DNA from: Chlorobium sp.
Lineage (GTDB): Bacteria > Bacteroidota > Chlorobiia > Chlorobiales > Chlorobiaceae
Assembly (NCBI GenBank): GCA_005862225.1
Contig: SZXV01000003.1
Coordinates: 62,001-126,000 of the forward strand
DNA: 64,000 bases
Direction: 5' to 3'
In this document: in pieces, positions 1-64,000 of the stretch
Layout of the letters: each line of letters begins with the position of its first letter
How positions within the stretch are numbered: position 1 is the first letter of the stretch
Notes under the pieces: generated by a model
What the model saw: the letters and a program-made list of their open reading frames with translations, nothing else
The model's database searches: none
What the model was told of the DNA's origin: nothing
Program-made: the position numbers and the translations under genes

Positions 1-151
1 AGTCATCAATTTTAATGTTTTGGTTAGCATGTTAATGATTCGATATCTTTGTTCTGTAGAATTGGAAACAATCATACTTTTCAAGGTAATAATTCCTTGA
101 GAAAAAACTATATGTAACTGAAAAACCAGTATTTTTGAAAGGGCGGAAGAT

Positions 152-1303
152 TCAGATAATTCTTTTAAGGAAAAACTGTCCGGGATGTTGTGTTACAGCT
201 TCTTTCATCTCAAGTTCAAAAAGATGCACAAGAAGTGTAGAAACATCCATCATTGATGCGGTGGCCAGTGCATCGATTTGAATCGGTTCAGAGCCCATAT
301 AGTGTAAAACAGCTCTTTCCTGAGGAGTAAGACGGTTCTGTTGAGACTTATTCTGTAATACCGGTAGTCCAGAACGACATTGTAAAAACGGCGCACCAAG
401 TTCACTGATAATATCCTCAACGTTCATGACAGCTTTTGCCTGTCCCTGCTGGATCAGTTTGTTTGTCCCTTTTGATGTTCGTGAAAATATGCTCCCTGGT
501 ACTGCAAACACCTCCCGGTTCTGTTCAAGGGCGGATGCCGCAGTAATCAGTGATCCTCCTTTCAGATCAGATTCTATCACAATGGTTCCTGAACAGATTC
601 CTGATATAATGCGATTTCTTTTCGGAAACTTCCCGGGTGAGAGCGCTGAGCCAAACCACTCTTCTGAAATAATTGCTCCCTGCTCAATGATTTTCGGCCA
701 TATTTTGCCTTTAGGGTCAGTATAGATAGTCTCAACGCCACTTGCCAGTACAGCCACAGTGGTGCCTCCGTGTTCAAGGACAGCAGTATGTGCGGCCATA
801 TCAATCCCATAAGCCAAACCGCTGAAAACAACAATGCCACAGTTTACTATTTCACGGCAAAGCATAGCGGTGGCCTGCTTGCCATATTGTGATGCGTATC
901 TTGTACCCACAACAGCCAGCCCGGGAGCATGAACGTCCGGAAGCGCGCCTCTTACGAACAAACAGGAGGGCGGGTCATAAATCTCCTGTAAAAGAGGTGG
1001 ATACTCAGGGTCAAGAATGGTTATAATTTGTGCATTATAGCGATGAAGTTCAGCAATCTGTTCTTCTGCTGCCTTTTCTGCGGCTTGTCGTGTTGGAGCA
1101 TGGTGAAGAAAATGATGAATTTGTCGAGCAAGAGATTCTCCGATTCCCGGGACGATCATTAATTCATCAACACCAGAATGCAAGATGTCGGTCAGGTTCG
1201 GCAGATGGTTTTTCAGAGCCTTGATTCTTGCGGGTCCAATACCCGGGATAAGAGTCAGTACCAGCAAAAGCATCCTGTTGTCCATTTCAGCGGAAACGGC
1301 CAT
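152..1303 (-). CDS. dprA: DNA processing protein DprA (Smf)
   Basis: DprA binds incoming single-stranded DNA and loads RecA during natural transformation. The 383-residue product shows the full family pattern: N-terminal helix-hairpin-helix/SAM-like residues (IPGIGPARIKAL, VPGIGESLA), a Rossmann-like core with VGTRYASQYG, SGLAYGIDMAAH and FPKRNRIISG, the SLITAASALEQNREVFAVPG stretch, and a C-terminal winged helix. It starts 12 bases after the prenyl synthase gene on the same strand, so it is probably the last gene of the fni operon. ATG at residue 1 or residue 7 could be the start. DprA is kept in many bacteria not known to be competent, so its presence alone does not prove transformability. 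Confidence 0.95.
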   Translation of the reverse strand: MAVSAEMDNRMLLLVLTLIPGIGPARIKALKNHLPNLTDILHSGVDELMIVPGIGESLARQIHHFLHHAPTRQAAEKAAEEQIAELHRYNAQIITILDPEYPPLLQEIYDPPSCLFVRGALPDVHAPGLAVVGTRYASQYGKQATAMLCREIVNCGIVVFSGLAYGIDMAAHTAVLEHGGTTVAVLASGVETIYTDPKGKIWPKIIEQGAIISEEWFGSALSPGKFPKRNRIISGICSGTIVIESDLKGGSLITAASALEQNREVFAVPGSIFSRTSKGTNKLIQQGQAKAVMNVEDIISELGAPFLQCRSGLPVLQNKSQQNRLTPQERAVLHYMGSEPIQIDALATASMMDVSTLLVHLFELEMKEAVTQHPGQFFLKRII

Positions 1304-1315
1304 AAAGCACTGACT

Positions 1316-2329
1316 TCAGAAGTCCCTTTTAAGGAGAATGTTCGCAAACCCCCGCAGGTATTCCCGTCCTTCGGCATGAGGCAGGTCGTTTATTGCCGTG
1401 AGAGCCTCATCAGTATTACGGTTGATCAGTGTGGCGGTTTCTTCAAGAACGCCACAGCGTTCATAGATTTTCTTTACGTCAGGCACCCTGTCTGCGCCGA
1501 TGCCTTTATTGACGATAATGGAGTTCAGAAGTTCATGTTCCGCTCCTGAGGTCAGTTCCAGAGATCGAAGGAGCAGGTAAGTTTTTTTGCCATTGATGAC
1601 ATCACCTCCGACCATTTTACCTGATTTTCCATGATCAGCCATAATATCAAGATAATCATCCTGTATCTGGAATGCCTGCCCGATTTTTTCACCAAAAAGA
1701 ACCAGCTTCTGAAGCTGCTCGTCGGTTGCATTCCCGGCAACAGCTCCAGCTTCAAGTGCCGCAGAAATAAGGCGGCCTGTTTTCTTGGAAATCATGTCAA
1801 GATAGTCAGTTATTGTGGCATCTTTTTTTTCTTCAAGTTCCATATCAAGAGCCTGCCCTTCACAAATGGTGATATTTGCATCGTTCAGAATATGAATCAG
1901 TTCAGAGTGGCGGTTGCTTTTTGCCTGCAAGGCAAGTTCATAGGCATAAGCAATCATCATATCTCCCGACAGGATGGCTGCATTGATATTCCATTGCTTG
2001 TGAACAGTTGGTCTGCCGTGCCGGAGTTCTGCCTGATCCATGATATCGTCGTGGATCAGGGTAAAGTTATGCAGAACCTCAACAGCAAGGGCTACATTGA
2101 GGGCATTTTCTGAAGAGCCGCATACTGCTTCAGAGGCAAGCAGTGAAAGAAAGGGACGAATTCTTTTTCCCTTTCCTTCAAGAATATATCGTGCTGGCGC
2201 ATAAAGAGTGAGCGGGCTTTCTCTGTCAAAACATTTTCCGAGAGCATCATTGATTTTTTTGTGGTAGAGAGAGTACTTTTTTTCAACAAGTTTTTGAGTA
2301 ATAGGCATAGTCATGATGAAATCGGTCAT
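1316..2329 (-). CDS. Short-chain polyprenyl diphosphate synthase (probable GGPP/FPP synthase)
   Basis: This trans-prenyltransferase condenses IPP with allylic diphosphates to feed carotenoids, chlorophyll tails and quinones. The 337 residues carry both Asp-rich motifs: DDIMD at 94-98 and DDYLD at 224-228. The first motif is DDxxD without the two-residue insertion usual in bacterial FPP synthases, and an aromatic Phe sits five residues before it, as in archaeal-type short-chain synthases. That points to a C15-C20 product, with GGPP likely because bacteriochlorophyll and carotenoid synthesis need it. The start ATG overlaps the stop of fni by four bases (ATGA), so the two isoprenoid genes are translationally coupled. 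Product length is inferred, not shown. Confidence 0.93.
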
Positions 2330-3402
2330 TGTTTGAGAATAAGGTGTTTGTTCCGAAGCCCGCTGATTGTCGAGGCGCCGGTCAGGAACATGACTGCCCT
2401 GAGGTCGTTCAGCCAGGTTTCAAGAGTATGTTCAAGAGTCCCCTCGTGAAGGGCTTGAAGAATTCCTCGCGCCGAAGCTGCAAGCTGGGCGCCAAGTGCC
2501 AGTGATTTTGCGATATCAGTGCCACACCGAATTCCGCCGGAGGAGATGATTTGAACATCCATAAATTCAGGCGACTCTTTTTTCAGTTTCTGGATATCCA
2601 GCAGACATTGCGCGGTAGGAATTCCCCAGTTCAGCAGTTCCTCGAGAGCCGAAGAACTGAACCGTGTTTCATTGCCAAATTTTCTTGTATAACGGACTTC
2701 CTCAACTTTCTGCCAACTGATACCCCCAGCGCCGGCAACATCAATGACGCTCACGCCTGCTTCCATAAGCTGGCGTGCAACGGTCGCCGAAATACCGCAT
2801 CCAACCTCTTTGACAATGACAGGTACCGCAATTCTGTTGATGAGAAGCGCAAGTTGTTCAAGAACATTTCTGAAGTTTGTGTTGCCTTCTGGCTGAAACA
2901 GCTCCTGTGCGGCATTAAGGTGGATTATCAATCCATCAGCCTCCAGCAGCTCAAGCATAATGTTGATGTCACTCTCCGTCAATCCTTTTGCAAGCTCCGG
3001 TGCCCCGATGTTTGCAAAGATCTGGATTGATGGCGCAAATTTTCTTGTCACAGCAAAGCTTTCACGATATATCGGGTTTTCAAGGGCCTGACGCATACTT
3101 CCAACACCAAGTGGAATATTGAACTGTTCCGCAACCATCGCCAGATGCTGATTAAGCATTGCAGCTTCGCTGTATCCTCCCGTCATGGAGGATATCATCA
3201 GAGGCGCTCCGATATTCTTTCCAAGAAATGTTGTGGAGAGGTCAATGTCTGAAAGTGATATTTCAGGCAACGCATTATGCACAAACTCAAATCGTTCAAA
3301 GCCTGTTGTTTTACCATTAAACACAACATCTCCATGCAGGCATATCTCCACATGACTGTGCTTGCGCTCAATTGTTATATTGTCTGTTGCTGTGTCGCTC
3401 AT
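2326..3402 (-). CDS. fni: Type 2 isopentenyl-diphosphate delta-isomerase
   Basis: This FMN- and NADPH-dependent enzyme interconverts IPP and DMAPP. The 358-residue TIM-barrel protein has the type 2 signatures: an N-terminal [65 protein letters not shown], and the phosphate-binding [19 protein letters not shown] near the C-terminus. It is unrelated to the Nudix type 1 enzyme. It is first in a minus-strand run with the prenyl synthase and dprA, so IPP isomerization and chain elongation are made together. The 105-base gap upstream is shared with the divergent permease gene and should hold both promoters. Confidence 0.97.
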
Positions 3403-3507
3403 GCTGGCGGAAAAGGTTCCCTGAAAGATTTGTAATTCTTGCTGTTAGACTGCATAACTTAATAAAAATTCTATAACTTTTCACCTTCCAGTCGAAGAGG
3501 GAACACT

Positions 3508-4776
3508 ATGCTGAAAACATTGTTTGATATAGCCGTGCGTCATCTGTTCGGGCGTCGAAGGCAGACATTGACCACCATTTTTGGTGTTGCTATCAGTACG
3601 ATGGTCCTGATTACCACCAATTCACTGACGCGGGGGTTGCTCGACTCTTTCGTGGAGACCATTGTTAATGTTGCACCACATATAACGGTTAAAGGTGAAA
3701 AAACAGACCCGATGCCTGTGAATCTTCTTGAACGGGAGAGTTCATCCTCCTTTGTAAGTGTGGACAATAATATACAGAAACTGGAGCGGGAAGAGGTTCG
3801 GAACTATCGCCAGATACTTGACGTCTTAAGCACATCTGCGTACAAGAAAAAGGTTCTTGCTGCTTCTCCCTATGTTGAATCACAGGTTATGGTGGTTAAG
3901 GGAAATCGGAACCAGCCACTATTGCTTAAAGGAGTGCTGATAGAGAGGGAGAATGCGATCAGTGGCATTCAGAAAAAAATTGTTCAGGGCGATATTGCCA
4001 TGTTTGAAAAAACTTCCAACGCCCTCCTTGTGGGACGGACGGTTGCAAGGGATATGAATCTCAAACTGAATGACCAGGTTGTTATCATTCCGGCATCAGG
4101 AAGGAGTCGGCAGTGCAAGGTCGCGGGTATTTTTTTTTCCGGCATCAACGCGGTCGACAACAGTGTTCTGGTTTCCCTCAAGTTTGCGCAGATCATTGAG
4201 GAACTGCCAGCCAATAAGGTATCCGGTATTGCTCTGAAGGTGGCCGATCCTTTTGCCAATGCTTCCCTTGCCAAAGAATTGGAACACATTACCGGATACC
4301 GGTGCCTGACGTGGCAGGATGAAAACGCAAGTATTCTCGCCCTTTTTGCCCGGATAGGATATATCGTTTTTTCTCTGGTGGCGTTTGTCGGTGTTGTTTC
4401 GGGGTTCGGAGTGGCCAATATTCTCGTTACGACGGTTTTTGAAAAAAGCCGGGATATTGCCATCATGAAGTCGCTTGGTTTTTCAGCACTGCAGTTGGTG
4501 TTCATGTTTATTCTGGAAGGGTTTATGGTGGGCCTTGCAGGCGCTTTAACCGGTGGTGTTCTGGCCATCGGTTCAATCAATCTTTTTGCAAGCCTCCCCA
4601 TAGAAAGTTCTCAGGGCCCACTGACGAAAACGGGTTTCAGTATGTCCTTCAACCCCATATATTTTGTGCTTATTATTGGTATAACAGTGCTGATCAGTAC
4701 GCTTGCGGCTATTCTGCCCTCAGCGAGAGCGGCCAAACTTGAGCCGGTCAGTGTTCTCAGAGACAGCAGTCTGTAG
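3508..4776 (+). CDS. ABC transporter permease, LolC/LolE-MacB (FtsX) type
   Basis: The 422-residue protein has the MacB/LolE layout: one N-terminal membrane helix (about residues 20-40), a large periplasmic domain, and three C-terminal helices (about 285-310, 335-365 and 385-410) ending in SARAAKLEPVSVLRD, the usual end of FtsX-fold permeases. Such proteins move lipoproteins or extract envelope substrates using energy from a separate ATPase. No LolD/MacB-type ATPase lies beside it: the downstream ABC gene is on the opposite strand and is a complete MsbA-like exporter. A GAGGG sequence precedes the ATG. The gene converges on its neighbour with only two bases between stop codons. The substrate is not predictable. 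Confidence 0.85.
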   Translation: MLKTLFDIAVRHLFGRRRQTLTTIFGVAISTMVLITTNSLTRGLLDSFVETIVNVAPHITVKGEKTDPMPVNLLERESSSSFVSVDNNIQKLEREEVRNYRQILDVLSTSAYKKKVLAASPYVESQVMVVKGNRNQPLLLKGVLIERENAISGIQKKIVQGDIAMFEKTSNALLVGRTVARDMNLKLNDQVVIIPASGRSRQCKVAGIFFSGINAVDNSVLVSLKFAQIIEELPANKVSGIALKVADPFANASLAKELEHITGYRCLTWQDENASILALFARIGYIVFSLVAFVGVVSGFGVANILVTTVFEKSRDIAIMKSLGFSALQLVFMFILEGFMVGLAGALTGGVLAIGSINLFASLPIESSQGPLTKTGFSMSFNPIYFVLIIGITVLISTLAAILPSARAAKLEPVSVLRDSSL

Positions 4777-4778
4777 TG

Positions 4779-6602
4779 TCACATCTCATGCAGCAAGGTT
4801 TGTTCCGGATGCTGTAACAGGTAAAGCTTGTAATAAAGCCCTCTTTTTGCAAGAAGCTCCTGATGGTTTCCGGTCTCTCTGATCACTCCTTTGTGCAAAA
4901 CAATAATCCTGTCGGCTTTCTGCACTGTTGAAAGTCTGTGGGCAATAATGATAGAGGTGCGTTCACTCATGAGTCGGGCAGTTGCCGCATCAATAAGTGA
5001 CTCAGTTTCAGTATCAACCGAACTGGTGGCTTCATCCAAAACAAGAATTTCAGGATTGTAGAGGAGTGCACGAACGAAAGCAATTAACTGTTTTTGACCG
5101 GATGAGAGTCCGGTGCCGTTTTCAAGAACCCTGTATTCATAACCACCCGGAAGTTGCTGAATAAACCGGTCAGCTCCCACAACCCTTGCCGCTTCAAGCA
5201 CCTCTTCTTCTGTCACATCCGGATTCCCGAATGCAAGGTTCTCTTTTATGCTGCCGGAAAAGAGGAAAACATCCTGCATTACAACACCCACAAGCTTTCT
5301 GACCGAAAGTTCAGCTATCTCCTGCAACGGGATACCATCAATGGTCACCGAGCCTTTTGAAAAGGGGTAGAGTCTTGAGAGAATATTGATCAGAGTCGTC
5401 TTTCCACTGCCTGTGGCGCCGACAATGGCAATCTTCTCTCCATGCCTTATGGTCATTGAGATATCTTTCAGTACCCAGTTGTCACTCTCATAAGCAAACC
5501 AGACATTGCTGAACTCAATGCAATCTTTGAACGACTCAAGATTGTTCAGTTTGGACTGATCTTCTATTCCCTCCTTTTCGTCAAGGAGGCGGATAATGCG
5601 GTCCGAGCTTGCAATAGCAGTCTGAATAACATTGAATCGGTCAGAAAGATGCTGAAGCGGACGGAAAAACAGCCAGATATACTGAACAAAAGATACGACG
5701 ACACCGATAGAAAGATCAGCCTTGAGGAGTCGTACACCACTGTACCATATCACAAGACCGGCAGCAGCCGAGCTCAGCACTTCAATCAGCGGGTAGTAGA
5801 TCGAGAAATAAAAGACGGTACGGATATTGGCATCACGGTGATCGGCATTGATCGCCGCATATTTAACCGCTTCGCGCTCTTCACGATTAAAAAGCTGCAC
5901 AATAGTCATGCCGGTGAGATGCTCCTGAAAAAAGGTGTTCAGTCTTGCGATATGGGTGAGCACATCCTGAAACGCCACTCTGACCCTGTTTTTGAAGGCG
6001 ATTGTTGCATAAATCATCAGGGGAAGAATGGCAAGCACAATAAGGGTCAGTTGCCAGTCAATCCAGGCCATCAACACAACAATGAAAAGGAGCTGCAACA
6101 GATCTCCCATAATAGTAATGATTCCGCTGGAGAGCATCTCGTTCAGCGACTCGACGTCATTGGTTGTCCGGGTAATCAGTCTTCCGATCGGATTGCGATC
6201 AAAAAAACGCGCAGGCAGTTTTTGCAGATGGGTAAAAATATCCATCCGGATATCAAGAACCGCCTTTTGTCCTATAATCTGTGTCAGCCAGGTCGTGATA
6301 TATTGCTTTATACCGTCAAGCACAATAGCAGCAGCAAGAAAAATACTGACGACAGTCAAGCCTTTGAGATCACCTCGGGCGATATAGTCGTCGATTGCAA
6401 TTTTAGTCAGATAAGGTCGCAGGGGGCCGAGAAAAGAGCCTGCGATGGTGATTGCAACGGCGATTGCTACAAGCTTGTTGTATGGCTTTATGTAAGTGAA
6501 AAGACGGGAAACAATGTAGCGGTCAACCGAACTTTTTCTCTCTTTTTGTAACGTATCGTCCTGCTGTGGCCGGAAACTTTTTTTTGTCGAGTTGTTACTC
6601 AT
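4779..6602 (-). CDS. ABC exporter, fused membrane domain and ATPase (MsbA-like)
   Basis: The 607-residue half-transporter has about 35 cytoplasmic residues, six membrane helices (about 40-330) with the type I exporter sequence RPYLTKIAIDDYI, and a C-terminal nucleotide-binding domain. That domain has Walker A GATGSGKTT (about 395), signature LSSGQKQL (about 500), Walker B ILVLDEATSSVD (about 522) and the switch histidine in IIAHRLSTV. All catalytic elements are intact, so a homodimer could work. It may flip lipid A or another lipid, or export drugs; the sequence does not decide. It ends two bases from the convergent permease and starts three bases before the stop of the upstream mutase gene, suggesting co-transcription with it. 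Confidence 0.93.
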   Translation of the reverse strand: MSNNSTKKSFRPQQDDTLQKERKSSVDRYIVSRLFTYIKPYNKLVAIAVAITIAGSFLGPLRPYLTKIAIDDYIARGDLKGLTVVSIFLAAAIVLDGIKQYITTWLTQIIGQKAVLDIRMDIFTHLQKLPARFFDRNPIGRLITRTTNDVESLNEMLSSGIITIMGDLLQLLFIVVLMAWIDWQLTLIVLAILPLMIYATIAFKNRVRVAFQDVLTHIARLNTFFQEHLTGMTIVQLFNREEREAVKYAAINADHRDANIRTVFYFSIYYPLIEVLSSAAAGLVIWYSGVRLLKADLSIGVVVSFVQYIWLFFRPLQHLSDRFNVIQTAIASSDRIIRLLDEKEGIEDQSKLNNLESFKDCIEFSNVWFAYESDNWVLKDISMTIRHGEKIAIVGATGSGKTTLINILSRLYPFSKGSVTIDGIPLQEIAELSVRKLVGVVMQDVFLFSGSIKENLAFGNPDVTEEEVLEAARVVGADRFIQQLPGGYEYRVLENGTGLSSGQKQLIAFVRALLYNPEILVLDEATSSVDTETESLIDAATARLMSERTSIIIAHRLSTVQKADRIIVLHKGVIRETGNHQELLAKRGLYYKLYLLQHPEQTLLHEM

Positions 6603-6605
6603 GGG

Positions 6606-8009
6606 TCAATTTCCGAGAACTCTTTTCTCGATCTCATGTTTCAGTTCGTTGGCCAGCGCCTCAGCCCTGTCTCTTGTCGGCGCCTCGGTATAGATTCTCA
6701 CCACAGGTTCTGTGTTTGATGGTCGCAAGTGAACCCAACTGTCAACAAAATCAAGCTTAAGACCGTCAAGCATGCTGGCATCAGCGTTTTCGTACTGGCG
6801 GGCGATATCAGTAAATATTTTTTGCAGTGATGCATGACTTGCATTGCCAAGGACTATTTTTTGCTTTGACATAAAATAATCCGGAAACTGACGTCGGAAC
6901 TGCGACAGCAATCCACCATTGTTTGCTGAACGCCAGAGGGCAAATGCCTGCACAATAAGGGCAATGCCGACTAATGCGTCACGTCCATAGTGCAGTTCAG
7001 GTAAAATGACTCCACCATTTCCTTCACCACCGATAACGGCATGTTGTGCTTTCATCATCTCACTGACGTTAACTTCTCCAACTTTTGCACTGTAACACGC
7101 CACCCCGTATCGATTGGCAATATCCCGCAGTGCCCGGCTGCTTGAAAGATTGTTTGCCACGGCTCCGGGGTTGTGCTTCAGGTAAAAATCAGCACAGGCA
7201 ACCAGGGTATACTCTTCACCGAAGAGCGTGCCATCTTCACAGAGAAGTGCCAGCCGGTCAACATCAGGATCAACGATAATGGCAAAATCGCATTCACTCG
7301 CCCTGAGCGCGGCTATGGTGTCGGATAAATTTTCTTCAATTGGCTCAGGATTTCGGGGAAAAAGGCCAGTGCCGTCACAGGCAAACCGGACAATGCTTTC
7401 AATGCCGAGTCTTTCACAGAGTTTCGGAATAATCGCAGAGCCCGCTCCCTCGACACAGTCCACAAGAACTTTGAAATGTTCCCCTGTAATTGCGGCAGGA
7501 TTAATACAAGATAGCTGAAGTACCTTTTCAATATGATAGTCGTCATAGTCGCTTTTATGACTCATAGAGCCGAGGCCGTCCCAGCGCGCAGTGACAAACT
7601 CCTCTTTTTCCGCAATATCAAGAAGTTCAGCTACCTCCTCAGCGCTTAAAAACTCACCCAGATGGTTGAGCATTTTCAGTGCATTCCATTCGACAGGGTT
7701 GTGGGAAGCTGTAATAATAAGGCCGCCGTCGGCATGTTCTTTTGTTACGGCCATTTCTACCGTTGGAGTGGTGGCCATTCCGAGATCAATAACATCGCAC
7801 CCGCACAGGAGCAGCGTATTGCTCACCAGATCACTGACAGTCTTTCCGGTTGGTCTGGTATCCCTGCCAATAACAATTCTGGCTTTTTTTTTATGACTCC
7901 TCCGAAGAGTCCAGGCAGCAAAAGCGGTTGCAAAAGCAGTGAGATTTTTTGGAGTAAGGCTTTCGCCAACGACTCCTCTTATCCCGGAAACGCTGATCAT
8001 CAGGCTCAT
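6606..8009 (-). CDS. glmM: Phosphohexomutase, probable phosphoglucosamine/phosphomannomutase
   Basis: This alpha-D-phosphohexomutase interconverts hexose 6- and 1-phosphates. The motifs are complete: phosphoserine loop [13 protein letters not shown], metal loop DPDVDRLAL, sugar loop GGEGNGGVI and phosphate-binding [12 protein letters not shown]. The GEGNGG loop differs from the GEESGG of glucose-specific enzymes and resembles archaeal GlmM-type mutases, so glucosamine phosphate (for UDP-GlcNAc) is the favoured substrate, with mannose phosphate possible. An upstream in-frame ATG at 8090 would add 27 hydrophobic residues. I start at 8009 because the family begins with MISVSGIRG-like sequence close to the N-terminus. 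Neither start has a clear Shine-Dalgarno sequence. A second, different mutase lies at 26265. Confidence 0.85.
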
Positions 8010-8243
8010 AAACGCAAGGTTATCTTGGTGAAGATTTTGCCCAATATAAGAAAAAAGAGGTATGAAGAGCATTGTGGAGATGTCAGACAAACCGTTTCAG
8101 GGGTGAGAAATAAGGGCGTATATGATGCGAAGATAGAGGACTCTCTCATGCTCTTTATTTTTCTTGTTTGCCTTTTGATTTGTTTCTTTTATATTACATG
8201 CCTTTTGTTATTCAACACTATTATATTCTAACAGTAAGCGTAT

Positions 8244-8525
8244 ATGCCTTTACACAAATCGGCTGAAAAAAGACTGCGGCAGTCAGAAAGAAGAAATGCC
8301 AGGAACAGAGCGAGGAAAAAAGAGCTGAAAGTTCTTGTAAAAACCATGCAAAAACTGATTGATACCAGTGCAGACAAAGCGGTCGTTGAAGTCGCCTACC
8401 GCTCGGCTGTGCAGAAGCTTGACCGCCTTGGGGTAAAGAATTATATACACGCCAATAAAGCTTCTCGAAAAAAGTCTCAGTTGACGCGTCTTTTGAACAG
8501 TTATGTGAAGGCTGACAAAGAGTAG
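8244..8525 (+). CDS. rpsT: 30S ribosomal protein S20
   Basis: S20 binds 16S rRNA early in small-subunit assembly. The 93-residue basic helical protein begins [20 protein letters not shown] and contains [15 protein letters not shown], both typical of S20. Length matches the family. It opens a plus-strand run and is preceded by about 230 AT-rich bases shared with the divergent mutase gene. ruvA follows after 86 bases. Confidence 0.98.
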
Positions 8526-8611
8526 CAATAGACTGGCCATGCCAGAAGTTTTCTTCATTGTCTGAACCGGACTGGATGACGTTATCAGTCCGGGATTCAA
8601 TATAATCTCTC

Positions 8612-9214
8612 ATGTTTGCATATTTTCGTGGTAAACTGGTGTCAGTTTTGCCTGAAGAAGCGATTGTCGAAGTTTCTGGTATTGCATATCGGCTTCTGAT
8701 TTCTGCAACGACCAGCCGTCACTTGCCTGAACCCGGAAATGAAGTGCTTCTTTTTTCACATCTTTATGTCAGGGAAGATGCCCTGCAACTTTACGGGTTT
8801 TCATGCGAAGAGGAGCGCCAACTGTTTCGGTTGCTTTTGCTGACTTCTGGTGTCGGTCCAAAGCTTGCGCTTGCTGTTCTTTCCGGGTTGCAGGTACAGG
8901 ATGTTCATGATGCTATTCTGGCCAATTCCCCTGAAAGACTTTATGGTATCTCCGGAGTTGGCAAGAAAACCGCCGCAAGGATTATCCTTGAGTTGCGGGA
9001 TAAAATTCTGAAACTGACTCCATCCGGGGGCATGGCCTCCACCGCTTCAATTCAAACGGCCAGGTTGCGTGAAGATGCCATCAATGCTCTTGTAACGCTT
9101 GGGTTTTCAAGGATCACCGTCCAAAAAGCCGTTGTCAGCATTCTTGAAAAAAATGCCGGGCTTACTGTCGAAGAGGTGGTTAAATCAGCGCTTGTTTCTA
9201 TTCATAACAATTAG
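8612..9214 (+). CDS. ruvA: Holliday junction branch migration protein RuvA
   Basis: RuvA binds four-way junctions and loads the RuvB motor. The 200-residue product has the N-terminal OB domain ([20 protein letters not shown]), the two helix-hairpin-helix elements [14 protein letters not shown] and [20 protein letters not shown], a flexible linker (about 140-150), and the C-terminal RuvB-contacting domain [15 protein letters not shown]. Length is normal. ruvB is not in this window. folC starts nine bases after the stop, so the two are probably co-transcribed. Confidence 0.97.
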
Positions 9215-9223
9215 CAGCTCACG

Positions 9224-10492
9224 GTGACCTACCAGGACGCTCTCGATTTTCTGTATCCTCTCCATCGGTTTGGAATCAAACCCGGACTTGATCGTGTCCG
9301 CTCACTGCTCAATTTCCTTGGTTCCCCTCATAAGCGACTGGGGCTGATTGTTCATATTGCGGGCACCAACGGGAAGGGGACGGTTGCGGCGGCCCTGGCC
9401 TCGATTTTTCAGGCAAGCGGCAGAAAAACAGCACTCTACACATCTCCTCATCTTGTTGATTTTACTGAAAGGATTCGAATCAATGGGGCGCAGATTCCGC
9501 GTGAATGCGTAGCTCAATATTGTGCTTTGTTCAAAGACGCTGTTGTTGAGAACCATTCCACTTTTTTTGAGGCGACGACGGCCATGGCGTTTGCCTGGTT
9601 TGCCGCTGAAGAAGTTGAAGTTTCCATTATAGAAACAGGGATGGGTGGCCGGCTTGATGCAACCAATGTCGTTGATGCTGATTACGTTGTCATCCCAAGT
9701 ATTGGTCTGGATCATACGGCGTGGCTTGGTGAAACTCTTGAGGATATTGCGACTGAAAAAGCGGCGATTATAAAAAAAGGGAGCATGGTATTTACTGCCG
9801 TCAGTCAACCTGAGGCATTTAGGCCAATCCAGAACATGGCGGAGTCGTGCAGGGCTTCACTTTTTGTTGCAGCAAGAGATGCGGTCAGCCGGGTTATTTC
9901 TTCTGAGCCGGGCATTCTTGAGCTTGAAGTCAGGACGGTATCCAATCACTATCCCATGCTGAAAGTGCCTCTGACAGGCTCTTTTCATGCCTCCAATGTT
10001 GCTCTTGCAGTCATGCTTGCTGAACATGCGGGAATTGCAGCGGAGCATATTTATTTGGGACTTGAAAGGTTATTGCAGACAGGCTACAGAGCCAGACTTG
10101 AGCGGATTGGCAACTCTCCGATGGTACTTCTCGACGTATCGCACAATGTTGATGGTATGCGGGCAACGGTCAATACGCTGTGTTCATTCCGGCAGGCATT
10201 TCGACGGGTGCATGTTGTGCTGGGACTCGCTTCAGACAAAGATGCGCAAGCAATTATTCGCGAGCTTCTTCGTCTTGACTGTACGTTTGTTCTGGTTAAT
10301 ATTCCATCCGAACGAAGTGTTCCGGCGGAAGCACTTTGTTCTTTATGCCACCAGATGGGAGCTGAGGCAACGATCAGCAGTCATGGGCGGGAAGGGCTTG
10401 GTTTCCTGCTTGAAAAAGCGGGAAATGATGATCTGATTCTGGTGACAGGCTCTTTTTATCTGGCAGGTGATATTATTACAGCATGTATATAA
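9224..10492 (+). CDS. folC: Folylpolyglutamate synthase / dihydrofolate synthase
   Basis: FolC adds glutamate to dihydropteroate and/or folates, using ATP. The 422-residue Mur-ligase-fold protein has the P-loop IAGTNGKGTVAAAL, an omega-loop-like TSPHLVDFTERIRI, IIETGMGGRLDATNV, and IGLDHTAWLGETLEDIATEK, followed by a C-terminal ligase domain (LLDVSHNVDGMRA). The start is GTG at 9224, nine bases after ruvA; no better-placed ATG fits the family N-terminus. Whether it has one or both activities cannot be told from sequence. Confidence 0.95.
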   Translation: MTYQDALDFLYPLHRFGIKPGLDRVRSLLNFLGSPHKRLGLIVHIAGTNGKGTVAAALASIFQASGRKTALYTSPHLVDFTERIRINGAQIPRECVAQYCALFKDAVVENHSTFFEATTAMAFAWFAAEEVEVSIIETGMGGRLDATNVVDADYVVIPSIGLDHTAWLGETLEDIATEKAAIIKKGSMVFTAVSQPEAFRPIQNMAESCRASLFVAARDAVSRVISSEPGILELEVRTVSNHYPMLKVPLTGSFHASNVALAVMLAEHAGIAAEHIYLGLERLLQTGYRARLERIGNSPMVLLDVSHNVDGMRATVNTLCSFRQAFRRVHVVLGLASDKDAQAIIRELLRLDCTFVLVNIPSERSVPAEALCSLCHQMGAEATISSHGREGLGFLLEKAGNDDLILVTGSFYLAGDIITACI

Positions 10493-10601
10493 TAAAGCAA
10501 TCGCGGGAAATGCGTGTTTTTATGGATATTTTTTTATATTTGATGCAAGTTACTGAGATTCATTCATGTACTTAGAAGAAATTCCTTTCCATAATTCCTT
10601 G

Positions 10602-10629
10602 TTGTGATTATCCCGTTTTCAATTATAGA
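10602..10629 (+). promoter_or_regulatory. Candidate sigma-70 promoter for rho
   Basis: TTGTGA (10602-10607) and TATAGA (10624-10629) are 16 bases apart in the 314-base gap before rho. This would give a leader of about 170 bases carrying the two stems described separately. Seen by eye only; many AT-rich gaps offer similar matches. Confidence 0.35.
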
Positions 10630-10705
10630 TATTCTTCCCCTGTCATATTCTTTTTCCTGCTTTCATGTTACATGACAGAGCGTTAAAGGTAATTTCCGTT
10701 ATTGA

Positions 10706-10759
10706 TTCGTGGCTTTGACCACGAAGCTGGACGCCCCATACACGAGAGGGGTTTAGTCC
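10706..10759 (+). ncRNA. Structured 5' leader of rho, two consecutive stem-loops
   Basis: The gap between folC and rho contains two clean stems. The first is TTCGTGG (10706-10712) with CCACGAA (10719-10725), loop CTTTGA. The second is GGAC (10729-10732) with GTCC (10756-10759), enclosing CCCC (10734-10737) with GGGG (10748-10751) and a ten-base loop. The second hairpin is not followed by a tight T-run, so it is not a simple intrinsic terminator. rho mRNAs are autoregulated in several bacteria by Rho-dependent termination in the leader, so a regulatory role is plausible. I recognise no known RNA family. The remaining roughly 200 bases of this gap hold no supported gene. Confidence 0.5.
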
Positions 10760-10806
10760 GTACTTTTGCTTTGGCTTTTTTAACAAGCGTTGAATACTAA
10801 TATACA

Positions 10807-12096
10807 ATGTCGAACAATTCGATTTTTAAAGGTCTGGACATTAATATGCTCCAGAAAAAAAAGGTTGCTGAGTTGCATGCTTTAGCCAAAGAGTTGGGGG
10901 TGATGGCTGCGGGCTTACGAAAAGAAGAGTTGATTTTCAAGATTATTGAAGCTCAGTCCCAGAAGAATACCGATTCTGAAAGCGGTAATGTCATGGTTAA
11001 TACCGGCGTTTTGCAGGTTATCCCTGAAGGTTATGGTTTCCTGCGATCCGCCAATTACAACTACCTCTCTTCCCCTGATGATATTTATGTCTCTCCCTCT
11101 CAGATTAAACGGTTTAACATGCGTACGGGAGATACGGTATCAGGCCAGGTAAGGGCTCCAAAAGAGGGGGAGCGATTTTTTGCTTTGCTGAAGATTAATA
11201 CGATTGATGGCAACGATCCTGAAATTACAAGAGAGAGGCCATATTTTGAAAACCTGACACCTCTTTTTCCTCGTGAACGCCTCAAGCTTGAAACAAAGCA
11301 GTCTGAAGCCTGTGGACGCATTATGGATATTTTTACCCCGATCGGAAAAGGACAGCGGGGATTGATTGTGGCACAGCCGAAAACTGGCAAAACCATGCTT
11401 CTGCAGATGATTGCCAATGCGATCATAAAAAATCATCCAGAGGTTTACCTTATTGTATTGCTTATTGATGAGCGCCCGGAAGAGGTGACCGACATGGCCA
11501 GAAGTGTTCCGGCCGAAGTAGTAAGTTCGACCTTTGATGAAGATCCTGAACGTCATGTGCTTGTTGCAGACATGGTTCTCGAAAAGGCAAAACGGCTTGT
11601 TGAAGTTGGCCGGGACGTGGTGGTACTGCTCGACTCTATTACCCGCCTTGCAAGGGCTCATAATACCATCATTCCTCATTCCGGAAAAATCCTTTCGGGT
11701 GGTATTGATGCAAATGCGCTTACAAAGCCAAAGCGTTTTTTTGGCGCTGCCAGAAATATTGAGGAAGGCGGCAGTCTGACCATTATCGCCACAGCGCTTA
11801 TTGATACTGGTTCGCGAATGGATGACGTCATCTTTGAAGAGTTTAAAGGGACAGGAAATATGGAGCTGCTGCTTGATCGCCGCCTCTCTGAGCGCCGTAT
11901 CTTTCCATCCATCGATATTCTTCGCTCCAGTACTCGTAAAGAGGAACTGCTTTTTACACAGGACGAACTTTCCAGGACATGGTTGCTCCGAAAGTATCTT
12001 GCCGATAAAAATCCGATCGAGTGTATGGAGTTCATGCGGGAGAAAATGGCGGACACCAAGGATAACAAGGATTTTTTCAAATACATGAACGCCTGA
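10807..12096 (+). CDS. rho: Transcription termination factor Rho
   Basis: Rho is the hexameric RNA-dependent ATPase that ends untranslated transcripts. The 429-residue protein has the N-terminal helical domain ([14 protein letters not shown]), a cold-shock-like RNA-binding domain ([17 protein letters not shown] to about 130), the P-loop [11 protein letters not shown] (from 189), Walker [17 protein letters not shown], and the Q/R-loop region [20 protein letters not shown]. Length is normal, without the long N-terminal insertion seen in some phyla. It sits alone behind a structured leader, with no Shine-Dalgarno sequence obvious before the ATG. Confidence 0.98.
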
Positions 12097-12156
12097 GTAT
12101 CGTATGCCGTCAGTTTGACAAAGGAATGAAAATCCCCTTGTGGTACTGAAAAGAGT

Positions 12157-12186
12157 TTGCAGTTGGGGAAAAAAGTCCTATATTAT
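12157..12186 (+). promoter_or_regulatory. Candidate promoter for the small ribosomal protein gene
   Basis: TTGCAG (12157-12162) is followed after 16 bases by TATATT (12179-12184), overlapping TATTAT at an 18-base spacing. It would start transcription just before the AGAGGAAAG ribosome-binding sequence of the 35-codon gene and could also drive the two tRNAs downstream. Confidence 0.4.
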
Positions 12187-12220
12187 CTGCCTTTAAAACA
12201 AGAGGAAAGACACTTACTAT

Positions 12221-12328
12221 ATGCCCTGCGGAAAAAAAAGAAAACGTCATAAAATGGCGGTACACAAGCGTAAAAAGATGCGTCGTAAGAACAGGCACAA
12301 GAAGCGCCAGAGATACCAGAATAAGTAA
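12221..12328 (+). CDS. AURKAIP1/COX24-domain small ribosomal protein, 35 aa
   Basis: A 35-codon gene: it starts MPCGKKRKRHKMAVHKRKK, continues with a run of Arg, Lys and His, and ends RQRYQNK. About 60% of its residues are basic. This matches the short bacterial AURKAIP1/COX24 proteins of Bacteroidetes/Chlorobi, relatives of mitochondrial small-subunit protein mS38 and of the small bS22-like proteins. It presumably binds 16S rRNA near the decoding region. A good Shine-Dalgarno sequence (AGAGGAAAG, about 12 bases upstream) and a candidate promoter precede it. It lies between rho and two tRNA genes. It is easily missed because of its length. Confidence 0.88.
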   Translation: MPCGKKRKRHKMAVHKRKKMRRKNRHKKRQRYQNK

Positions 12329-12360
12329 GTTCCGGTACTCATGTACCTTTGTTATAGGTT

Positions 12361-12433
12361 GAGAATATAGCTCAGTCGGTAGAGCATCTGCCTTTTAAGC
12401 AGAGGGTCGAAGGTTCGAGTCCTTCTATTCTCA
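12361..12433 (+). tRNA. tRNA-Lys (anticodon TTT)
   Basis: A complete cloverleaf can be folded: acceptor GAGAATA (12361-12367) with TATTCTC (12426-12432), discriminator A at 12433, D-arm AGCTCAGTCGGTAGAGC, anticodon stem TCTGC/GCAGA with loop CTTTTAA (anticodon TTT at 12394-12396), and T-arm AAGGTTCGAGTCCTT. CCA is not encoded. It is 33 bases before tRNA-Leu, probably in one transcript. Confidence 0.97.
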
Positions 12434-12466
12434 CTGGGTGTGTAAACGCATTCAGAAATTTGACAA

Positions 12467-12548
12467 GCCCGAGTGGTGAAATTGGTAGACACACTATCTT
12501 GAGGGGGTAGCGCCGAAAGGTGTAGGAGTTCGAATCTCCTCTCGGGCA
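12467..12548 (+). tRNA. tRNA-Leu (anticodon GAG)
   Basis: A class II tRNA of 82 bases: acceptor GCCCGAG (12467-12473) with CTCGGGC (12541-12547), discriminator A, anticodon stem CTATC/GGTAG with loop TTGAGGG (anticodon GAG), a long variable arm with GCC/GGT paired around GAAA, and T-arm GGAGTTCGAATCTCC. CCA is not encoded. A strong terminator follows 12 bases later. Confidence 0.96.
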
Positions 12549-12560
12549 CTTGTTATTGTA

Positions 12561-12587
12561 AAGCCGCTTTGTTGCGGCTTTTTTTTT
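12561..12587 (+). terminator. Intrinsic terminator after the tRNA genes
   Basis: A 7-bp stem AAGCCGC/GCGGCTT with loop TTTGTT, followed directly by a run of seven T. It ends the tRNA transcript and separates it from etfB. Confidence 0.93.
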
Positions 12588-12627
12588 GCAGCCCCGGCAT
12601 CTGCGCGAGAGATCAAAAGAATTCTCT

Positions 12628-13371
12628 ATGAATATTGCAGTATGTATCTGTCAGGTACCTGATACCGCTTCTGTGATCGGATTTGTTGACGGAAAAATAG
12701 ATCGATCAAGAGTCAATGAGGTCATGAATCCCTGTGATGAGTATGCTCTTGAGGAGGCGGTTTGCCTTAAAGAGCGTTTTGAGGGAAGCATTGTGACGGT
12801 GTTCAGTGTCGCACCCATTTCCGCAAAGGAGGTGCTGCGCAAAGCACTGGCCATGGGAGCTGATCGGGCAGTACTGGTGAGCAACCAGGTGTCTGACCCT
12901 TTTCAGACAGCTCAGGTTCTCAGCAGCGCAATGTCAATGTTTTATGGGGGCGAGTTGCCTGATCTTGTCTTTTGCGGCAAACACTCTACAGACTTTCAGA
13001 ACGCACAGGTACCCCCAATGCTTGCTGCGATGCTTGGTATCCCGTCTGTCAGTGGTATTACGGCATTGAGCGCCTCTTCCGAACGCCTTAAGGTCGAGCG
13101 TGAAATTGAAGGGGGTATCGAATATATTGAAACGACGTATCCCGCTTTGCTCAGCGCTGAAAAAGGGTTGAATATACCCCGTAAAACCAGTATAAGATCG
13201 GTTATGGAGGCTCGAAAAAAGACGATTGAGCAGTTATCGGTTCCTCCCTGCGAGAACGCCAGAGTGGTCATGAGCAGTATTGAGCCTCTTGAAAGAAAAA
13301 AAATATGCAAATTTGTGTCTGATGAAAAAGAGCTGATACGGCTGCTCAGAGAAGAGCGTTCTCTTTTCTGA
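12628..13371 (+). CDS. etfB: Electron transfer flavoprotein beta subunit
   Basis: EtfB binds AMP (or a second FAD in bifurcating types) and pairs with EtfA to carry electrons between flavin dehydrogenases and a quinone or other acceptor. The 247-residue product starts MNIAVCICQVPDT and contains MNPCDEYALEEAV, SVAPISAKEVLRKALAMGAD and FCGKHSTDFQNAQVPPMLA, as in the family. I use ATG 12628; a TTG at 12586 in the same frame would add a poor N-terminus overlapping the terminator. etfA follows after about 30 bases. No acyl-CoA dehydrogenase or FixC-like partner is nearby. Confidence 0.93.
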   Translation: MNIAVCICQVPDTASVIGFVDGKIDRSRVNEVMNPCDEYALEEAVCLKERFEGSIVTVFSVAPISAKEVLRKALAMGADRAVLVSNQVSDPFQTAQVLSSAMSMFYGGELPDLVFCGKHSTDFQNAQVPPMLAAMLGIPSVSGITALSASSERLKVEREIEGGIEYIETTYPALLSAEKGLNIPRKTSIRSVMEARKKTIEQLSVPPCENARVVMSSIEPLERKKICKFVSDEKELIRLLREERSLF

Positions 13372-13402
13372 GCAGTCGGTCAATAGAAAAGCCAGGGTGT
13401 CG

Positions 13403-14389
13403 ATGAACAAATTTCTTGTATTTCTGGAGCAGAGGGAAGGCATTATAAAAAAATCTTCCATTGACATCTGGAACAGTGTTCAGGAGCTTGCTGCTGTGCA
13501 GGGAAACTCCATACTGTCAGGTATTCTTGTCGGGCCAGCCGATCTCCATCAAGTTGAAGGTTCTCTCTTTGGAGATGGGGCTATTTTTTATGCCAGTGAT
13601 GAGAAATTCAGATTATACAATCCAGGCAATTATGTCCGGCTTGTTGCTGATACAATGAAACGTGAGAGTTGCACATCCCTTTTTTTTGCTGATACAGCTC
13701 TCAGTCGTGACCTTGCCCCGAAACTTTCTGTGTGCCTTCAGGCATCATTGCTTTCGGGGTGTTCAATCTTTGATGCCGCTACCGCGTGTGGCAGTTGCGG
13801 TCGTTCAGTCTACTCTGGTTTGGCGAGGGCTTCATTTGTTCCTGAGCGTTCATTCAGGATCTATACCATTATGTCACGAGCAACTCAATCTTCCTCCGTT
13901 TCCAGCGCTCATCCCGTTGTTATTCCTCTTGATCAATGCAGCTATATTGATGGTGAGGAGCTTTTTCCGGTTGTTCGCAGGATTGTTATGCACCAGGGAA
14001 GGCCGGATGTGGCCGAAGCAGCCATTATTATTGCAGGTGGCAGGGGAATGGGAGACGCCAATTCGTTTGAATTGCTTGAAAAGATAGCCTTGCTTCTCGG
14101 GGGAGCTGTTGGAGCGAGTCGTCAAGCGGTTGATGAAGGATGGAGGCCTCACTCTGAACAGATAGGACAGACTGGTAAAACAGTAGCGCCAGCGCTCTAT
14201 GTTGCTTGTGGCATATCGGGTGCCGTGCAGCATCTTGCCGGGATCGGGTCAGCCCGTACAGTGGTCGCGATCAATACTGACCCCTATGCGCCGATTTTTG
14301 ATGTTGCAGATTATGGTATTGTTGGCGATGTTCATGTGGTACTGCATGCACTTTATGACGCGCTTCATGATTTTTTGAAGAGGCAATGA
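13403..14389 (+). CDS. etfA: Electron transfer flavoprotein alpha subunit
   Basis: EtfA carries the FAD. The N-terminal part is divergent; the C-terminal FAD domain is clear: AGGRGMGDANSFELLEKIA, GGAVGASRQAVDEGW, IGQTGKTVAPALYVACGISG, and AINTDPYAPIFDVADYGIVGD at the end. Total length about 328 residues, normal. ATG 13403 is used; a GTG six bases upstream is equally possible. It forms an operon with etfB. Which dehydrogenase feeds it in a phototrophic autotroph is not shown here. Confidence 0.93.
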   Translation: MNKFLVFLEQREGIIKKSSIDIWNSVQELAAVQGNSILSGILVGPADLHQVEGSLFGDGAIFYASDEKFRLYNPGNYVRLVADTMKRESCTSLFFADTALSRDLAPKLSVCLQASLLSGCSIFDAATACGSCGRSVYSGLARASFVPERSFRIYTIMSRATQSSSVSSAHPVVIPLDQCSYIDGEELFPVVRRIVMHQGRPDVAEAAIIIAGGRGMGDANSFELLEKIALLLGGAVGASRQAVDEGWRPHSEQIGQTGKTVAPALYVACGISGAVQHLAGIGSARTVVAINTDPYAPIFDVADYGIVGDVHVVLHALYDALHDFLKRQ

Positions 14390-14462
14390 TTTGCAGTACT
14401 TTGGTGTTAGGAAGATGGGATGATGATATGCGCCCCGAAAGCAACGTTAATTTATTTAGCTC

Positions 14463-15056
14463 ATGCGTAAACTTCAGGTAGATATTCTTGGACTTTCAAC
14501 CAGCCCTCATACCAATGGGGCTTATGCACTTATTCTCTATGAATTGGAAGGAAAGCGCAAGCTTCCCATTATTATAGGGGGATTTGAAGCTCAGGCAATT
14601 GCTCTTAAACTTGAAAATATTAAGCCGCCGCGTCCATTTACTCACGATCTGTTCAAAAATATTGCTGATGCCATTCATCTGCGTGTCAATGAAATCATTA
14701 TTGATGAACTGCACAATGAAACTTTTTTTGCAAAAGTTATCTGTGAGGTGAACGGTGAGGTGCATGAAATAGATGCGCGCCCAAGTGATGCCATTGCTAT
14801 TGCCGTACGATTTAATGCGCCGCTGTTTGTTACCGAGGAGATTATGAACGAGGCTGGTATCAAGGAAGAACAGAAAGAAGAGGGTGAGGAAGACGAGGCT
14901 GCTGCGGAAGCTGAAGGAACACCGACCAGCATGCTCACTACTGAAGCCGTGCTCAGCCAGCTTCAGTCGGATCTTAATGAAGCGATAAGTAATGAAAATT
15001 ATGAGGAGGCCGCAAGGCTGCGGGATGAAATATCCCGAATGAAAAGCAGTTCATGA
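14463..15056 (+). CDS. Bifunctional nuclease (BFN/DUF151) with C-terminal UVR motif
   Basis: The first 135 residues are a DUF151 domain (LPIIIGGFEAQAIALKLE, RPFTHDLFKNI, IDARPSDAIAIAVR), a family with reported DNase/RNase activity in plants and a structural representative from Thermotoga. After an acidic low-complexity linker (EEGEEDEAAAEAEG, about 140-153), the last 35 residues form a UvrB/UvrC (UVR) motif with NENYEEAARLRDEI. The UVR motif mediates protein-protein contact in excision repair and in Clp/McsA proteins. The combination is known in Bacteroidetes/Chlorobi. The role in the cell is unknown. The gene converges on bamA. Confidence 0.85.
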   Translation: MRKLQVDILGLSTSPHTNGAYALILYELEGKRKLPIIIGGFEAQAIALKLENIKPPRPFTHDLFKNIADAIHLRVNEIIIDELHNETFFAKVICEVNGEVHEIDARPSDAIAIAVRFNAPLFVTEEIMNEAGIKEEQKEEGEEDEAAAEAEGTPTSMLTTEAVLSQLQSDLNEAISNENYEEAARLRDEISRMKSSS

Positions 15057-15086
15057 ACAGAGATATCTGATTAAAATACCTCTGTT
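15056..15086. terminator. Hairpin between convergent BFN gene and bamA
   Basis: AACAGAG (15056-15062) pairs with CTCTGTT (15080-15086) and lies in the 46-base gap between two convergent genes, starting at the last base of the BFN gene. There is no strong T-run on either strand, so it is only a possible bidirectional terminator. Confidence 0.35.
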
Positions 15087-15102
15087 GCATGTCTGCATTC
15101 GT

Positions 15103-17610
15103 TTATTCTGTTGACGTACCGAAGCTGAACAAGAAGCTCCATCCCTGTTTGGTTTTTGTCGGCAGGCTTTTGACAGGATCAAAGCCATAACCGTAATCCA
15201 TTCCGATCTGTCCGATAATTGGCAGGTAAAGCCTGAGGCCGAGTCCAGCCGATTTTTTCAGTTCTGAAAAATTGACAGCCTGCTTGTTTTCCCAGAGATC
15301 GCCAGCCTCAACAAACGTCAGTGCATAAATACTCACTGATTGTGACAATGTCAGTGGATAACGCAGTTCCGATGTGAACTTTGAGTAAATCTGGCCGGAA
15401 TACAGGCTGGTGTTTGTGGTGGAGCTGGAGCCAAGTTTTGATCCGAGGCTTCTGTCGTCATACCCTCTCAGTGGAACAGTGGGAAGAGAGGACATTCCGC
15501 TGCCACCCATGAAGAAATACTCAGTGTACGGGATATAATCTGATTCGTTAAAGGTTGCAAGATAGCCGTGCTGCGTTGAAAGGTTCCAGATGAGGTTCCT
15601 TGTGATAGGCAAGAACCAGCTTGATGTGCCGATAAATTTGTAAAAATCAACCGATCCCGGCAACGGCCCTCCAGCAAGCTGGGCAGTTAATGTGTTTTTG
15701 CTTCCTCTTCGAGGATAGACGGGATTGTCGATGCTGTTGCGTGAAATAGTTTGCGTTATCGAAAACTCATCAGCCTTGTCGGGGGCGTTAGGATCGGTGT
15801 AATCGATAAAACTCAGAAATCCGCCTTTGCTGTGCAGGTATTTCAGCTTCCAGTTGATTGAACAGTAATCGTCAGGCCATGTCAGGCGTCTTCCAATGGA
15901 AAGAGTTGTCCCATATTGGTCTATGACCGTCGGGTTATCCTTGTTGCCATTCGTATAGTCGTACGCGCTGTGAGTTTTGAAAGCTGAAAATCCTACTGCA
16001 GTTGGCCCTCCGAACGCCCATGGCTCAGTAAAGTTCAGACTGACGGTATTATAGTTCCTGCTGCCGAACTGCCACTGGAGGCCAAGTTGCTGTCCGTCGC
16101 CGTGGGGCAGTGGTCGATATGCTTCAGCCTTGAACATATCCTGCAGAGAAAAGTTGTTGAAGGTTACGCCTAATGCGCCGGTAAATCCACTGCCACTGTA
16201 GCCGACTGAGGCGTTGAACGTATCGGTTTGTTTTTCAGTAACGGAGTATGTCAGATCAACAGTATTTGTTTCAGGGTTTGGTTCAATATCAGGCCTGATC
16301 TGCTCAGGGTCAAAATAGTTAAGCATACTGAGTTCCCTGATACTGCGCACTACGTTTTTGCGGCTGAACATGTCGCCTGGGACAGTGTACAGCTCACGAC
16401 GTATCACATGGTCTTTTGTCTTGGTATTGCCTTTGATATTGATGGTGCTGATTTGAAACTGTTCGCCTTCCTTTAGCGATATAGCCAAATCAACCATATC
16501 GGGTTTGATGACTTGCTCTTCAATATTTGCCTTGAAGGAGAGATAGCCACGATCAAGATAGATGGAGCTGACATCTGAGTTGTCCTGCGAGAAATTAAGT
16601 CGTTCCTGAATCAGTTGCGCATTATATACATCTCCTTTTTTTAATCGGAATGTTTTTTCAAGAATGTCCGTCGTCGCAAATTCTTTGGTATTGCCTGACC
16701 ACGTTATATTTCTGATATGGTATTTTTTGCCTTCTTCAATATAAATATCAAGATACAGGCCTTTTTTGTCTTTGGTATAACTGATTGAGTCGCTTAAGAC
16801 GCGGACATCACGATAGCCGTTGTTACGGTAAAACTCAATCAGCAGATTTTTGTCGTCATTAAATTTATCGGAATCAAATTTTGGTGTTCCAAAAATTTTG
16901 CGCCACCACGAATTCTGACTGGTTTCTTTAAATAATCCTCTGAGCTTTTTCTGATTGAAAGCCGTGTTCCCGTGGAAAGTGATTTTCTCAATAGAGACCT
17001 TTGTTCCTTCGGAAATTGAGAATATGGCGTTAAGATGATTTTTCGTGACAAACTGCTTTCGGACTTCAGCTTCCGCCGTCAGGTATCCTTTGGATGCATA
17101 AAATTTTTCAATTTTATTGATGGCTGTCAGCAGATCCTGCTCGCTGATTTTTTTTCCGGTGACGAGGGCAGCGGTCTTTTTCAGCTCAGTGCTGTCAAAC
17201 TTTTTATTGCCTTCAAAGGTGACCTGGTCAAGGGTCGGCCGCTCTTTGATAACAAATTTCAGCGCGATGTTATTTTCACCAAGATCGCTTTTCTGAACGC
17301 TGATATCGCTGAAGAGCTGAAGCTTCCAGAGGTATTGCAGCGCACTGGAAAGTTCCGTGCCAGGGATTGCAATCCTGTCCGTGGTTTTAAGTGGCAGACT
17401 GCCCATTAACTCCTGTTCCTTAAGTGATTCAAGGCCTGTAAAGGAGATGGATGTTACCGTATAAAGCTCCTTTTTTTCTGGCGCTCCTTTAGTTTGTTCT
17501 GTAGGGACAGGTTGTTTGGTTTGCAGGGTTTTTCCTTCAACTGTTTTTCCTGCAGCATTGAGGGCAAGAGCAAGCAGAACGATGGATATCAGTTTTCGTG
17601 TTTGTTTCAT
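15103..17610 (-). CDS. bamA: Outer membrane protein assembly factor BamA (Omp85)
   Basis: BamA folds and inserts beta-barrel proteins into the outer membrane. The 835-residue product has a signal peptide (KLISIVLLALALNAAGK, about 6-22), a run of POTRA domains to about residue 470 (repeated beta-alpha-alpha-beta-beta units, e.g. VTSISFTGLESL, LDQVTFEGNKKFDS, VSIEKITFHGNTAFN, ISTINIKGNTKTKDHVIRR), and a C-terminal 16-strand barrel with the conserved MGGSGMSSLPTVPLRGYDDRS region and IGMDYGYGFD near the end. It follows uppS by 12 bases in the same direction, a pairing seen in other Chlorobi/Bacteroidetes. Confidence 0.95.
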   Translation of the reverse strand: MKQTRKLISIVLLALALNAAGKTVEGKTLQTKQPVPTEQTKGAPEKKELYTVTSISFTGLESLKEQELMGSLPLKTTDRIAIPGTELSSALQYLWKLQLFSDISVQKSDLGENNIALKFVIKERPTLDQVTFEGNKKFDSTELKKTAALVTGKKISEQDLLTAINKIEKFYASKGYLTAEAEVRKQFVTKNHLNAIFSISEGTKVSIEKITFHGNTAFNQKKLRGLFKETSQNSWWRKIFGTPKFDSDKFNDDKNLLIEFYRNNGYRDVRVLSDSISYTKDKKGLYLDIYIEEGKKYHIRNITWSGNTKEFATTDILEKTFRLKKGDVYNAQLIQERLNFSQDNSDVSSIYLDRGYLSFKANIEEQVIKPDMVDLAISLKEGEQFQISTINIKGNTKTKDHVIRRELYTVPGDMFSRKNVVRSIRELSMLNYFDPEQIRPDIEPNPETNTVDLTYSVTEKQTDTFNASVGYSGSGFTGALGVTFNNFSLQDMFKAEAYRPLPHGDGQQLGLQWQFGSRNYNTVSLNFTEPWAFGGPTAVGFSAFKTHSAYDYTNGNKDNPTVIDQYGTTLSIGRRLTWPDDYCSINWKLKYLHSKGGFLSFIDYTDPNAPDKADEFSITQTISRNSIDNPVYPRRGSKNTLTAQLAGGPLPGSVDFYKFIGTSSWFLPITRNLIWNLSTQHGYLATFNESDYIPYTEYFFMGGSGMSSLPTVPLRGYDDRSLGSKLGSSSTTNTSLYSGQIYSKFTSELRYPLTLSQSVSIYALTFVEAGDLWENKQAVNFSELKKSAGLGLRLYLPIIGQIGMDYGYGFDPVKSLPTKTKQGWSFLFSFGTSTE

Positions 17611-17622
17611 GAAGGGTAAGGA

Positions 17623-18480
17623 TCAATCAGGTTTAAGCTTGTTGGCAGGTATATGTTTTGTCTGAATTTGTTCGCTTGTTTGTCCAAATCTTCGTTCTCT
17701 GCTCTGAAATTCCCGTATGGCATCATACAATTGTGAACGACGAAAATCAGGCCAGTAGGTATTGGTGAAGTAAATTTCGGAATAGGCGCTTTGCCAGAGC
17801 ATAAAGTTGCTGATTCTGAATTCTCCGCTTGTCCGGATCAGAAGTTCAGGATCGGGCATTGATGCTGTTGACAGGTATGAAGCAATAAGCTGATCATCAA
17901 TTGATTCCGGGTTGATAAACCCTTTCTTGACATCAACCGCAATTGCCTTGCAAGCTTGCATAATATCCCATTGGCCGCTGTAACTGAGCGCAATATTCAA
18001 CACCAGTTTGTTGTTGTTTTTGGTGAGTTCCATAGTTTCCGTTAAAACATAACGGACTTTTTGCGGGAGCTGATTCATCTCCCCGATGACATTGAGGCGA
18101 ATATTGTTGTCATGCAGTTTACGGGATTCTCTGCCAATAACCTTCACCAGGAGTTGCATCAAGGCGGATATCTCCTTTTCCGGGCGCTTCCAGTTCTCTG
18201 TTGAAAAAGTAAAAAGAGTCAGATACTTGATGCCAAGCTGGGAACAGGATTCAACAACATCCCGGACAGATTCCACGCCAGCGACATGTCCATCAATTCG
18301 CGTTTTGCCTTTCAGTCTTGCCCAACGACCATTTCCATCCATAATGATAGCAATATGACGAGGAAGTTCACACGATGACTGCAGCTCAGCCTGTACCCGT
18401 TTATCTGCAATGTCATTGTCCGGGGAAAACCAGTGAGGATTAAGCGTTGATGAAAAATCTGATAATTTTATGAGTGCCAT
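17623..18480 (-). CDS. uppS: Isoprenyl transferase (undecaprenyl diphosphate synthase)
   Basis: This cis-prenyltransferase makes the C55 lipid carrier for peptidoglycan and polysaccharides. Motifs: HIAIIMDGNGRWARLKGK (catalytic Asp in MDGNGR), GHVAGVESVRDVV, TLFTFSTENWKRP, LLIRTSGEFRISNFMLWQ and EIYFTNTYWPDF. The 285-residue product has about 40 extra N-terminal residues before the core. It is co-directional with bamA and divergent from gatA; the 222-base gap upstream holds both promoters and no gene I can support. Confidence 0.96.
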   Translation of the reverse strand: MALIKLSDFSSTLNPHWFSPDNDIADKRVQAELQSSCELPRHIAIIMDGNGRWARLKGKTRIDGHVAGVESVRDVVESCSQLGIKYLTLFTFSTENWKRPEKEISALMQLLVKVIGRESRKLHDNNIRLNVIGEMNQLPQKVRYVLTETMELTKNNNKLVLNIALSYSGQWDIMQACKAIAVDVKKGFINPESIDDQLIASYLSTASMPDPELLIRTSGEFRISNFMLWQSAYSEIYFTNTYWPDFRRSQLYDAIREFQSRERRFGQTSEQIQTKHIPANKLKPD

Positions 18481-18702
18481 AACTCCAGGTTACTCCTTAT
18501 CGCTTGACGGGCTTCATGAGTTTTTTTCATGAATTAATCTCCCAAACACAAAATGAACCCAAATTGAATTATATGCAGTTATTTCTTATTATACAAACTT
18601 TACATGAACGAGGAAATGCAGCAAGTTGGCCAGTATTTTTTCTTTTCAACGCTGGTCATGTCTGTCACAGGTACTGTTCTCTTAAAATAATTCATAACAA
18701 AC

Positions 18703-20130
18703 GTGCAATTAAGTAGTTACGAAGATCTCCGAGCCAGGCTTTTATCGCATGCGGTAACCTGTGAAGAGGTCGTGCGTTTTTATCTGGAACGTATTGATGC
18801 ACATCGCGATGATAATATTTACATCACGGTTTTCCATGAACGGGCTTTGGATCGGGCAAGAAGTCTCGATAAAAAATTAAGAGACGGAGGGCGTCCCGGC
18901 AAACTGTTTGGTATGCCATTGGCTATCAAAGACAATATCGCGATAAAAGGAAGCAACCTTACCTGTGCATCGAAGATTCTTGAGCATTACGAAAGCGTCT
19001 ATGACGCCACTTCGGTTCAGAGGCTTGATCAGGAAGATGCTGTTTTTCTTGGCAAGACCAACATGGATGAGTTTGCCATGGGAAGCTCAAATGAAAACTC
19101 ATCATTTGGCAATGTTCCAAATCCTTTTGATAAAACAAGAGTTCCTGGGGGTAGTTCCGGAGGCTCTGCAGCAGCAGTTGCCAATGGCTTGGCCATGGTG
19201 GCACTTGGTTCGGATACCGGCGGATCTGTCCGTCAGCCAGCAGGTTTTTGCGATATCGTTGGCATGAAACCCACATACGGTCGAATTTCTCGCTACGGGC
19301 TTGTTGCCTTTGCCTCTTCCTTCGATCAGATAGGAGTGCTCGCCCGCAATTGTGACGATGCAGCACTGGTCCTTGGGGTTATGGCTGGCAAGGATGGTCG
19401 CGATGCAACCTCCTCTTCTCATGTTGTTCCTGATTACGCATCGGAAATTACCTCGGTTTCTGTTGAAGGATTAAAGATCGGTGTTCCAAAAGAGTTCTTC
19501 CCCGAGAGTCTTAATCAGGATGTTTCCCGGATGGTGAAAGGAAAGCTTGCAGAACTTCGCGATAAGGGCGCAGAGCTTGTCGATATTACGCTGCCGGATA
19601 GTGCATACGCTATAGCGGCATACTATGTTCTTGTTACTGCTGAAGCCTCCGCCAATCTGGCCCGTTTTGATGGCGCACGGTATGGATATCGTTCCAAAGA
19701 TGCAACCGATCTTGCCACGATGTATGTTAGTTCGAGAACGGAAGGGTTTGGTCGGGAGGTCAAACGCAGGATTATGCTTGGTACCTATGTGCTGTCAGCC
19801 GGGTATTATGATACCTATTATAAAAAGGCACAGCAGGTTCGACGAGTGTTTCAGGATCGATATCGGGAAGCGCTTGAAAAGGTTGATGTCATTGCAGGCC
19901 CAACATCTCCATTTCCTCCTTTTGGTATTGGCGATAAAACCGGCAATCCTCTTGAGATGTATCTTGCCGATGTGTTTACGGTTCCAGCCAGCATTGTCGG
20001 TATGCCTGCGGTCAGCGTTCCACTCGGATTCGACACTCTGAACCTTCCTGTCGGCATGCATCTTGTCTGTAATTTTTTTGAAGAGGGAAAACTGCTGGGT
20101 ATTGCGAAACTTGTGCAGCGCTTCCAATGA
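18703..20130 (+). CDS. gatA: Glutamyl-tRNA(Gln) amidotransferase subunit A
   Basis: GatA is the glutaminase of GatCAB, which converts Glu-tRNA(Gln) (and Asp-tRNA(Asn)) to the amide form. The amidase-signature triad is present: Lys in [13 protein letters not shown], the cis-Ser in [12 protein letters not shown], and the nucleophile Ser in [19 protein letters not shown]. 475 residues, normal. The start is GTG at 18703. gatB and gatC are not in the window. sucD follows after 45 bases. Confidence 0.97.
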
Positions 20131-20175
20131 TTTCCGGTGGGGTCTTTTAACCATTAAACTTAATAAATCAGTACT

Positions 20176-21075
20176 ATGAGTGTATTAGTCAACAAGGATA
20201 CCCGCCTGCTTGTGCAGGGGATAACCGGTGCGGAAGGTACCTTTCATACTTCCCAGATTCTCGAATATGGAACCAATGTGGTTGCCGGAGTTACTCCCGG
20301 AAAAGGTGATACTCTTTATCATGGTAATGAAAAAGACAAGTTTTGCCGGCCAGTGCCTGTTTTTAACACGGTTCGTGAAGCCATTGATAAGGCTGAAGCT
20401 AACGTAACTGTTATTTTTGTGCCCGCTCCGTTTGCTGCCGATGCTATTATGGAGGCTGCTGATGCAGGGCTTAAAGTCATCATCTGTATTACTGAGGGTA
20501 TTCCGGTTAACGATATGATGAAAGCTTTTGCCTTTGTCAAACAAAAGGGCGCGGTACTTATCGGACCAAATTGTCCAGGTGTTATTACTCCTGGGGAAGC
20601 AAAAGTTGGCATCATGCCAGGTTTCATCCACAAAAAAGGGACGATTGGTGTCGTTTCCCGCAGTGGCACCCTCACCTATGAAGCGGTGCACCAGCTAACC
20701 CAGGTTGGTCTTGGTCAGTCCACCTGTATTGGCATAGGTGGAGATCCGATTATTGGCACACAGTTTATCGATGCGGTCAAGCTTTTTGCCGCAGATGATG
20801 AGACCGAGGGACTTGTTATGATTGGTGAAATAGGTGGCAGTGCGGAAGAAGAGGCTGCTGCATATATTCAGAAATATTTCAAAAAGCCGGTTATCGGATT
20901 TATTGCTGGTCGTACCGCGCCTCCAGGCCGCAGAATGGGCCATGCCGGAGCAATTGTTTCTGGAGGAAAAGGAACGGCTGAAGACAAGATAAGAGCAATG
21001 GAAGAGGCTGGTATCCATGTCGTTGACAGTCCGGCAGACATTGGTGAAGCCATGATCAAGGCTTTGGGCAGATAA
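20176..21075 (+). CDS. sucD: Succinyl-CoA synthetase alpha subunit
   Basis: SucD binds CoA and carries the phosphohistidine; in green sulfur bacteria the enzyme works in the reductive TCA cycle, making succinyl-CoA for 2-oxoglutarate synthase. The 299-residue sequence has the CoA-binding N-terminus ([17 protein letters not shown]), [51 protein letters not shown], and the active-site [20 protein letters not shown] with the catalytic His. The beta subunit gene is not in this window. A long perfect hairpin follows. Confidence 0.97.
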
Positions 21076-21093
21076 GAGAAAAATGGTTGTCAG

Positions 21094-21125
21094 TATAGGG
21101 GACTTTCTGATTTAAGTCCCCTATA
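21094..21125. terminator. Bidirectional hairpin between sucD and kdsD
   Basis: A perfect 12-bp stem, TATAGGGGACTT with AAGTCCCCTATA, loop TCTGATTT, centred between two convergent genes. Neither strand has a long T-run after the stem, but the position and length suit a shared transcription end. Confidence 0.65.
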
Positions 21126-21142
21126 TTCATTGATGACGTTTC

Positions 21143-22123
21143 TCAAAGTCCCAGCGTAATCAAATCATGAATATGTACCATGCCCACTGGATGGTTTTCT
21201 GTGTCGCAGACGAGTAACTGGGTGATGCGATAGGTTTCAAGAATATCAAGGCAATCCTTGGCCATAGTATCAGGCATTACGGTTTTTGGATGTGCTGTCA
21301 TGACAGAACCTGCGGTTAAATTCATGAACTCCCTGCCACTTTGAACAAGCCGACGAAGGTCACCATCTGTAAAAATACCACAGAGTCGTTTTTCCTGGTC
21401 AATCACGGCACTGACGCCATATCGCTTGGAGGTCATTTCAAGGATCAGGTCGGTGACAGAAGCCAGCTCTGTAACGAGCGGAACGGCATTGTCTTTAACC
21501 ATTATATCAGCAACTTTGACCGTCAGACGTCTCCCGAGCGATCCTTTTGGATGGGTCATTGCAAAATCTCGCTGGGTGAAGTTTTTCTGTTGCATCAGGG
21601 ATATGGCCAAAGCATCTCCCATGGCAAGCATAGCTGTTGTTGAGGTCGTTGGCGCCAGATCATACGGGCAGGCCTCTTTGTCAACTCCAGTGTCAAGCGT
21701 GATATCGGCATTTTGGGCAAGGAAGGAACGTTTATTGCCGGTCAAGGCAATGATCTTTGCTCCAATCTGGCGGAGCGCAGGAATAATAAAATTAAGTTCT
21801 TCTGTGGTGCCGCTTTTTGAGAGACAGAGAACAATGTCTTCATGACCAACAATACCAAGATCTCCATGAGCGGCATCAGCCGGGTGAAGAAACAGGGCGG
21901 TTGATCCTGTGGATGCCATGGTGGCAGCTATCTTCTGGCCAATAATACCTGATTTACCCATGCCGGAGATAATTATTTTCCCTTTGCACAAAGACAAAAG
22001 TTCTATGGCATCTGAAAAACAATCATCAAGTCGATCCGCCATCTGAAGAATGGCCTCAGCTTCCTGTTCAAGAATGTTTTTTCCAGATAAGGTAATATGA
22101 CTGCTTTGGGATAGTTCGCTCAT
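21143..22123 (-). CDS. kdsD: Arabinose-5-phosphate isomerase (KpsF/GutQ family)
   Basis: The enzyme turns ribulose 5-phosphate into arabinose 5-phosphate, the first committed step to Kdo for LPS. The 326-residue protein has an N-terminal SIS domain (IIISGMGKSGIIGQKIAATM, HPADAAHGDLGIV, CLSKSGTTEELNFIIPALR) and two C-terminal CBS domains (from about residue 205; GIFTDGDLRRLVQ). Domain order and length match KdsD. An intact LPS core is consistent with lpxB elsewhere in the window. Confidence 0.93.
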   Translation of the reverse strand: MSELSQSSHITLSGKNILEQEAEAILQMADRLDDCFSDAIELLSLCKGKIIISGMGKSGIIGQKIAATMASTGSTALFLHPADAAHGDLGIVGHEDIVLCLSKSGTTEELNFIIPALRQIGAKIIALTGNKRSFLAQNADITLDTGVDKEACPYDLAPTTSTTAMLAMGDALAISLMQQKNFTQRDFAMTHPKGSLGRRLTVKVADIMVKDNAVPLVTELASVTDLILEMTSKRYGVSAVIDQEKRLCGIFTDGDLRRLVQSGREFMNLTAGSVMTAHPKTVMPDTMAKDCLDILETYRITQLLVCDTENHPVGMVHIHDLITLGL

Positions 22124-22244
22124 AATTTAATGGCAGAATAGATGCTTCAATGATGAAAAGATGGTTTGTTACTCTTTTTATAAACTTTAATATCGGCTAA
22201 ATTGAGTAAATACCATTTTCTTTGCTAATCATAATTATGTACTT

Positions 22245-22589
22245 ATGAGTTGGGTTTTTCTTCTTGGCTTTGCGTTTTTGTTTTTTTTTCTGTTCGTTTT
22301 TCTCTTCAGCAAGTTTGTAGGTTATATGAAAAAAGAGCAAAACCTGGTGATCGAGTCATTCAAGGATTCACTTATTGATCAAGATAACCCTGTTGGTCTT
22401 AACCCTGAGGAGCTTGAACAGCTCAAGCAGAAACAGCAGGAGGCGCAACGCCATCTCAGTGATGTGATCTCAAGAATTCCGGTTATTCAAAAGGATGGCA
22501 GATTTCAGATTGATGAGGAGGAGATACGTCAGCGGCGGGCAAATGCTCAGAAAGAGCAAGCATCCGGGGCTAACAATGGTACGGTTTAA
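22245..22589 (+). CDS. Hypothetical single-pass membrane protein, 114 aa
   Basis: I do not recognise a family. A very hydrophobic N-terminal helix (about residues 3-27, rich in Phe and Leu) is followed by Lys/Glu/Gln-rich sequence likely to be helical or coiled coil (about 48-70, [20 protein letters not shown]) and a charged tail. It lies 20 bases before the flippase gene on the same strand, so it may be co-expressed with it. The N-terminal anchor and amphipathic tail loosely recall TatA-like proteins, but no TatA motif is present. Confidence 0.65.
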
Positions 22590-22609
22590 GTTCTTCTGAT
22601 TTTTTTTGC

Positions 22610-24124
22610 ATGCTCTCAAAGCTGAAGCTTCTTTTCAAAGATACCGTTATCTATGGTTCGAGTACCATCTTGGCCCGTAGTCTTAATTATCTGCTTGTTC
22701 CTCTCTACGCCAACAAGCTGACAACGTTTGATAATGGTGTGCAAACCATTATTTACGCTAATATAGCTATAGCAAATGTGCTGTTTTCTTATGGTCTTGA
22801 GACCTCCTATCTCAAGGTCGTTTCAGATACTGCGCATAGCGACAGAGATGAAACGCAGCTTTTTTCAACCGCCTTTATAACGCTTTTTTTGACATCCACG
22901 CTTTTTGCGTTGGTCATTATCCTTTTTGCGCCGGTCATTGCACAACTTATAGGGCTTTCAGTCGGAGATTATATTTTTGTCCGGTTTGCCGCACTCATTT
23001 TGTGGATTGACACGCTTCTTGTTATCCCTTTCGCAGAACTGCGGCTCAAAAGAAAAGCACTTCAGTTTGCTATTGCGAGGGTGGTGGGCGTTGTAGCCGT
23101 TGTGGCCAGTGCCATTATTCTGATTGTCCCACTCCATGCCGGTTTGCCAGGTGTTTTTATTGCTGAGGCATTTGGTTCCTTAGTCAGTCTTTTACTGGTT
23201 ATTCCTGTGTTTCGTCAGTTTCGAATCTTTTTTTCAGCCGATCAGTTGCGTGACATGCTCCGTATCGGCTTGCCTTATGTGCCGACCGGAATTGCCGGTC
23301 TGCTTATTCACCTGATTGATCGGAATATCTTGATTCGTATTCCACAAACAGAAATTGAGCGTCTTTATGGCCACAGCTATCAGGCTTCTGACATTGTAGG
23401 TATTTACGGAAGAATCGCTGCTTTCGGGGTTGTTCTGCAGCTTTTTATTCAGGTATTTCGTTTCGCATGGCAACCATTTTTTCTCCAGCACTCCAAAGAT
23501 GCTGAGGCAAAACGCCTTTTTCAGCATGTACTCAGCATTTCAACTCTGTTTACCATGTTTCTTGCGCTTGCTGCGACGTTTTTTGTGCCTGACCTTGTTC
23601 GTTATCACTATGCGGAGAGATTTTACCTGCTTCCGCCCCCTTACTGGATCGGTCTTTCAATTCTCCCCTGGATTTTTTTGAGTTACGTGTTTGATATGAT
23701 ATCTACCAATTTATCGGCAGGCCTGCTTATTACCGGCAATACCCGCTATTTGCCGGTTGTTACCTTTGCCGGCGCCGCCGTAACTGCTTTTTTCTGCTGG
23801 TGGCTGATTCCTTTGAGTGGTATGGATGGGGCCGCTTATGCCATTGTAGCCGGTACGGCAGTCATGTGTTTTGTTATGGCCTGGTATTCACTGAAGGTTT
23901 TTCCGATCCGTTATGATTGGGAAAAACTATCTCTTCTGCTTGTTGTAGGGATCGCTCTGGCCATGTTACAGCTCAATACAGCTCAGCTTTTTCAGCAGCC
24001 CTTAATGATCGCTTTTTCTAAAGTGGGATACCTTGTGCTTTACCTTGCCATTTCGGTCTTCTTTTTTCGCCAGGAGGTTCAGATTGTCGTCGTTAAAGTC
24101 GCCAATAAAATCAGTCGAAAATGA
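22610..24124 (+). CDS. Polysaccharide/lipid-linked sugar flippase (MOP superfamily, Wzx-like)
   Basis: 504 residues forming about 12-14 membrane helices with short loops. The N-terminus ([20 protein letters not shown], then [10 protein letters not shown]) is typical of Wzx/RfbX O-antigen or capsule flippases, which move undecaprenyl-linked sugars across the inner membrane. No glycosyltransferase cluster lies beside it, so its substrate is unknown; it could serve exopolysaccharide or the O-antigen made on the lipid A that the nearby lpxB helps produce. Confidence 0.87.
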
Positions 24125-24146
24125 TGGGAAATCCATAGCGTTATTT

Positions 24147-24659
24147 TCAAGGCCGAGGCCCGATTGATCGATCCATGCTTCCGAAATGTTTGTGCGTAGC
24201 AATGCGCTCAAGCACTTTTTTCAGTGAATCCCGTTGTTCTGGCACGCATACTTCAGCAAGCTCATGAAAATGCAGGGCAAGTTCACGTTCTATCGTTGCC
24301 TGATGGGAACCGATGTTAGCAGCGAGTTCCCCAATTGTTTTCATATCAGGTTTATCTTTCAACGATTCTTCAACCAGTTGAGTTTTGAGCAGGTTAATTG
24401 CCTCCATTTCAGGTCTTACTTTGACAACATGTTCCTGCCGCAGCTTACGGAAAGTGAGGTTTTGTGCCTCTGAAAGGCCCAGAGGTACAAAAAAAGGGTT
24501 TTGTTGTCCATTGTGATGCCTTTGCGGAAAGAATGGCGGCAGTTTATGGATGTGCTGCCACCAAACAACACCAAGCAGTGTTACATTGCACATGACAAGA
24601 AGCGCTAACGCTATTGAAACAAACCGTTTTGAAGAAATAAAGTTCATTTGACGACTCAC
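24147..24659 (-). CDS. Spy/CpxP-like periplasmic protein, membrane anchored
   Basis: 170 residues: an N-terminal membrane helix (about 11-31), a His/Gln/Pro-rich spacer, then an all-helical Spy/CpxP/CnrX-type domain with LGLSEAQNLTFRKLRQEH and VPEQRDSLKKVL. It is a diverged paralogue of the next gene: both share the pattern ESLK..PD.K.I..L...IG and P.QRDS at matching places. Proteins of this fold act as periplasmic chaperones or metal sensors that control envelope stress sigma factors. It is the last gene of the sigma/anti-sigma module. Confidence 0.75.
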   Translation of the reverse strand: MSRQMNFISSKRFVSIALALLVMCNVTLLGVVWWQHIHKLPPFFPQRHHNGQQNPFFVPLGLSEAQNLTFRKLRQEHVVKVRPEMEAINLLKTQLVEESLKDKPDMKTIGELAANIGSHQATIERELALHFHELAEVCVPEQRDSLKKVLERIATHKHFGSMDRSIGPRP

Positions 24660-24736
24660 TTTTGTTGTCCGGGTGTATATGAAAGCAGGTCGTCACCTTA
24701 GACCGGCCTGCTCTTTAACGGCACAAGCCTGATTTT

Positions 24737-25204
24737 TTATTGTCCCATCATCATACGACAACCACCACGCACAGGCATGGGCTCCTTCATGGCTCTCATG
24801 GAAGAGTCGCGCTGTGCCGGGGTTAATATCGAGTTCATTTCTGTTAAATGAGTGCTCTTCAGTCGAGCAAGCACGGCATACTGCTTGCCGATTTTTTCTG
24901 AAAGCAAGTCAATTTTTTTGGCATCAGGGGCAGCTTTCAGTGATTCATCCCGTAACTCGCGCTCAAACGTCATGAGCTTTCTGCGTTCTGCAGAAACGAG
25001 GCGAAAATGTTTTGCCTGGATATCCTCCATCTGCTCACATTGCCGGTCGTTCAAGCCGAGATTGTGCTGCATCATATCCATTCTGCATTCCGGCATGTTT
25101 CCTGGTAGTGGACAACCCATACCCCGCTGGAAATTTGGATCCGCAGAAGCAGAGCTGACACCAAGAAGCACTGCAGCCGTCAAAATCATCAATGTTTTTT
25201 TCAT
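24737..25204 (-). CDS. Spy/CpxP-like secreted periplasmic protein, Met/Cys-rich
   Basis: 155 residues with a clear cleavable signal peptide (KKTLMILTAAVLLGVSSASA) and a helical domain with LGLNDRQCEQMEDIQAKHF and a near-canonical LTPAQRDS motif, the LTxxQ signature of Spy/CpxP. The mature ends are Met- and Cys-rich (CPLPGNMPECRMDMMQ and CRMMMGQ), suggesting soft-metal binding. It lies between the probable anti-sigma gene and its paralogue. The 77-base gap to the paralogue holds a hairpin-forming pair, AGCAGG (24684-24689) with CCTGCT (24707-24712), which might separate the two mRNAs. Confidence 0.8.
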   Translation of the reverse strand: MKKTLMILTAAVLLGVSSASADPNFQRGMGCPLPGNMPECRMDMMQHNLGLNDRQCEQMEDIQAKHFRLVSAERRKLMTFERELRDESLKAAPDAKKIDLLSEKIGKQYAVLARLKSTHLTEMNSILTPAQRDSSMRAMKEPMPVRGGCRMMMGQ

Positions 25205-25267
25205 CGAATATTCCTTGTTTTAATTTCGTTTGCTTGCGAAGCGTTTGTTATTAAAGAGTGCGTTCAA

Positions 25268-25627
25268 TCAGGGAGTCTGGTTTTCATAAGAGGCGGTCTG
25301 ATCATAATATGCAAACTCCTGGTTCGAGTAGTCCTCACTCTGGCTGACAGGCACTTCACTGATCGTTGTTATTGTTTCATCACCTTGCCGAACTGACAGC
25401 ATTGTGGACCCGAGATTAACAGCAAGAAGCAAGACCATAAATGCAAGTCTGTAATCAATGCGAAAACCGGGATATTTTATATGTTTTTCCTGACCGATTT
25501 CATTATCGATTCTCTGCATCAATCGAACTCTGAATTGATGATGAACCTCAAGAGGCGCTAGCTCATCAAGCAAATCCATAGTTTTGCGGACTTCTGCTTC
25601 TATGTTGTCATCATGCTGCTTCATCAT
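25268..25627 (-). CDS. Probable anti-sigma factor, single-pass membrane protein
   Basis: No named family is certain. The product has about 55 charged, helical cytoplasmic residues (VRKTMDLLDELAPLEVHHQF), one membrane helix (LAFMVLLLAVNLGSTML), and about 40 outside residues rich in Ser, Gln and Tyr. That topology, and its place directly after an ECF sigma gene, are typical of anti-sigma factors. I start at ATG 25627 (or the adjacent ATG 25624) because GGAG lies just upstream; the same frame opens at 25666 without such a signal. The short outer segment is a plausible contact for the two Spy-like proteins. Confidence 0.6.
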   Translation of the reverse strand: MMKQHDDNIEAEVRKTMDLLDELAPLEVHHQFRVRLMQRIDNEIGQEKHIKYPGFRIDYRLAFMVLLLAVNLGSTMLSVRQGDETITTISEVPVSQSEDYSNQEFAYYDQTASYENQTP

Positions 25628-25687
25628 TTTCTCCGGTTTCATGATATGTGACGACAGTTTTATCAAAAACTTGTGTTCATTCCAAAA

Positions 25688-26230
25688 TTAATGTTCTGAG
25701 TAATAGCGACAGAGTTTTTCATGAAGGTTTTTTTTTGCTCTGTGCACGAGAGATTCAACTCCTGAAACTGATGTTTGGAGGATATCGGCAATCTCCTGAT
25801 TGCTGTATCCCTCCTGCTTGCTGAGCAAAAATGCGGTTTTCTGGCTTTCAGGGAGCGTATTCAGTGCATCCTGCAAAATTCGGGCCCGTTCGTTCTGGGC
25901 TAATGCCTCGGGTGGATTATTATTGGAGGGGGCGGCAATATCATCAGCCGGATCACTCATGCCGATCATTCTTTTAAGAGAACTGAACCTTTTTTTTCTG
26001 TTCAGATGGCGCAGGTGGTCAAGCGATTTCGTGACTGCAATTCGGTATATCCAGGTTGAAAGTTTTGACTCTTCACGAAACTGTTCAAGAGATCGAAAGA
26101 CCTCGACAAAAACATCCTGTGCCAGATCCTCAGCATCTTCACGGTTAAAGACAAATCGGTAACAGGTATTAACCACCATCTCCTGGTGTTCTGCCACAAT
26201 GCTCCTGAACAGCGTTTCTTTTGAAGCCAT
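25688..26230 (-). CDS. ECF RNA polymerase sigma factor (RpoE-like)
   Basis: About 180 residues with region 2 ([20 protein letters not shown] and [18 protein letters not shown]) and region 4 ([51 protein letters not shown]). It should direct polymerase to its own operon and other targets once released by an anti-sigma factor. The same frame opens at 26335, but that would overlap the end of the phosphoglucomutase gene; [12 protein letters not shown] at 26230 matches the usual N-terminus. The module order sigma, membrane protein, Spy-like, Spy-like suggests control by envelope or metal stress. Confidence 0.9.
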
Positions 26231-26264
26231 TCCGGGTTGGATTTTCTTCTCTCTTTGTTGAGAA

Positions 26265-27647
26265 TCAAGCAAGTTTGGCCGCAAAAGCAAGAACCTTGTC
26301 AACCTTTTCCTGTGAGTCAGCTTCACAATAGACACGCAGCACCGGTTCGGTGCCCGATGGTCTGATCAGCATCCATCCCCCTTCAAAATGATACTTGTAT
26401 CCATCAAGATTGCTAAATTTCAGTACCTTGTATCCTGCAATGTTCGAAAGTTCGCCGGTAGCGGCACGATCGATAATCGCCTGTTTTTTTGTTTCGTGGA
26501 CACGCAAATCGAGGCGGTTGTAACAGAAAAAACCATACTCATCATACAATTCCTGAACAAGTTCCGAGAGAGTTTTTTCTCGGCGTGTCATCATTTCCAG
26601 TATCAGGAGACCAGTATAGACACCATCTCGTTCCGGCAGAAATGCGGGGATGCCAATACCGCCGGACTCTTCACCTCCGATCAGGATGTCATTGGTGGTC
26701 ATGAGCTTGCTGAGATGCTTGAATCCGATTTGCAGCTCATGCATGATAAGGTGATGTTTCTGGCAGATTTTGTCGATGACATCTGTCAGGGCAAATGTTT
26801 TTGCAACTTCACCGGTTTTGTGCTTTTCTTCGACCATATCCTTGAGAATAATCGCAAAAAGCTTATGAGAATCAACAAACGAGCCGTTTTCGTCGAGCAT
26901 CCCTATCCGGTCGGCATCTCCATCATTAATGATTGCGACATCTGTTTCAACCTCGTTGAAAAACTCAATAAACTCTTTGATATACTGAGGCATTGGCTCA
27001 GGATTAATGCCGCCGAAACTGGGGTTAATGCTGCAATGATAACAACTGAGCATTGATTCATCAAACAGGTTGGAGATAAGATCCTGTCCTGCTCCGTACA
27101 TGGCATTGTGCGCAATTTTTATTCTTGACTCGCGGATCAGCGGCAGATCTATGCTGCATTTCAGATGGCTGACGTAATATCCTTTCATATCAATCAGCTC
27201 AATCATTTTTTTGTCAGGCACAATAATCGTGTCAGAGTCTGTCAACGTCAGATTGTGTTCGATTTCAGCGATCACCTCCGGGTGTGCAGGGCCTCCAAAA
27301 GGTGACTTTATTTTAAAGCCATTGTATAATGCCGGATTGTGAGATGCTGTAATAACTATGCCTCCTGCAAGCTGTTTTGCTTTCGTATAGAGGGAGACTG
27401 CCGGTGTGGAAACAAAAGAATCTGACAGAAACACTCTGATGCCCTGGGAAGAAAGCACATTCGCGGTATATTCAGCAAACTCTTTTGACATGAAGCGGGT
27501 ATCATAGCCAACACAGACACCTTTTGACCTGTTTGGATGGCCAAGAAAATAGCGAGCTGATGCAAGCGCTACAAGTTTCAGATTATCAAAAGTATAATCC
27601 TTTGCAATAATAGCTCTCCACCCGTCCGTCCCAAATTTAATTTGCAT
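26265..27647 (-). CDS. Phosphoglucomutase-type phosphohexomutase
   Basis: 460 residues of the alpha-D-phosphohexomutase fold: N-terminal [11 protein letters not shown], phosphoserine loop [16 protein letters not shown], metal loop [10 protein letters not shown], sugar loop GGEESGGIG, and phosphate loop [15 protein letters not shown]. The GEESGG loop favours glucose phosphate, so it most likely links glucose 6-phosphate and glucose 1-phosphate for glycogen and sugar nucleotides. It differs from the GEGNGG mutase at 6606. The sigma factor gene starts 34 bases after it on the same strand. Confidence 0.9.
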
Positions 27648-27767
27648 TCTTACTTGATGTTGATATAATTAAAGCACGATATATATCAATTAATTTTGAA
27701 CAAAAATAAATAGATATATTAGAAGTTACGGATTCCATATCGTTCATCCAATTATCTCATTTTTTTA

Positions 27768-28910
27768 ATGACCAGCAAGCTTTTTGTTTTAGCGGGAGAA
27801 GTCTCCGGCGACATGCATGCCGCCGGAGTAATCGCTAAACTCTTGAAAGCAAGGCCGGAGGTACGGGTTTTCGGTATTGGTGGTTCAAAGCTTCGGGAAC
27901 TTGGCGCCGACCTGCTCTATGATACTGGACAGATGAGTATCATGGGAATGGTAGATGTGCTGAAACATGCAGGGTTTCTTCGGAAGGTTATAGACGATCT
28001 GAAGAGGGCAGTGCTTCGTGAAAAGCCTTTTGCGGCTCTCCTTGTTGATTATCCGGGCATGAACCTTGTTATGGCCCGTTTTCTCCATAAACAGGGAATT
28101 CCGGTTATCTATTATATTTCACCCCAGGTTTGGGCATGGAAGGAGGGAAGAGTAAAAGCTATCAGATCTCATGTTGACCGGTTACTTGTTATTTTTGATT
28201 TCGAGGTTGAATTTTTCCGCCAGCATGGTATTAAAGCCGAATTTGTCGGTCATCCTGTTGTTGAAGAGCTTTTTGAAATAACTCTTCCGGATAAATCTCT
28301 GTTTGTAAAAAAGCATACTCTTTCTCCTGAAACCCGTCTGATCGGTCTTCTTCCCGGAAGTCGCAATCAGGAGGTTGCGCACATTCTTCCGGAAATGCTT
28401 AAAGCTGCCCGTTTACTGAGTCACCAATACCCGGTCGTCTTTCTTCTCGGTAGAGCCCCAAGTCTTGACGAAGAGATGTCCCGTTTTTTGTCGCAATATC
28501 GTGACCTTTCTCTTGTCGAGTGTTCAGCCTATGAAGTCATGCAGTATAGTGAGCTGGTTATGGTAACTTCTGGAACAGCAACGTTTGAATCACTTTGTTT
28601 TGGTGTGCCAATGATTGTGCTTTACAAAACAGGGTGGTTAAATTATTTTATAGGCCGTCAGTTGGTCAAACTGAAAAATATATCATTGGCAAATATTGTC
28701 ACCAAAGGGCTTATGAGTGCTGAAAGAGCTGTGCCGGAGCTGCTCCAGCATGAGGCAAGTGGTGCTGTGATATATCGCCATGCACGAATGATTCTCGATG
28801 ATCCTGATCTTGCTGGCACCATGCGCCAGGAATTACTTGCGGCACGCTCAAAACTGTCAGAGCTCTCACCATCATCCAAAGTTGCTGATATTTTGCAGCA
28901 ATACCTTTAA
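27768..28910 (+). CDS. lpxB: Lipid-A-disaccharide synthase
   Basis: LpxB (GT19) joins UDP-diacylglucosamine and lipid X to form the tetraacyl disaccharide of lipid A. The 380-residue product has the N-terminal signature FVLAGEVSGDMHAAGVIAKL, DYPGMNLVMARFLHKQGIPV, YYISPQVWAWKEGRVKAI, LLPGSRNQEVAHILPEML and VTSGTATFESLCFGVPMIVL. Length and motifs are complete. It is divergent from the phosphoglucomutase gene and followed after 17 bases by a small membrane protein gene. Confidence 0.97.
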   Translation: MTSKLFVLAGEVSGDMHAAGVIAKLLKARPEVRVFGIGGSKLRELGADLLYDTGQMSIMGMVDVLKHAGFLRKVIDDLKRAVLREKPFAALLVDYPGMNLVMARFLHKQGIPVIYYISPQVWAWKEGRVKAIRSHVDRLLVIFDFEVEFFRQHGIKAEFVGHPVVEELFEITLPDKSLFVKKHTLSPETRLIGLLPGSRNQEVAHILPEMLKAARLLSHQYPVVFLLGRAPSLDEEMSRFLSQYRDLSLVECSAYEVMQYSELVMVTSGTATFESLCFGVPMIVLYKTGWLNYFIGRQLVKLKNISLANIVTKGLMSAERAVPELLQHEASGAVIYRHARMILDDPDLAGTMRQELLAARSKLSELSPSSKVADILQQYL

Positions 28911-28927
28911 CAGAAACATCTGCTCTT

Positions 28928-29224
28928 ATGGAAAAAACGGTTGCCTATCTTTACCATCATCCTGTGTTGTTTTTTTGTGCCATTATAATATCGTTCATGA
29001 TCCTGTTCTCTTTTCTTAAAAAAGTTGCACAGGTCGTTCTTGTTATGGGAGCTCTTTTTGTGCTCTATTCAGCATATCTCTATGTCAGCGGAGGTCATAT
29101 CCCTGAAACGTTCCAGCATCTTGAACATACTCTCAAAAGTTCATTTCATTTTCTTTCGGACATGTTCAACTGGTTTCTGGATCTCCTCAAATTCCCAAAG
29201 ATTCCCAAAAAAGAGCTGTTTTAA
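28928..29224 (+). CDS. Hypothetical small membrane protein, 98 aa
   Basis: No family recognised. Two hydrophobic segments (about residues 13-32 and 35-54) are followed by an amphipathic C-terminal part (HLEHTLKSSFHFLSDMFNWF) and a basic PKIPKKELF end. It lies close behind lpxB on the same strand and 126 bases before crtU. The short spacing suggests co-transcription with lpxB. Confidence 0.6.
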   Translation: MEKTVAYLYHHPVLFFCAIIISFMILFSFLKKVAQVVLVMGALFVLYSAYLYVSGGHIPETFQHLEHTLKSSFHFLSDMFNWFLDLLKFPKIPKKELF

Positions 29225-29350
29225 GGAAATAATATATAACCACTGAAAGTATTCCAAGGGTATTATTAGGATAGAACAACTGTTGCATTCGAAACACGAA
29301 CAAAGTGTTCAGGTTATTGATTCTCAATGGGTTAAAGTTTTTTTAGTTTT

Positions 29351-31279
29351 ATGGAAAGACGCGAGTTTATAAAAAAGCTGTTCATGCGCACTGGTATTGG
29401 CGCAGGTGTTGCAATAGCAGGAACAGCCGGTCTTATTGGATATTACCAGCCGAGAAAAGAGTTTTATCATATTACTGAAGGTACTGAGGGGAAAGAGAGA
29501 CTTGATGTATCAAAAAAGGTCGTGGTTATTGGTGGAGGACTGGCGGGAATCAGCAGCTCTCTTGAGCTGGCACGAAGAGGTTTCGACGTCACCCTGGTCG
29601 AGTCTTCAGCAGCTCTTGGCGGCAAGCTTACCGGGTGGGACATTGACGCTCTGGGAGAGCATTTTCCCGTAGAGCATGGTTTTCATGGGTTTTTTGACCA
29701 GTATTACAACCTGAATGAAATATTTGCTTCTGCTGGCATCAAGCAGGATGTTTTTTCTTCCTCTCCTGGATATCCTGTGATTTTTAACAATGCTCCTGAA
29801 GAGGTTTTCGGGCAGACACCGAAGTTGTTTCCTCTCAATGTGCTCTCAATAGTAGGGCAGTCCCGAAAACTTGATATCATCTCATTTCTGAAAAATGAAA
29901 AAGGATTGCTCTCGACGGCTGAATTGTTCAAATACGAGTATCACAAGACGTTCAGCAAATATGATTCCATTGATTTTATGACCTATTGCCGGAATGGAGC
30001 GGCTCTTCCGGCATTTGTTGATACCGTGCTGCACCCTTTTGCTGATGCAACGATGAACCGCATGGAGATGCTCTCTGCGGCAGAGGCACTTCGGTATTTC
30101 CATTTTTATTTTATGGGTAGTCCTGAAGGCCTCTCTTTTCGAATCACGAACCGTGATTGCATGACAGCCCTTATCCTGCCACTCGAAGAGAGACTGAAGC
30201 AACTTGGCGTGAAGCTCAGGAAGGGGTGCACGGCAAGGCGCGTTAATGTTGAGCGTGAGAAGGTTTCCGGGGTCATTGTGGATACACCGGAAAGCGGGAG
30301 CCCTCTCTTTTTAAGGATTGATCCCTCCTCAGTACCTGAAAAAGGGTTTGCAACCTATGTTACTGCTGATGGAGTGCCCATTATGGTTGGTCGTAAAGGT
30401 CTTGGTTATCATGCCTATGATGGACGCTGCACACACATGGGGTGTACGGTTACCCCCGATGCTCAATCCGGAGGTTTTTTCTGCCCATGCCATGCTGGCA
30501 GGTATAATGTTTCAGGGTCGCCGGTAAGTGGCCCGCCCAAGGCGCCTCTTGCCAGACTTGACGTTGCGAATGAAGGGGTAATGCTTGTCGTAAGCAGTAA
30601 AGAGGATTCAGGAGATGGAGAGGGTGAACTTTTGGAGTGTGATTATTGTGTTGTCGCTGCTGATGTTCGGGGTACCCGTAAATTGATAAAAGCTTCCCGC
30701 CTGCACAGTCCGGAGTTTCAATCCAGCGTCGCTTCGCTGGGAGAAGCGGATCCCTATGCGGTCTACCGGCTCTGGATTGACTGTTCCCTTGATTCGGCAG
30801 AGTTTCCATTTTACACGGTTTCAGGTTATACCTATACCGATTCAGTCTCTCTGTATTCTCTCTTTCAGGAGCCCTATATCTCGTGGGCCAAAAAGCAAGG
30901 GGGCTGTGTTGTTGAATTACACGCATACGCCATTGCGCCAAAGGATATACGGTCTGAAGAGGAAATAAAGGCCACAATGCGACAGGAGCTGTATCTCTTG
31001 TTTCCCGAAACAAGGGATGCGACTATTCTGCATGAACTCTTTATGCAACAATCAAATTTTACCCGGTGGGCTCCTGGTGATCATACTCATCGACCCGGTC
31101 TTACAACGCCGTACTCAAATCTTTATTTTGCAGGCGACTGGGTGAAAGTTGACGCTCCCGTTTTTCTTATGGAGGCAGCCGTGTTTACCGGACGTATGGC
31201 GGCCAATGCTATCTTCAGCCATGAGTCGTTGAAGCCCACCCCGCTGCCTATTGTGCCGATGAAAGGTTTGTTTGCTTGA
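29351..31279 (+). CDS. crtU: CrtU-type carotenoid desaturase/methyltransferase with Rieske domain
   Basis: CrtU converts the beta-ionone ring of gamma- or beta-carotene to the aromatic ring of chlorobactene or isorenieratene. The 642 residues hold an FAD Rossmann motif (VVIGGGLAGISSSLELARRG, from about 58), the family signature EHGFHGFFDQYYNL, a Rieske [2Fe-2S] insert with ligands Cys360, His362, Cys378 and His381 (CTHMGC and CPCHAG), and the C-terminal FAD-binding YFAGDWVKVDAPVFLMEAAV. The N-terminus (ERREFIKKLFMR plus a Gly/Ala-rich hydrophobic stretch) resembles a twin-arginine signal or anchor. Aryl carotenoids are a hallmark of green sulfur bacteria. CrtU function is by family; a related Rieske-bearing CruE/CruH-type step cannot be excluded. 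Confidence 0.85.
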   Translation: MERREFIKKLFMRTGIGAGVAIAGTAGLIGYYQPRKEFYHITEGTEGKERLDVSKKVVVIGGGLAGISSSLELARRGFDVTLVESSAALGGKLTGWDIDALGEHFPVEHGFHGFFDQYYNLNEIFASAGIKQDVFSSSPGYPVIFNNAPEEVFGQTPKLFPLNVLSIVGQSRKLDIISFLKNEKGLLSTAELFKYEYHKTFSKYDSIDFMTYCRNGAALPAFVDTVLHPFADATMNRMEMLSAAEALRYFHFYFMGSPEGLSFRITNRDCMTALILPLEERLKQLGVKLRKGCTARRVNVEREKVSGVIVDTPESGSPLFLRIDPSSVPEKGFATYVTADGVPIMVGRKGLGYHAYDGRCTHMGCTVTPDAQSGGFFCPCHAGRYNVSGSPVSGPPKAPLARLDVANEGVMLVVSSKEDSGDGEGELLECDYCVVAADVRGTRKLIKASRLHSPEFQSSVASLGEADPYAVYRLWIDCSLDSAEFPFYTVSGYTYTDSVSLYSLFQEPYISWAKKQGGCVVELHAYAIAPKDIRSEEEIKATMRQELYLLFPETRDATILHELFMQQSNFTRWAPGDHTHRPGLTTPYSNLYFAGDWVKVDAPVFLMEAAVFTGRMAANAIFSHESLKPTPLPIVPMKGLFA

Positions 31280-32450
31280 GTTGCAGCCCAAGGCATTGTA
31301 TAACCGTGTTATGGAGCAGTGGGCGGAAGGAACGGATTTTGATGTTGTCTGATGTGGGATAAACCCTGTTGCTGAGCAGAATAACGGCAAGCTTTTTTTC
31401 AGGGTCAATCCAGATGCTTGTTCCGGTGAAGCCGAGATGACCGTAGGAGGAGTTGGAAAAAAAGTCTCCTGCCGAAGAGTGGCCTTCCGGCGACCGTAAA
31501 TCCCATCCCAATGCTCTTGGATAGTTACTTCGTTCGAGAAATGTTTTAAGTGTTGTTTTCCGGAAATAGATGCGCCCGTTGCTGCTTCCGCCGTTCATCA
31601 GCATACTTGTAAAACGCAGAAGGTCGCCAGTGGTTGAATACAGTCCGGCATGACCGGCAACTCCGCCCAGAAGTGCGGCATTCTGGTCGTGAACAAGTGG
31701 GCGTTCAATACTGAATGGCCAGAGCGTATCCTTCTCAACCGGAGCAATACGTCCGACCATTGAGAGTGGCGGTGTATACATGGTTGATGTCATCCCGAGC
31801 GGTGCACCAAATCGCTGCGTAAAGTTTGAAGCAAGAGATTTCCCTGTAATATTTTCAACAATATGCCCCAGAAGCATGAAGCCAAGATCGCTGTACAGGG
31901 TTGTGGTACCTGGTGCAGTGAGCAGGGTGTCAGCGGCTATAGCGCTGAAAAGCTCCCTTGACGATGCGCAACTTTTAAAAAAATAGGTATGGGCCCTCAG
32001 GCCGGAAGTATGACGCAGAAGCTGTTCAATCGTGACCTTTTCCTTGCCGTTTTTTGCAAAATCCGGCAGGTAATCGGATACTCGAGACTGAAGTGATAGC
32101 GAATCCCGTTCGACAAGCTGCATGACAATGCTTGTGGTAGCGACAGCCTTGGTGAGAGAGGCAAGATCATAGATCGTGGTGGTGTAAACGGGAGCACTGC
32201 CGGGGTTATAGGTCATTTTGCCAAACCCTTTATGGAAAACAACTTTCCCCTTGTAAAGCACCGCCAGGCTTGCCCCTGGAAAAACAGAGTCAGTGATCGC
32301 CTTGTTAACAACGGTTTCAAGCGGGCTGAAATTGTAAGCAAGCACATTAGTCGGGATCACCGTGATCATCCCGACAAAAAGCATGAGTGCTCCAACAAAG
32401 GAGCGGAGCACTGGTGCCACCATGACATTAAAAAAATGAGAACTTGACAT
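31248..32450 (-). CDS. Serine hydrolase, beta-lactamase/class C penicillin-binding fold
   Basis: 400 residues with an N-terminal hydrophobic signal (about 15-38) and the beta-lactamase-like core: the SxxK nucleophile in YDLASLTKAVATT, a YSDLGFMLLGHIVE segment with the Tyr, and the third box region GHLGFTGTSIWIDPEK. Such periplasmic enzymes include esterases, D-amino-acid peptidases and EstB-like proteins; the substrate is unknown. It overlaps mlaD by 23 bases upstream (ATG at 32423 would remove the overlap) and overlaps the convergent crtU by 32 bases at its 3' end. It appears to be the last gene of the Mla operon. Confidence 0.85.
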   Translation of the reverse strand: MSSSHFFNVMVAPVLRSFVGALMLFVGMITVIPTNVLAYNFSPLETVVNKAITDSVFPGASLAVLYKGKVVFHKGFGKMTYNPGSAPVYTTTIYDLASLTKAVATTSIVMQLVERDSLSLQSRVSDYLPDFAKNGKEKVTIEQLLRHTSGLRAHTYFFKSCASSRELFSAIAADTLLTAPGTTTLYSDLGFMLLGHIVENITGKSLASNFTQRFGAPLGMTSTMYTPPLSMVGRIAPVEKDTLWPFSIERPLVHDQNAALLGGVAGHAGLYSTTGDLLRFTSMLMNGGSSNGRIYFRKTTLKTFLERSNYPRALGWDLRSPEGHSSAGDFFSNSSYGHLGFTGTSIWIDPEKKLAVILLSNRVYPTSDNIKIRSFRPLLHNTVIQCLGLQLKQTNLSSAQ

Positions 32451-33306
32451 ACCGGTTCGGGTGAGCCTTCAGATCAACGAGCACGGAATCAAGTGACGAG
32501 AGCGTTCGTGACAAGTTATTATACAACAAAGGATTGGAAGAAAGCTGGCCCAGAGTGCCTTTCTCATTGTTCAGCTTGGTGATCAAGGATTCGGTTTTCA
32601 ATGCCGTTTGGTTAAGACGTTGAATGGTCTCCTCGGTATTTTTGGCCATTGCCTTGTCATTCAGAAGCTTCGGAAGAAGTCCATCACCATTGGAAGCTTT
32701 GTCGGTCAGTTTAGACAGCTCCGCTGTTGTGGTTTTAAGGCTGCTGACCGTTTCAGCTAACTCGTTTCCCATTTTTTCATCGGAGATAAGCCTGCCCGCC
32801 ATACCCTTGCCCTTGTTCAGGTGATCAAGGAGCTCATTGATTTTAACAAAAGCGCTGTTGGCATTGCCGGTCAGGCTCGCCATCCCGTCCTCCGTTTCCA
32901 GAGCGATAAAATCTCCATTGTTCACAGGAGCGGCTTTCCCTGTTTTGATATCAACATACTTGTCGCCAAGCACACCAAGTGACTTGATGGTTGCTTTGGC
33001 ATCCTTTGTCACAAGCGGAGCGTACTCATTTTTCAGTCTGAGAGAGGCAACCACGAAAAGCGAATCATTCCTCCTGAAAAAATCCATTTTTGAAACGGTT
33101 CCGATTTTTTTGCCGGACACTGAGACAAAGTTGTTTTCAGCAAGACTCTGCACGTCTCTCGACACAATTTTTATCGTGGTCACTCCGGAAAAAAGATTGG
33201 TGTTTTTGCCGATCACCAAACCCATATAGGCGGCAAAACCGAGGCCAAAAACAAAAAAAATACCGGTTTTCAGATCGCTCCATTTCAAAGCGTTCGGATT
33301 TTTCAT
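32428..33306 (-). CDS. MlaD-type MCE-domain substrate-binding protein
   Basis: 292 residues: one N-terminal membrane helix (about 12-33, GIFFVFGLGFAAYMGLVIGK), an MCE domain (about 40-125, e.g. NNFVSVSGKKIGTVSKMDFF and LGVLGDKYVDIKTG), then a long helical tail with repeated LNKGKGMAGRL/LLNDKAMAKN-type segments. MCE proteins form hexameric rings that ferry phospholipids between membranes. It follows the ATPase and permease genes in the same direction, completing an MlaFED-like set; no MlaC or MlaA homologue is visible here. Confidence 0.92.
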   Translation of the reverse strand: MKNPNALKWSDLKTGIFFVFGLGFAAYMGLVIGKNTNLFSGVTTIKIVSRDVQSLAENNFVSVSGKKIGTVSKMDFFRRNDSLFVVASLRLKNEYAPLVTKDAKATIKSLGVLGDKYVDIKTGKAAPVNNGDFIALETEDGMASLTGNANSAFVKINELLDHLNKGKGMAGRLISDEKMGNELAETVSSLKTTTAELSKLTDKASNGDGLLPKLLNDKAMAKNTEETIQRLNQTALKTESLITKLNNEKGTLGQLSSNPLLYNNLSRTLSSLDSVLVDLKAHPNRYVKFSFF

Positions 33307-33330
33307 ACAGGTGAAAGTCTTAAGTGAAAG

Positions 33331-34065
33331 TTATAATTCTAAAATTTTATCGGAAAGAATCGAACGTATAAACGGGTGCTCAGCTTCATGAAGTTTTTCT
33401 GTCACATCGTCAAAAATAATTTCACCCTGATATAATACCGCAACCGAGTCGGCGACATTAAAGACATCATCGATAATATGAGTCACAATCACTGCTCCCA
33501 GATTATTGTTATGGCGCAGGGAGCTGATAAGAGAAAGTATTTTCTTGGAACTGACAGGGTCAAGTCCCGCTGTAGGTTCATCAAAAAGGATCATGTGAGG
33601 TTTGAAAATCAGCGCTCTTCCTATGGCAACCCTTCTGCGCATTCCCCCGCTAAGACTTTCAGGAAGCTGTTCTTCATACCCCTCAAGCCCGGCGAACTGG
33701 ATTTGTTCCGCAACTTTTTGGCGTATCTCTTCCTCCGGGAGCTTCAAGTTTTCACGAAGAAAAAAGCCAAGATTCTGGCTGATGGTCAAAGAGTCAAAGA
33801 GCGCATTACCCTGAAAAACCATACCCATCTTTCGCCGTATTTCATAAAGAGCGGTCTCCTTCATGTTGGTAATATCCGTACCGTCAACAATAACCTGTCC
33901 ATTGTTTGGTTTGATAAGGCCAAGCATCAGTTTAAGAATCGTGCTTTTGCCAACCCCGCTTGGTCCGAGAATAGCTTTGATGGTGTTGTCCTTGATGGTA
34001 AGAGAGATATTTTTAAGGATCTCCCTGTCACCATATTTTAAACCGACCTTCCGTAATTCAATCAT
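33331..34065 (-). CDS. MlaF-type ABC transporter ATPase
   Basis: 244 residues with Walker A GPSGVGKST, Q-loop MGMVFQGNALFDSLT, signature LSGGMRRRVAIGRAL, Walker B MILFDEPTAGLDPVSS and switch His in IVTHIIDD. The FDSLT and LDPVSS details match the Mce/Mla (Ttg2A) subfamily that powers phospholipid transport. It starts five bases after mlaE and precedes mlaD by 24 bases. Confidence 0.95.
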   Translation of the reverse strand: MIELRKVGLKYGDREILKNISLTIKDNTIKAILGPSGVGKSTILKLMLGLIKPNNGQVIVDGTDITNMKETALYEIRRKMGMVFQGNALFDSLTISQNLGFFLRENLKLPEEEIRQKVAEQIQFAGLEGYEEQLPESLSGGMRRRVAIGRALIFKPHMILFDEPTAGLDPVSSKKILSLISSLRHNNNLGAVIVTHIIDDVFNVADSVAVLYQGEIIFDDVTEKLHEAEHPFIRSILSDKILEL

Positions 34066-34070
34066 GCATC

Positions 34071-34910
34071 TTACATGTTTTCCAGCACTATCTTGGAAAC
34101 GTAGAAATTGGCAATCAGTACCAGTCCCGATGAAACAACAATACCTTTAATAGTAGAACGTCCGACACCCGCAGTTCCTCCTCGTGCAGAAAAACCGTTG
34201 AAGCTGCTGACAAGTGTGATGATGACGGCGAAGACCGGGGCTTTCAGGAAACCGACCACAAAGTCCTTGGGCGCAAGGCGGGGGTAAACAGCGTTCCAGA
34301 ATATTCCGGGGTCAATCCTGTGGTAATGTTCAGCCATATACGCAGCGCTTTGCAGGCCGGCAAAGTCTGAGAGCGCGGTCAATGGCAAAAACATGATGAG
34401 TGCAGCGACAAGGCGGGGCATGACAAGTTTTGCAATAGGGTCAGTGCCAAACGCCCGCAGCGCATCGATTTGTTCTGAAATCTGCATTGCGCCGAGTTCA
34501 GCCCCATTTCGTGATCCAAACCTGGCAGAAAGCATGAGACCCATAAGAAGCGGTCCCAGTTCGCGGATCACCGAGAGCGCTGTTGAGCGGCCAAGCATTG
34601 TTTTGGCTCCGAAGTCCTCAAGCAGGTTTCCCACCTCAATGGCAAGAAGAGCCCCTATGGAGATAGCGCTGACAAGCACAATAGGAATCGAGTCGGTACC
34701 GCATATTGTGGCCTGGTCAAGCACATCACGCCAATACCTGATTGTTTTTGGGAAGGCCATAAACGCCCTGAGCGAAAAAAGAAAAAATTCCTGCATCGTG
34801 AAAAAGAAATCTTTCAGTTGCTGGACCAGCTTTTTTCCAAACATTCTAAAGATCCCTGATATAAAGAATGAGCTTTGGGGGGTGACGTCTGTGGATAGTT
34901 GTGTTTTCAT
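34071..34910 (-). CDS. MlaE-type ABC transporter permease
   Basis: 279 residues of the MlaE family: RYWRDVLDQATICGTDSIPI, then membrane helices with ALLAIEVGNLLEDFGAKTML, VIRELGPLLMGLMLSARFGS, RNGAELGAMQISEQIDALRA and FGTDPIAKLVMPRLVA, and a C-terminal AVFAVIITLVSSFNGFSARG. It forms the membrane core of the phospholipid transporter. Its start overlaps the PHP gene stop by four bases (ATGA), so all genes of this run are translationally linked. Confidence 0.95.
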   Translation of the reverse strand: MKTQLSTDVTPQSSFFISGIFRMFGKKLVQQLKDFFFTMQEFFLFSLRAFMAFPKTIRYWRDVLDQATICGTDSIPIVLVSAISIGALLAIEVGNLLEDFGAKTMLGRSTALSVIRELGPLLMGLMLSARFGSRNGAELGAMQISEQIDALRAFGTDPIAKLVMPRLVAALIMFLPLTALSDFAGLQSAAYMAEHYHRIDPGIFWNAVYPRLAPKDFVVGFLKAPVFAVIITLVSSFNGFSARGGTAGVGRSTIKGIVVSSGLVLIANFYVSKIVLENM

Positions 34911-35767
34911 GCGTGCAAAAGTCGGCTTTTCATTTTTTTAACCCACTCATAGGGTATGGTCACCTTGCCGAAAACGTCATCATCACGCTCTCTCATGCCA
35001 TGGTAATCTGACCCCCCAGAAAAAAGCAGGAAGTACTCATTGGCAATTTCACGGTAGTAATTTTGCCTGTACGCATCGTGAGAAGGATGGATAATTTCAA
35101 TGCCATCAAGCCCGAAAGTGATCAACTGTTTCAGTGTTTCATCAGACACATTCTGAGCCGGATGGGCAAGAAAAGAGAGCCCGGAGGCCTTGTTGATAAG
35201 CCTGATAACATCAGCAGGATGCGTCTCTATACTTTTCACATAAGCTGGACTGTGCGATCCAAGATATTTGCTGAACGCTTCGCTGAAGCTTTTGACATAG
35301 CCAACATCCTGCAGCACTGCTGCTATATGAGGACGCCCGACACTGCCATTCTGGGCTTTTATGATAATTTGCTCAATACCAATTTTAACACCCATTTTGG
35401 CAAGCTTGCTTACCATGCGCTCAGCCCGCTCGGTGCGCAGGTGACGGCAGTGGTCAAGATACCCCTTCAGCTCAGAGTGCTGATAATCAAAAAAATACCC
35501 AAGGACATGAATATCATAGCCCTTGTAGGTTGAGCTCATCTCTACACCGGGAATAAGCTCAATACCTTTCTCGAAGGCTAATGGCTTTGCTTTGTCAATA
35601 CCTAAAACAGAATCATGATCAGTAATGCTGATGGCCTTTAATCCGGCAAGTGTTGCTTTCTGAACAATTTCCTCCGGTGAAAAAATGCCGTCCGAACATT
35701 TCGTGTGTATATGTAAGTCTGCTTTTTCAAGGCCATTATGCCCTACGCTCGACAAGCTGTATGGCAC
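34907..35767 (-). CDS. PHP-domain phosphoesterase (YciV/RNase AM-like)
   Basis: 286 residues beginning with the PHP metal motif DLHIHTKCSDGIFSPEEIV and SITDHDSVLG, with further ligand histidines in GVEMSSTYKGYDIHVLGYFF, FLAHPAQ and GGSDYHG. Family members hydrolyse nucleoside 3',5'-bisphosphates or trim short RNAs 5' to 3'. It is the first gene of the Mla operon, a metabolic mismatch that may be simple co-transcription. Upstream lies a 115-base gap to uppP, on the same strand. Confidence 0.9.
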   Translation of the reverse strand: MPYSLSSVGHNGLEKADLHIHTKCSDGIFSPEEIVQKATLAGLKAISITDHDSVLGIDKAKPLAFEKGIELIPGVEMSSTYKGYDIHVLGYFFDYQHSELKGYLDHCRHLRTERAERMVSKLAKMGVKIGIEQIIIKAQNGSVGRPHIAAVLQDVGYVKSFSEAFSKYLGSHSPAYVKSIETHPADVIRLINKASGLSFLAHPAQNVSDETLKQLITFGLDGIEIIHPSHDAYRQNYYREIANEYFLLFSGGSDYHGMRERDDDVFGKVTIPYEWVKKMKSRLLHA

Positions 35768-35882
35768 GGCTGAATAATTATAAAATGTTAATTTAGATTC
35801 CCTGTATATAAGAAAAATTTTTGGCCTGCTTTCCAGAAAACTTGAATTATTTTTCAGGGTAAAAAGTTGCTTTGCGATTTGA

Positions 35883-36731
35883 TTATGGCTTCAAGACTCC
35901 TGTGGCAACAAGAAAAAGAATTGTAGCGCCAGCGGCAAGCCTGTAGACAATAAAGATTGTCGTGTTGTGCTTTTTCAGGTAGTTGAGTAAGAAGGCAATC
36001 GATGCATAGCCGACAATACCGGCGAAGAGAGTTGCTACCACAAGATTGATCGTATGGTCAGGAGACGCAGTTATGTCGCTCCGTGTTTTATAGAGTTCAA
36101 GAAGCGCAGCGGCAAAAACTGAAGGGAGTGAAAGAAGAAATGAAAAACGGGCGGCAGCTTCACGGGTAAGATTCAGGAATAGTCCACCGGTTATGGTGAC
36201 ACCCGAACGGGATGAACCGGGTATAAGGGCGACGCTTTGAGCCAGGCCGATCAGCAGAGCCTCTTTCCAGCCGATATCTGCCATTGATTTCAGTGGGAGA
36301 TTGTGTTCCAGGCGCTGTTTTATTTTTCGTTCAGCAAGCGCGAGGATAAGTGCAAGTCCGATCAGTGCGCCGCTGACCCAGTAGAGTGAGCGGAGAGTAG
36401 TTTCAATCTCTGACTTAAACAGAAGCCCAAACACAACAATCGGGATCGTTCCCGCAGCAATCACCCATCCCATTTTTGCTTCGGCGCTGCCCAGTGGTTT
36501 ACGTTGGAGTATTCCCCCGACAACAGCGCGGACAATATTTGAAATATCTTTTCTGAAATAGACAAGAACAGCAACGAGGGTACCTGTCTGCACAATGGCG
36601 GTAAATGCGGCTCCGGGATCTTCCCAGCCTGCAAGCGCAGGAATTATTCTTAGATGTGCTGTACTGCTTATGGGAAGAAATTCCGTCAATCCCTGAATGA
36701 TTCCAAGAAGAGCTGCTTCAATGAGGGTCAT
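35883..36731 (-). CDS. uppP: Undecaprenyl-diphosphatase UppP (BacA)
   Basis: UppP removes one phosphate from undecaprenyl diphosphate so that the lipid carrier can be reused. The 282-residue, about eight-helix protein has both signatures: GLTEFLPISSTAHLRI with the catalytic Glu and His, and LIPGSSRSGVTITGGLFLN. Its ATG overlaps the rdgB stop by four bases, so it is the last gene of the pdxJ-rdgB-uppP operon. It complements uppS at 17623. Confidence 0.97.
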   Translation of the reverse strand: MTLIEAALLGIIQGLTEFLPISSTAHLRIIPALAGWEDPGAAFTAIVQTGTLVAVLVYFRKDISNIVRAVVGGILQRKPLGSAEAKMGWVIAAGTIPIVVFGLLFKSEIETTLRSLYWVSGALIGLALILALAERKIKQRLEHNLPLKSMADIGWKEALLIGLAQSVALIPGSSRSGVTITGGLFLNLTREAAARFSFLLSLPSVFAAALLELYKTRSDITASPDHTINLVVATLFAGIVGYASIAFLLNYLKKHNTTIFIVYRLAAGATILFLVATGVLKP

Positions 36732-37432
36732 AACTCTACGTTTAATGTGGTGTGTGGAATGCCTGTCCGTTCAAGAATATCCCGGAGTGTGATGATGGCT
36801 TTCTTGACAGCCAGAGAGCGATGGCTCATACTGTTTTTTTCTTGCATGTTCATCTCGGCGTATGTTTTTCCCAGAGCATCGACCATAAAGATCGGATCAT
36901 ACCCAAATCCACCAGACCCTTTCGGTTCAGGAGTTATCGTGCCGCAAACAACCCCGTCCATAGTTTTTTCAAAAAGGAATGATCCTTGTGGAGAGGGGAG
37001 AATGCCTTTCAGGGCAATCACACTTCTGAAGCGCGCTTTTCTGTTAACAATGCCGCTCATGCAGTGCAACAGGTGATTGAGATTATCAGTATAGGTTGGC
37101 GGGTTTCCGTCGGACATGGGGGCATATCGTGCAGAGTAAACTCCAGGCGCTCCATTAAGGCCTTCAACTTCCAGACCGGTATCATCTGCCAGTACAACCA
37201 TAAAAGGGAAGCGATCAGCAAGAAGGTCAAAGACGGTCTGAGCCTTCAGCAGAGCATTTCCCTCCAGAGTCACTTCGGTCTCCTCAATCTCAACGTCCAG
37301 ACCAATGTCATTGAGCGCGTAGACCCTGAACAGTGGCGAAATGTTTTCAAGGAGCGGTCGAAGTTCCCTGACCTTGTCCTTGTTGCCAGTTGCAAGAATA
37401 ATAGCAATCTGGTTCTTTGAATTGTCTGTCAT
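36728..37432 (-). CDS. rdgB: XTP/dITP diphosphatase (RdgB/Ham1)
   Basis: The enzyme hydrolyses dITP, XTP and ITP to keep deaminated purines out of nucleic acids. The 234-residue product has IILATGNKDKVRELRPLL, the catalytic VVLADDTGLEVEGLNGAPGV, YSARYAP, and the substrate loop GSGGFGYDPIF with MSHRSLAVKKAI. It is slightly longer than usual because of extra residues around 35-60. It lies between pdxJ (nine bases away) and uppP (four-base overlap). Confidence 0.96.
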   Translation of the reverse strand: MTDNSKNQIAIILATGNKDKVRELRPLLENISPLFRVYALNDIGLDVEIEETEVTLEGNALLKAQTVFDLLADRFPFMVVLADDTGLEVEGLNGAPGVYSARYAPMSDGNPPTYTDNLNHLLHCMSGIVNRKARFRSVIALKGILPSPQGSFLFEKTMDGVVCGTITPEPKGSGGFGYDPIFMVDALGKTYAEMNMQEKNSMSHRSLAVKKAIITLRDILERTGIPHTTLNVEL

Positions 37433-37441
37433 TTGACACGG

Positions 37442-38149
37442 TTACTTGATGATTTGGAGCATCTCCCTGACAGCCTCTTCAAGACCGGTCATGACTGCAC
37501 GGGCAATAATGGCATGGCCGATACTTACCTCCTCAATATCTATAATCTCCCTGAACGGAGCAATGTTGAGGTAGTCAAGCCCATGACCCGCTACGACCTT
37601 CAGGCCCAGTGTTTTTGCATAAGCGGCGGCGTCCCTGATTCTTTTCAGTTCATGCTCCTGTTCATCACCCTTTTTGAGGGCGTAGAGGCCAGTGTGCAGC
37701 TCTACAAGATCGGCGCCCGCTTCTGCGGCAAGAGCTATAGATTTTTTTTCAGGCTCAATAAAAAGACTGACCTCTATTCTTGCGGGCTTGAATGGTTTCA
37801 AAAATTCCAGCAGTGTAGAAAAGTGACGAACAATGTCAAACCCGCCTTCCGTTGTCAGTTCCTCCCTTTTTTCCGGAACCAGGGTAATAAGCTCTGGTTT
37901 TGTTTTCAGCGCAATCTGCTGCAACTCGGGAGTCATGGCCATCTCAAGGTCAAGCTTTGTGGTTACGGCACTGCGGAGTCTTGCCAGGTCATTGTCCTTG
38001 ATGTGGCGGCGATCTTCGCGCAGGTGGCAGACAATGCCAGCCGCTCCGGACTTTTCAGCAAGCAGGGCTGCCGCAACCGGGTCAGGTTCCTGTTCACCAC
38101 GGGCGTTGCGCAGGGTGGCGATATGGTCAATATTAACGGCTAATTTCAT
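37442..38149 (-). CDS. pdxJ: Pyridoxine 5'-phosphate synthase
   Basis: PdxJ condenses 1-deoxyxylulose 5-phosphate with aminoacetone phosphate in the DXP-dependent vitamin B6 route. The 235-residue TIM barrel shows [65 protein letters not shown] and [13 protein letters not shown]. Its precursor DXP is made by the dxs product in this window. It is first in the operon with rdgB and uppP. Confidence 0.97.
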
Positions 38150-38273
38150 AAATCGTGGACATAATAATCAATGGTCAAAAATCGGAATTTGGTGGCTGGC
38201 GGCTTGGTTGCCACGAGCAACATAAGCGAAAGTAATGAAAAAATGGTAGAATGGAGAACATGGCGGTTATGTT

Positions 38274-38486
38274 TTACCGCATCTCCAGCCCGTTCAGCGA
38301 TTCGCGGAGGTCGGCCACTGCCGGGTGGTTCGGCGGCAGTTGGTAAATGGTCAGGATAAGATCAAAAACGGTCGTAAAATATGCAGAGTCATTGCGGAAA
38401 TCGGTGTAGATAAGGTAATTAAAAACGATACCATGGGCAATTTTTGCAAGGCGGGAGCCTGAGGTTGGCAACTCTTTATACCTCGG
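38274..38486 (-). pseudogene. Orphan reading frame directly behind the RES gene, same frame
   Basis: After the TAA of the RES gene (38487-38489) the same frame stays open for 70 codons to 38274, with protein-like sequence (IVFNYLIYTDFRNDSAYF, YQLPPNHPAVADLRESLNGL). The only start is a TTG at 38471. I recognise no family. It could be a small third gene, or the remnant of a gene joined to the toxin gene by rearrangement. The rest of the 337-base stretch between the RES gene and pdxJ shows nothing I can call. Confidence 0.35.
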
Positions 38487-39221
38487 TTATATGAGTGGGT
38501 TGGCCCAGAATGCGGTATTGAATGCAAAAGATTGCATCCCTTCTCCTTGCCAGACGGCCTCTTTTTGGAGAATGGTGAGCGTCAGGGTCTGCATGTGTTT
38601 GTCAGGATTTTTTGCAGCAAATGCTTTGGGGGTGAGCACAGCGGTGCAGCAATGAGGCTCAGGGTCACGGACGGAGTGATAGAGAATTGCGGCAAGTGAT
38701 GCTTGCCGTGCAATATTTGCAAATGCCTGTGTTGCGCTGTAGTTGTCGGGATCAGTCCAGAAGCGTGAATCTTTCTCGAAGGGAGCCAGTCGCAGATCGA
38801 CCATTTTTCCCTTCACTGGCACAGAAAATGCATTGAATTGAGCGGGCGGAAGCCTGTCGAGATTCAAGGAATCCTGAAGAAATTGCCAGCGATGGTATCC
38901 AATTTCAGCCGCAGCGGTTTTTACCCGTTCTGCCCCATAAAAAACACCGAAATCACTCGGAGCCCGAAAACGTGAGCCTTTGGGGAAGAGTGTGTTATAA
39001 CGAAATGGCGTTGAGAGAAGATAGTGCAGTCCCGCAGTTTCAGTTGGTACCGGAGGTTTTCCCTGTTCAAGAATTTCTTCAAGCAGCGCCTGCTCAGCAA
39101 GTGAGTCTACAATTTTCATGGTCGAGACCACGTGCTGCGCCTCAACGATTCTCCATATTTTGCTCTGATGATCCCAGGCTTCAGACAATACTGCGGCTGG
39201 CGTCCAGATAGGTGACGACAT
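38487..39221 (-). CDS. RES-domain toxin (NAD-degrading family)
   Basis: RES toxins of type II systems consume cellular NAD+. The 244-residue product has the family landmarks: KIWRIVEAQHVVSTMKIVD, an Arg-containing KGSRFRAPSDFGVFYGAE (about 81-98), Glu in KTAAAEIGYHRW (about 101-112), and the Ser in YSATQAFANIARQ. The annotated frame opens at 39287, but MSSPIWTPAAVLSE at 39221 is the likelier start because it leaves a 41-base overlap with the antitoxin gene, typical of such pairs. Enzyme activity is by family, not tested. Confidence 0.85.
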   Translation of the reverse strand: MSSPIWTPAAVLSEAWDHQSKIWRIVEAQHVVSTMKIVDSLAEQALLEEILEQGKPPVPTETAGLHYLLSTPFRYNTLFPKGSRFRAPSDFGVFYGAERVKTAAAEIGYHRWQFLQDSLNLDRLPPAQFNAFSVPVKGKMVDLRLAPFEKDSRFWTDPDNYSATQAFANIARQASLAAILYHSVRDPEPHCCTAVLTPKAFAAKNPDKHMQTLTLTILQKEAVWQGEGMQSFAFNTAFWANPLI

Positions 39222-39561
39222 GAACAAGTCCCTCCGTTGTTTCAATAAGTTCAACTGGCTTCCGGCCAAAAAGGGCCTTGTTTTCACTGTTCAGCCATAC
39301 TCTGGCCGTTTCTGATGATCCACCCACAATCGAATCCAGCGAGCGGAAGAGCCTGACCAGCAGTACAGCAAATTCCCACTCTTTCCTGTCGGCAGAGAGT
39401 AAAAAAGTTCCTGTATTGAGACGGCTGATTGTTGCCGGGCTCAGTCCGAGAATTCTGGAAAGTTTTGTGTTCGGGAGGCCAAGATAGAGCGCCGTGTTCC
39501 TCACCGCCTTGGAAAGCACAGCCTGCCTGTTTTCCGGATGAAACTGTAAGGATTGTTGCAT
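39181..39561 (-). CDS. Xre/MbcA/ParS-type antitoxin (DUF2384)
   Basis: 126 residues: an N-terminal helix-turn-helix (LSRILGLSPATISRLNTG, about 34-51) and the C-terminal toxin-binding domain ARVWLNSENKALFGRKPVELIETTEGL, whose Arg/Trp-Leu and Pro-containing segments are typical of antitoxins paired with RES toxins (motif split here: ARVWLNSENKALF, then GRKPVELIETTEG). It precedes and overlaps the toxin gene and should repress the pair through the palindromes just upstream. Confidence 0.88.
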   Translation of the reverse strand: MQQSLQFHPENRQAVLSKAVRNTALYLGLPNTKLSRILGLSPATISRLNTGTFLLSADRKEWEFAVLLVRLFRSLDSIVGGSSETARVWLNSENKALFGRKPVELIETTEGLVHVVTYLDASRSIV

Positions 39562-39578
39562 GGGTTATTGTTACTCGT

Positions 39579-39622
39579 TTATTTCTATCTACAGAAATAA
39601 TATATTCAATTTATTTCTGTAG
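39579..39622. promoter_or_regulatory. Palindromic operator of the RES/Xre pair, three half-sites
   Basis: CTACAGAAATAA (39589-39600) and TTATTTCTGTAG (39611-39622) form a perfect 12-base inverted repeat with spacer TATATTCAAT. A third half-site, TTATTTCT (39579-39586), pairs with AGAAATAA (39593-39600). The block lies 18 bases upstream of the antitoxin ATG, where a promoter must be, so autorepression by the Xre antitoxin is likely. Confidence 0.75.
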
Positions 39623-39832
39623 AAAAAATATAGTCTTGATATCTAAAGGCCTTGAATGCCGAATATGGTAAAATAATGTTCGTACCTTTCAAAAAATGAA
39701 AGTTTTGTACATCGCGCAATGCTCGTACTCCTTTGTGCACGGCGGAGATCGAACAATTGGTTATCTTTTTCTATGTGCAGACAAGCAGCCAGCTCCTGTG
39801 CCTCCATTCTCTTTGTGAAAAAAATGTGCGTT

Positions 39833-40489
39833 ATGAAAGCTCAATCAACACAGTCACTGCTGAATCTTGCTCTGGCTCTTGGCCTTCTGACTGTCGGATA
39901 CAACATCATCGAAGGCGTTGTCAGTATCTGGTTTGGATTGGGTGCCGATACGTTGGCGCTGCTTGGATTTGGTGTGGACAGTTTTGTTGAGGTGATTTCT
40001 GGTGCAGGAATCGTTCATGCAGTGCTGAGAATGTGTCAAAGTCCTGTTGAGTCACGTGACCAGTTCGAACGTCAGGCCCTGCGGATTACCGGGTGGGCAT
40101 TTTATCTTCTTGTGGCTGGCATGGTTATCGGCGCACTATTCAATATCCTGCAGGGAAGCCATCCGATGACAACTGTCCCCGGAATTATAGTCTCTCTGGT
40201 TTCAATTGCCACCATGTGGTGGCTGATGAGCGCCAAAATGAAGGTTGGAAAAGCTCTGCATTCTGAAGCCATTATTGCCGACGCGAATTGCACGAAAACC
40301 TGTCTCTGGCTCTCCATTGTGTTGCTTGCCAGCAGTCTTTTGTATGAATTTTTCCATATCGGTCTGGTTGATGCTGTTGGATCGCTTGGTATTGCCTGGT
40401 TTGCCTGGCGGGAGGGCAAGGAGTCACTCGAAACAGCCCGCACTGGCAAGCTTGGCTGTTGCTGTGGTGGTAGCTGTGGGGCGTTGTAG
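39833..40489 (+). CDS. Cation-efflux-like membrane protein with Cys-rich tail
   Basis: 218 residues with about six membrane helices and sequences like the cation diffusion facilitator membrane domain (LGADTLALLGFGVDSFVEVI, where CDF proteins hold a metal-binding Asp pair; HSEAIIADANCTKTCLW; HIGLVDAVGSLGIAWFAWRE). The usual cytoplasmic domain is missing; instead the protein ends GKLGCCCGGSCGAL, a likely metal-binding tail. Start chosen at ATG 39833 (MKAQSTQ); the frame opens at 39719, but the extra residues look non-coding. It may move or sense a metal. It is divergent from the toxin-antitoxin pair. Confidence 0.7.
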   Translation: MKAQSTQSLLNLALALGLLTVGYNIIEGVVSIWFGLGADTLALLGFGVDSFVEVISGAGIVHAVLRMCQSPVESRDQFERQALRITGWAFYLLVAGMVIGALFNILQGSHPMTTVPGIIVSLVSIATMWWLMSAKMKVGKALHSEAIIADANCTKTCLWLSIVLLASSLLYEFFHIGLVDAVGSLGIAWFAWREGKESLETARTGKLGCCCGGSCGAL

Positions 40490-40548
40490 TCGGGTTATGA
40501 TGATTATTTTGTAACTTTGCATGTATTTAAAGCCGCTACCGAATTGGA

Positions 40549-40656
40549 ATGAAGATTAACGAACTCATCCATCAGCAAGAAGGTCATAGAGTAGAGTTTA
40601 AGGAATTTCTGCCCAAGGGTTCCGACCTTGACAAAAAGGATTACAAGCAGGATTGA
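40549..40656 (+). pseudogene. Fragment of an AlbA_2/Schlafen-type ATP-binding regulator
   Basis: ATG 40549 opens 35 codons, MKINELIHQQEGHRVEFKEF then LPKGSDLDKKDYKQD, ending at TGA. The start matches the N-terminus of AlbA_2 (Schlafen AAA_4) DNA-binding/helicase-like proteins (ELI..EG..VEFKE), which normally run for 200-500 residues. Only this stub remains. Confidence 0.55.
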
Positions 40657-40719
40657 ACTCCAGTGATTATTGGAGGATCAAGATTGGAGCAAGTCGGGAG
40701 CAGTTCAGACTATTTCTGA

Positions 40720-41079
40720 TTGCTTGTGAAAACCGGAGATGATTTCGCGGAGCGATATCCAGTTCAGAAAGAACGTCAAGAAGCGTATACAAAATGCATT
40801 TGAGAATGTAAAGATTATTTGTGCCCTTGTGACAGGTATAAATTCATTGATGTTCAAGAGGTATACACACGAAACAATAAAGGCGAACTGCTTTCCAATA
40901 CCTTGGCATATCGTAAGAATCGATGTTTCAGACTAACTCTCTATCGAGAAATCCTCGGCGTGAAAAAATTGCGACATTCTCAGAATGAACGCGGAACCCA
41001 TCAGCAAGCAGGCTATATGTCAAGTCAGCTCGAATTTGATGCATCTCTTCAGAGTCTTATGGAGCCGCGATTTATATGA
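40720..41079 (+). pseudogene. Decayed gene with an in-frame stop
   Basis: One frame reads as protein across 40720-41079 except for a TGA at 40801-40803: GDDFAERYPVQKERQEAYTK before it, then ECKDYLCPCDRYKFIDVQEV, YTRNNKGELLSNTLAYRKNR, CFRLTLYREILGVKKLRHSQ and so on to a stop at 41077. It has no good start codon. The frame holds a cysteine cluster (CPC and the Cys just before) that could have bound metal. I do not recognise the family. The 270 bases after it contain only the mini-ORF listed next. Confidence 0.45.
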
Positions 41080-41258
41080 GTGCTGTACAGCTATTAGCTG
41101 CTTTGGGGGCCGATTTTGGAGCCAAACAATCAGCAGTGCACATCTGACAGTTGCCCAACAACCGTAGGCCGAAATTTCGGCATGGCGTTGTGCTTGATCT
41201 TGCATGATGGCTGCGTTATATTTTAACTGTCATTTTTTCTGATTGAGGTACTGGAGTT

Positions 41259-41366
41259 ATGGGTAGCATAATTGGTTATTCTGTGGCGGTTCTCTATTGC
41301 CACCTCTGTTGGTTCCCTGCTTGTACATGTACTTTTATTAATCTTGACAATACATGGAGATATTGA
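41259..41366 (+). CDS. Cys-rich 35-aa mini-ORF, possible leader peptide
   Basis: ATG 41259 opens 35 codons with a Cys/aromatic cluster (YCHLCWFPACTC) and stops at TGA 41364-41366, whose A is the first base of the ATG of the GNAT-like gene (TGATG overlap). GAGG and GGAG lie upstream, though GGAG is only two bases from the ATG. The coupling to the next gene suggests a leader peptide, but chance is possible at this length. Confidence 0.3.
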   Translation: MGSIIGYSVAVLYCHLCWFPACTCTFINLDNTWRY

Positions 41367-42193
41367 TGACGACGGCAGTAAGTTTAGCGTGCTCAGCAGT
41401 TGTTGCTCATTTGAGGGAGGAAAATATACCTGATCTCATCTCAGTAAAGAAAATTATCAGTCCTGACGATGAAGATATTACGCGAATTATCGAGCTTTAT
41501 GTTGAACTCTTTTCAGACGAAAGCTTGAACTATAGCAGTGAGGACATAATTGGGATGATTCAAAGACATTCTCATGATCATGAGAGCAAAAATCTTAGAG
41601 TTGAAGATTTTGTTCTGGTGGCAAAATACAACGGTGCTGTTGTTGGGTTCTTGTTTTGCCATTTCTTTTTACAGCATAAAAAAGCCATAATTAGCTATTA
41701 TGGAATTGATAAGGGTGTTCTTGAGGCGCGACGATCGGCTGCAAATGTGCTTTTGAAAAGCATACGCACTATGCTTTGTAGCAATGGGCGTAAATGCGAT
41801 TATCTTTTCTTCGAGGTTGAGCGCCCAGGAATAGGTTCTTCAAAGGAAGAGAACGTAAAAAGAAAAGCCCGAATTTCAGTATTTAAACAAGGTGCACTTG
41901 CATTTGGATTGAAAGCTTACTGCCTCCGATTTGACTATACATCACCACGTATAACGTTGTCAGCAGGAACAGAGGAAACCCCATTGACACTCATGGTTAT
42001 CTCCTTTGTAGGGGGGCTCAAGGAATTACTTCCCCGGGCATTGGTTATCGAATTTCTCCGTTTCATTTATTTGGAATGTTATGGTGATATATACGAAACC
42101 AGCGATTTTTCTTATTCCGCTTATCAAATCCATCTCAGGGAAAAATTATCAGAATACGAAGAAATACTTCCTGATGAGATCGAAGTTGTATGA
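41366..42193 (+). CDS. GNAT-like hypothetical protein, 275 aa
   Basis: The middle of the protein looks like a GNAT acyltransferase core: DFVLVAKYNGAVVGFLFCHF (strands 2-4), a helix with ARRSAANVLLKSIRTML, then YLFFEVERPGIG and a helix/strand with ISVFKQGALAFGLKAYCLRF, where GNATs read NPRA..FY...GF. The C-terminal 80 residues are helical and acidic. I start at ATG 41366 because GGAG ends six bases upstream; the frame opens four codons earlier. A role such as peptide or polyamine acetylation cannot be assigned. It is in the accessory patch, alone on its strand with the mini-ORF. Confidence 0.55.
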   Translation: MTTAVSLACSAVVAHLREENIPDLISVKKIISPDDEDITRIIELYVELFSDESLNYSSEDIIGMIQRHSHDHESKNLRVEDFVLVAKYNGAVVGFLFCHFFLQHKKAIISYYGIDKGVLEARRSAANVLLKSIRTMLCSNGRKCDYLFFEVERPGIGSSKEENVKRKARISVFKQGALAFGLKAYCLRFDYTSPRITLSAGTEETPLTLMVISFVGGLKELLPRALVIEFLRFIYLECYGDIYETSDFSYSAYQIHLREKLSEYEEILPDEIEVV

Positions 42194-42609
42194 GCCTTAA
42201 TAATTTTGGTATTGGGTTTTATGACTCGAATTCCATTCTGGGCAATTCTGATTGGCTGATAATGGATTGCAGGCATCACACGCCACAGACAGTATGCTGA
42301 CCGGGTCTTCATTTTCCGGATATTCCAATCACTCATATCCATTTCTGGTCATATATTCTGATGACGGGCATTAACCGTTAAATGCTGCCACAATCCACTG
42401 TGTAAAATGTTACAAGAAGCGTTATTATGTATGATATTTCTATGACAACATCTGTTTTTCGACAATTATGCTCGATAGCATTCCAGCCATTACCGATTCC
42501 CAGGCATCTATTGATGGGAGTCGCAGATGGGTTGCGTTATGCGGCTCTGTTGCGGACATTGAGTTTAGACTCGCTTTTACGGAAGCGTTATGAACACTAA
42601 CGATCCCCC
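42194..42609. other. Gap of 416 bases without a supported gene
   Basis: Between the GNAT-like gene and mutS2. Two short overlapping plus-strand frames run through 42443-42601 (52 codons) and 42468-42593 (41 codons), but neither shows family resemblance or a good ribosome-binding site. No tRNA, terminator or insertion-sequence end seen. Probably decayed DNA plus the mutS2 promoter. Confidence 0.5.
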
Positions 42610-44991
42610 ATGAACCCCACCACCCTCAAAAAGCTCGAATTCGACAAAGTCGCCCACTACGCTGCTCAGCTCTGCCTCTCGGCGATGGGGCGCGACCAGC
42701 TTCTTGCAGCCACCCCGCAACGGGAGCGGCAGGCGCTTGTTGCCGAGCTTGAGCGGCTGCTTGAGTTGCGCAATCTGCTTCAGGAGGGGATTGCGCTTCC
42801 CTTCTCCTATATGCCCGACACCCGACCGCTGCTGAAAAAGCTGGAGCTGCTGGGGAGCTATCTGGAGACGGAGGAGTTGCAGGATATCTATCATCTCCTC
42901 TTTTCATCGGTGCAGTTGCGGAAGTTCATGGCGCTCAACCGCGAGGTCTATCCGCTGCTCAATGATTTTACCCAACAGCTCTGGCTTGAGAGTGCTCTTC
43001 AGGCGGGGATTCGCCGGATTATTGATGAGCAGGGGAGGGTGCGCGATTCGGCGAGTGATGCGCTTCTGATGATTCGGGGGGAGTTGCTGAGCAGTCGTGA
43101 GTTGATTCGTCGGAGAATGGAGCGGCTGCTTCGTCGCTCCCAGGAGAGTGGCTGGCTGATGGAGGAGAGGGTGGCGGTCAAGAATGGGCGTCTGACGCTT
43201 GGGCTGAAGGTGGAGTACAAGTACAAGATTGCCGGGTATATCCAGGATTACTCCGGCTCGGGGCAGACGGTCTTTATTGAGCCTGCGGAGACGCTGGAGA
43301 TCAGTAACCGCATTCAGGATCTGGAGATCAGCGAGCGGCGGGAGGTTGAGCGCATTCTGAAGGAGATGACGGAGGAGATTCGGCAGGAGCGCCACAACCT
43401 CCAGCATAATGAAACTCTGCTGGCGGCCTTTGATGCCCTCTATGGACGGGCGCGGTTTGCGGTTGAAACCCATGCGGTGCTGCCCTCCATCACTGAAGGG
43501 CAGGCGCTTCGTATTGTGAAGGGGTACCATCCCTGGCTGCTGATTTCGCATCGCCACAAGGAGGTGCAGCCTCTTGACCTGATTCTGGATGAGGAGGATC
43601 GGGTACTGGTAATCTCCGGTCCCAACGCTGGCGGAAAGTCGGTGGCGATGAAGAGCGCCGGGCTGCTCTGCTGTATGCTGCTTCACGGCTATCTGCTCCC
43701 TTGCAGCGAGAGTTCGGTCTTTCCCCTGTTCCGCGATATTTTTATCGAAATTGGTGACGACCAGTCCATCGAAAATGATCTCTCCACCTTCAGCTCGCAT
43801 CTTGGTGCAATAAAAACAATACTTGATGGCGCAGGCAGCCGTGATCTGGTGCTGATTGATGAGCTCTGTGCCGGTACCGATGTGGAGGAGGGAGGCGCCA
43901 TTGCCCGCGCCGTGATTGAGGAGCTGCTCAGTCGCTCCACCAAGACCATTGTGACAACCCACCTTGGCGAGTTGAAGGCTTATGCCCATGAACGGAAGGG
44001 TGTGGTGAACGGCGCGATGGAGTTTGACCGGGCGGAGCTTCAGCCCACCTTCAGGTTTGTCAAGGGGCTGCCCGGCAACAGTTTTGCCTTTGCCATGATG
44101 AAGCGGATGGGCTTTTCGGGGAAAATGGTTGAGCGGGCATCCTCCTTTATGCTGCATGAGCGCATCGGACTTGACCGGATGCTTGATGACCTGAGCCGCC
44201 TTTTTGAGGAGAATCGTACGCTGAAGCAGCAGCTTGAGGCGGATAAAGCGGATTTTGAAAAAAGGGATTTTTCCTTGCGGCAAGCGGAGGGGGTATTTGA
44301 ACAGAAGCGCCGAAACGCAAAGCTTGGAGCATCGCGGGAGCTTCAGAAAGAGCTGGAGCAGGCCCGGCAGGAGATCAGAGAGATTCTGCAGGAGGTTAAA
44401 GCAGCTCCGACAGATGAAAAAATTGTGCAGGTTGCACGGAAAAAACTTGGCATCAAAAAGCAGCAGGCCGAAAAGAGTGAGTCGCTTCTTCGCGCCAGAG
44501 CTGAAGCTGCCGCGAAGGTGGATCGTACCATCCGCGCAGGCGACCTTGTCTCTATTCTTGATACCAATACATCCGGTGAGGTTGAGAGTGTTCATGGTGA
44601 GAGTGTGGTGGTACTCTGTGGTCATTTCAGGCTCACCACGTCGCTTAAAAACCTTGAAAAAACATCGAAAACGCAGGCAAAAAAGAGTTTGCGACAACCC
44701 GAACTGCGTCAACAGAAAAGCTCATGGTCGGCCATGACCTCAGGGATTGATTCAACAAAACTTGATGTGCGGGGGTTGACCGCTGATGAGGCGACGCTTA
44801 AAATTGAAAGATTCCTTGACACCATGCGCCTGAACCGTATTTATGCAGCGATGATTCTGCATGGCAAGGGCACCGGTTCGCTCCGTAAAAGAACGGCGGA
44901 GTGTCTCCAGCAGCATCCGGCGGTCAAGGGGTTTCGGCTTGGCGAGTGGGGTGAAGGTGGGGATGGTGTTACCTTTGTTGAGCTTGCGTAG
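42610..44991 (+). CDS. mutS2: Endonuclease MutS2 with Smr domain
   Basis: MutS2 resolves recombination intermediates or rescues collided ribosomes, depending on species. The 793-residue protein has the MutS core and clamp domains, the ATPase (Walker A GPNAGGKSVAMKS, about 337; DELCAGTDVEEGGAIARA; TTHLGELKAYAH), a coiled coil (about 520-640), a KOW-like segment (IRAGDLVSILDTNTSGEVES) and a C-terminal Smr nuclease domain with LDVRG and HGKGTG. All expected parts are present. Its first 2 kb are visibly richer in G and C than its neighbours, with many GAG/CTG codons. Confidence 0.97.
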   Translation: MNPTTLKKLEFDKVAHYAAQLCLSAMGRDQLLAATPQRERQALVAELERLLELRNLLQEGIALPFSYMPDTRPLLKKLELLGSYLETEELQDIYHLLFSSVQLRKFMALNREVYPLLNDFTQQLWLESALQAGIRRIIDEQGRVRDSASDALLMIRGELLSSRELIRRRMERLLRRSQESGWLMEERVAVKNGRLTLGLKVEYKYKIAGYIQDYSGSGQTVFIEPAETLEISNRIQDLEISERREVERILKEMTEEIRQERHNLQHNETLLAAFDALYGRARFAVETHAVLPSITEGQALRIVKGYHPWLLISHRHKEVQPLDLILDEEDRVLVISGPNAGGKSVAMKSAGLLCCMLLHGYLLPCSESSVFPLFRDIFIEIGDDQSIENDLSTFSSHLGAIKTILDGAGSRDLVLIDELCAGTDVEEGGAIARAVIEELLSRSTKTIVTTHLGELKAYAHERKGVVNGAMEFDRAELQPTFRFVKGLPGNSFAFAMMKRMGFSGKMVERASSFMLHERIGLDRMLDDLSRLFEENRTLKQQLEADKADFEKRDFSLRQAEGVFEQKRRNAKLGASRELQKELEQARQEIREILQEVKAAPTDEKIVQVARKKLGIKKQQAEKSESLLRARAEAAAKVDRTIRAGDLVSILDTNTSGEVESVHGESVVVLCGHFRLTTSLKNLEKTSKTQAKKSLRQPELRQQKSSWSAMTSGIDSTKLDVRGLTADEATLKIERFLDTMRLNRIYAAMILHGKGTGSLRKRTAECLQQHPAVKGFRLGEWGEGGDGVTFVELA

Positions 44992-45111
44992 CAACCATTA
45001 TTTTCTCAGACAGGGCGGAGCCATTGAAAAACAGCTTGCAATACTGTATCTTAAAAAAATAAGGTTTCTGTCCGCTCTTGAACGGTGATAATGTTATAAA
45101 TCCAGCAGGTC

Positions 45112-45723
45112 TTGAAAGACGAGTATCTGACTATACCAAACCAGTTGACCGCGTTGCGGATTCTTCTTGTTCCTGTATTTGTTGCCTTGTTGCTGCAGGC
45201 AGATCCTTGGCTCAAGCTTTTCGGAGTTATTGCCTTTACGGTTGCCTCGCTGACCGATCTTTATGATGGTTATCATGCACGGAAATATGGCGTTGAGACT
45301 CGTCTTGGTGCCTTTCTCGATCCGCTTGCCGATAAGTTGCTTATTACCGCAGCGTTTCTGCTCTATGTCTGGATGGGTTATCTGGTGCTCTGGATGGTGA
45401 TGCTTGTTGTTGTCCGGGATATTGTTGTGACGGCGCTGAGAATTTATGCCGAATATAAAAACAGGCCAGTGGTGACAAGCATGGAAGCGAAGTACAAAAC
45501 CCTGGTGCAGAATCTTTTTGTCTATATCATTATGGCGCTCATCTTGATGAAGGAGGCTGTGTTTTTTGGCAAAGGTATGTCGGTTACGATAAGCCGTTTT
45601 CTCGCTTCTGGTTATCTGGACTCTGTCATGCTGGTTGTAACTGCTTTTACCGTTTATACCGGTATCTCCTACCTGGTAAGCAACTGGAACTCGTACTTTC
45701 AGAAGCCTCTTCAGGGTCACTGA
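45112..45723 (+). CDS. pgsA: CDP-diacylglycerol-glycerol-3-phosphate phosphatidyltransferase
   Basis: PgsA makes phosphatidylglycerol phosphate. The 203-residue membrane protein has the exact CDP-alcohol phosphotransferase motif DG-x2-AR-x8-G-x3-D-x3-D (DGYHAR ... GAFLDPLAD) and the N-terminal IPNQLTALRILLVP. The start is TTG at 45112, preceded by CAGGT; no ATG or GTG fits. pgpA, the next enzyme of the pathway, starts four bases after the stop, so the two successive steps are coupled. Confidence 0.95.
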   Translation: MKDEYLTIPNQLTALRILLVPVFVALLLQADPWLKLFGVIAFTVASLTDLYDGYHARKYGVETRLGAFLDPLADKLLITAAFLLYVWMGYLVLWMVMLVVVRDIVVTALRIYAEYKNRPVVTSMEAKYKTLVQNLFVYIIMALILMKEAVFFGKGMSVTISRFLASGYLDSVMLVVTAFTVYTGISYLVSNWNSYFQKPLQGH

Positions 45724-45727
45724 GAGT

Positions 45728-46204
45728 ATGAAAAGGCTGGCAGCCAAAATTCTCTCCACCAGCTTCGGTATCGGTTATTTTCCTGTAGCCCCGGGGACTG
45801 TGACCAGTATTGCGGCGGTTCTCTGCTATTATTTTATTCCGATACTTCATGAGCCAGCCCTTCTGCTCTCCCTTGTTGCGCTCTGCACTGTTGTTGGCGT
45901 CTGGTCAGGAACACTGATGGAGAAAGAGTGCGGAGAGGATCCCTCTATAGTAACAATTGACGAGCTTGCCGGTCAGTGGCTGGCGCTGGTTTTTTTGCCT
46001 GATGGCTGGGTAGCTGCTCTGCTTTCGCTTCTCTTTTTCCGCTTGTTCGATATCGCAAAACCGGGGCCTGTTGATGCGGCCCAGCGTTTACCCGGCGGGT
46101 GGGGAATCATGGCTGATGATCTCCTTGCCGGGTTGTTTGCCAATCTGTCAGTCAGGGCGGTGCTTGCTTTACTTGTGCTTTTTCATCTCTGGCCCTCTGT
46201 GTAA
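45728..46204 (+). CDS. pgpA: Phosphatidylglycerophosphatase A
   Basis: PgpA removes the terminal phosphate to give phosphatidylglycerol, a main lipid here and around photosynthetic complexes. The 158-residue membrane protein has the family sequences FGIGYFPVAPGTVTSIAAVL, DPSIVTIDELAGQWLALVFL, FRLFDIAKPGPVDAAQRL and GGWGIMADDLLAGLFANL. It forms an operon with pgsA. Its last 22 bases overlap the 3' end of the convergent dxs gene. Confidence 0.95.
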   Translation: MKRLAAKILSTSFGIGYFPVAPGTVTSIAAVLCYYFIPILHEPALLLSLVALCTVVGVWSGTLMEKECGEDPSIVTIDELAGQWLALVFLPDGWVAALLSLLFFRLFDIAKPGPVDAAQRLPGGWGIMADDLLAGLFANLSVRAVLALLVLFHLWPSV

Positions 46205-48114
46205 AATTGCTTTATTCTCGAGGCCATTGTCGGGGTGTCGAAACCGATGCTTCTGTAAAGGTCATCAATGTTTCCATGGGTCACAAATGCATCGGGAAGC
46301 CCCACTTTCAAAAGTGGTCGGTGAAGCCCTTTTGCATTAAGATGGTCAATAACGGCGCTGCCGAGTCCGCCGATAGCGCTGTTTTCCTCAAGAACCACCA
46401 GATGAGTTGCCTGTGTTGCCAGCTCCTCAATTAGTTCAGTATCGAGTGGTTTGAGAAATCTCATGTTGACCACAGTCGCATGAATTCCCTCTTTATCAAG
46501 AACGTCGGCCACTTCCAGCGCTTTTCCTGTCATGGTTCCTATACTGAGCAGCGCCAACCCTTCTCCCTGACGGATAATTTTCGCTTTTCCGACGGGAAGA
46601 GCGGTAAAGTTTTTCTGCAAGGGAGTGCCAGTTCCGTTGCCTCTGGGATAACGGATCGCAACAGGGCAGTTTATGCTGTAGAGCGCCGTGTAGAGCATAT
46701 CGCGCAGCTCCTGCTCATCGGACGGCGCCATAATTACAAGGCAGGGAACGGTATGCAGATAAGAGAGGTCAAAGGCTCCGTGGTGTGTTGGGCCATCTTC
46801 ACCGACAAGACCGGCGCGGTCAATGGCAAAGACAACGTGCAGGTTTTGAAGCGCAACATCATGGATCAGTTGGTCAAACGCACGCTGAAGAAATGTTGAA
46901 TAGACGCCGAACACAGGCTTGTAGCCTTGTATTGCAAGTCCTGCGGCAAAGGTTACGGCATGACCTTCGGCTATGCCGACATCATAAAAGCGGTTTGGCA
47001 GCGCTTTCTGAAAGAGGTCAAGCGATGTGCCGCTTGGCATGGCAGCGGTAATGGCCGCAATCCTGATATCTTTCAGGGCCAGCTCAACAAGCGCCTTTCC
47101 AAAAACCTCCTGATATTTTGGGGGCTGCGAACCGTCGGCGGTCTTCAGGTTTTTGCCGGTTGTGGTGTCGAATCCGCCGTTGTGTGCGTGCCACTTGCTC
47201 TGGTTCTCTTCGGCTGGCTTGAACCCTTTGCCTTTGGTTGTGATGACATGCAGCAGTTTCGGGTGGGGAAGCGCCTGCATCTCCTTCAGCGCCTTGACGA
47301 GCTGCTCCATGTTGTGTCCATCAATCGGGCCAAAATATCTCAGGCCGAGAGCCTCAAAAAATGCGCCAGGTGTCAATGCGGCCTTGAATCCGTCTTCCAC
47401 TTTGCGGATGGCCTTTTTTGCCTTCTCACCAAGCTCATTGTTGAACAGGGAGATCGATTGCCAGAGAAGGGAGCGTGCCTTGTTATAGGTCTTGTTCAGG
47501 GTCATGTTGATCAGATGGGTTCTGAGTCCGCCGGTACTTGGCGAAATGGCCATCTGGTTGTCGTTGAGGATGACAAGCACATCACTTTTCAGATCCCCGA
47601 GGTGGTTCATCGCTTCAAATGCCATACCTCCGGTCATGCTTCCGTCTCCAATGACGGCAATAACTTTTTCTTTGCTTCCACTCAGTTCAGCCCCGGCGGC
47701 GATCCCTGCTGCAGCAGATATGGAGGTGGATGCATGGCCGACTCCAAAGGCATCATGAGGGCTTTCCGCTCTTTTGGGAAATCCGGCAAGACCGTTGAAT
47801 TGCCGGTTGGTTTGCATCTGCTCTTTTCTGCCTGTCAGTATTTTATGGACGTAGGCCTGGTGTCCGACATCCCAGATAATTTTGTCGCGGGGAGTGCTGT
47901 AGACGTGATGCAGTGCCACGGTGAGTTCAACGACGCCAAGGCTTGAAGCGAAATGGCCACCATTGACCGAAACAAGATTGATGACTTCACGGCGACACTC
48001 ATCAGCCAGTCTCTGAAGCTCAGCAAGCGTGAGCTTTTTGAGATCATCAGGTGAATGGATTGTCGAGAGGAGTGTTGACTGCTGAGTGATGGTAACAGGA
48101 AGCGAATCAGGCAT
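46183..48114 (-). CDS. dxs: 1-deoxy-D-xylulose-5-phosphate synthase
   Basis: DXS starts the MEP isoprenoid pathway from pyruvate and glyceraldehyde 3-phosphate and also supplies DXP for pyridoxal and thiamine. The 643-residue product has the thiamine diphosphate motif GDGSMTGGMAFEAMNHLGDL with the later NDNQMAISPS, the N-terminal GGHFASSLGVVELTVALHHV, IWDVGHQAYVHKILTGR, and the C-terminal pyrimidine-domain DRAGLVGEDGPTHHGAFDLS. It feeds fni, the prenyl synthase, uppS and carotenoids in this window. Confidence 0.97.
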   Translation of the reverse strand: MPDSLPVTITQQSTLLSTIHSPDDLKKLTLAELQRLADECRREVINLVSVNGGHFASSLGVVELTVALHHVYSTPRDKIIWDVGHQAYVHKILTGRKEQMQTNRQFNGLAGFPKRAESPHDAFGVGHASTSISAAAGIAAGAELSGSKEKVIAVIGDGSMTGGMAFEAMNHLGDLKSDVLVILNDNQMAISPSTGGLRTHLINMTLNKTYNKARSLLWQSISLFNNELGEKAKKAIRKVEDGFKAALTPGAFFEALGLRYFGPIDGHNMEQLVKALKEMQALPHPKLLHVITTKGKGFKPAEENQSKWHAHNGGFDTTTGKNLKTADGSQPPKYQEVFGKALVELALKDIRIAAITAAMPSGTSLDLFQKALPNRFYDVGIAEGHAVTFAAGLAIQGYKPVFGVYSTFLQRAFDQLIHDVALQNLHVVFAIDRAGLVGEDGPTHHGAFDLSYLHTVPCLVIMAPSDEQELRDMLYTALYSINCPVAIRYPRGNGTGTPLQKNFTALPVGKAKIIRQGEGLALLSIGTMTGKALEVADVLDKEGIHATVVNMRFLKPLDTELIEELATQATHLVVLEENSAIGGLGSAVIDHLNAKGLHRPLLKVGLPDAFVTHGNIDDLYRSIGFDTPTMASRIKQFYTEGQR

Positions 48115-48193
48115 GGCGTTTTAAGGCTACAGGTTATTTTTATAGAACTGTAACCATGCCTGGGTCTTCCCGGTTCCTTGCGCGGACAATGGT

Positions 48194-48619
48194 CTATATT
48201 CCTGATATCTGCAAGAGAACAGATCTCTCATGACGCGGGCCGTCAAGTTCAACAAAAAAAACTGACTGCCACTGCCCCAGCAGTATTTTTCCTTCAGAAA
48301 AAGGAACTGTTTCCGAGCTGTTCATGAAAAGTCCGAGCAGATGGGAATGTGCATTGTGGCGGCCATCAATTGGATTGAGGTTATGCTGGTAGTTGCCATC
48401 TTTCGGGACAAGTCGCTTAAGGAAAGTCTCCATATCTTCAAGCAGACGATCCTCTTTTTCATTGATATTGATAAAGGCGGTCGAGTGACGGCTGATCACG
48501 GTAATCTGGCCTCGATCCAGCCGCGTTGCAGAGAGTGTTGCTGTTATCTCTGCAGTAATGTCAATAATTTGAATTGGTTTTGTGGTTGGTAACGAAATAA
48601 CGTGTGTAATGACTTGCAT
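48194..48619 (-). CDS. YjbQ family protein (UPF0047)
   Basis: 141 residues with the family sequences SRHSTAFININEKEDRLLED, DGRHNAHSHLLGLFMNSSE, and LGQWQSVFFVELDGPRHER. The three His plus Glu residues form the metal-like site of this trimeric fold. E. coli YjbQ has low thiamine-phosphate synthase activity, but the main cellular role is unknown. It lies 79 bases before dxs on the same strand; dxs makes the thiamine precursor DXP, which may or may not be meaningful. Confidence 0.9.
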   Translation of the reverse strand: MQVITHVISLPTTKPIQIIDITAEITATLSATRLDRGQITVISRHSTAFININEKEDRLLEDMETFLKRLVPKDGNYQHNLNPIDGRHNAHSHLLGLFMNSSETVPFSEGKILLGQWQSVFFVELDGPRHERSVLLQISGI

Positions 48620-48686
48620 GGGATGAAATGTCGATAAAATGTAAAGTAGCTTTCAAACAGGAAGAGTCCCGGAGAACAAAGGCCAT

Positions 48687-50156
48687 CTATTCTTGTTGGA
48701 ATACTGCCAACGTCGTCATACAGGTAATGACCAATGCCTCATGAGGCGCAAGATTTACAGCCATCACCTTTTCGGTATAACGAACGCTTGTTTTGTTTTT
48801 GATTTCTGTACTGAGTACGGTGAATTTTTTGAAGGCGTCATTTTCAAGGGATGGGTGACGGAATTCAAGAGCAACCCCTGTTGACTGGAAATTGGCAAGC
48901 ACATAAGCGTTTTCTTTGGCAGTGAAACGATGAAATCCAAGACAATGGGAGTTGTTTGGTGCATTCAGGTCAAGCCATTCGATTCGCCCCTCCTGAAACA
49001 CCTCTCTCTCCTGAAGTAAAAACAGCTTTTTGTAGAACTCGGCCAGATTTTCGTCACTGGGCTCAATTGCCTGTCGAAGAAGCTGAACAGGAATTTTTTT
49101 GGTTAAGCCATAGATCTGATCCTGATGGATAAGATGCATTCCTGGAGATGTCAGCATCACCAGAGCAGCGGCCTTGTTGTTCAGTCCGATTTTTTCTGCA
49201 GCCCTTGGCTCATCATGGTTTTCAAGAAACCGGCAGAGATGTTTCTGGTACTCCCAATTGCCGAGCAGGTGCCCCGTCAGTTTTTCAACATTCACCGCTC
49301 CATTGCTGAGGTAGTCATAAAATGTTTTGTCGTAGGTAAAGTCAAAGCCCTGTTGCTGCAGCTCCCACTCCTTGTTCCAGTAAGCCTCGGCCAAAAAGAT
49401 AAAGTCTGGATGGCGAACCTTGACTGCGGCAATGGCATCGCCCCAGAACTCCTCTTCCATATAGCCGCCAAGGTTGCTCCATGTCGTGTTGAAAACGCTT
49501 TTCAGTACCAGCATCGCCACGTCGCACCTGACGGCATCGCACAGTGAACTGATCTTGAAAAGGTTTTCCGTCATCATCTTGTGCGTCTCTTTTCTTGCGT
49601 AGTTGAGCTGCAGTGTGTCTGTCCAGGGATCAAAGTATGGGTCTTTTCCGTAAGCCAGGTATTTCCCTTTTATATATTCATAGGCTCCACCGGGATCCTG
49701 GCACTGCTCCTCTCCGCACATTGGAATAAAATACTCAGGGTGTTCAGGCAGGAACGCATTGTCGAGAGCAAGATGGTTTGGCACAAAGTCAAGCATGAGT
49801 TTAATGCCGCTTGCATGAAGCTTTTCACGAAAGGTCAGGAGCTCGGTTTCTCCTCCCAGCACTTCATTAACAGTATAAGATGGTATGGAATAGGGTGATG
49901 ATGCAATATCCTCGGGTGTTACCGTCGGGATATGTTGCAGAAAGGATGCCCGAAGGCCCTGATGTGCAGTTGCAATAGCCTTGCTGTACTGACTTGGTTT
50001 CCACACACCCATGAGCCAGACAATATCAAACCCACAGGATGAAAAAAAAGCGAACTCTTCATCGGGAATGTTGCCAAGAGTCACGGCACGGTTATGCTCT
50101 ATGCTCAGTTTCTGAAGCCATATCCTTGTGTTAATTTCGTAAACCAGAGGAAACAT
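48687..50156 (-). CDS. GH13 alpha-amylase-family enzyme, cytoplasmic
   Basis: 489 residues with a GH13 (beta/alpha)8 barrel from the N-terminus (YEINTRIWLQKLS, GFDIVWLMGVWKPS, LMLDFVPNHLALDN). Catalytic residues: nucleophile Asp212 (CDAVRCDVAM), acid/base Glu257 (FLAEAYW) and Asp315 (ENHDEPRA). There is no signal peptide or carbohydrate-binding module, so it acts inside the cell on glycogen or maltooligosaccharides, or as a trehalose- or sucrose-type transferase; the exact specificity is open. It stands between dxs/yjbQ and the divergent helicase gene. Confidence 0.9.
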   Translation of the reverse strand: MFPLVYEINTRIWLQKLSIEHNRAVTLGNIPDEEFAFFSSCGFDIVWLMGVWKPSQYSKAIATAHQGLRASFLQHIPTVTPEDIASSPYSIPSYTVNEVLGGETELLTFREKLHASGIKLMLDFVPNHLALDNAFLPEHPEYFIPMCGEEQCQDPGGAYEYIKGKYLAYGKDPYFDPWTDTLQLNYARKETHKMMTENLFKISSLCDAVRCDVAMLVLKSVFNTTWSNLGGYMEEEFWGDAIAAVKVRHPDFIFLAEAYWNKEWELQQQGFDFTYDKTFYDYLSNGAVNVEKLTGHLLGNWEYQKHLCRFLENHDEPRAAEKIGLNNKAAALVMLTSPGMHLIHQDQIYGLTKKIPVQLLRQAIEPSDENLAEFYKKLFLLQEREVFQEGRIEWLDLNAPNNSHCLGFHRFTAKENAYVLANFQSTGVALEFRHPSLENDAFKKFTVLSTEIKNKTSVRYTEKVMAVNLAPHEALVITCMTTLAVFQQE

Positions 50157-50396
50157 TGAATCGTGTCTATTTTATATGGATGGCTAATATTTTAGCGCTA
50201 AATATAAGAACTCTTAAAGCTAAAAATGAGCGATAACAGCCAAAAAAAACTTGATGCATTGCTCTCTTTTGATTTGTTTGGCGCTAATTTGTAAAAAGGG
50301 TAAAGTTATACGAAATTCAACAGGAGATTTTGGCGCGGCCTGACTGGAAAGAGATGGTATGGGAGCGTTCTAACAGTAAACCGGTATGCAGAAGTA

Positions 50397-52625
50397 TTGA
50401 CGGATTTTTTAAACGATCTCAATGACGTACAGCGCAATGCTGTTACTGCTACTTCCGGGCCTGTTATGGTACTGGCGGGTGCGGGTTCAGGCAAGACAAG
50501 GGTGATAACCTACCGTATCGCATACCTTATCAACAATGAGGGGGTTTCTCCCCAAAATATTCTTGCGCTCACCTTTACCAACAAGGCTGCGGGCGAGATG
50601 CGTCACCGGGTAGACACTCTGCTTCATCAGGGCAGTGCCCGGGGTTTGTGGATTGGGACGTTTCATTCTATTTTTGCCCGTCTTCTTCGGAACTACATTG
50701 ACCTGATTGGTTATAACCGGAACTTTTCAATCTTTGATACTGATGACAGTAAAAGTCTGATCCGGCAATCGATGACGGAACTCAATATCTCTGTTGAATC
50801 GGTGCCTGTCAATACGGTGCAGGGGATGATCAGCAGGGCTAAAAACAGTTTTATTCTGCCCGCCGAGTTTCACCGTAATGCAAGTGATTATAACCAGCAG
50901 AAGGCGTCACAGATCTATGAGCTGTATACACGGAAACTGAAGGAGAACAACGCCCTTGATTTTGATGATCTGTTGATCAAGCCAATTGAACTTTTTAACG
51001 CGCAGCCGGAGGTGCTCCGGGAGCTGCAAGAGGCTTTCCGTTACATCATGATCGATGAGTATCAGGATACCAATCGGGCGCAGTATCTTGTGGCTAAAAT
51101 GCTTGGAGCAAAGCATCGTAATATTTTTGTTGTGGGTGATGATGCCCAGTCGATTTACTCTTGGCGCGGCGCTGATATCTCCAATATCCTGAACTTTCAG
51201 GACGACTATCATGACGCACTGACCTTCAAGCTTGTCGAAAATTATCGGAGTACGGGAAATATTCTGAAGGCGGCAAACAGTGTCATCGGTCGTAATCTCA
51301 GGCAGATCAAAAAAGAGCTTATTTCGCATCGTGATGATGGCGAGCCTCTGACGCTGATTGAGGCGTACAATGAGCGGAATGAGGCAGAGCGGGTCGGAGA
51401 GCAGATACGTCTCTTGCAGAAAAAGCAGGGCCGGGAGTTCAAAAGCTTTGCTGTTTTTTATCGAACCAATGCTCAGTCGAGGGTCGTTGAAGATGTTATG
51501 CGTCAGAACAAGATCCCCTACAGATTGTTCGGAAGTGTCTCGTTCTACAAACGCAAGGAGATCAAGGATGCCGTTGCTTATCTTCGGTTCATTCTCAATG
51601 AACGTGACAGCGAATCACTGATACGAATTATCAATTTCCCACCCCGTAAAATCGGCGATGTCAGTATTCATAAACTGAAGGAGTTTGCTGAAGATCGGGG
51701 GATTAATCTTTACGATGCGATCAGATGTTCTGAAGAGGGTGGCTTTTCGGCGCGCCTAGTCAATGCTCTGAGCTCTTTCAGTGCCGTCATTGAGGCGCTC
51801 AAGCTTCTTGCGGAGAATGGGACGGTCTACGAAGTGCTGACTGAGTTATTCAACCTGACCTCTATTCCGTTATTGTTGCAGGCAGAAAACACTCCTGAAT
51901 CGCTGGCGCGGCATGAAAATCTTCAGGAGTTGCTCTCCATGGCAAGAGATTTTTCTGACCATAACCCGGATGGCGGTTCGCTTGGCGATTTTCTGGAGAA
52001 TATTTCACTTGCTTCTGACTATGAAGAGACGCAGGATTCGGATAATTATGTCTCATTAATGACGGTGCATGCTGCCAAGGGGCTGGAGTTCCCTGTGGTT
52101 TTTATTACCGGTCTTGAGGAGAGGCTTTTTCCACTGCACTGCTATGAGCCTGAAGAACTTGAGGAAGAGCGTCGGCTTTTTTATGTGGCTATGACGAGAG
52201 CGCAGGAGAAAATCTTTATTTCCTGGGCCCAGAGCCGATATCAGTATGGTCAGTTGCATCACTCTCTTCCATCAATGTTTATCAGCGAAATTGATTCTTC
52301 GATTATTCAGACGGAGGGGGAGATATTTCTTTCTGATCGAAAGACAAAGGAGAGTTCACAATCCGGTTCCTCTTTGTCATCAAGGGGTTTTCAGCAGAAA
52401 TCGATGGCGCCAGTAACAAACGCTCATGTTACAGAAGCGAAATCAAGCTCCTCCCGGTCAGCACTTCATAAGGGAACGATGGTGCATCACGCACTTTTTG
52501 GTCCGGGTGTTGTGCTTGAAGTCCAGGGAAGCGGGGCAAGTCAGAAAGTTAAAATAACATTTCGCCAAGCGGGGGAGAAGACGCTCATGGTGCAGTATGC
52601 CAATCTGAAAATTCAGCCGAAATAA
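50397..52625 (+). CDS. ATP-dependent DNA helicase UvrD/PcrA
   Basis: This superfamily 1A 3'-5' helicase works in excision and mismatch repair. The 742-residue product has all motifs: Q-motif LNDVQRNAVT, Walker A AGAGSGKTRVITYR, TFTNKAAGEMRHRV, Walker B IDEYQDTNRAQY, VGDDAQSIYSWRGADI, LVENYRSTGNIL, and motifs V/VI MTVHAAKGLEFPVVFI and RRLFYVAMTRAQEKI. The C-terminal KGTMVHHALFGPGVVLEVQG is the PcrA-like Tudor domain. Start is TTG 50397. Between 50226 and 50294 upstream there is a 22-codon frame I do not regard as a gene. Confidence 0.95.
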   Translation: MTDFLNDLNDVQRNAVTATSGPVMVLAGAGSGKTRVITYRIAYLINNEGVSPQNILALTFTNKAAGEMRHRVDTLLHQGSARGLWIGTFHSIFARLLRNYIDLIGYNRNFSIFDTDDSKSLIRQSMTELNISVESVPVNTVQGMISRAKNSFILPAEFHRNASDYNQQKASQIYELYTRKLKENNALDFDDLLIKPIELFNAQPEVLRELQEAFRYIMIDEYQDTNRAQYLVAKMLGAKHRNIFVVGDDAQSIYSWRGADISNILNFQDDYHDALTFKLVENYRSTGNILKAANSVIGRNLRQIKKELISHRDDGEPLTLIEAYNERNEAERVGEQIRLLQKKQGREFKSFAVFYRTNAQSRVVEDVMRQNKIPYRLFGSVSFYKRKEIKDAVAYLRFILNERDSESLIRIINFPPRKIGDVSIHKLKEFAEDRGINLYDAIRCSEEGGFSARLVNALSSFSAVIEALKLLAENGTVYEVLTELFNLTSIPLLLQAENTPESLARHENLQELLSMARDFSDHNPDGGSLGDFLENISLASDYEETQDSDNYVSLMTVHAAKGLEFPVVFITGLEERLFPLHCYEPEELEEERRLFYVAMTRAQEKIFISWAQSRYQYGQLHHSLPSMFISEIDSSIIQTEGEIFLSDRKTKESSQSGSSLSSRGFQQKSMAPVTNAHVTEAKSSSSRSALHKGTMVHHALFGPGVVLEVQGSGASQKVKITFRQAGEKTLMVQYANLKIQPK

Positions 52626-52647
52626 GTACACTCAATAACGTTCTGCT

Positions 52648-53679
52648 ATGAAGATACTTTTTGGAGTTCAGGGGACAGGGAATGGCCATATCAGTCGAAG
52701 TCGTGAGCTTGTCAGGAAACTCAAGTCGGATGGTCATGACGTTGAGGTTATCCTCAGCGGGAGAAAAGAAGAGGAGCTGAAGGAGATAGAGATTTTTGAG
52801 CCTTATCGGGTGATGAAGGGAATGACGCTGGTTACCTACAAGGGAAAGCTGAACTATGTTGATACCATGTTCAGGCTTGACCTGATCAGTTTGCTGTCGG
52901 ATATTCTGATGCTTGATACTGATGGAACCGACTTGATTATCACGGATTTTGAGCCGATTACCTCAATGGCGGCAAAACTGAAAAATATCCCTTCCATGGG
53001 TTTTGGTCATCAGTACGCTTTTCAGTACGACATTCCCATCTCGCGGGGGACGATATTTGAAAAATACGCCTTGCTGAATTTTGCGCCAGCCCGATACAAT
53101 GCAGGACTTCACTGGAATCATTTTAATCAGCCGATTTTTCCGCCTGTTATTCCCGAAACGTTGTATGCCCTTCATACCGTGAGTGTTGTCAAGGAGAAAG
53201 TCCTTGTTTATCTCCCCTTTGAAGAGGCGGAGGATATATCGCTTTTTCTCAATCCGTTTACCGGATTTGAGTTTTATATCTATGGAAAGGTAACGGAAGC
53301 TCTTGATGAGGGACATTTGCATTTCAGGCCTTATTCTCGAGAAGGTTTCCTTGGTGATCTCATGGAGTGTAACGGCGTTGTATGCAATGCAGGGTTTGAG
53401 CTTCCCGGTGAGGCGCTGCATCTTGGGAAAAAACTTTTGCTGCGCCCTCTTGATGGTCAGATCGAACAGCAATCCAATGCACTCGGGATGGTGGAACTCG
53501 GGTATGGAATGGCAATGGACAGTCTTGATGGATCTGTTTTGGCCGACTGGCTTCAGAAGCCCGGCCGGGAGCCATTGCGTTATGCCCGAACAGTGGACTA
53601 TATTGCCGAATGGATTGGTTGCGGTCATTGGGAAGAGCTTCCGAAATACACAGCAGCCGCCTGGGCGGAAAAAATCTGA
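52648..53679 (+). CDS. GT-B glycosyltransferase, MJ1255/VC2487-like family
   Basis: 343 residues: FGVQGTGNGHISRSRELVRK is the N-terminal donor-side loop of GT1-like GT-B enzymes (compare MurG GGTGGH), and DGQIEQQSNALGMVELGYGM is the C-terminal nucleotide-sugar site region, with CNAGFELPGEALHLGKKLLL. This matches a poorly characterised archaeal/bacterial family. The acceptor is unknown. It follows the helicase by 22 bases and is followed after six bases by a nitroreductase. Confidence 0.8.
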   Translation: MKILFGVQGTGNGHISRSRELVRKLKSDGHDVEVILSGRKEEELKEIEIFEPYRVMKGMTLVTYKGKLNYVDTMFRLDLISLLSDILMLDTDGTDLIITDFEPITSMAAKLKNIPSMGFGHQYAFQYDIPISRGTIFEKYALLNFAPARYNAGLHWNHFNQPIFPPVIPETLYALHTVSVVKEKVLVYLPFEEAEDISLFLNPFTGFEFYIYGKVTEALDEGHLHFRPYSREGFLGDLMECNGVVCNAGFELPGEALHLGKKLLLRPLDGQIEQQSNALGMVELGYGMAMDSLDGSVLADWLQKPGREPLRYARTVDYIAEWIGCGHWEELPKYTAAAWAEKI

Positions 53680-53685
53680 ACCTTT

Positions 53686-54270
53686 ATGCGGATGGAATTC
53701 AGGGATCTTGTGACGAAATGCCGGAGTTACCGGAGATTTGCCGGCGAATGTCCGGTTACAGAAGATACTGTTCGGGAACTTGTTGAGCTTGTCTGTTATA
53801 TCCCTTCAGCCAGAAACCTTCAGCCATTGAAGTATATTGCGGTCTGTGATCCTGTTGTTGCTGCCGCTCTGTATCCAAGCCTCTCATGGGCAGGCTATCT
53901 TGCTGACTGGTCAGGTCCGGAAAAGGATGAACGGCCGCAGGCTTATATTGTCATGCTTGGTGATTCCTGCATAAGCCATGATTTTGCCTGTGACAGTGGA
54001 ATTGCTGCCCAGACTATTCTTCTTGGTGCAACAGCCTCCGGTCTCGGCGGATGCATCATCGCCAACCTTGATCGAAAAAAAATCATTGAATTACTGAAAA
54101 TTCCGGAGGGATTTTCACTTCTTATGGTTATTGCGCTTGGAAAGCCCGTAGAGACCGTCGTTATTGACCAGATGTCGGTTCAGGATTCTGTTCGTTACTT
54201 CAGGGATGTGAACGGGATTCACCATGTTCCCAAAAGAGTTGTTGACGACGTTCTTATAAAGTTTTATTAA
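53686..54270 (+). CDS. Nitroreductase-family flavoprotein
   Basis: 194 residues with the FMN-binding start RSYRRFAGECPVTEDTVREL, IPSARNLQPLKYIAV (the SxxNxQP motif), and GIAAQTILLGATASGLGGCI plus LMVIALGKPVE, all typical of the family. Members reduce nitro compounds, quinones, or flavins (BluB-like) with NAD(P)H. It is six bases after the glycosyltransferase gene, so co-transcription is likely; a functional link is not evident. Confidence 0.88.
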   Translation: MRMEFRDLVTKCRSYRRFAGECPVTEDTVRELVELVCYIPSARNLQPLKYIAVCDPVVAAALYPSLSWAGYLADWSGPEKDERPQAYIVMLGDSCISHDFACDSGIAAQTILLGATASGLGGCIIANLDRKKIIELLKIPEGFSLLMVIALGKPVETVVIDQMSVQDSVRYFRDVNGIHHVPKRVVDDVLIKFY

Positions 54271-54381
54271 CTTGTTTTTCTTAAGGCAGAGGAAAAATCG
54301 TAACTTGCATGACGCTATTTTTTCTCTTCCGCAGAGTTGGTGCCTGTTGGGATTATTGAGCTTTTAACAAGGGGAATTTTT

Positions 54382-55683
54382 ATGTTGTCGAGAGACTTGA
54401 CGGAAAGCCAGTTGCAGACCAGAGTTATCATTTATTCGGGAAAAGGGGGTACCGGAAAAACCACCATTTCCTCTTCAACGGCTGTTGCCCTGGCAAGGCA
54501 GAACAAGAAAGTGCTGATTATGTCCTCCGATCCGGCCCATTCACTTTCGGATGTTTTTAATACCCGGATCAGCCGCAATGATCCCCAGAAAATTGAAGGC
54601 AATCTTTACGGCCTCGAAGTCGATACGATTCATGAGCTGAAAAAGAATATGTCAGGTTTTCAGAAATTTGTTTCTACCTCGTATAAAAACAAGGGTATTG
54701 ACAGTGGCATGGCTTCCGAGTTAACCACACAACCCGGACTTGACGAGATTTTCGCCTTGAGCCGCCTGCTTGACGAGGCGCAGTCCGGCAAATGGGATGC
54801 GGTTGTGCTCGACACCTCTCCGACAGGCAATACGCTCCGCCTGCTTGCCTACCCGGAAATCATTATCGGCGGCAATATGGGCAAGCAGTTTTTCAAGCTT
54901 TATAAAAGCATGTCTTCACTGGCGCGGCCATTGAATGGAAAGTCAATTCCTGATGATGAATTTTTTAATGAGGTTAACGTTCTCCTCAAACAGATGGAGG
55001 ATATCAACAAGTTCATTCTCAGTCCGGAGGTTACCTTTCGACTGGTACTGAACCCTGAAAAGCTATCCATTCTTGAAACAAAGCGCGCCTATACGTTTGT
55101 TCACCTTTACGGAATCAATGTTGACGGCATTGTGATCAACAAGATTCTCCCTACCTCAAAAACGGTTGGAGAGTATTTCGAGTTCTGGGCTGATCTGCAC
55201 AGCAAATACCTTATGGAGATCGATCAATCCTTTTATCCTACCCCGGTTTTTCGCTGTCAATTGCAGAGAACGGAGCCGATAGGAGCCGATGCCCTGCATG
55301 ACATCAGCAAACTTGTTTTTGGAGAACAGAGCCCGGACAAGATTTTTTACTCGGGCAAGAATTTCTGGATTGAAACCAGGAAAAATGCGGCATCGGATGA
55401 CCATCTTGAGGTGCTTTGCATCAAGATTCCATTTCTCCAGGATGCTGAAGAGGTGATTGTCGACAGGATGGGTACTGATATTGTTGTGACTGTGGACAGG
55501 GCCCAGAGGATCATAACCCTGCCCAGAGCCTTGTACAGCCTTGAACTGGAAAAGTATATCATCGAAGATAATCTCCTGAGGGTTGTGTTCAGGGAGATAC
55601 CGGTAGAAAAGGAGGAATTGGAGCTGAGTGTCAATAAAAATATGCTCGACAAGCTTCGCTCAATGAGGCGAATGAAGCTATGA
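54382..55683 (+). CDS. ArsA/Get3-family ATPase with alpha-crystallin tail (Get3d-like)
   Basis: 433 residues. N-terminal deviant Walker A SGKGGTGKTTISSSTAVALA (signature Lys), switch I MSSDPAHSLSDVF, switch II VVLDTSPTGNTLRLLAYPE, and RLVLNPEKLSILETKRAY typical of ArsA/Get3. There is one ATPase domain only, no CxxC of eukaryotic Get3 and no arsenite-binding Cys set. The last 90 residues (ILMQ-free beta-rich segment with EEVIVDRMGTDIVVTVDR and IITLPRALYSLEL) look like the ArsA_HSP20 alpha-crystallin domain, the mark of the Get3d subfamily of phototrophs and plants. Start ATG 54382 follows GGGG; the frame opens at 54337. Likely a client-protein chaperone, not an arsenic pump. Confidence 0.85.
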   Translation: MLSRDLTESQLQTRVIIYSGKGGTGKTTISSSTAVALARQNKKVLIMSSDPAHSLSDVFNTRISRNDPQKIEGNLYGLEVDTIHELKKNMSGFQKFVSTSYKNKGIDSGMASELTTQPGLDEIFALSRLLDEAQSGKWDAVVLDTSPTGNTLRLLAYPEIIIGGNMGKQFFKLYKSMSSLARPLNGKSIPDDEFFNEVNVLLKQMEDINKFILSPEVTFRLVLNPEKLSILETKRAYTFVHLYGINVDGIVINKILPTSKTVGEYFEFWADLHSKYLMEIDQSFYPTPVFRCQLQRTEPIGADALHDISKLVFGEQSPDKIFYSGKNFWIETRKNAASDDHLEVLCIKIPFLQDAEEVIVDRMGTDIVVTVDRAQRIITLPRALYSLELEKYIIEDNLLRVVFREIPVEKEELELSVNKNMLDKLRSMRRMKL

Positions 55684-55822
55684 AATACGCATATAGTTCG
55701 TTTTGTAAGAATAATTCAGGGGAAAAAGTTTAAGTTTTCAAGGGAAACTTGTATCTTCAACGTTTAAAGTGTCGAGTTAAAGGGGATTTACCCCAATCTT
55801 TGTTAAAGAATCAGCTTATATC

Positions 55823-56701
55823 ATGTCCGAGAAAGCGCACTATGGTTTGTTGAAAGGGAAGAAGGGAATCGTGTTTGGTCCGCTTGATGAGAGCAGTATT
55901 GGCTGGCAGATTGCGCTTCATGCCTACAGGGAGGGCGCAGAGATTGCTATCTCAAATGTTGCGGCCGCGCTGCGTTTCGGTAATATTGAAGAACTCTCGG
56001 TATTGTGCGGTAACGCCCCGATGATTGTTTGTGACGCATCAAAAAATGAGGATGTCGATAACTGTTTCAGGGAACTGAAGGAAAAAATTGGCTCAGTTGA
56101 TTTTATTGTTCATTCCATCGGAATGTCACAGAATATTCGCAAGCAGTTGCCCTATGAAGAGCTTAATTACGAGTGGTTTATCAAAACGCTTGATGTTTCG
56201 GCATTATCATTGCATCGTCTTGTCTCCTATGCCTTGAAAAACGAGGCAATCAATAAAGGCGGCAGCATCCTCTCTCTCTCTTATATTGCTTCCCAGAGAA
56301 ATTACTGGACATACTCCGATATGGGAGATGCGAAGTCACTGCTTGAATCTATTGTCCGCAGTTATGGGCCAAGGCTTGCCAGACACGATATTCGTATCAA
56401 CACCATATCACAAAGTCCAACCTATACCAAGGCTGGAAGTGGTATTCCGGGGTTTGAGAAAATGTACGAATACAGTGATCTCATGTCTCCACTTGGAAAT
56501 GCCTCTGCCGAGGAGTGTGCTGAATATGCCATGACGATACTCAGCGACCTTTCCCGCAAGGTTACCATGCAGAACCTTTTCCATGATGGTGGTTACAGCT
56601 CAATGGGAGCGACCATTCCCATGATCAAGCTTGCTCATGAGGTGCTTAACGATCAGGAGCTTGCCAAACGTGTTGGTCTTGACGAGTTTATGCCTTCCTG
56701 A
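55823..56701 (+). CDS. fabI: Enoyl-[acyl-carrier-protein] reductase (FabI)
   Basis: FabI does the last reduction of fatty acid elongation. The 292-residue short-chain dehydrogenase has the N-terminal cofactor loop GIVFGPLDESSIGWQIALHA and the FabI catalytic set: Tyr154 and Tyr164 ten residues apart, and Lys171 (SYIASQRNYWTYSDMGDAK), plus IRINTISQSPTYTKAGSGIP and a substrate-loop FHDGGYSSMGATI. A GGGG/CCCC mini-hairpin (55782-55794) lies in the gap upstream. It stands alone, after the Get3d-like gene. Confidence 0.95.
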   Translation: MSEKAHYGLLKGKKGIVFGPLDESSIGWQIALHAYREGAEIAISNVAAALRFGNIEELSVLCGNAPMIVCDASKNEDVDNCFRELKEKIGSVDFIVHSIGMSQNIRKQLPYEELNYEWFIKTLDVSALSLHRLVSYALKNEAINKGGSILSLSYIASQRNYWTYSDMGDAKSLLESIVRSYGPRLARHDIRINTISQSPTYTKAGSGIPGFEKMYEYSDLMSPLGNASAEECAEYAMTILSDLSRKVTMQNLFHDGGYSSMGATIPMIKLAHEVLNDQELAKRVGLDEFMPS

Positions 56702-56832
56702 ATGATTTGCCCGGGGTGTACTGCAGTAGCCTGCTCTCCGGTTGTTAATGGACAACGTTACACAGCTTTTCGCATCATCGGACTGTGGTGGTTAACCCAT
56801 CAGAGTTCGATGTGTTGACGTCCTTGTATTAG

Positions 56833-59199
<2,367 letters not shown>

Positions 59200-59226
59200 G
59201 GCTCGGTGAGTATCTATGAATTCGAC

Positions 59227-59254
59227 AAAAGCCCGGATGTTACTCCGGGCTTTT
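59227..59254. terminator. Intrinsic terminator after isocitrate dehydrogenase
   Basis: An 11-bp perfect stem AAAAGCCCGGA/TCCGGGCTTTT with loop TGTTAC. T- and A-runs flank it, so it can stop transcription from both strands; the convergent gene ends at 59335. Confidence 0.92.
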
Positions 59255-59334
59255 GCGTTTCGCTCCGTTCAACATTGATTGTCCCTGAACGTTATGAAGG
59301 ACAAGCCCCATTGTGGCGGCATCGAGGCAGGGCG

Positions 59335-60660
59335 TTATCCGATGGCGTAGAGTGCGAGCGCATCCATAATTTCACCAGCCCAGAAGCCATTGAATGAATG
59401 GCTGTATGGGTTCCCAGCAAATGAACCGGCCATGTCTCCCTTGGCCACCTGAGAGTTTATCAGCATAGTATAAAGCCTTGAAAGAACACGGTCAACTGTT
59501 TTTTGATTTGCACCTGCCTTTTTGCAGAAGAGGGAACCTTTGAGCGCAAGGGCTATGAAATGCGGTTCGTTATAAGTTGCGATTGGCGCCACTCCTTCAT
59601 TGAACGTAACGGGAATAGATGATGCTGAGGGGTGGGCAGTGAGCCATGTGTCGAGCCATCCAAGGAAAGCTGTACAGACCGTTGCTGCGCTGGTAACAGC
59701 GGGATTGTTTGTTTTGGAGATGACGCATTGTTGCCAGAAGTCTGCAACTGCGGCAAAAGGACGATACTGGAAGCCACCCCAGAAGGTGTTCGGATCCGGG
59801 CCTGCCCATGAAAAGGTGTTGATGGCAACTCCCTGCATATAGCCGTCGTAATGGTAAACCGGAGTAAATGGACCAGCGATTCCTGTACTTTTGGTATAAG
59901 CAGCCTGTGCGTCAAGCAAGAGTTGCAGCATATTTGCAGCAGCAGTGTAATCCTTCATGAAATGCCAGGGAAGGGGATTCTGATATCCAGCATAATACGG
60001 GCCCTGAAAAATTGGCGCCGGTCGAACTGAGATGTTCGGGCCTTTGTTGCTGAACTCAAATGGAATGGCGCCCTTATAGGCAATAATTTTTTGAGGAGAG
60101 GTGATCAGTTGAAATTCACGGAACATTGAAGTTTTTGCGTTCAACCATTTTGTTTTCAACTCGGCTGTTTCAAGCCGGGACAACAGGTCAAAGGTTTCAA
60201 TAAACCAGTGCAGCGAATCACCAGCCGTTGCGAACTCTTTTGGTCGCAATTTTCTCCATGGGCCACACTCATAAGCTTCTCCATAAGCAATGACTTCCGA
60301 TTCATGCCCTTTCTCCCGGGAGTTGAATGCTGCCCCTCCATTGACAATCCAGTGAGAGCGCCATGGTATGGTTGCTGAAGGAAGAGTTCCAAAAAAGAAA
60401 TACTTGACAAGCGCATCCGCAAAAGTTCGTGCAACAGTCAGATAGTGGATCTCTTTCGTTGCCTGATATGCCCTGATATATCCCCGAATCATCATAATCT
60501 GGCTTTCGGAGGTGCTGGCTCTGCACTGGTAATAGCCATCCCGTCCGGACTCTTCATCCATGTTATTGCAGATAAGGCCTTCCGGTGTTTTAATGTAATC
60601 TCCTGTGCGCGCAGTCCAGCGCTGGATAAACGCATCAAGTCTGGCAATTGGTGTTGTCAT
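59335..60660 (-). CDS. Unassigned protein, probable alpha/alpha-toroid (six-hairpin glycosidase-like)
   Basis: 441 residues, no membrane segment or signal peptide. The helical repeats with aromatic and Gly/Pro turns (TKEIHYLTVARTFADALVKY, PWHFMKDYTAAANMLQLLLD, GWLDTWLTAHPSASSIPVTF, SFNGFWAGEIMDALALYAIG) look like a six-hairpin glycosidase fold, and an FWGGFQYRPF/FNEGV stretch could be a substrate groove. I cannot name the family or catalytic residues. Start chosen at 60660 because GGGGGAGG lies six bases upstream; the frame opens at 60705. Such an excellent ribosome-binding site is unusual in this window, a hint of acquisition or high expression. It stands alone. Confidence 0.7.
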   Translation of the reverse strand: MTTPIARLDAFIQRWTARTGDYIKTPEGLICNNMDEESGRDGYYQCRASTSESQIMMIRGYIRAYQATKEIHYLTVARTFADALVKYFFFGTLPSATIPWRSHWIVNGGAAFNSREKGHESEVIAYGEAYECGPWRKLRPKEFATAGDSLHWFIETFDLLSRLETAELKTKWLNAKTSMFREFQLITSPQKIIAYKGAIPFEFSNKGPNISVRPAPIFQGPYYAGYQNPLPWHFMKDYTAAANMLQLLLDAQAAYTKSTGIAGPFTPVYHYDGYMQGVAINTFSWAGPDPNTFWGGFQYRPFAAVADFWQQCVISKTNNPAVTSAATVCTAFLGWLDTWLTAHPSASSIPVTFNEGVAPIATYNEPHFIALALKGSLFCKKAGANQKTVDRVLSRLYTMLINSQVAKGDMAGSFAGNPYSHSFNGFWAGEIMDALALYAIG

Positions 60661-60840
60661 GGTTCCTCCCCCGGTCATTTGGTGTTCTTGATGGCCTGTT
60701 GTCATATCATGAATCTAATTATTATGGATGGTTTAAGCTACGCTGAGGAGAGGCAAATATGATAGTTCATTGTGCGCTCTAATTGTGTAAATTCCCGCAC
60801 AGTCAGTTTCACGTAACACAAGAGGTCACAAGATAAAGGT

Positions 60841-61671
60841 ATGGCACAGAAAACCCTGAACGTCATGTTCATTGGCGATGTTGTCGGCACTCCGGGCTTG
60901 CAGATGGTGGGCAGGATGCTGAAAAGTTTTATCAGCAAATATCATGTTGATTTTGTTGTCTGTAATGGTGAAAACGCTCATCATGGCAAGGGGCTCAGTC
61001 TTGAAGCGCTGAACCAGCTTCTTGAAGCGGGGGTTAATGTGGTGACTGGTGGCAATCATACCTGGAGTAACTTCAACTTTTTTGATACCCTGAAAACGCA
61101 TCCACAGGTGTTGCGTCCGCTGAACTATCCCAAAGGGACGTATGGCAAGGGCTATGGTATTTACAAATTGCCCAACGGACTTGGCGACATCGCCGTGGTC
61201 AATCTGCAAGGCAGAACGTTCATGTACTCTATAGATTGTCCCTTCAGAACGGCGGATTGGGTGATCAAGCAGATCAAGGAGCAGGGAAAAGATAGTGTCA
61301 AATATATTTTTGTTGACATCCATGCTGAAGCGACAGCAGAAAAAATTGCGCTTGGCTGGTATCTTGACGGCAAGGTGTCAGCGGTTATTGGAACCCACAC
61401 CCATGTGCCGACAGCAGATGAGCGCATTCTTCCGAAAGGTACCGGTTACTGCACCGATGCCGGCATGACTGGCCCACATCAGTCAGTCATTGGCATGCAG
61501 ATCAAGTCTGCAACCGATCGAATGCTTTATCAGACTCCGCACAAGTATGAATGCGCAGAGGATGATGTCCATTTTTCTGCGGTGCTTCTGTCACTGGATG
61601 TATCAAACGGCAAAACTGTTGGTATCGAAAGGCTTTTTTATCCCCAGTTCGATCGGGGAGAGATAAAATAA
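60841..61671 (+). CDS. YmdB-family metallophosphoesterase (2',3'-cyclic nucleotide type)
   Basis: 276 residues with the family metal-binding blocks FIGDVVGTPGLQMVGRML, CNGENAHHGKGLS, TGGNHTWSN, DIHAEATAEK and IGTHTHVPTADERILPKG. YmdB hydrolyses 2',3'-cyclic nucleotides and, in Bacillus, affects biofilm and motility choice; the role in Chlorobi is unknown. AAAGGT precedes the ATG. A strong terminator follows, shared with the convergent fbp gene. Confidence 0.92.
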   Translation: MAQKTLNVMFIGDVVGTPGLQMVGRMLKSFISKYHVDFVVCNGENAHHGKGLSLEALNQLLEAGVNVVTGGNHTWSNFNFFDTLKTHPQVLRPLNYPKGTYGKGYGIYKLPNGLGDIAVVNLQGRTFMYSIDCPFRTADWVIKQIKEQGKDSVKYIFVDIHAEATAEKIALGWYLDGKVSAVIGTHTHVPTADERILPKGTGYCTDAGMTGPHQSVIGMQIKSATDRMLYQTPHKYECAEDDVHFSAVLLSLDVSNGKTVGIERLFYPQFDRGEIK

Positions 61672-61676
61672 CCAGC

Positions 61677-61707
61677 AAAAAAGCCTCTGTTAAAAAGAGG
61701 CTTTTTT
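61677..61707. terminator. Bidirectional terminator between the YmdB gene and fbp
   Basis: A 12-bp stem AAAAAAGCCTCT (61677-61688) with AGAGGCTTTTTT (61696-61707), loop GTTAAAA. The A/T ends give a T-run on both strands, fitting the two convergent genes. Confidence 0.9.
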
Positions 61708-61733
61708 GTTGGAGATGCAACGATCCAATACGG

Positions 61734-62735
61734 TTATCGCACTCCCTGCTCAAACTCTTCAGCAATAATGACGTCATCAACACTGCCGATATAGAGCGGT
61801 GTCCGCTGGTGAAGTGCTGTTGGCTGAATATCGAGGATACGATCCCGTCCGTTTGTTGCGCGACCACCCGCCTGTTCGCAGATAAAGGCAAGGGGGTTGG
61901 CTTCGTACATGAGACGAAGCTTTCCTGTGGCGTGCTTTGTGGTTGGAGGATAGACAAAGACGCCGCCTGTCAGAAGGTTGCGGTGGAAATCGGCGACCAG
62001 CGATCCGATGTAACGGGTGCTGTAAGGGCGGTTTGTTTCCGGATCTTCTTCCTTGATGTAGTCAAGATATCTCTTCGTTCCCTCGTTGAACTGTGCGTAA
62101 GAACCCTCATTGATCGAATAATACTTGCCTGTTTTTGGCGTGATGATATTCTCGTGGGAAAGAAGGAACTCCCCGATTGTCGGGTCGTAGGTAAAGCCAT
62201 GGACGCCGTGACCAGTCGTATAAACCATGACCACCGATGAACCGTAAATAACATAACCGGCAGCAACCTGCTCGTAGCCATGCTGCAAACAGTCGGCAAG
62301 GTTGGCTTTACTCGGATCGTCACCCTTGAGCTTGTAGATCGAGAAAATAGTGCCGACACTGACGTTTACGTCAATATTTGAAGAGCCATCCAGAGGGTCA
62401 AAAAGAAGAGCATAATTGCCAGTCTCGTTTTTCGGAGGAATAATGATTCCCTCGTTCTCTTCTGAGCCCATGATGGCAAACCGTCCGTGCTGTCCGATAG
62501 CGGAGATAATTTTTTCATTGGCGAACAGATCAAGTTTTTTGACCTCTTCTCCCTGAACATTGGTGCTTCCTGCAAAACCGAGAATGTCGACCAGACCCGC
62601 ACGGACAACCTCTCTTCTTACCAGTTTCGCAGCAAAGGCAACGTCGTTGAGAAGATCGGTAAGTTCTCCGTGTGCTTCAGGGAAAAATTTCTGCTGTTCA
62701 AGAATGTGGCGTTCAATAGTAATCAAATTGCTCAT
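61734..62735 (-). CDS. fbp: Fructose-1,6-bisphosphatase class I
   Basis: This enzyme makes fructose 6-phosphate in gluconeogenesis, which an autotroph with a reductive TCA cycle needs. The 333-residue product has the metal/phosphate site [12 protein letters not shown] and [20 protein letters not shown], the substrate-binding [20 protein letters not shown], and YTYIGS-like [20 protein letters not shown], with the C-terminal [17 protein letters not shown]. All active-site blocks are intact. It is divergent from recJ, the two sharing a 201-base gap. Confidence 0.97.
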
Positions 62736-62936
62736 GCTCTGTGTTCCCGATGTTTTAGTGTGTTGATTGACATGCTGGCTGAAGCGTAAATGTTTTGAAC
62801 TTCAATGTAAGAAATATTCAGGCTATCTTTACAACTCAGGAATGCCTCATTTATGTCTGGATGTCTGAATATTTTTTGTCAGAAAATGGCCAGGTGTTCC
62901 CTACATTGACACTTTGTCATTACGCGTTAATTTTTC

Positions 62937-64000
62937 ATGAAACGATTTCGCTGGAATATCCTTTCTCCTGATGAGCAGCTTGTTCTTGCTCTTTCGGAGG
63001 CGATCAATGTCAGTCTGCCTGTTGCAAGAGCCTTGTGCAATCGAGGCATCTTTACCTTTGACGAAGCAAAGCAATATTTTCGTTCGTCACTACTCAATCT
63101 TCCATCTCCGTTTCTTTTTCAGGATATGCCGCAAGCGGTTGAGCGTGTTTTGAGCGCAATCCGGAAACAGGAAAAAATAATGCTGTATGGTGATTATGAT
63201 GTTGACGGTACAACGGGCACAGCGCTCCTTTTGCTGTTTCTCAGAGAGCATGGAGCGGAGCCCTCCTACTATATCAATGATCGTTTTGCAGAGGGTTATG
63301 GCTTGTCGATGGAAGGAATTGACTCGGCCATTGAGCGCAAGATTTCTCTTCTCATTACTGTTGATTGCGGTATAAGGGAGAATGATGCGATAAGGCGCTG
63401 TCAGCAATCCGGTATTGATGTGATTGTCTGTGACCATCATGAGTCGGATGAGCTTCCTCCGGCGTATGCCATTCTGAATCCAAAGGTTCCGGGTTCAACT
63501 TACCCGTTCAGGGAGTTATGCGGTTGTGGTGTGGCTCTCAAGTTTATTCATGCCATAGCGGAGAAGATGAATCTTGATGCCGAGAGCTGGCAGAAGTATC
63601 TTGATTTTGTCGCTATTGCCACCGCCGCCGATATGGTTTCGCTTGAACATGAAAACCGTATACTGGTTCGAGAAGGGTTACAGCGAATGCGAACAAACCC
63701 CAGAGCCAATATCAAGGCGATGTTTGCTCTCATGAACGTTGTTTCTGCTGACGTCGGTATGTTTCAACTTGCTTTCGGTATTGCTCCGCGCATCAATGCT
63801 GCTGGCCGCATGCACTCTGCGCACCTTGCGGTGGAGTGGCTCCTTTCGGACTCGTCCGCCGATTCGCGACGGCATGCCGAGGAGCTTGATCGGATTAATG
63901 TGCAGCGACGTGAGCTTGATGCCGATATTATGGCGAAAGCTGAAAAGATGCTTGATAACCATTTTGCCTCCTGGAGCTCTTCGATTGTTCTTTATGATGA
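62937..64000 (+). CDS. recJ: Single-stranded-DNA exonuclease RecJ, 5' part only
   Basis: The gene starts at ATG 62937 and runs off the end of the window with 354 codons visible. The DHH phosphoesterase motifs are present: YGDYDVDGTTGTALLLLFL (metal Asps), TVDCGIRENDAI, VCDHHESDELPPAYAILNPK (DHH), and the DHHA1-side PRINAAGRMHSAHLAVEWLL. RecJ degrades single-stranded DNA 5' to 3' in recombination and mismatch repair. TTGACA with a TGACA/TGTCA dyad lies at 62906-62919 just upstream and may belong to its promoter. Confidence 0.93.
   Translation, partial: MKRFRWNILSPDEQLVLALSEAINVSLPVARALCNRGIFTFDEAKQYFRSSLLNLPSPFLFQDMPQAVERVLSAIRKQEKIMLYGDYDVDGTTGTALLLLFLREHGAEPSYYINDRFAEGYGLSMEGIDSAIERKISLLITVDCGIRENDAIRRCQQSGIDVIVCDHHESDELPPAYAILNPKVPGSTYPFRELCGCGVALKFIHAIAEKMNLDAESWQKYLDFVAIATAADMVSLEHENRILVREGLQRMRTNPRANIKAMFALMNVVSADVGMFQLAFGIAPRINAAGRMHSAHLAVEWLLSDSSADSRRHAEELDRINVQRRELDADIMAKAEKMLDNHFASWSSSIVLYD

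Follow-up and report, generated by a model that had tools for sequence, protein, structure and literature searches.

The sigma factor locus and its conservation

The window (the whole stretch of 64,000 nucleotides that was analysed) carries on its minus strand, in the order pgm, sigma, anti-sigma, spy1, spy2, an ECF sigma factor gene followed by genes for a candidate membrane anti-sigma factor and two Spy-like proteins (Table 1), with a convergent polysaccharide flippase gene downstream and a divergent lpxB gene upstream. The four genes from sigma to spy2 had been described in an earlier note on this DNA, and the description is confirmed, the sigma factor and both Spy-like proteins having Pfam matches. 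The sigma factor is an ordinary one of ECF-type sequence, consisting of regions sigma2 and sigma4 only, and the nearest sequences in the PDB are SigH, RpoE and SigW, with CnrH at 9e-13. Two alternative starts were rejected: a GTG at 24659 for spy2, in favour of the ATG at 24647, and an ATG at 25642 for the anti-sigma gene, which falls within the promoter or leader, a conserved ribosome-binding site preceding 25627. In several relatives (loci L092, L094, L096 and L097) the sigma factor is extended in frame at its N-terminus by about 25 residues (e.g., MAIMGNAEVATIAGKAETNALHRSA) that are absent in the window.

Table 1. Genes and predicted promoter of the sigma factor locus, in window coordinates.
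Feature	Position	Strand	Basis or detail
pgm/pmm gene	26265..27647	-	Pfam PGM_PMM domains; 34-nt gap upstream of sigma
ECF sigma factor, 180 aa	25688..26230	-	Pfam Sigma70_r2 (9e-19), Sigma70_r4_2 (4e-17)
Predicted ECF-type promoter, 16-base spacer	25650..25673	-	-35 CAAG at 25673-25670, -10 CGTC at 25653-25650
Candidate membrane anti-sigma factor, 119 aa	25268..25627	-	Directly after sigma; topology; tail with EDYSNQEFAYYDQ
spy1, secreted Spy-like protein, optional member	24737..25204	-	PF13801 (2e-9); signal-peptide-like N-terminus
spy2, inner-membrane-anchored CnrX/Spy-like protein, universal member	24147..24647	-	PF13801 (7e-14); N-terminal membrane helix

Sequence searches covering 40 relatives and 40 genus members, plus a scan of named genomes, provide the check proposed in the earlier note, a look for the same order in other Chlorobi: sigma is accompanied by anti-sigma and spy2, in this order, at all 55 Chlorobiaceae loci having upstream sequence, including those of Chlorobium and Chlorobaculum, and spy1, where it adjoins the operon (21 of the 55), lies between anti-sigma and spy2. 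The order is not due to chance, and as far as sequence can tell the block is a fixture of the Chlorobiaceae, present in essentially all green sulfur bacteria. Within the genus, the anti-sigma gene was detected in 38 of 41 genomes; the other three (G022, G021 and G012) either lack pgm, which is kept upstream of sigma in all neighbourhoods compared, or have a contig end inside it, so that the absence of the operon there looks like an assembly gap. In other families of the phylum the layout, complete with the anti-sigma tail and the anchored Spy protein, recurs with diverged parts: one locus outside the Chlorobiaceae (L345) encodes a sigma factor, a 103-residue anti-sigma factor and an anchored Spy protein, another (L111) a sigma factor, a 98-residue anti-sigma factor, an anchored Spy protein, a further protein and a secreted Spy protein, and at a third (L076) the anti-sigma tail, AYNMDVPTIYDQP, resembles that of Chlorobium. 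In two genomes (L101 and L100), the gene directly behind spy2, some 1600-2450 nt from the start of sigma, is a membrane gene resembling cytochrome b561 or DUF4405.

The predicted promoter and its targets

All 22 genomes of the first set have CACAAGTTTTT...CCTGTCGTC, or a close variant of it, at a nearly fixed distance between the sigma stop codon and the ribosome-binding site of the anti-sigma gene. Of the 55 Chlorobiaceae loci in the wider set, 47 score above 10 bits at this place, and only one does not have CGTC in register. A matrix built solely from the sigma/anti-sigma sites of 21 of the 22 first-set genomes has a single strong match in the window (25648-25679, score 37.2; next best 9.6), CAAG-N16-CGTC occurs only there within the 64 kb, and the spacing of 16 is enriched (42 sites, against 4-22 at other spacings). 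CAAG-N16-CGTC is thus predicted to be a conserved ECF-type promoter, and we infer that the sigma factor of the operon reads it; two other ECF loci of the window genome lack the site. An ECF promoter for the operon had been anticipated by the earlier note, and one is indeed predicted, with a conserved sequence, but it lies inside the operon, before the anti-sigma gene, and not upstream of sigma. In 12 of the 22 genomes sigma itself is preceded by a further site with the same spacing, mostly GCAnGAAT-N13-ACGTC; in the window and nine other genomes there is no ECF site upstream of sigma, which begins 12-80 nt behind pgm. Because pgm abuts sigma and no ECF site intervenes, the likely source of the sigma transcript in the window genome is read-through from pgm. 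A hairpin at the ribosome-binding site of the anti-sigma gene (CCTGT...ACAGG) was rejected, since sequences that keep its 5' arm do not keep the 3' arm; the conservation can be explained without it.

Dispersed spy1-like genes that had been collected by protein similarity, independently of the motif, also have a site according to the same, unchanged matrix: it lies about 60-110 nt upstream of two such genes in G004 and of those in G011, G023 and G007. Sites are also found upstream of spy1-like genes in G041 and G053. Scanned for the pattern, 41 genus genomes yielded 54 matches, compared with 11 for the reversed control. When those outside the operon were mapped, one target recurred: a TolC-type gene with an HlyD gene and a MacB gene behind it, of which the Pfam domains (OEP; HlyD; MacB_PCD, ABC and FtsX) indicate tolC-macA-macB. 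When these loci were fetched by protein similarity within the genus, 29 of 29 had a site 48-85 nt upstream, 28 scoring at least 6 and 23 at least 10; among 1450 shuffled controls 0.3% reached 6 and none reached 10, the best being 9.5. About seven of ten more distant macAB copies have a recognisable site, in some cases a weak one, and the rest have none, while nine of ten tolC copies of Chlorobaculum show, by eye and unscored, a related element (GGAAA...GCGTC or similar), a variant with GCTGGAAA as its -35.

The bare motif is not specific genome-wide (33 matches with one mismatch allowed, 61 for the reversed control), so the predicted regulon rests on conserved positions; likewise, no regulon can be called from GCANG-N16-ACGTC by itself, which in the window genome is at the level of its control (10 matches against 12). 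Exact matches in the window genome at L174, L198, L199 and L200 were set aside as chance occurrences with low scores that overlap open frames, and a DUF1566-like gene of G020 and G054, about 290 nt downstream of a site, was judged too far away to be a target. The predicted regulon comprises the anti-sigma factor, Spy proteins and a MacAB-TolC ABC efflux pump; the targets located include no metal RND pump and no metal ATPase. In G004 a strong ECF site (35.7 bits, near 4393 of L106; L106/L197, G004:C98) lies upstream of a BamA/POTRA-like gene that is seemingly split in two frames, which hints at a possible place for outer-membrane assembly in the regulon of that genome. In G015 (L190, around position 1143), a gene resembling cytochrome b561 or DUF4405 has its own CAAG-N16-CGTC 51 nt upstream.

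The anti-sigma candidate and the Spy-like proteins

The protein encoded between sigma and the spy genes has no match in Pfam, NCBIfam or the PDB sequences: the hits of its profile in the PDB were dismissed as being at chance level only, and CnrY was not matched in that search. The HxxxCxxC signature of zinc-finger (ZAS, class I) anti-sigma factors is missing, most of the homologues having no cysteine, and the protein is a candidate anti-sigma factor by its position and topology only. A structural model (AF2, with a low pLDDT of 65) predicts cytosolic helices at residues 3-21 and 32-48, a transmembrane helix at 59-80 and a disordered periplasmic tail. The tail includes a conserved acidic-aromatic stretch, DDYSxQEFAYYDQ, within which 41 of 42 homologues, some with as little as 32% identity, keep Y-x5-AYY; that so short a motif is conserved while the rest of the disordered tail varies suggests that these nine residues are a contact site.

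Both Spy-like proteins are above the curated cut-off of PF13801, Metal_resist (29.2 bits), spy2 scoring 52.5 and spy1 38.1. Matches of spy2 to PDB sequences (LRRK2) were dismissed as chance, and structure comparison was needed instead. The hairpin of spy2 is confidently modelled (AF2, pLDDT of about 90 or more at residues 60-140), and its best matches are CnrX (Z about 11), ZraP (10.9), CpxP (9.3) and Spy (9.1), but a Z of about 11 is below the caution level of the comparison tool for helical hairpins and the best Foldseek E-value is weak (0.03), so that the homology of spy2 rests mainly on the Pfam match. The structural alignment of spy2 with CnrX (2y3b) is gapless with an offset of 7, which allows the ligand positions of CnrX to be checked in spy2. 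Of the first-shell ligands of CnrX, which we take to be H42, H46, E63, H119 and M123 (E63 and M123 also from PDB titles), only H119 is kept, as H126; H46, E63 and M123 correspond to F53, R70 and L130, and H42 corresponds to Q49, just beyond the aligned range. With one ligand of five kept, a CnrX-like Ni/Co site is not present in spy2. Across the aligned set H126 and C134 do not vary and H73 hardly does, and a different metal site may be built from H73, H126 or C134.

The earlier note had paired an anchored with a secreted, Met/Cys-rich Spy-like protein as a joint sensor. Both proteins are there in the window, but the Met/Cys-rich ends of spy1 are peculiar to the window and its near relatives, and joint sensing is doubtful, given that spy2 is universal and spy1 optional and effector-like. 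With extra copies elsewhere under the same type of predicted promoter, spy1 behaves like a regulated effector. The window genome has a third Spy-like gene downstream of genes for an ABC ATPase, a membrane fusion protein and a TolC-like protein (L110, G000:C7:24000-40000, 7378-7665 and 8676-11825, minus strand), where no matching ECF site was found in the right orientation.

A possible envelope-stress switch and its precedents

Gene order, family membership, conservation of the tail and the common predicted promoter are features of the sequence itself. We consider it probable (roughly 60%) that the locus is an envelope-stress switch, composed of a sigma factor, an anti-sigma factor and a Spy-like sensor, with Spy proteins and MacAB-TolC as its output; we infer that the sigma factor, anti-sigma factor and Spy proteins bind one another and that the signal is envelope stress. 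The sigma factor would be held by the single-pass anti-sigma factor, whose two predicted helices in the cytosol probably clamp it in the way that CnrY clamps CnrH, and the periplasmic tail would probably be read by spy2, keeping the inhibitor in its holding state. Misfolded envelope proteins or another envelope insult would engage the Spy-like hairpin and change the complex, freeing the sigma factor to transcribe from CAAG-N16-CGTC promoters. Since in the window sigma has no site of its own and the site comes after it, activation would lead to more inhibitor and more Spy proteins but no more sigma, making the predicted loop a purely negative, shut-off loop; the second site upstream of sigma in about half of the relatives would add self-activation. 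The remaining output would be extra Spy chaperones and the TolC-MacA-MacB efflux pump. A tentative elaboration, against which the odds are somewhat turned, is that the DDYSxQEFAYYDQ tail mimics an unfolded client: the spy2 hairpin would hold the tail at rest, misfolded proteins would displace the tail by competition, and the sigma factor would be released, so that the chaperone reports its own occupancy to the sigma factor and the placement of the promoter yields more inhibitor and chaperone, not sigma. Literature searches turned up no studied envelope-stress regulator in green sulfur bacteria, for which the locus is a universal candidate regulator of this kind in the Chlorobiaceae, for which both a promoter code and a short regulon can be predicted; it is also a compact system for studying signal transfer from Spy/CpxP-fold proteins in the periplasm to an anti-sigma factor, with Y-x5-AYY as the suspected contact point.

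The signal might instead be a transition or soft metal, bound by spy2 in a CnrYXH-type switch that frees the sigma factor and induces metal defence. The Metal_resist family of both Spy-like proteins, the closeness of the spy2 fold to CnrX, the strong conservation of H73, H126 (CnrX H119) and C134 and the Met/Cys-rich ends of the window's spy1 speak for such a switch, but those ends are not conserved, three CnrX ligands are replaced by phenylalanine, arginine and leucine, and the predicted targets located include MacAB-TolC but no metal RND pump or metal ATPase. Soft-metal sensing, put forward in the earlier note, thus appears doubtful, and envelope or misfolding stress is favoured as the most likely signal, because only one of five CnrX ligands is kept in spy2 and the one pump found among the predicted targets is MacAB and not a metal RND pump.

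The constancy of the site upstream of tolC-macA-macB, and the spy-like gene beside the ABC transporter, membrane fusion and TolC-like genes of the window genome, would also suit a switch that responds to some toxic small molecule or peptide which MacAB-TolC exports, Spy giving accessory protection in a BaeSR-like logic working through a sigma factor; the presence of spy2 in every operon and of extra regulated spy genes in several genomes makes such tuning unlikely. That the site and the pump belong to another sigma factor, the operon being just co-located or cross-regulated, is improbable: the -35 differs between targets and G022 keeps the tolC site with no operon detected, but the site is best conserved inside the operon itself and absent from the window genome's two other ECF loci, and the state of pgm in G022, G021 and G012 is consistent with assembly gaps.

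Spy/CpxP-fold periplasmic proteins act as feedback inhibitor or chaperone in the Cpx and Bae systems, and Bae joins Spy with efflux, but these systems have two-component kinases in place of a sigma/anti-sigma pair. The closest precedents are CnrYXH and CirY-CirZ-Spy. In CnrYXH of Cupriavidus metallidurans, a CnrX-fold protein works with a one-pass anti-sigma factor, the loss of either of which frees the sigma factor (PMC4803752), and CnrH transcribes its own regulatory genes and an efflux operon (PMC4803752, PMC4598750). The Chlorobiaceae locus shares with it an ECF sigma factor and an anchored protein of predicted CnrX-like fold, a putative sensor, and its small anti-sigma candidate may, going by the low-confidence model, likewise have two cytosolic helices and a single transmembrane helix; the locus differs in gene order, in the absence of the CnrX metal site, in the extra secreted Spy protein, in the Y-x5-AYY tail, in the predicted promoter between sigma and anti-sigma and in having an ABC (MacAB) and not an RND pump. 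The earlier note's view that the genes form a single module, which resembles Cnr and CpxP in its logic but has another membrane partner, is supported, in that the order is kept, an ECF promoter is predicted, the fold of spy2 is nearest to CnrX, ZraP, CpxP and Spy, and the anti-sigma candidate has a conserved tail of its own.

CirY-CirZ-Spy of Phocaeicola vulgatus (Bacteroidales, distant from Chlorobi), reported in 2026, likewise has an ECF sigma factor, an anti-sigma factor and a Spy-like gene in one operon, and deletion of the anti-sigma gene cirZ raises cirY and spy, which places spy under the control of the sigma factor there (PMC13114119); it differs in that one Spy per operon is reported, the sigma factor induces itself and the other targets are two cell-wall genes (PMC13114119). 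The likeness is one of gene layout, regulation of spy in the Chlorobiaceae being deduced from the common predicted promoter upstream of the anti-sigma and spy genes and of the dispersed spy genes. The promoter placed after sigma is a feature of the window not described in CnrYXH or CirYZ-Spy. In another phylum, an Azospirillum operon annotated as RpoE8, a hypothetical protein and a "periplasmic heavy metal sensor" (PMC12826043) has, by annotation, the same three-gene layout. At one locus from another family of the same phylum as the window (L335, G037:C31, 416-1905), a sigma factor is followed by a zinc-finger-type (HxxxCxxC) anti-sigma factor and an anchored Spy protein, so that anchored Spy proteins pair with two unrelated classes of anti-sigma factor.
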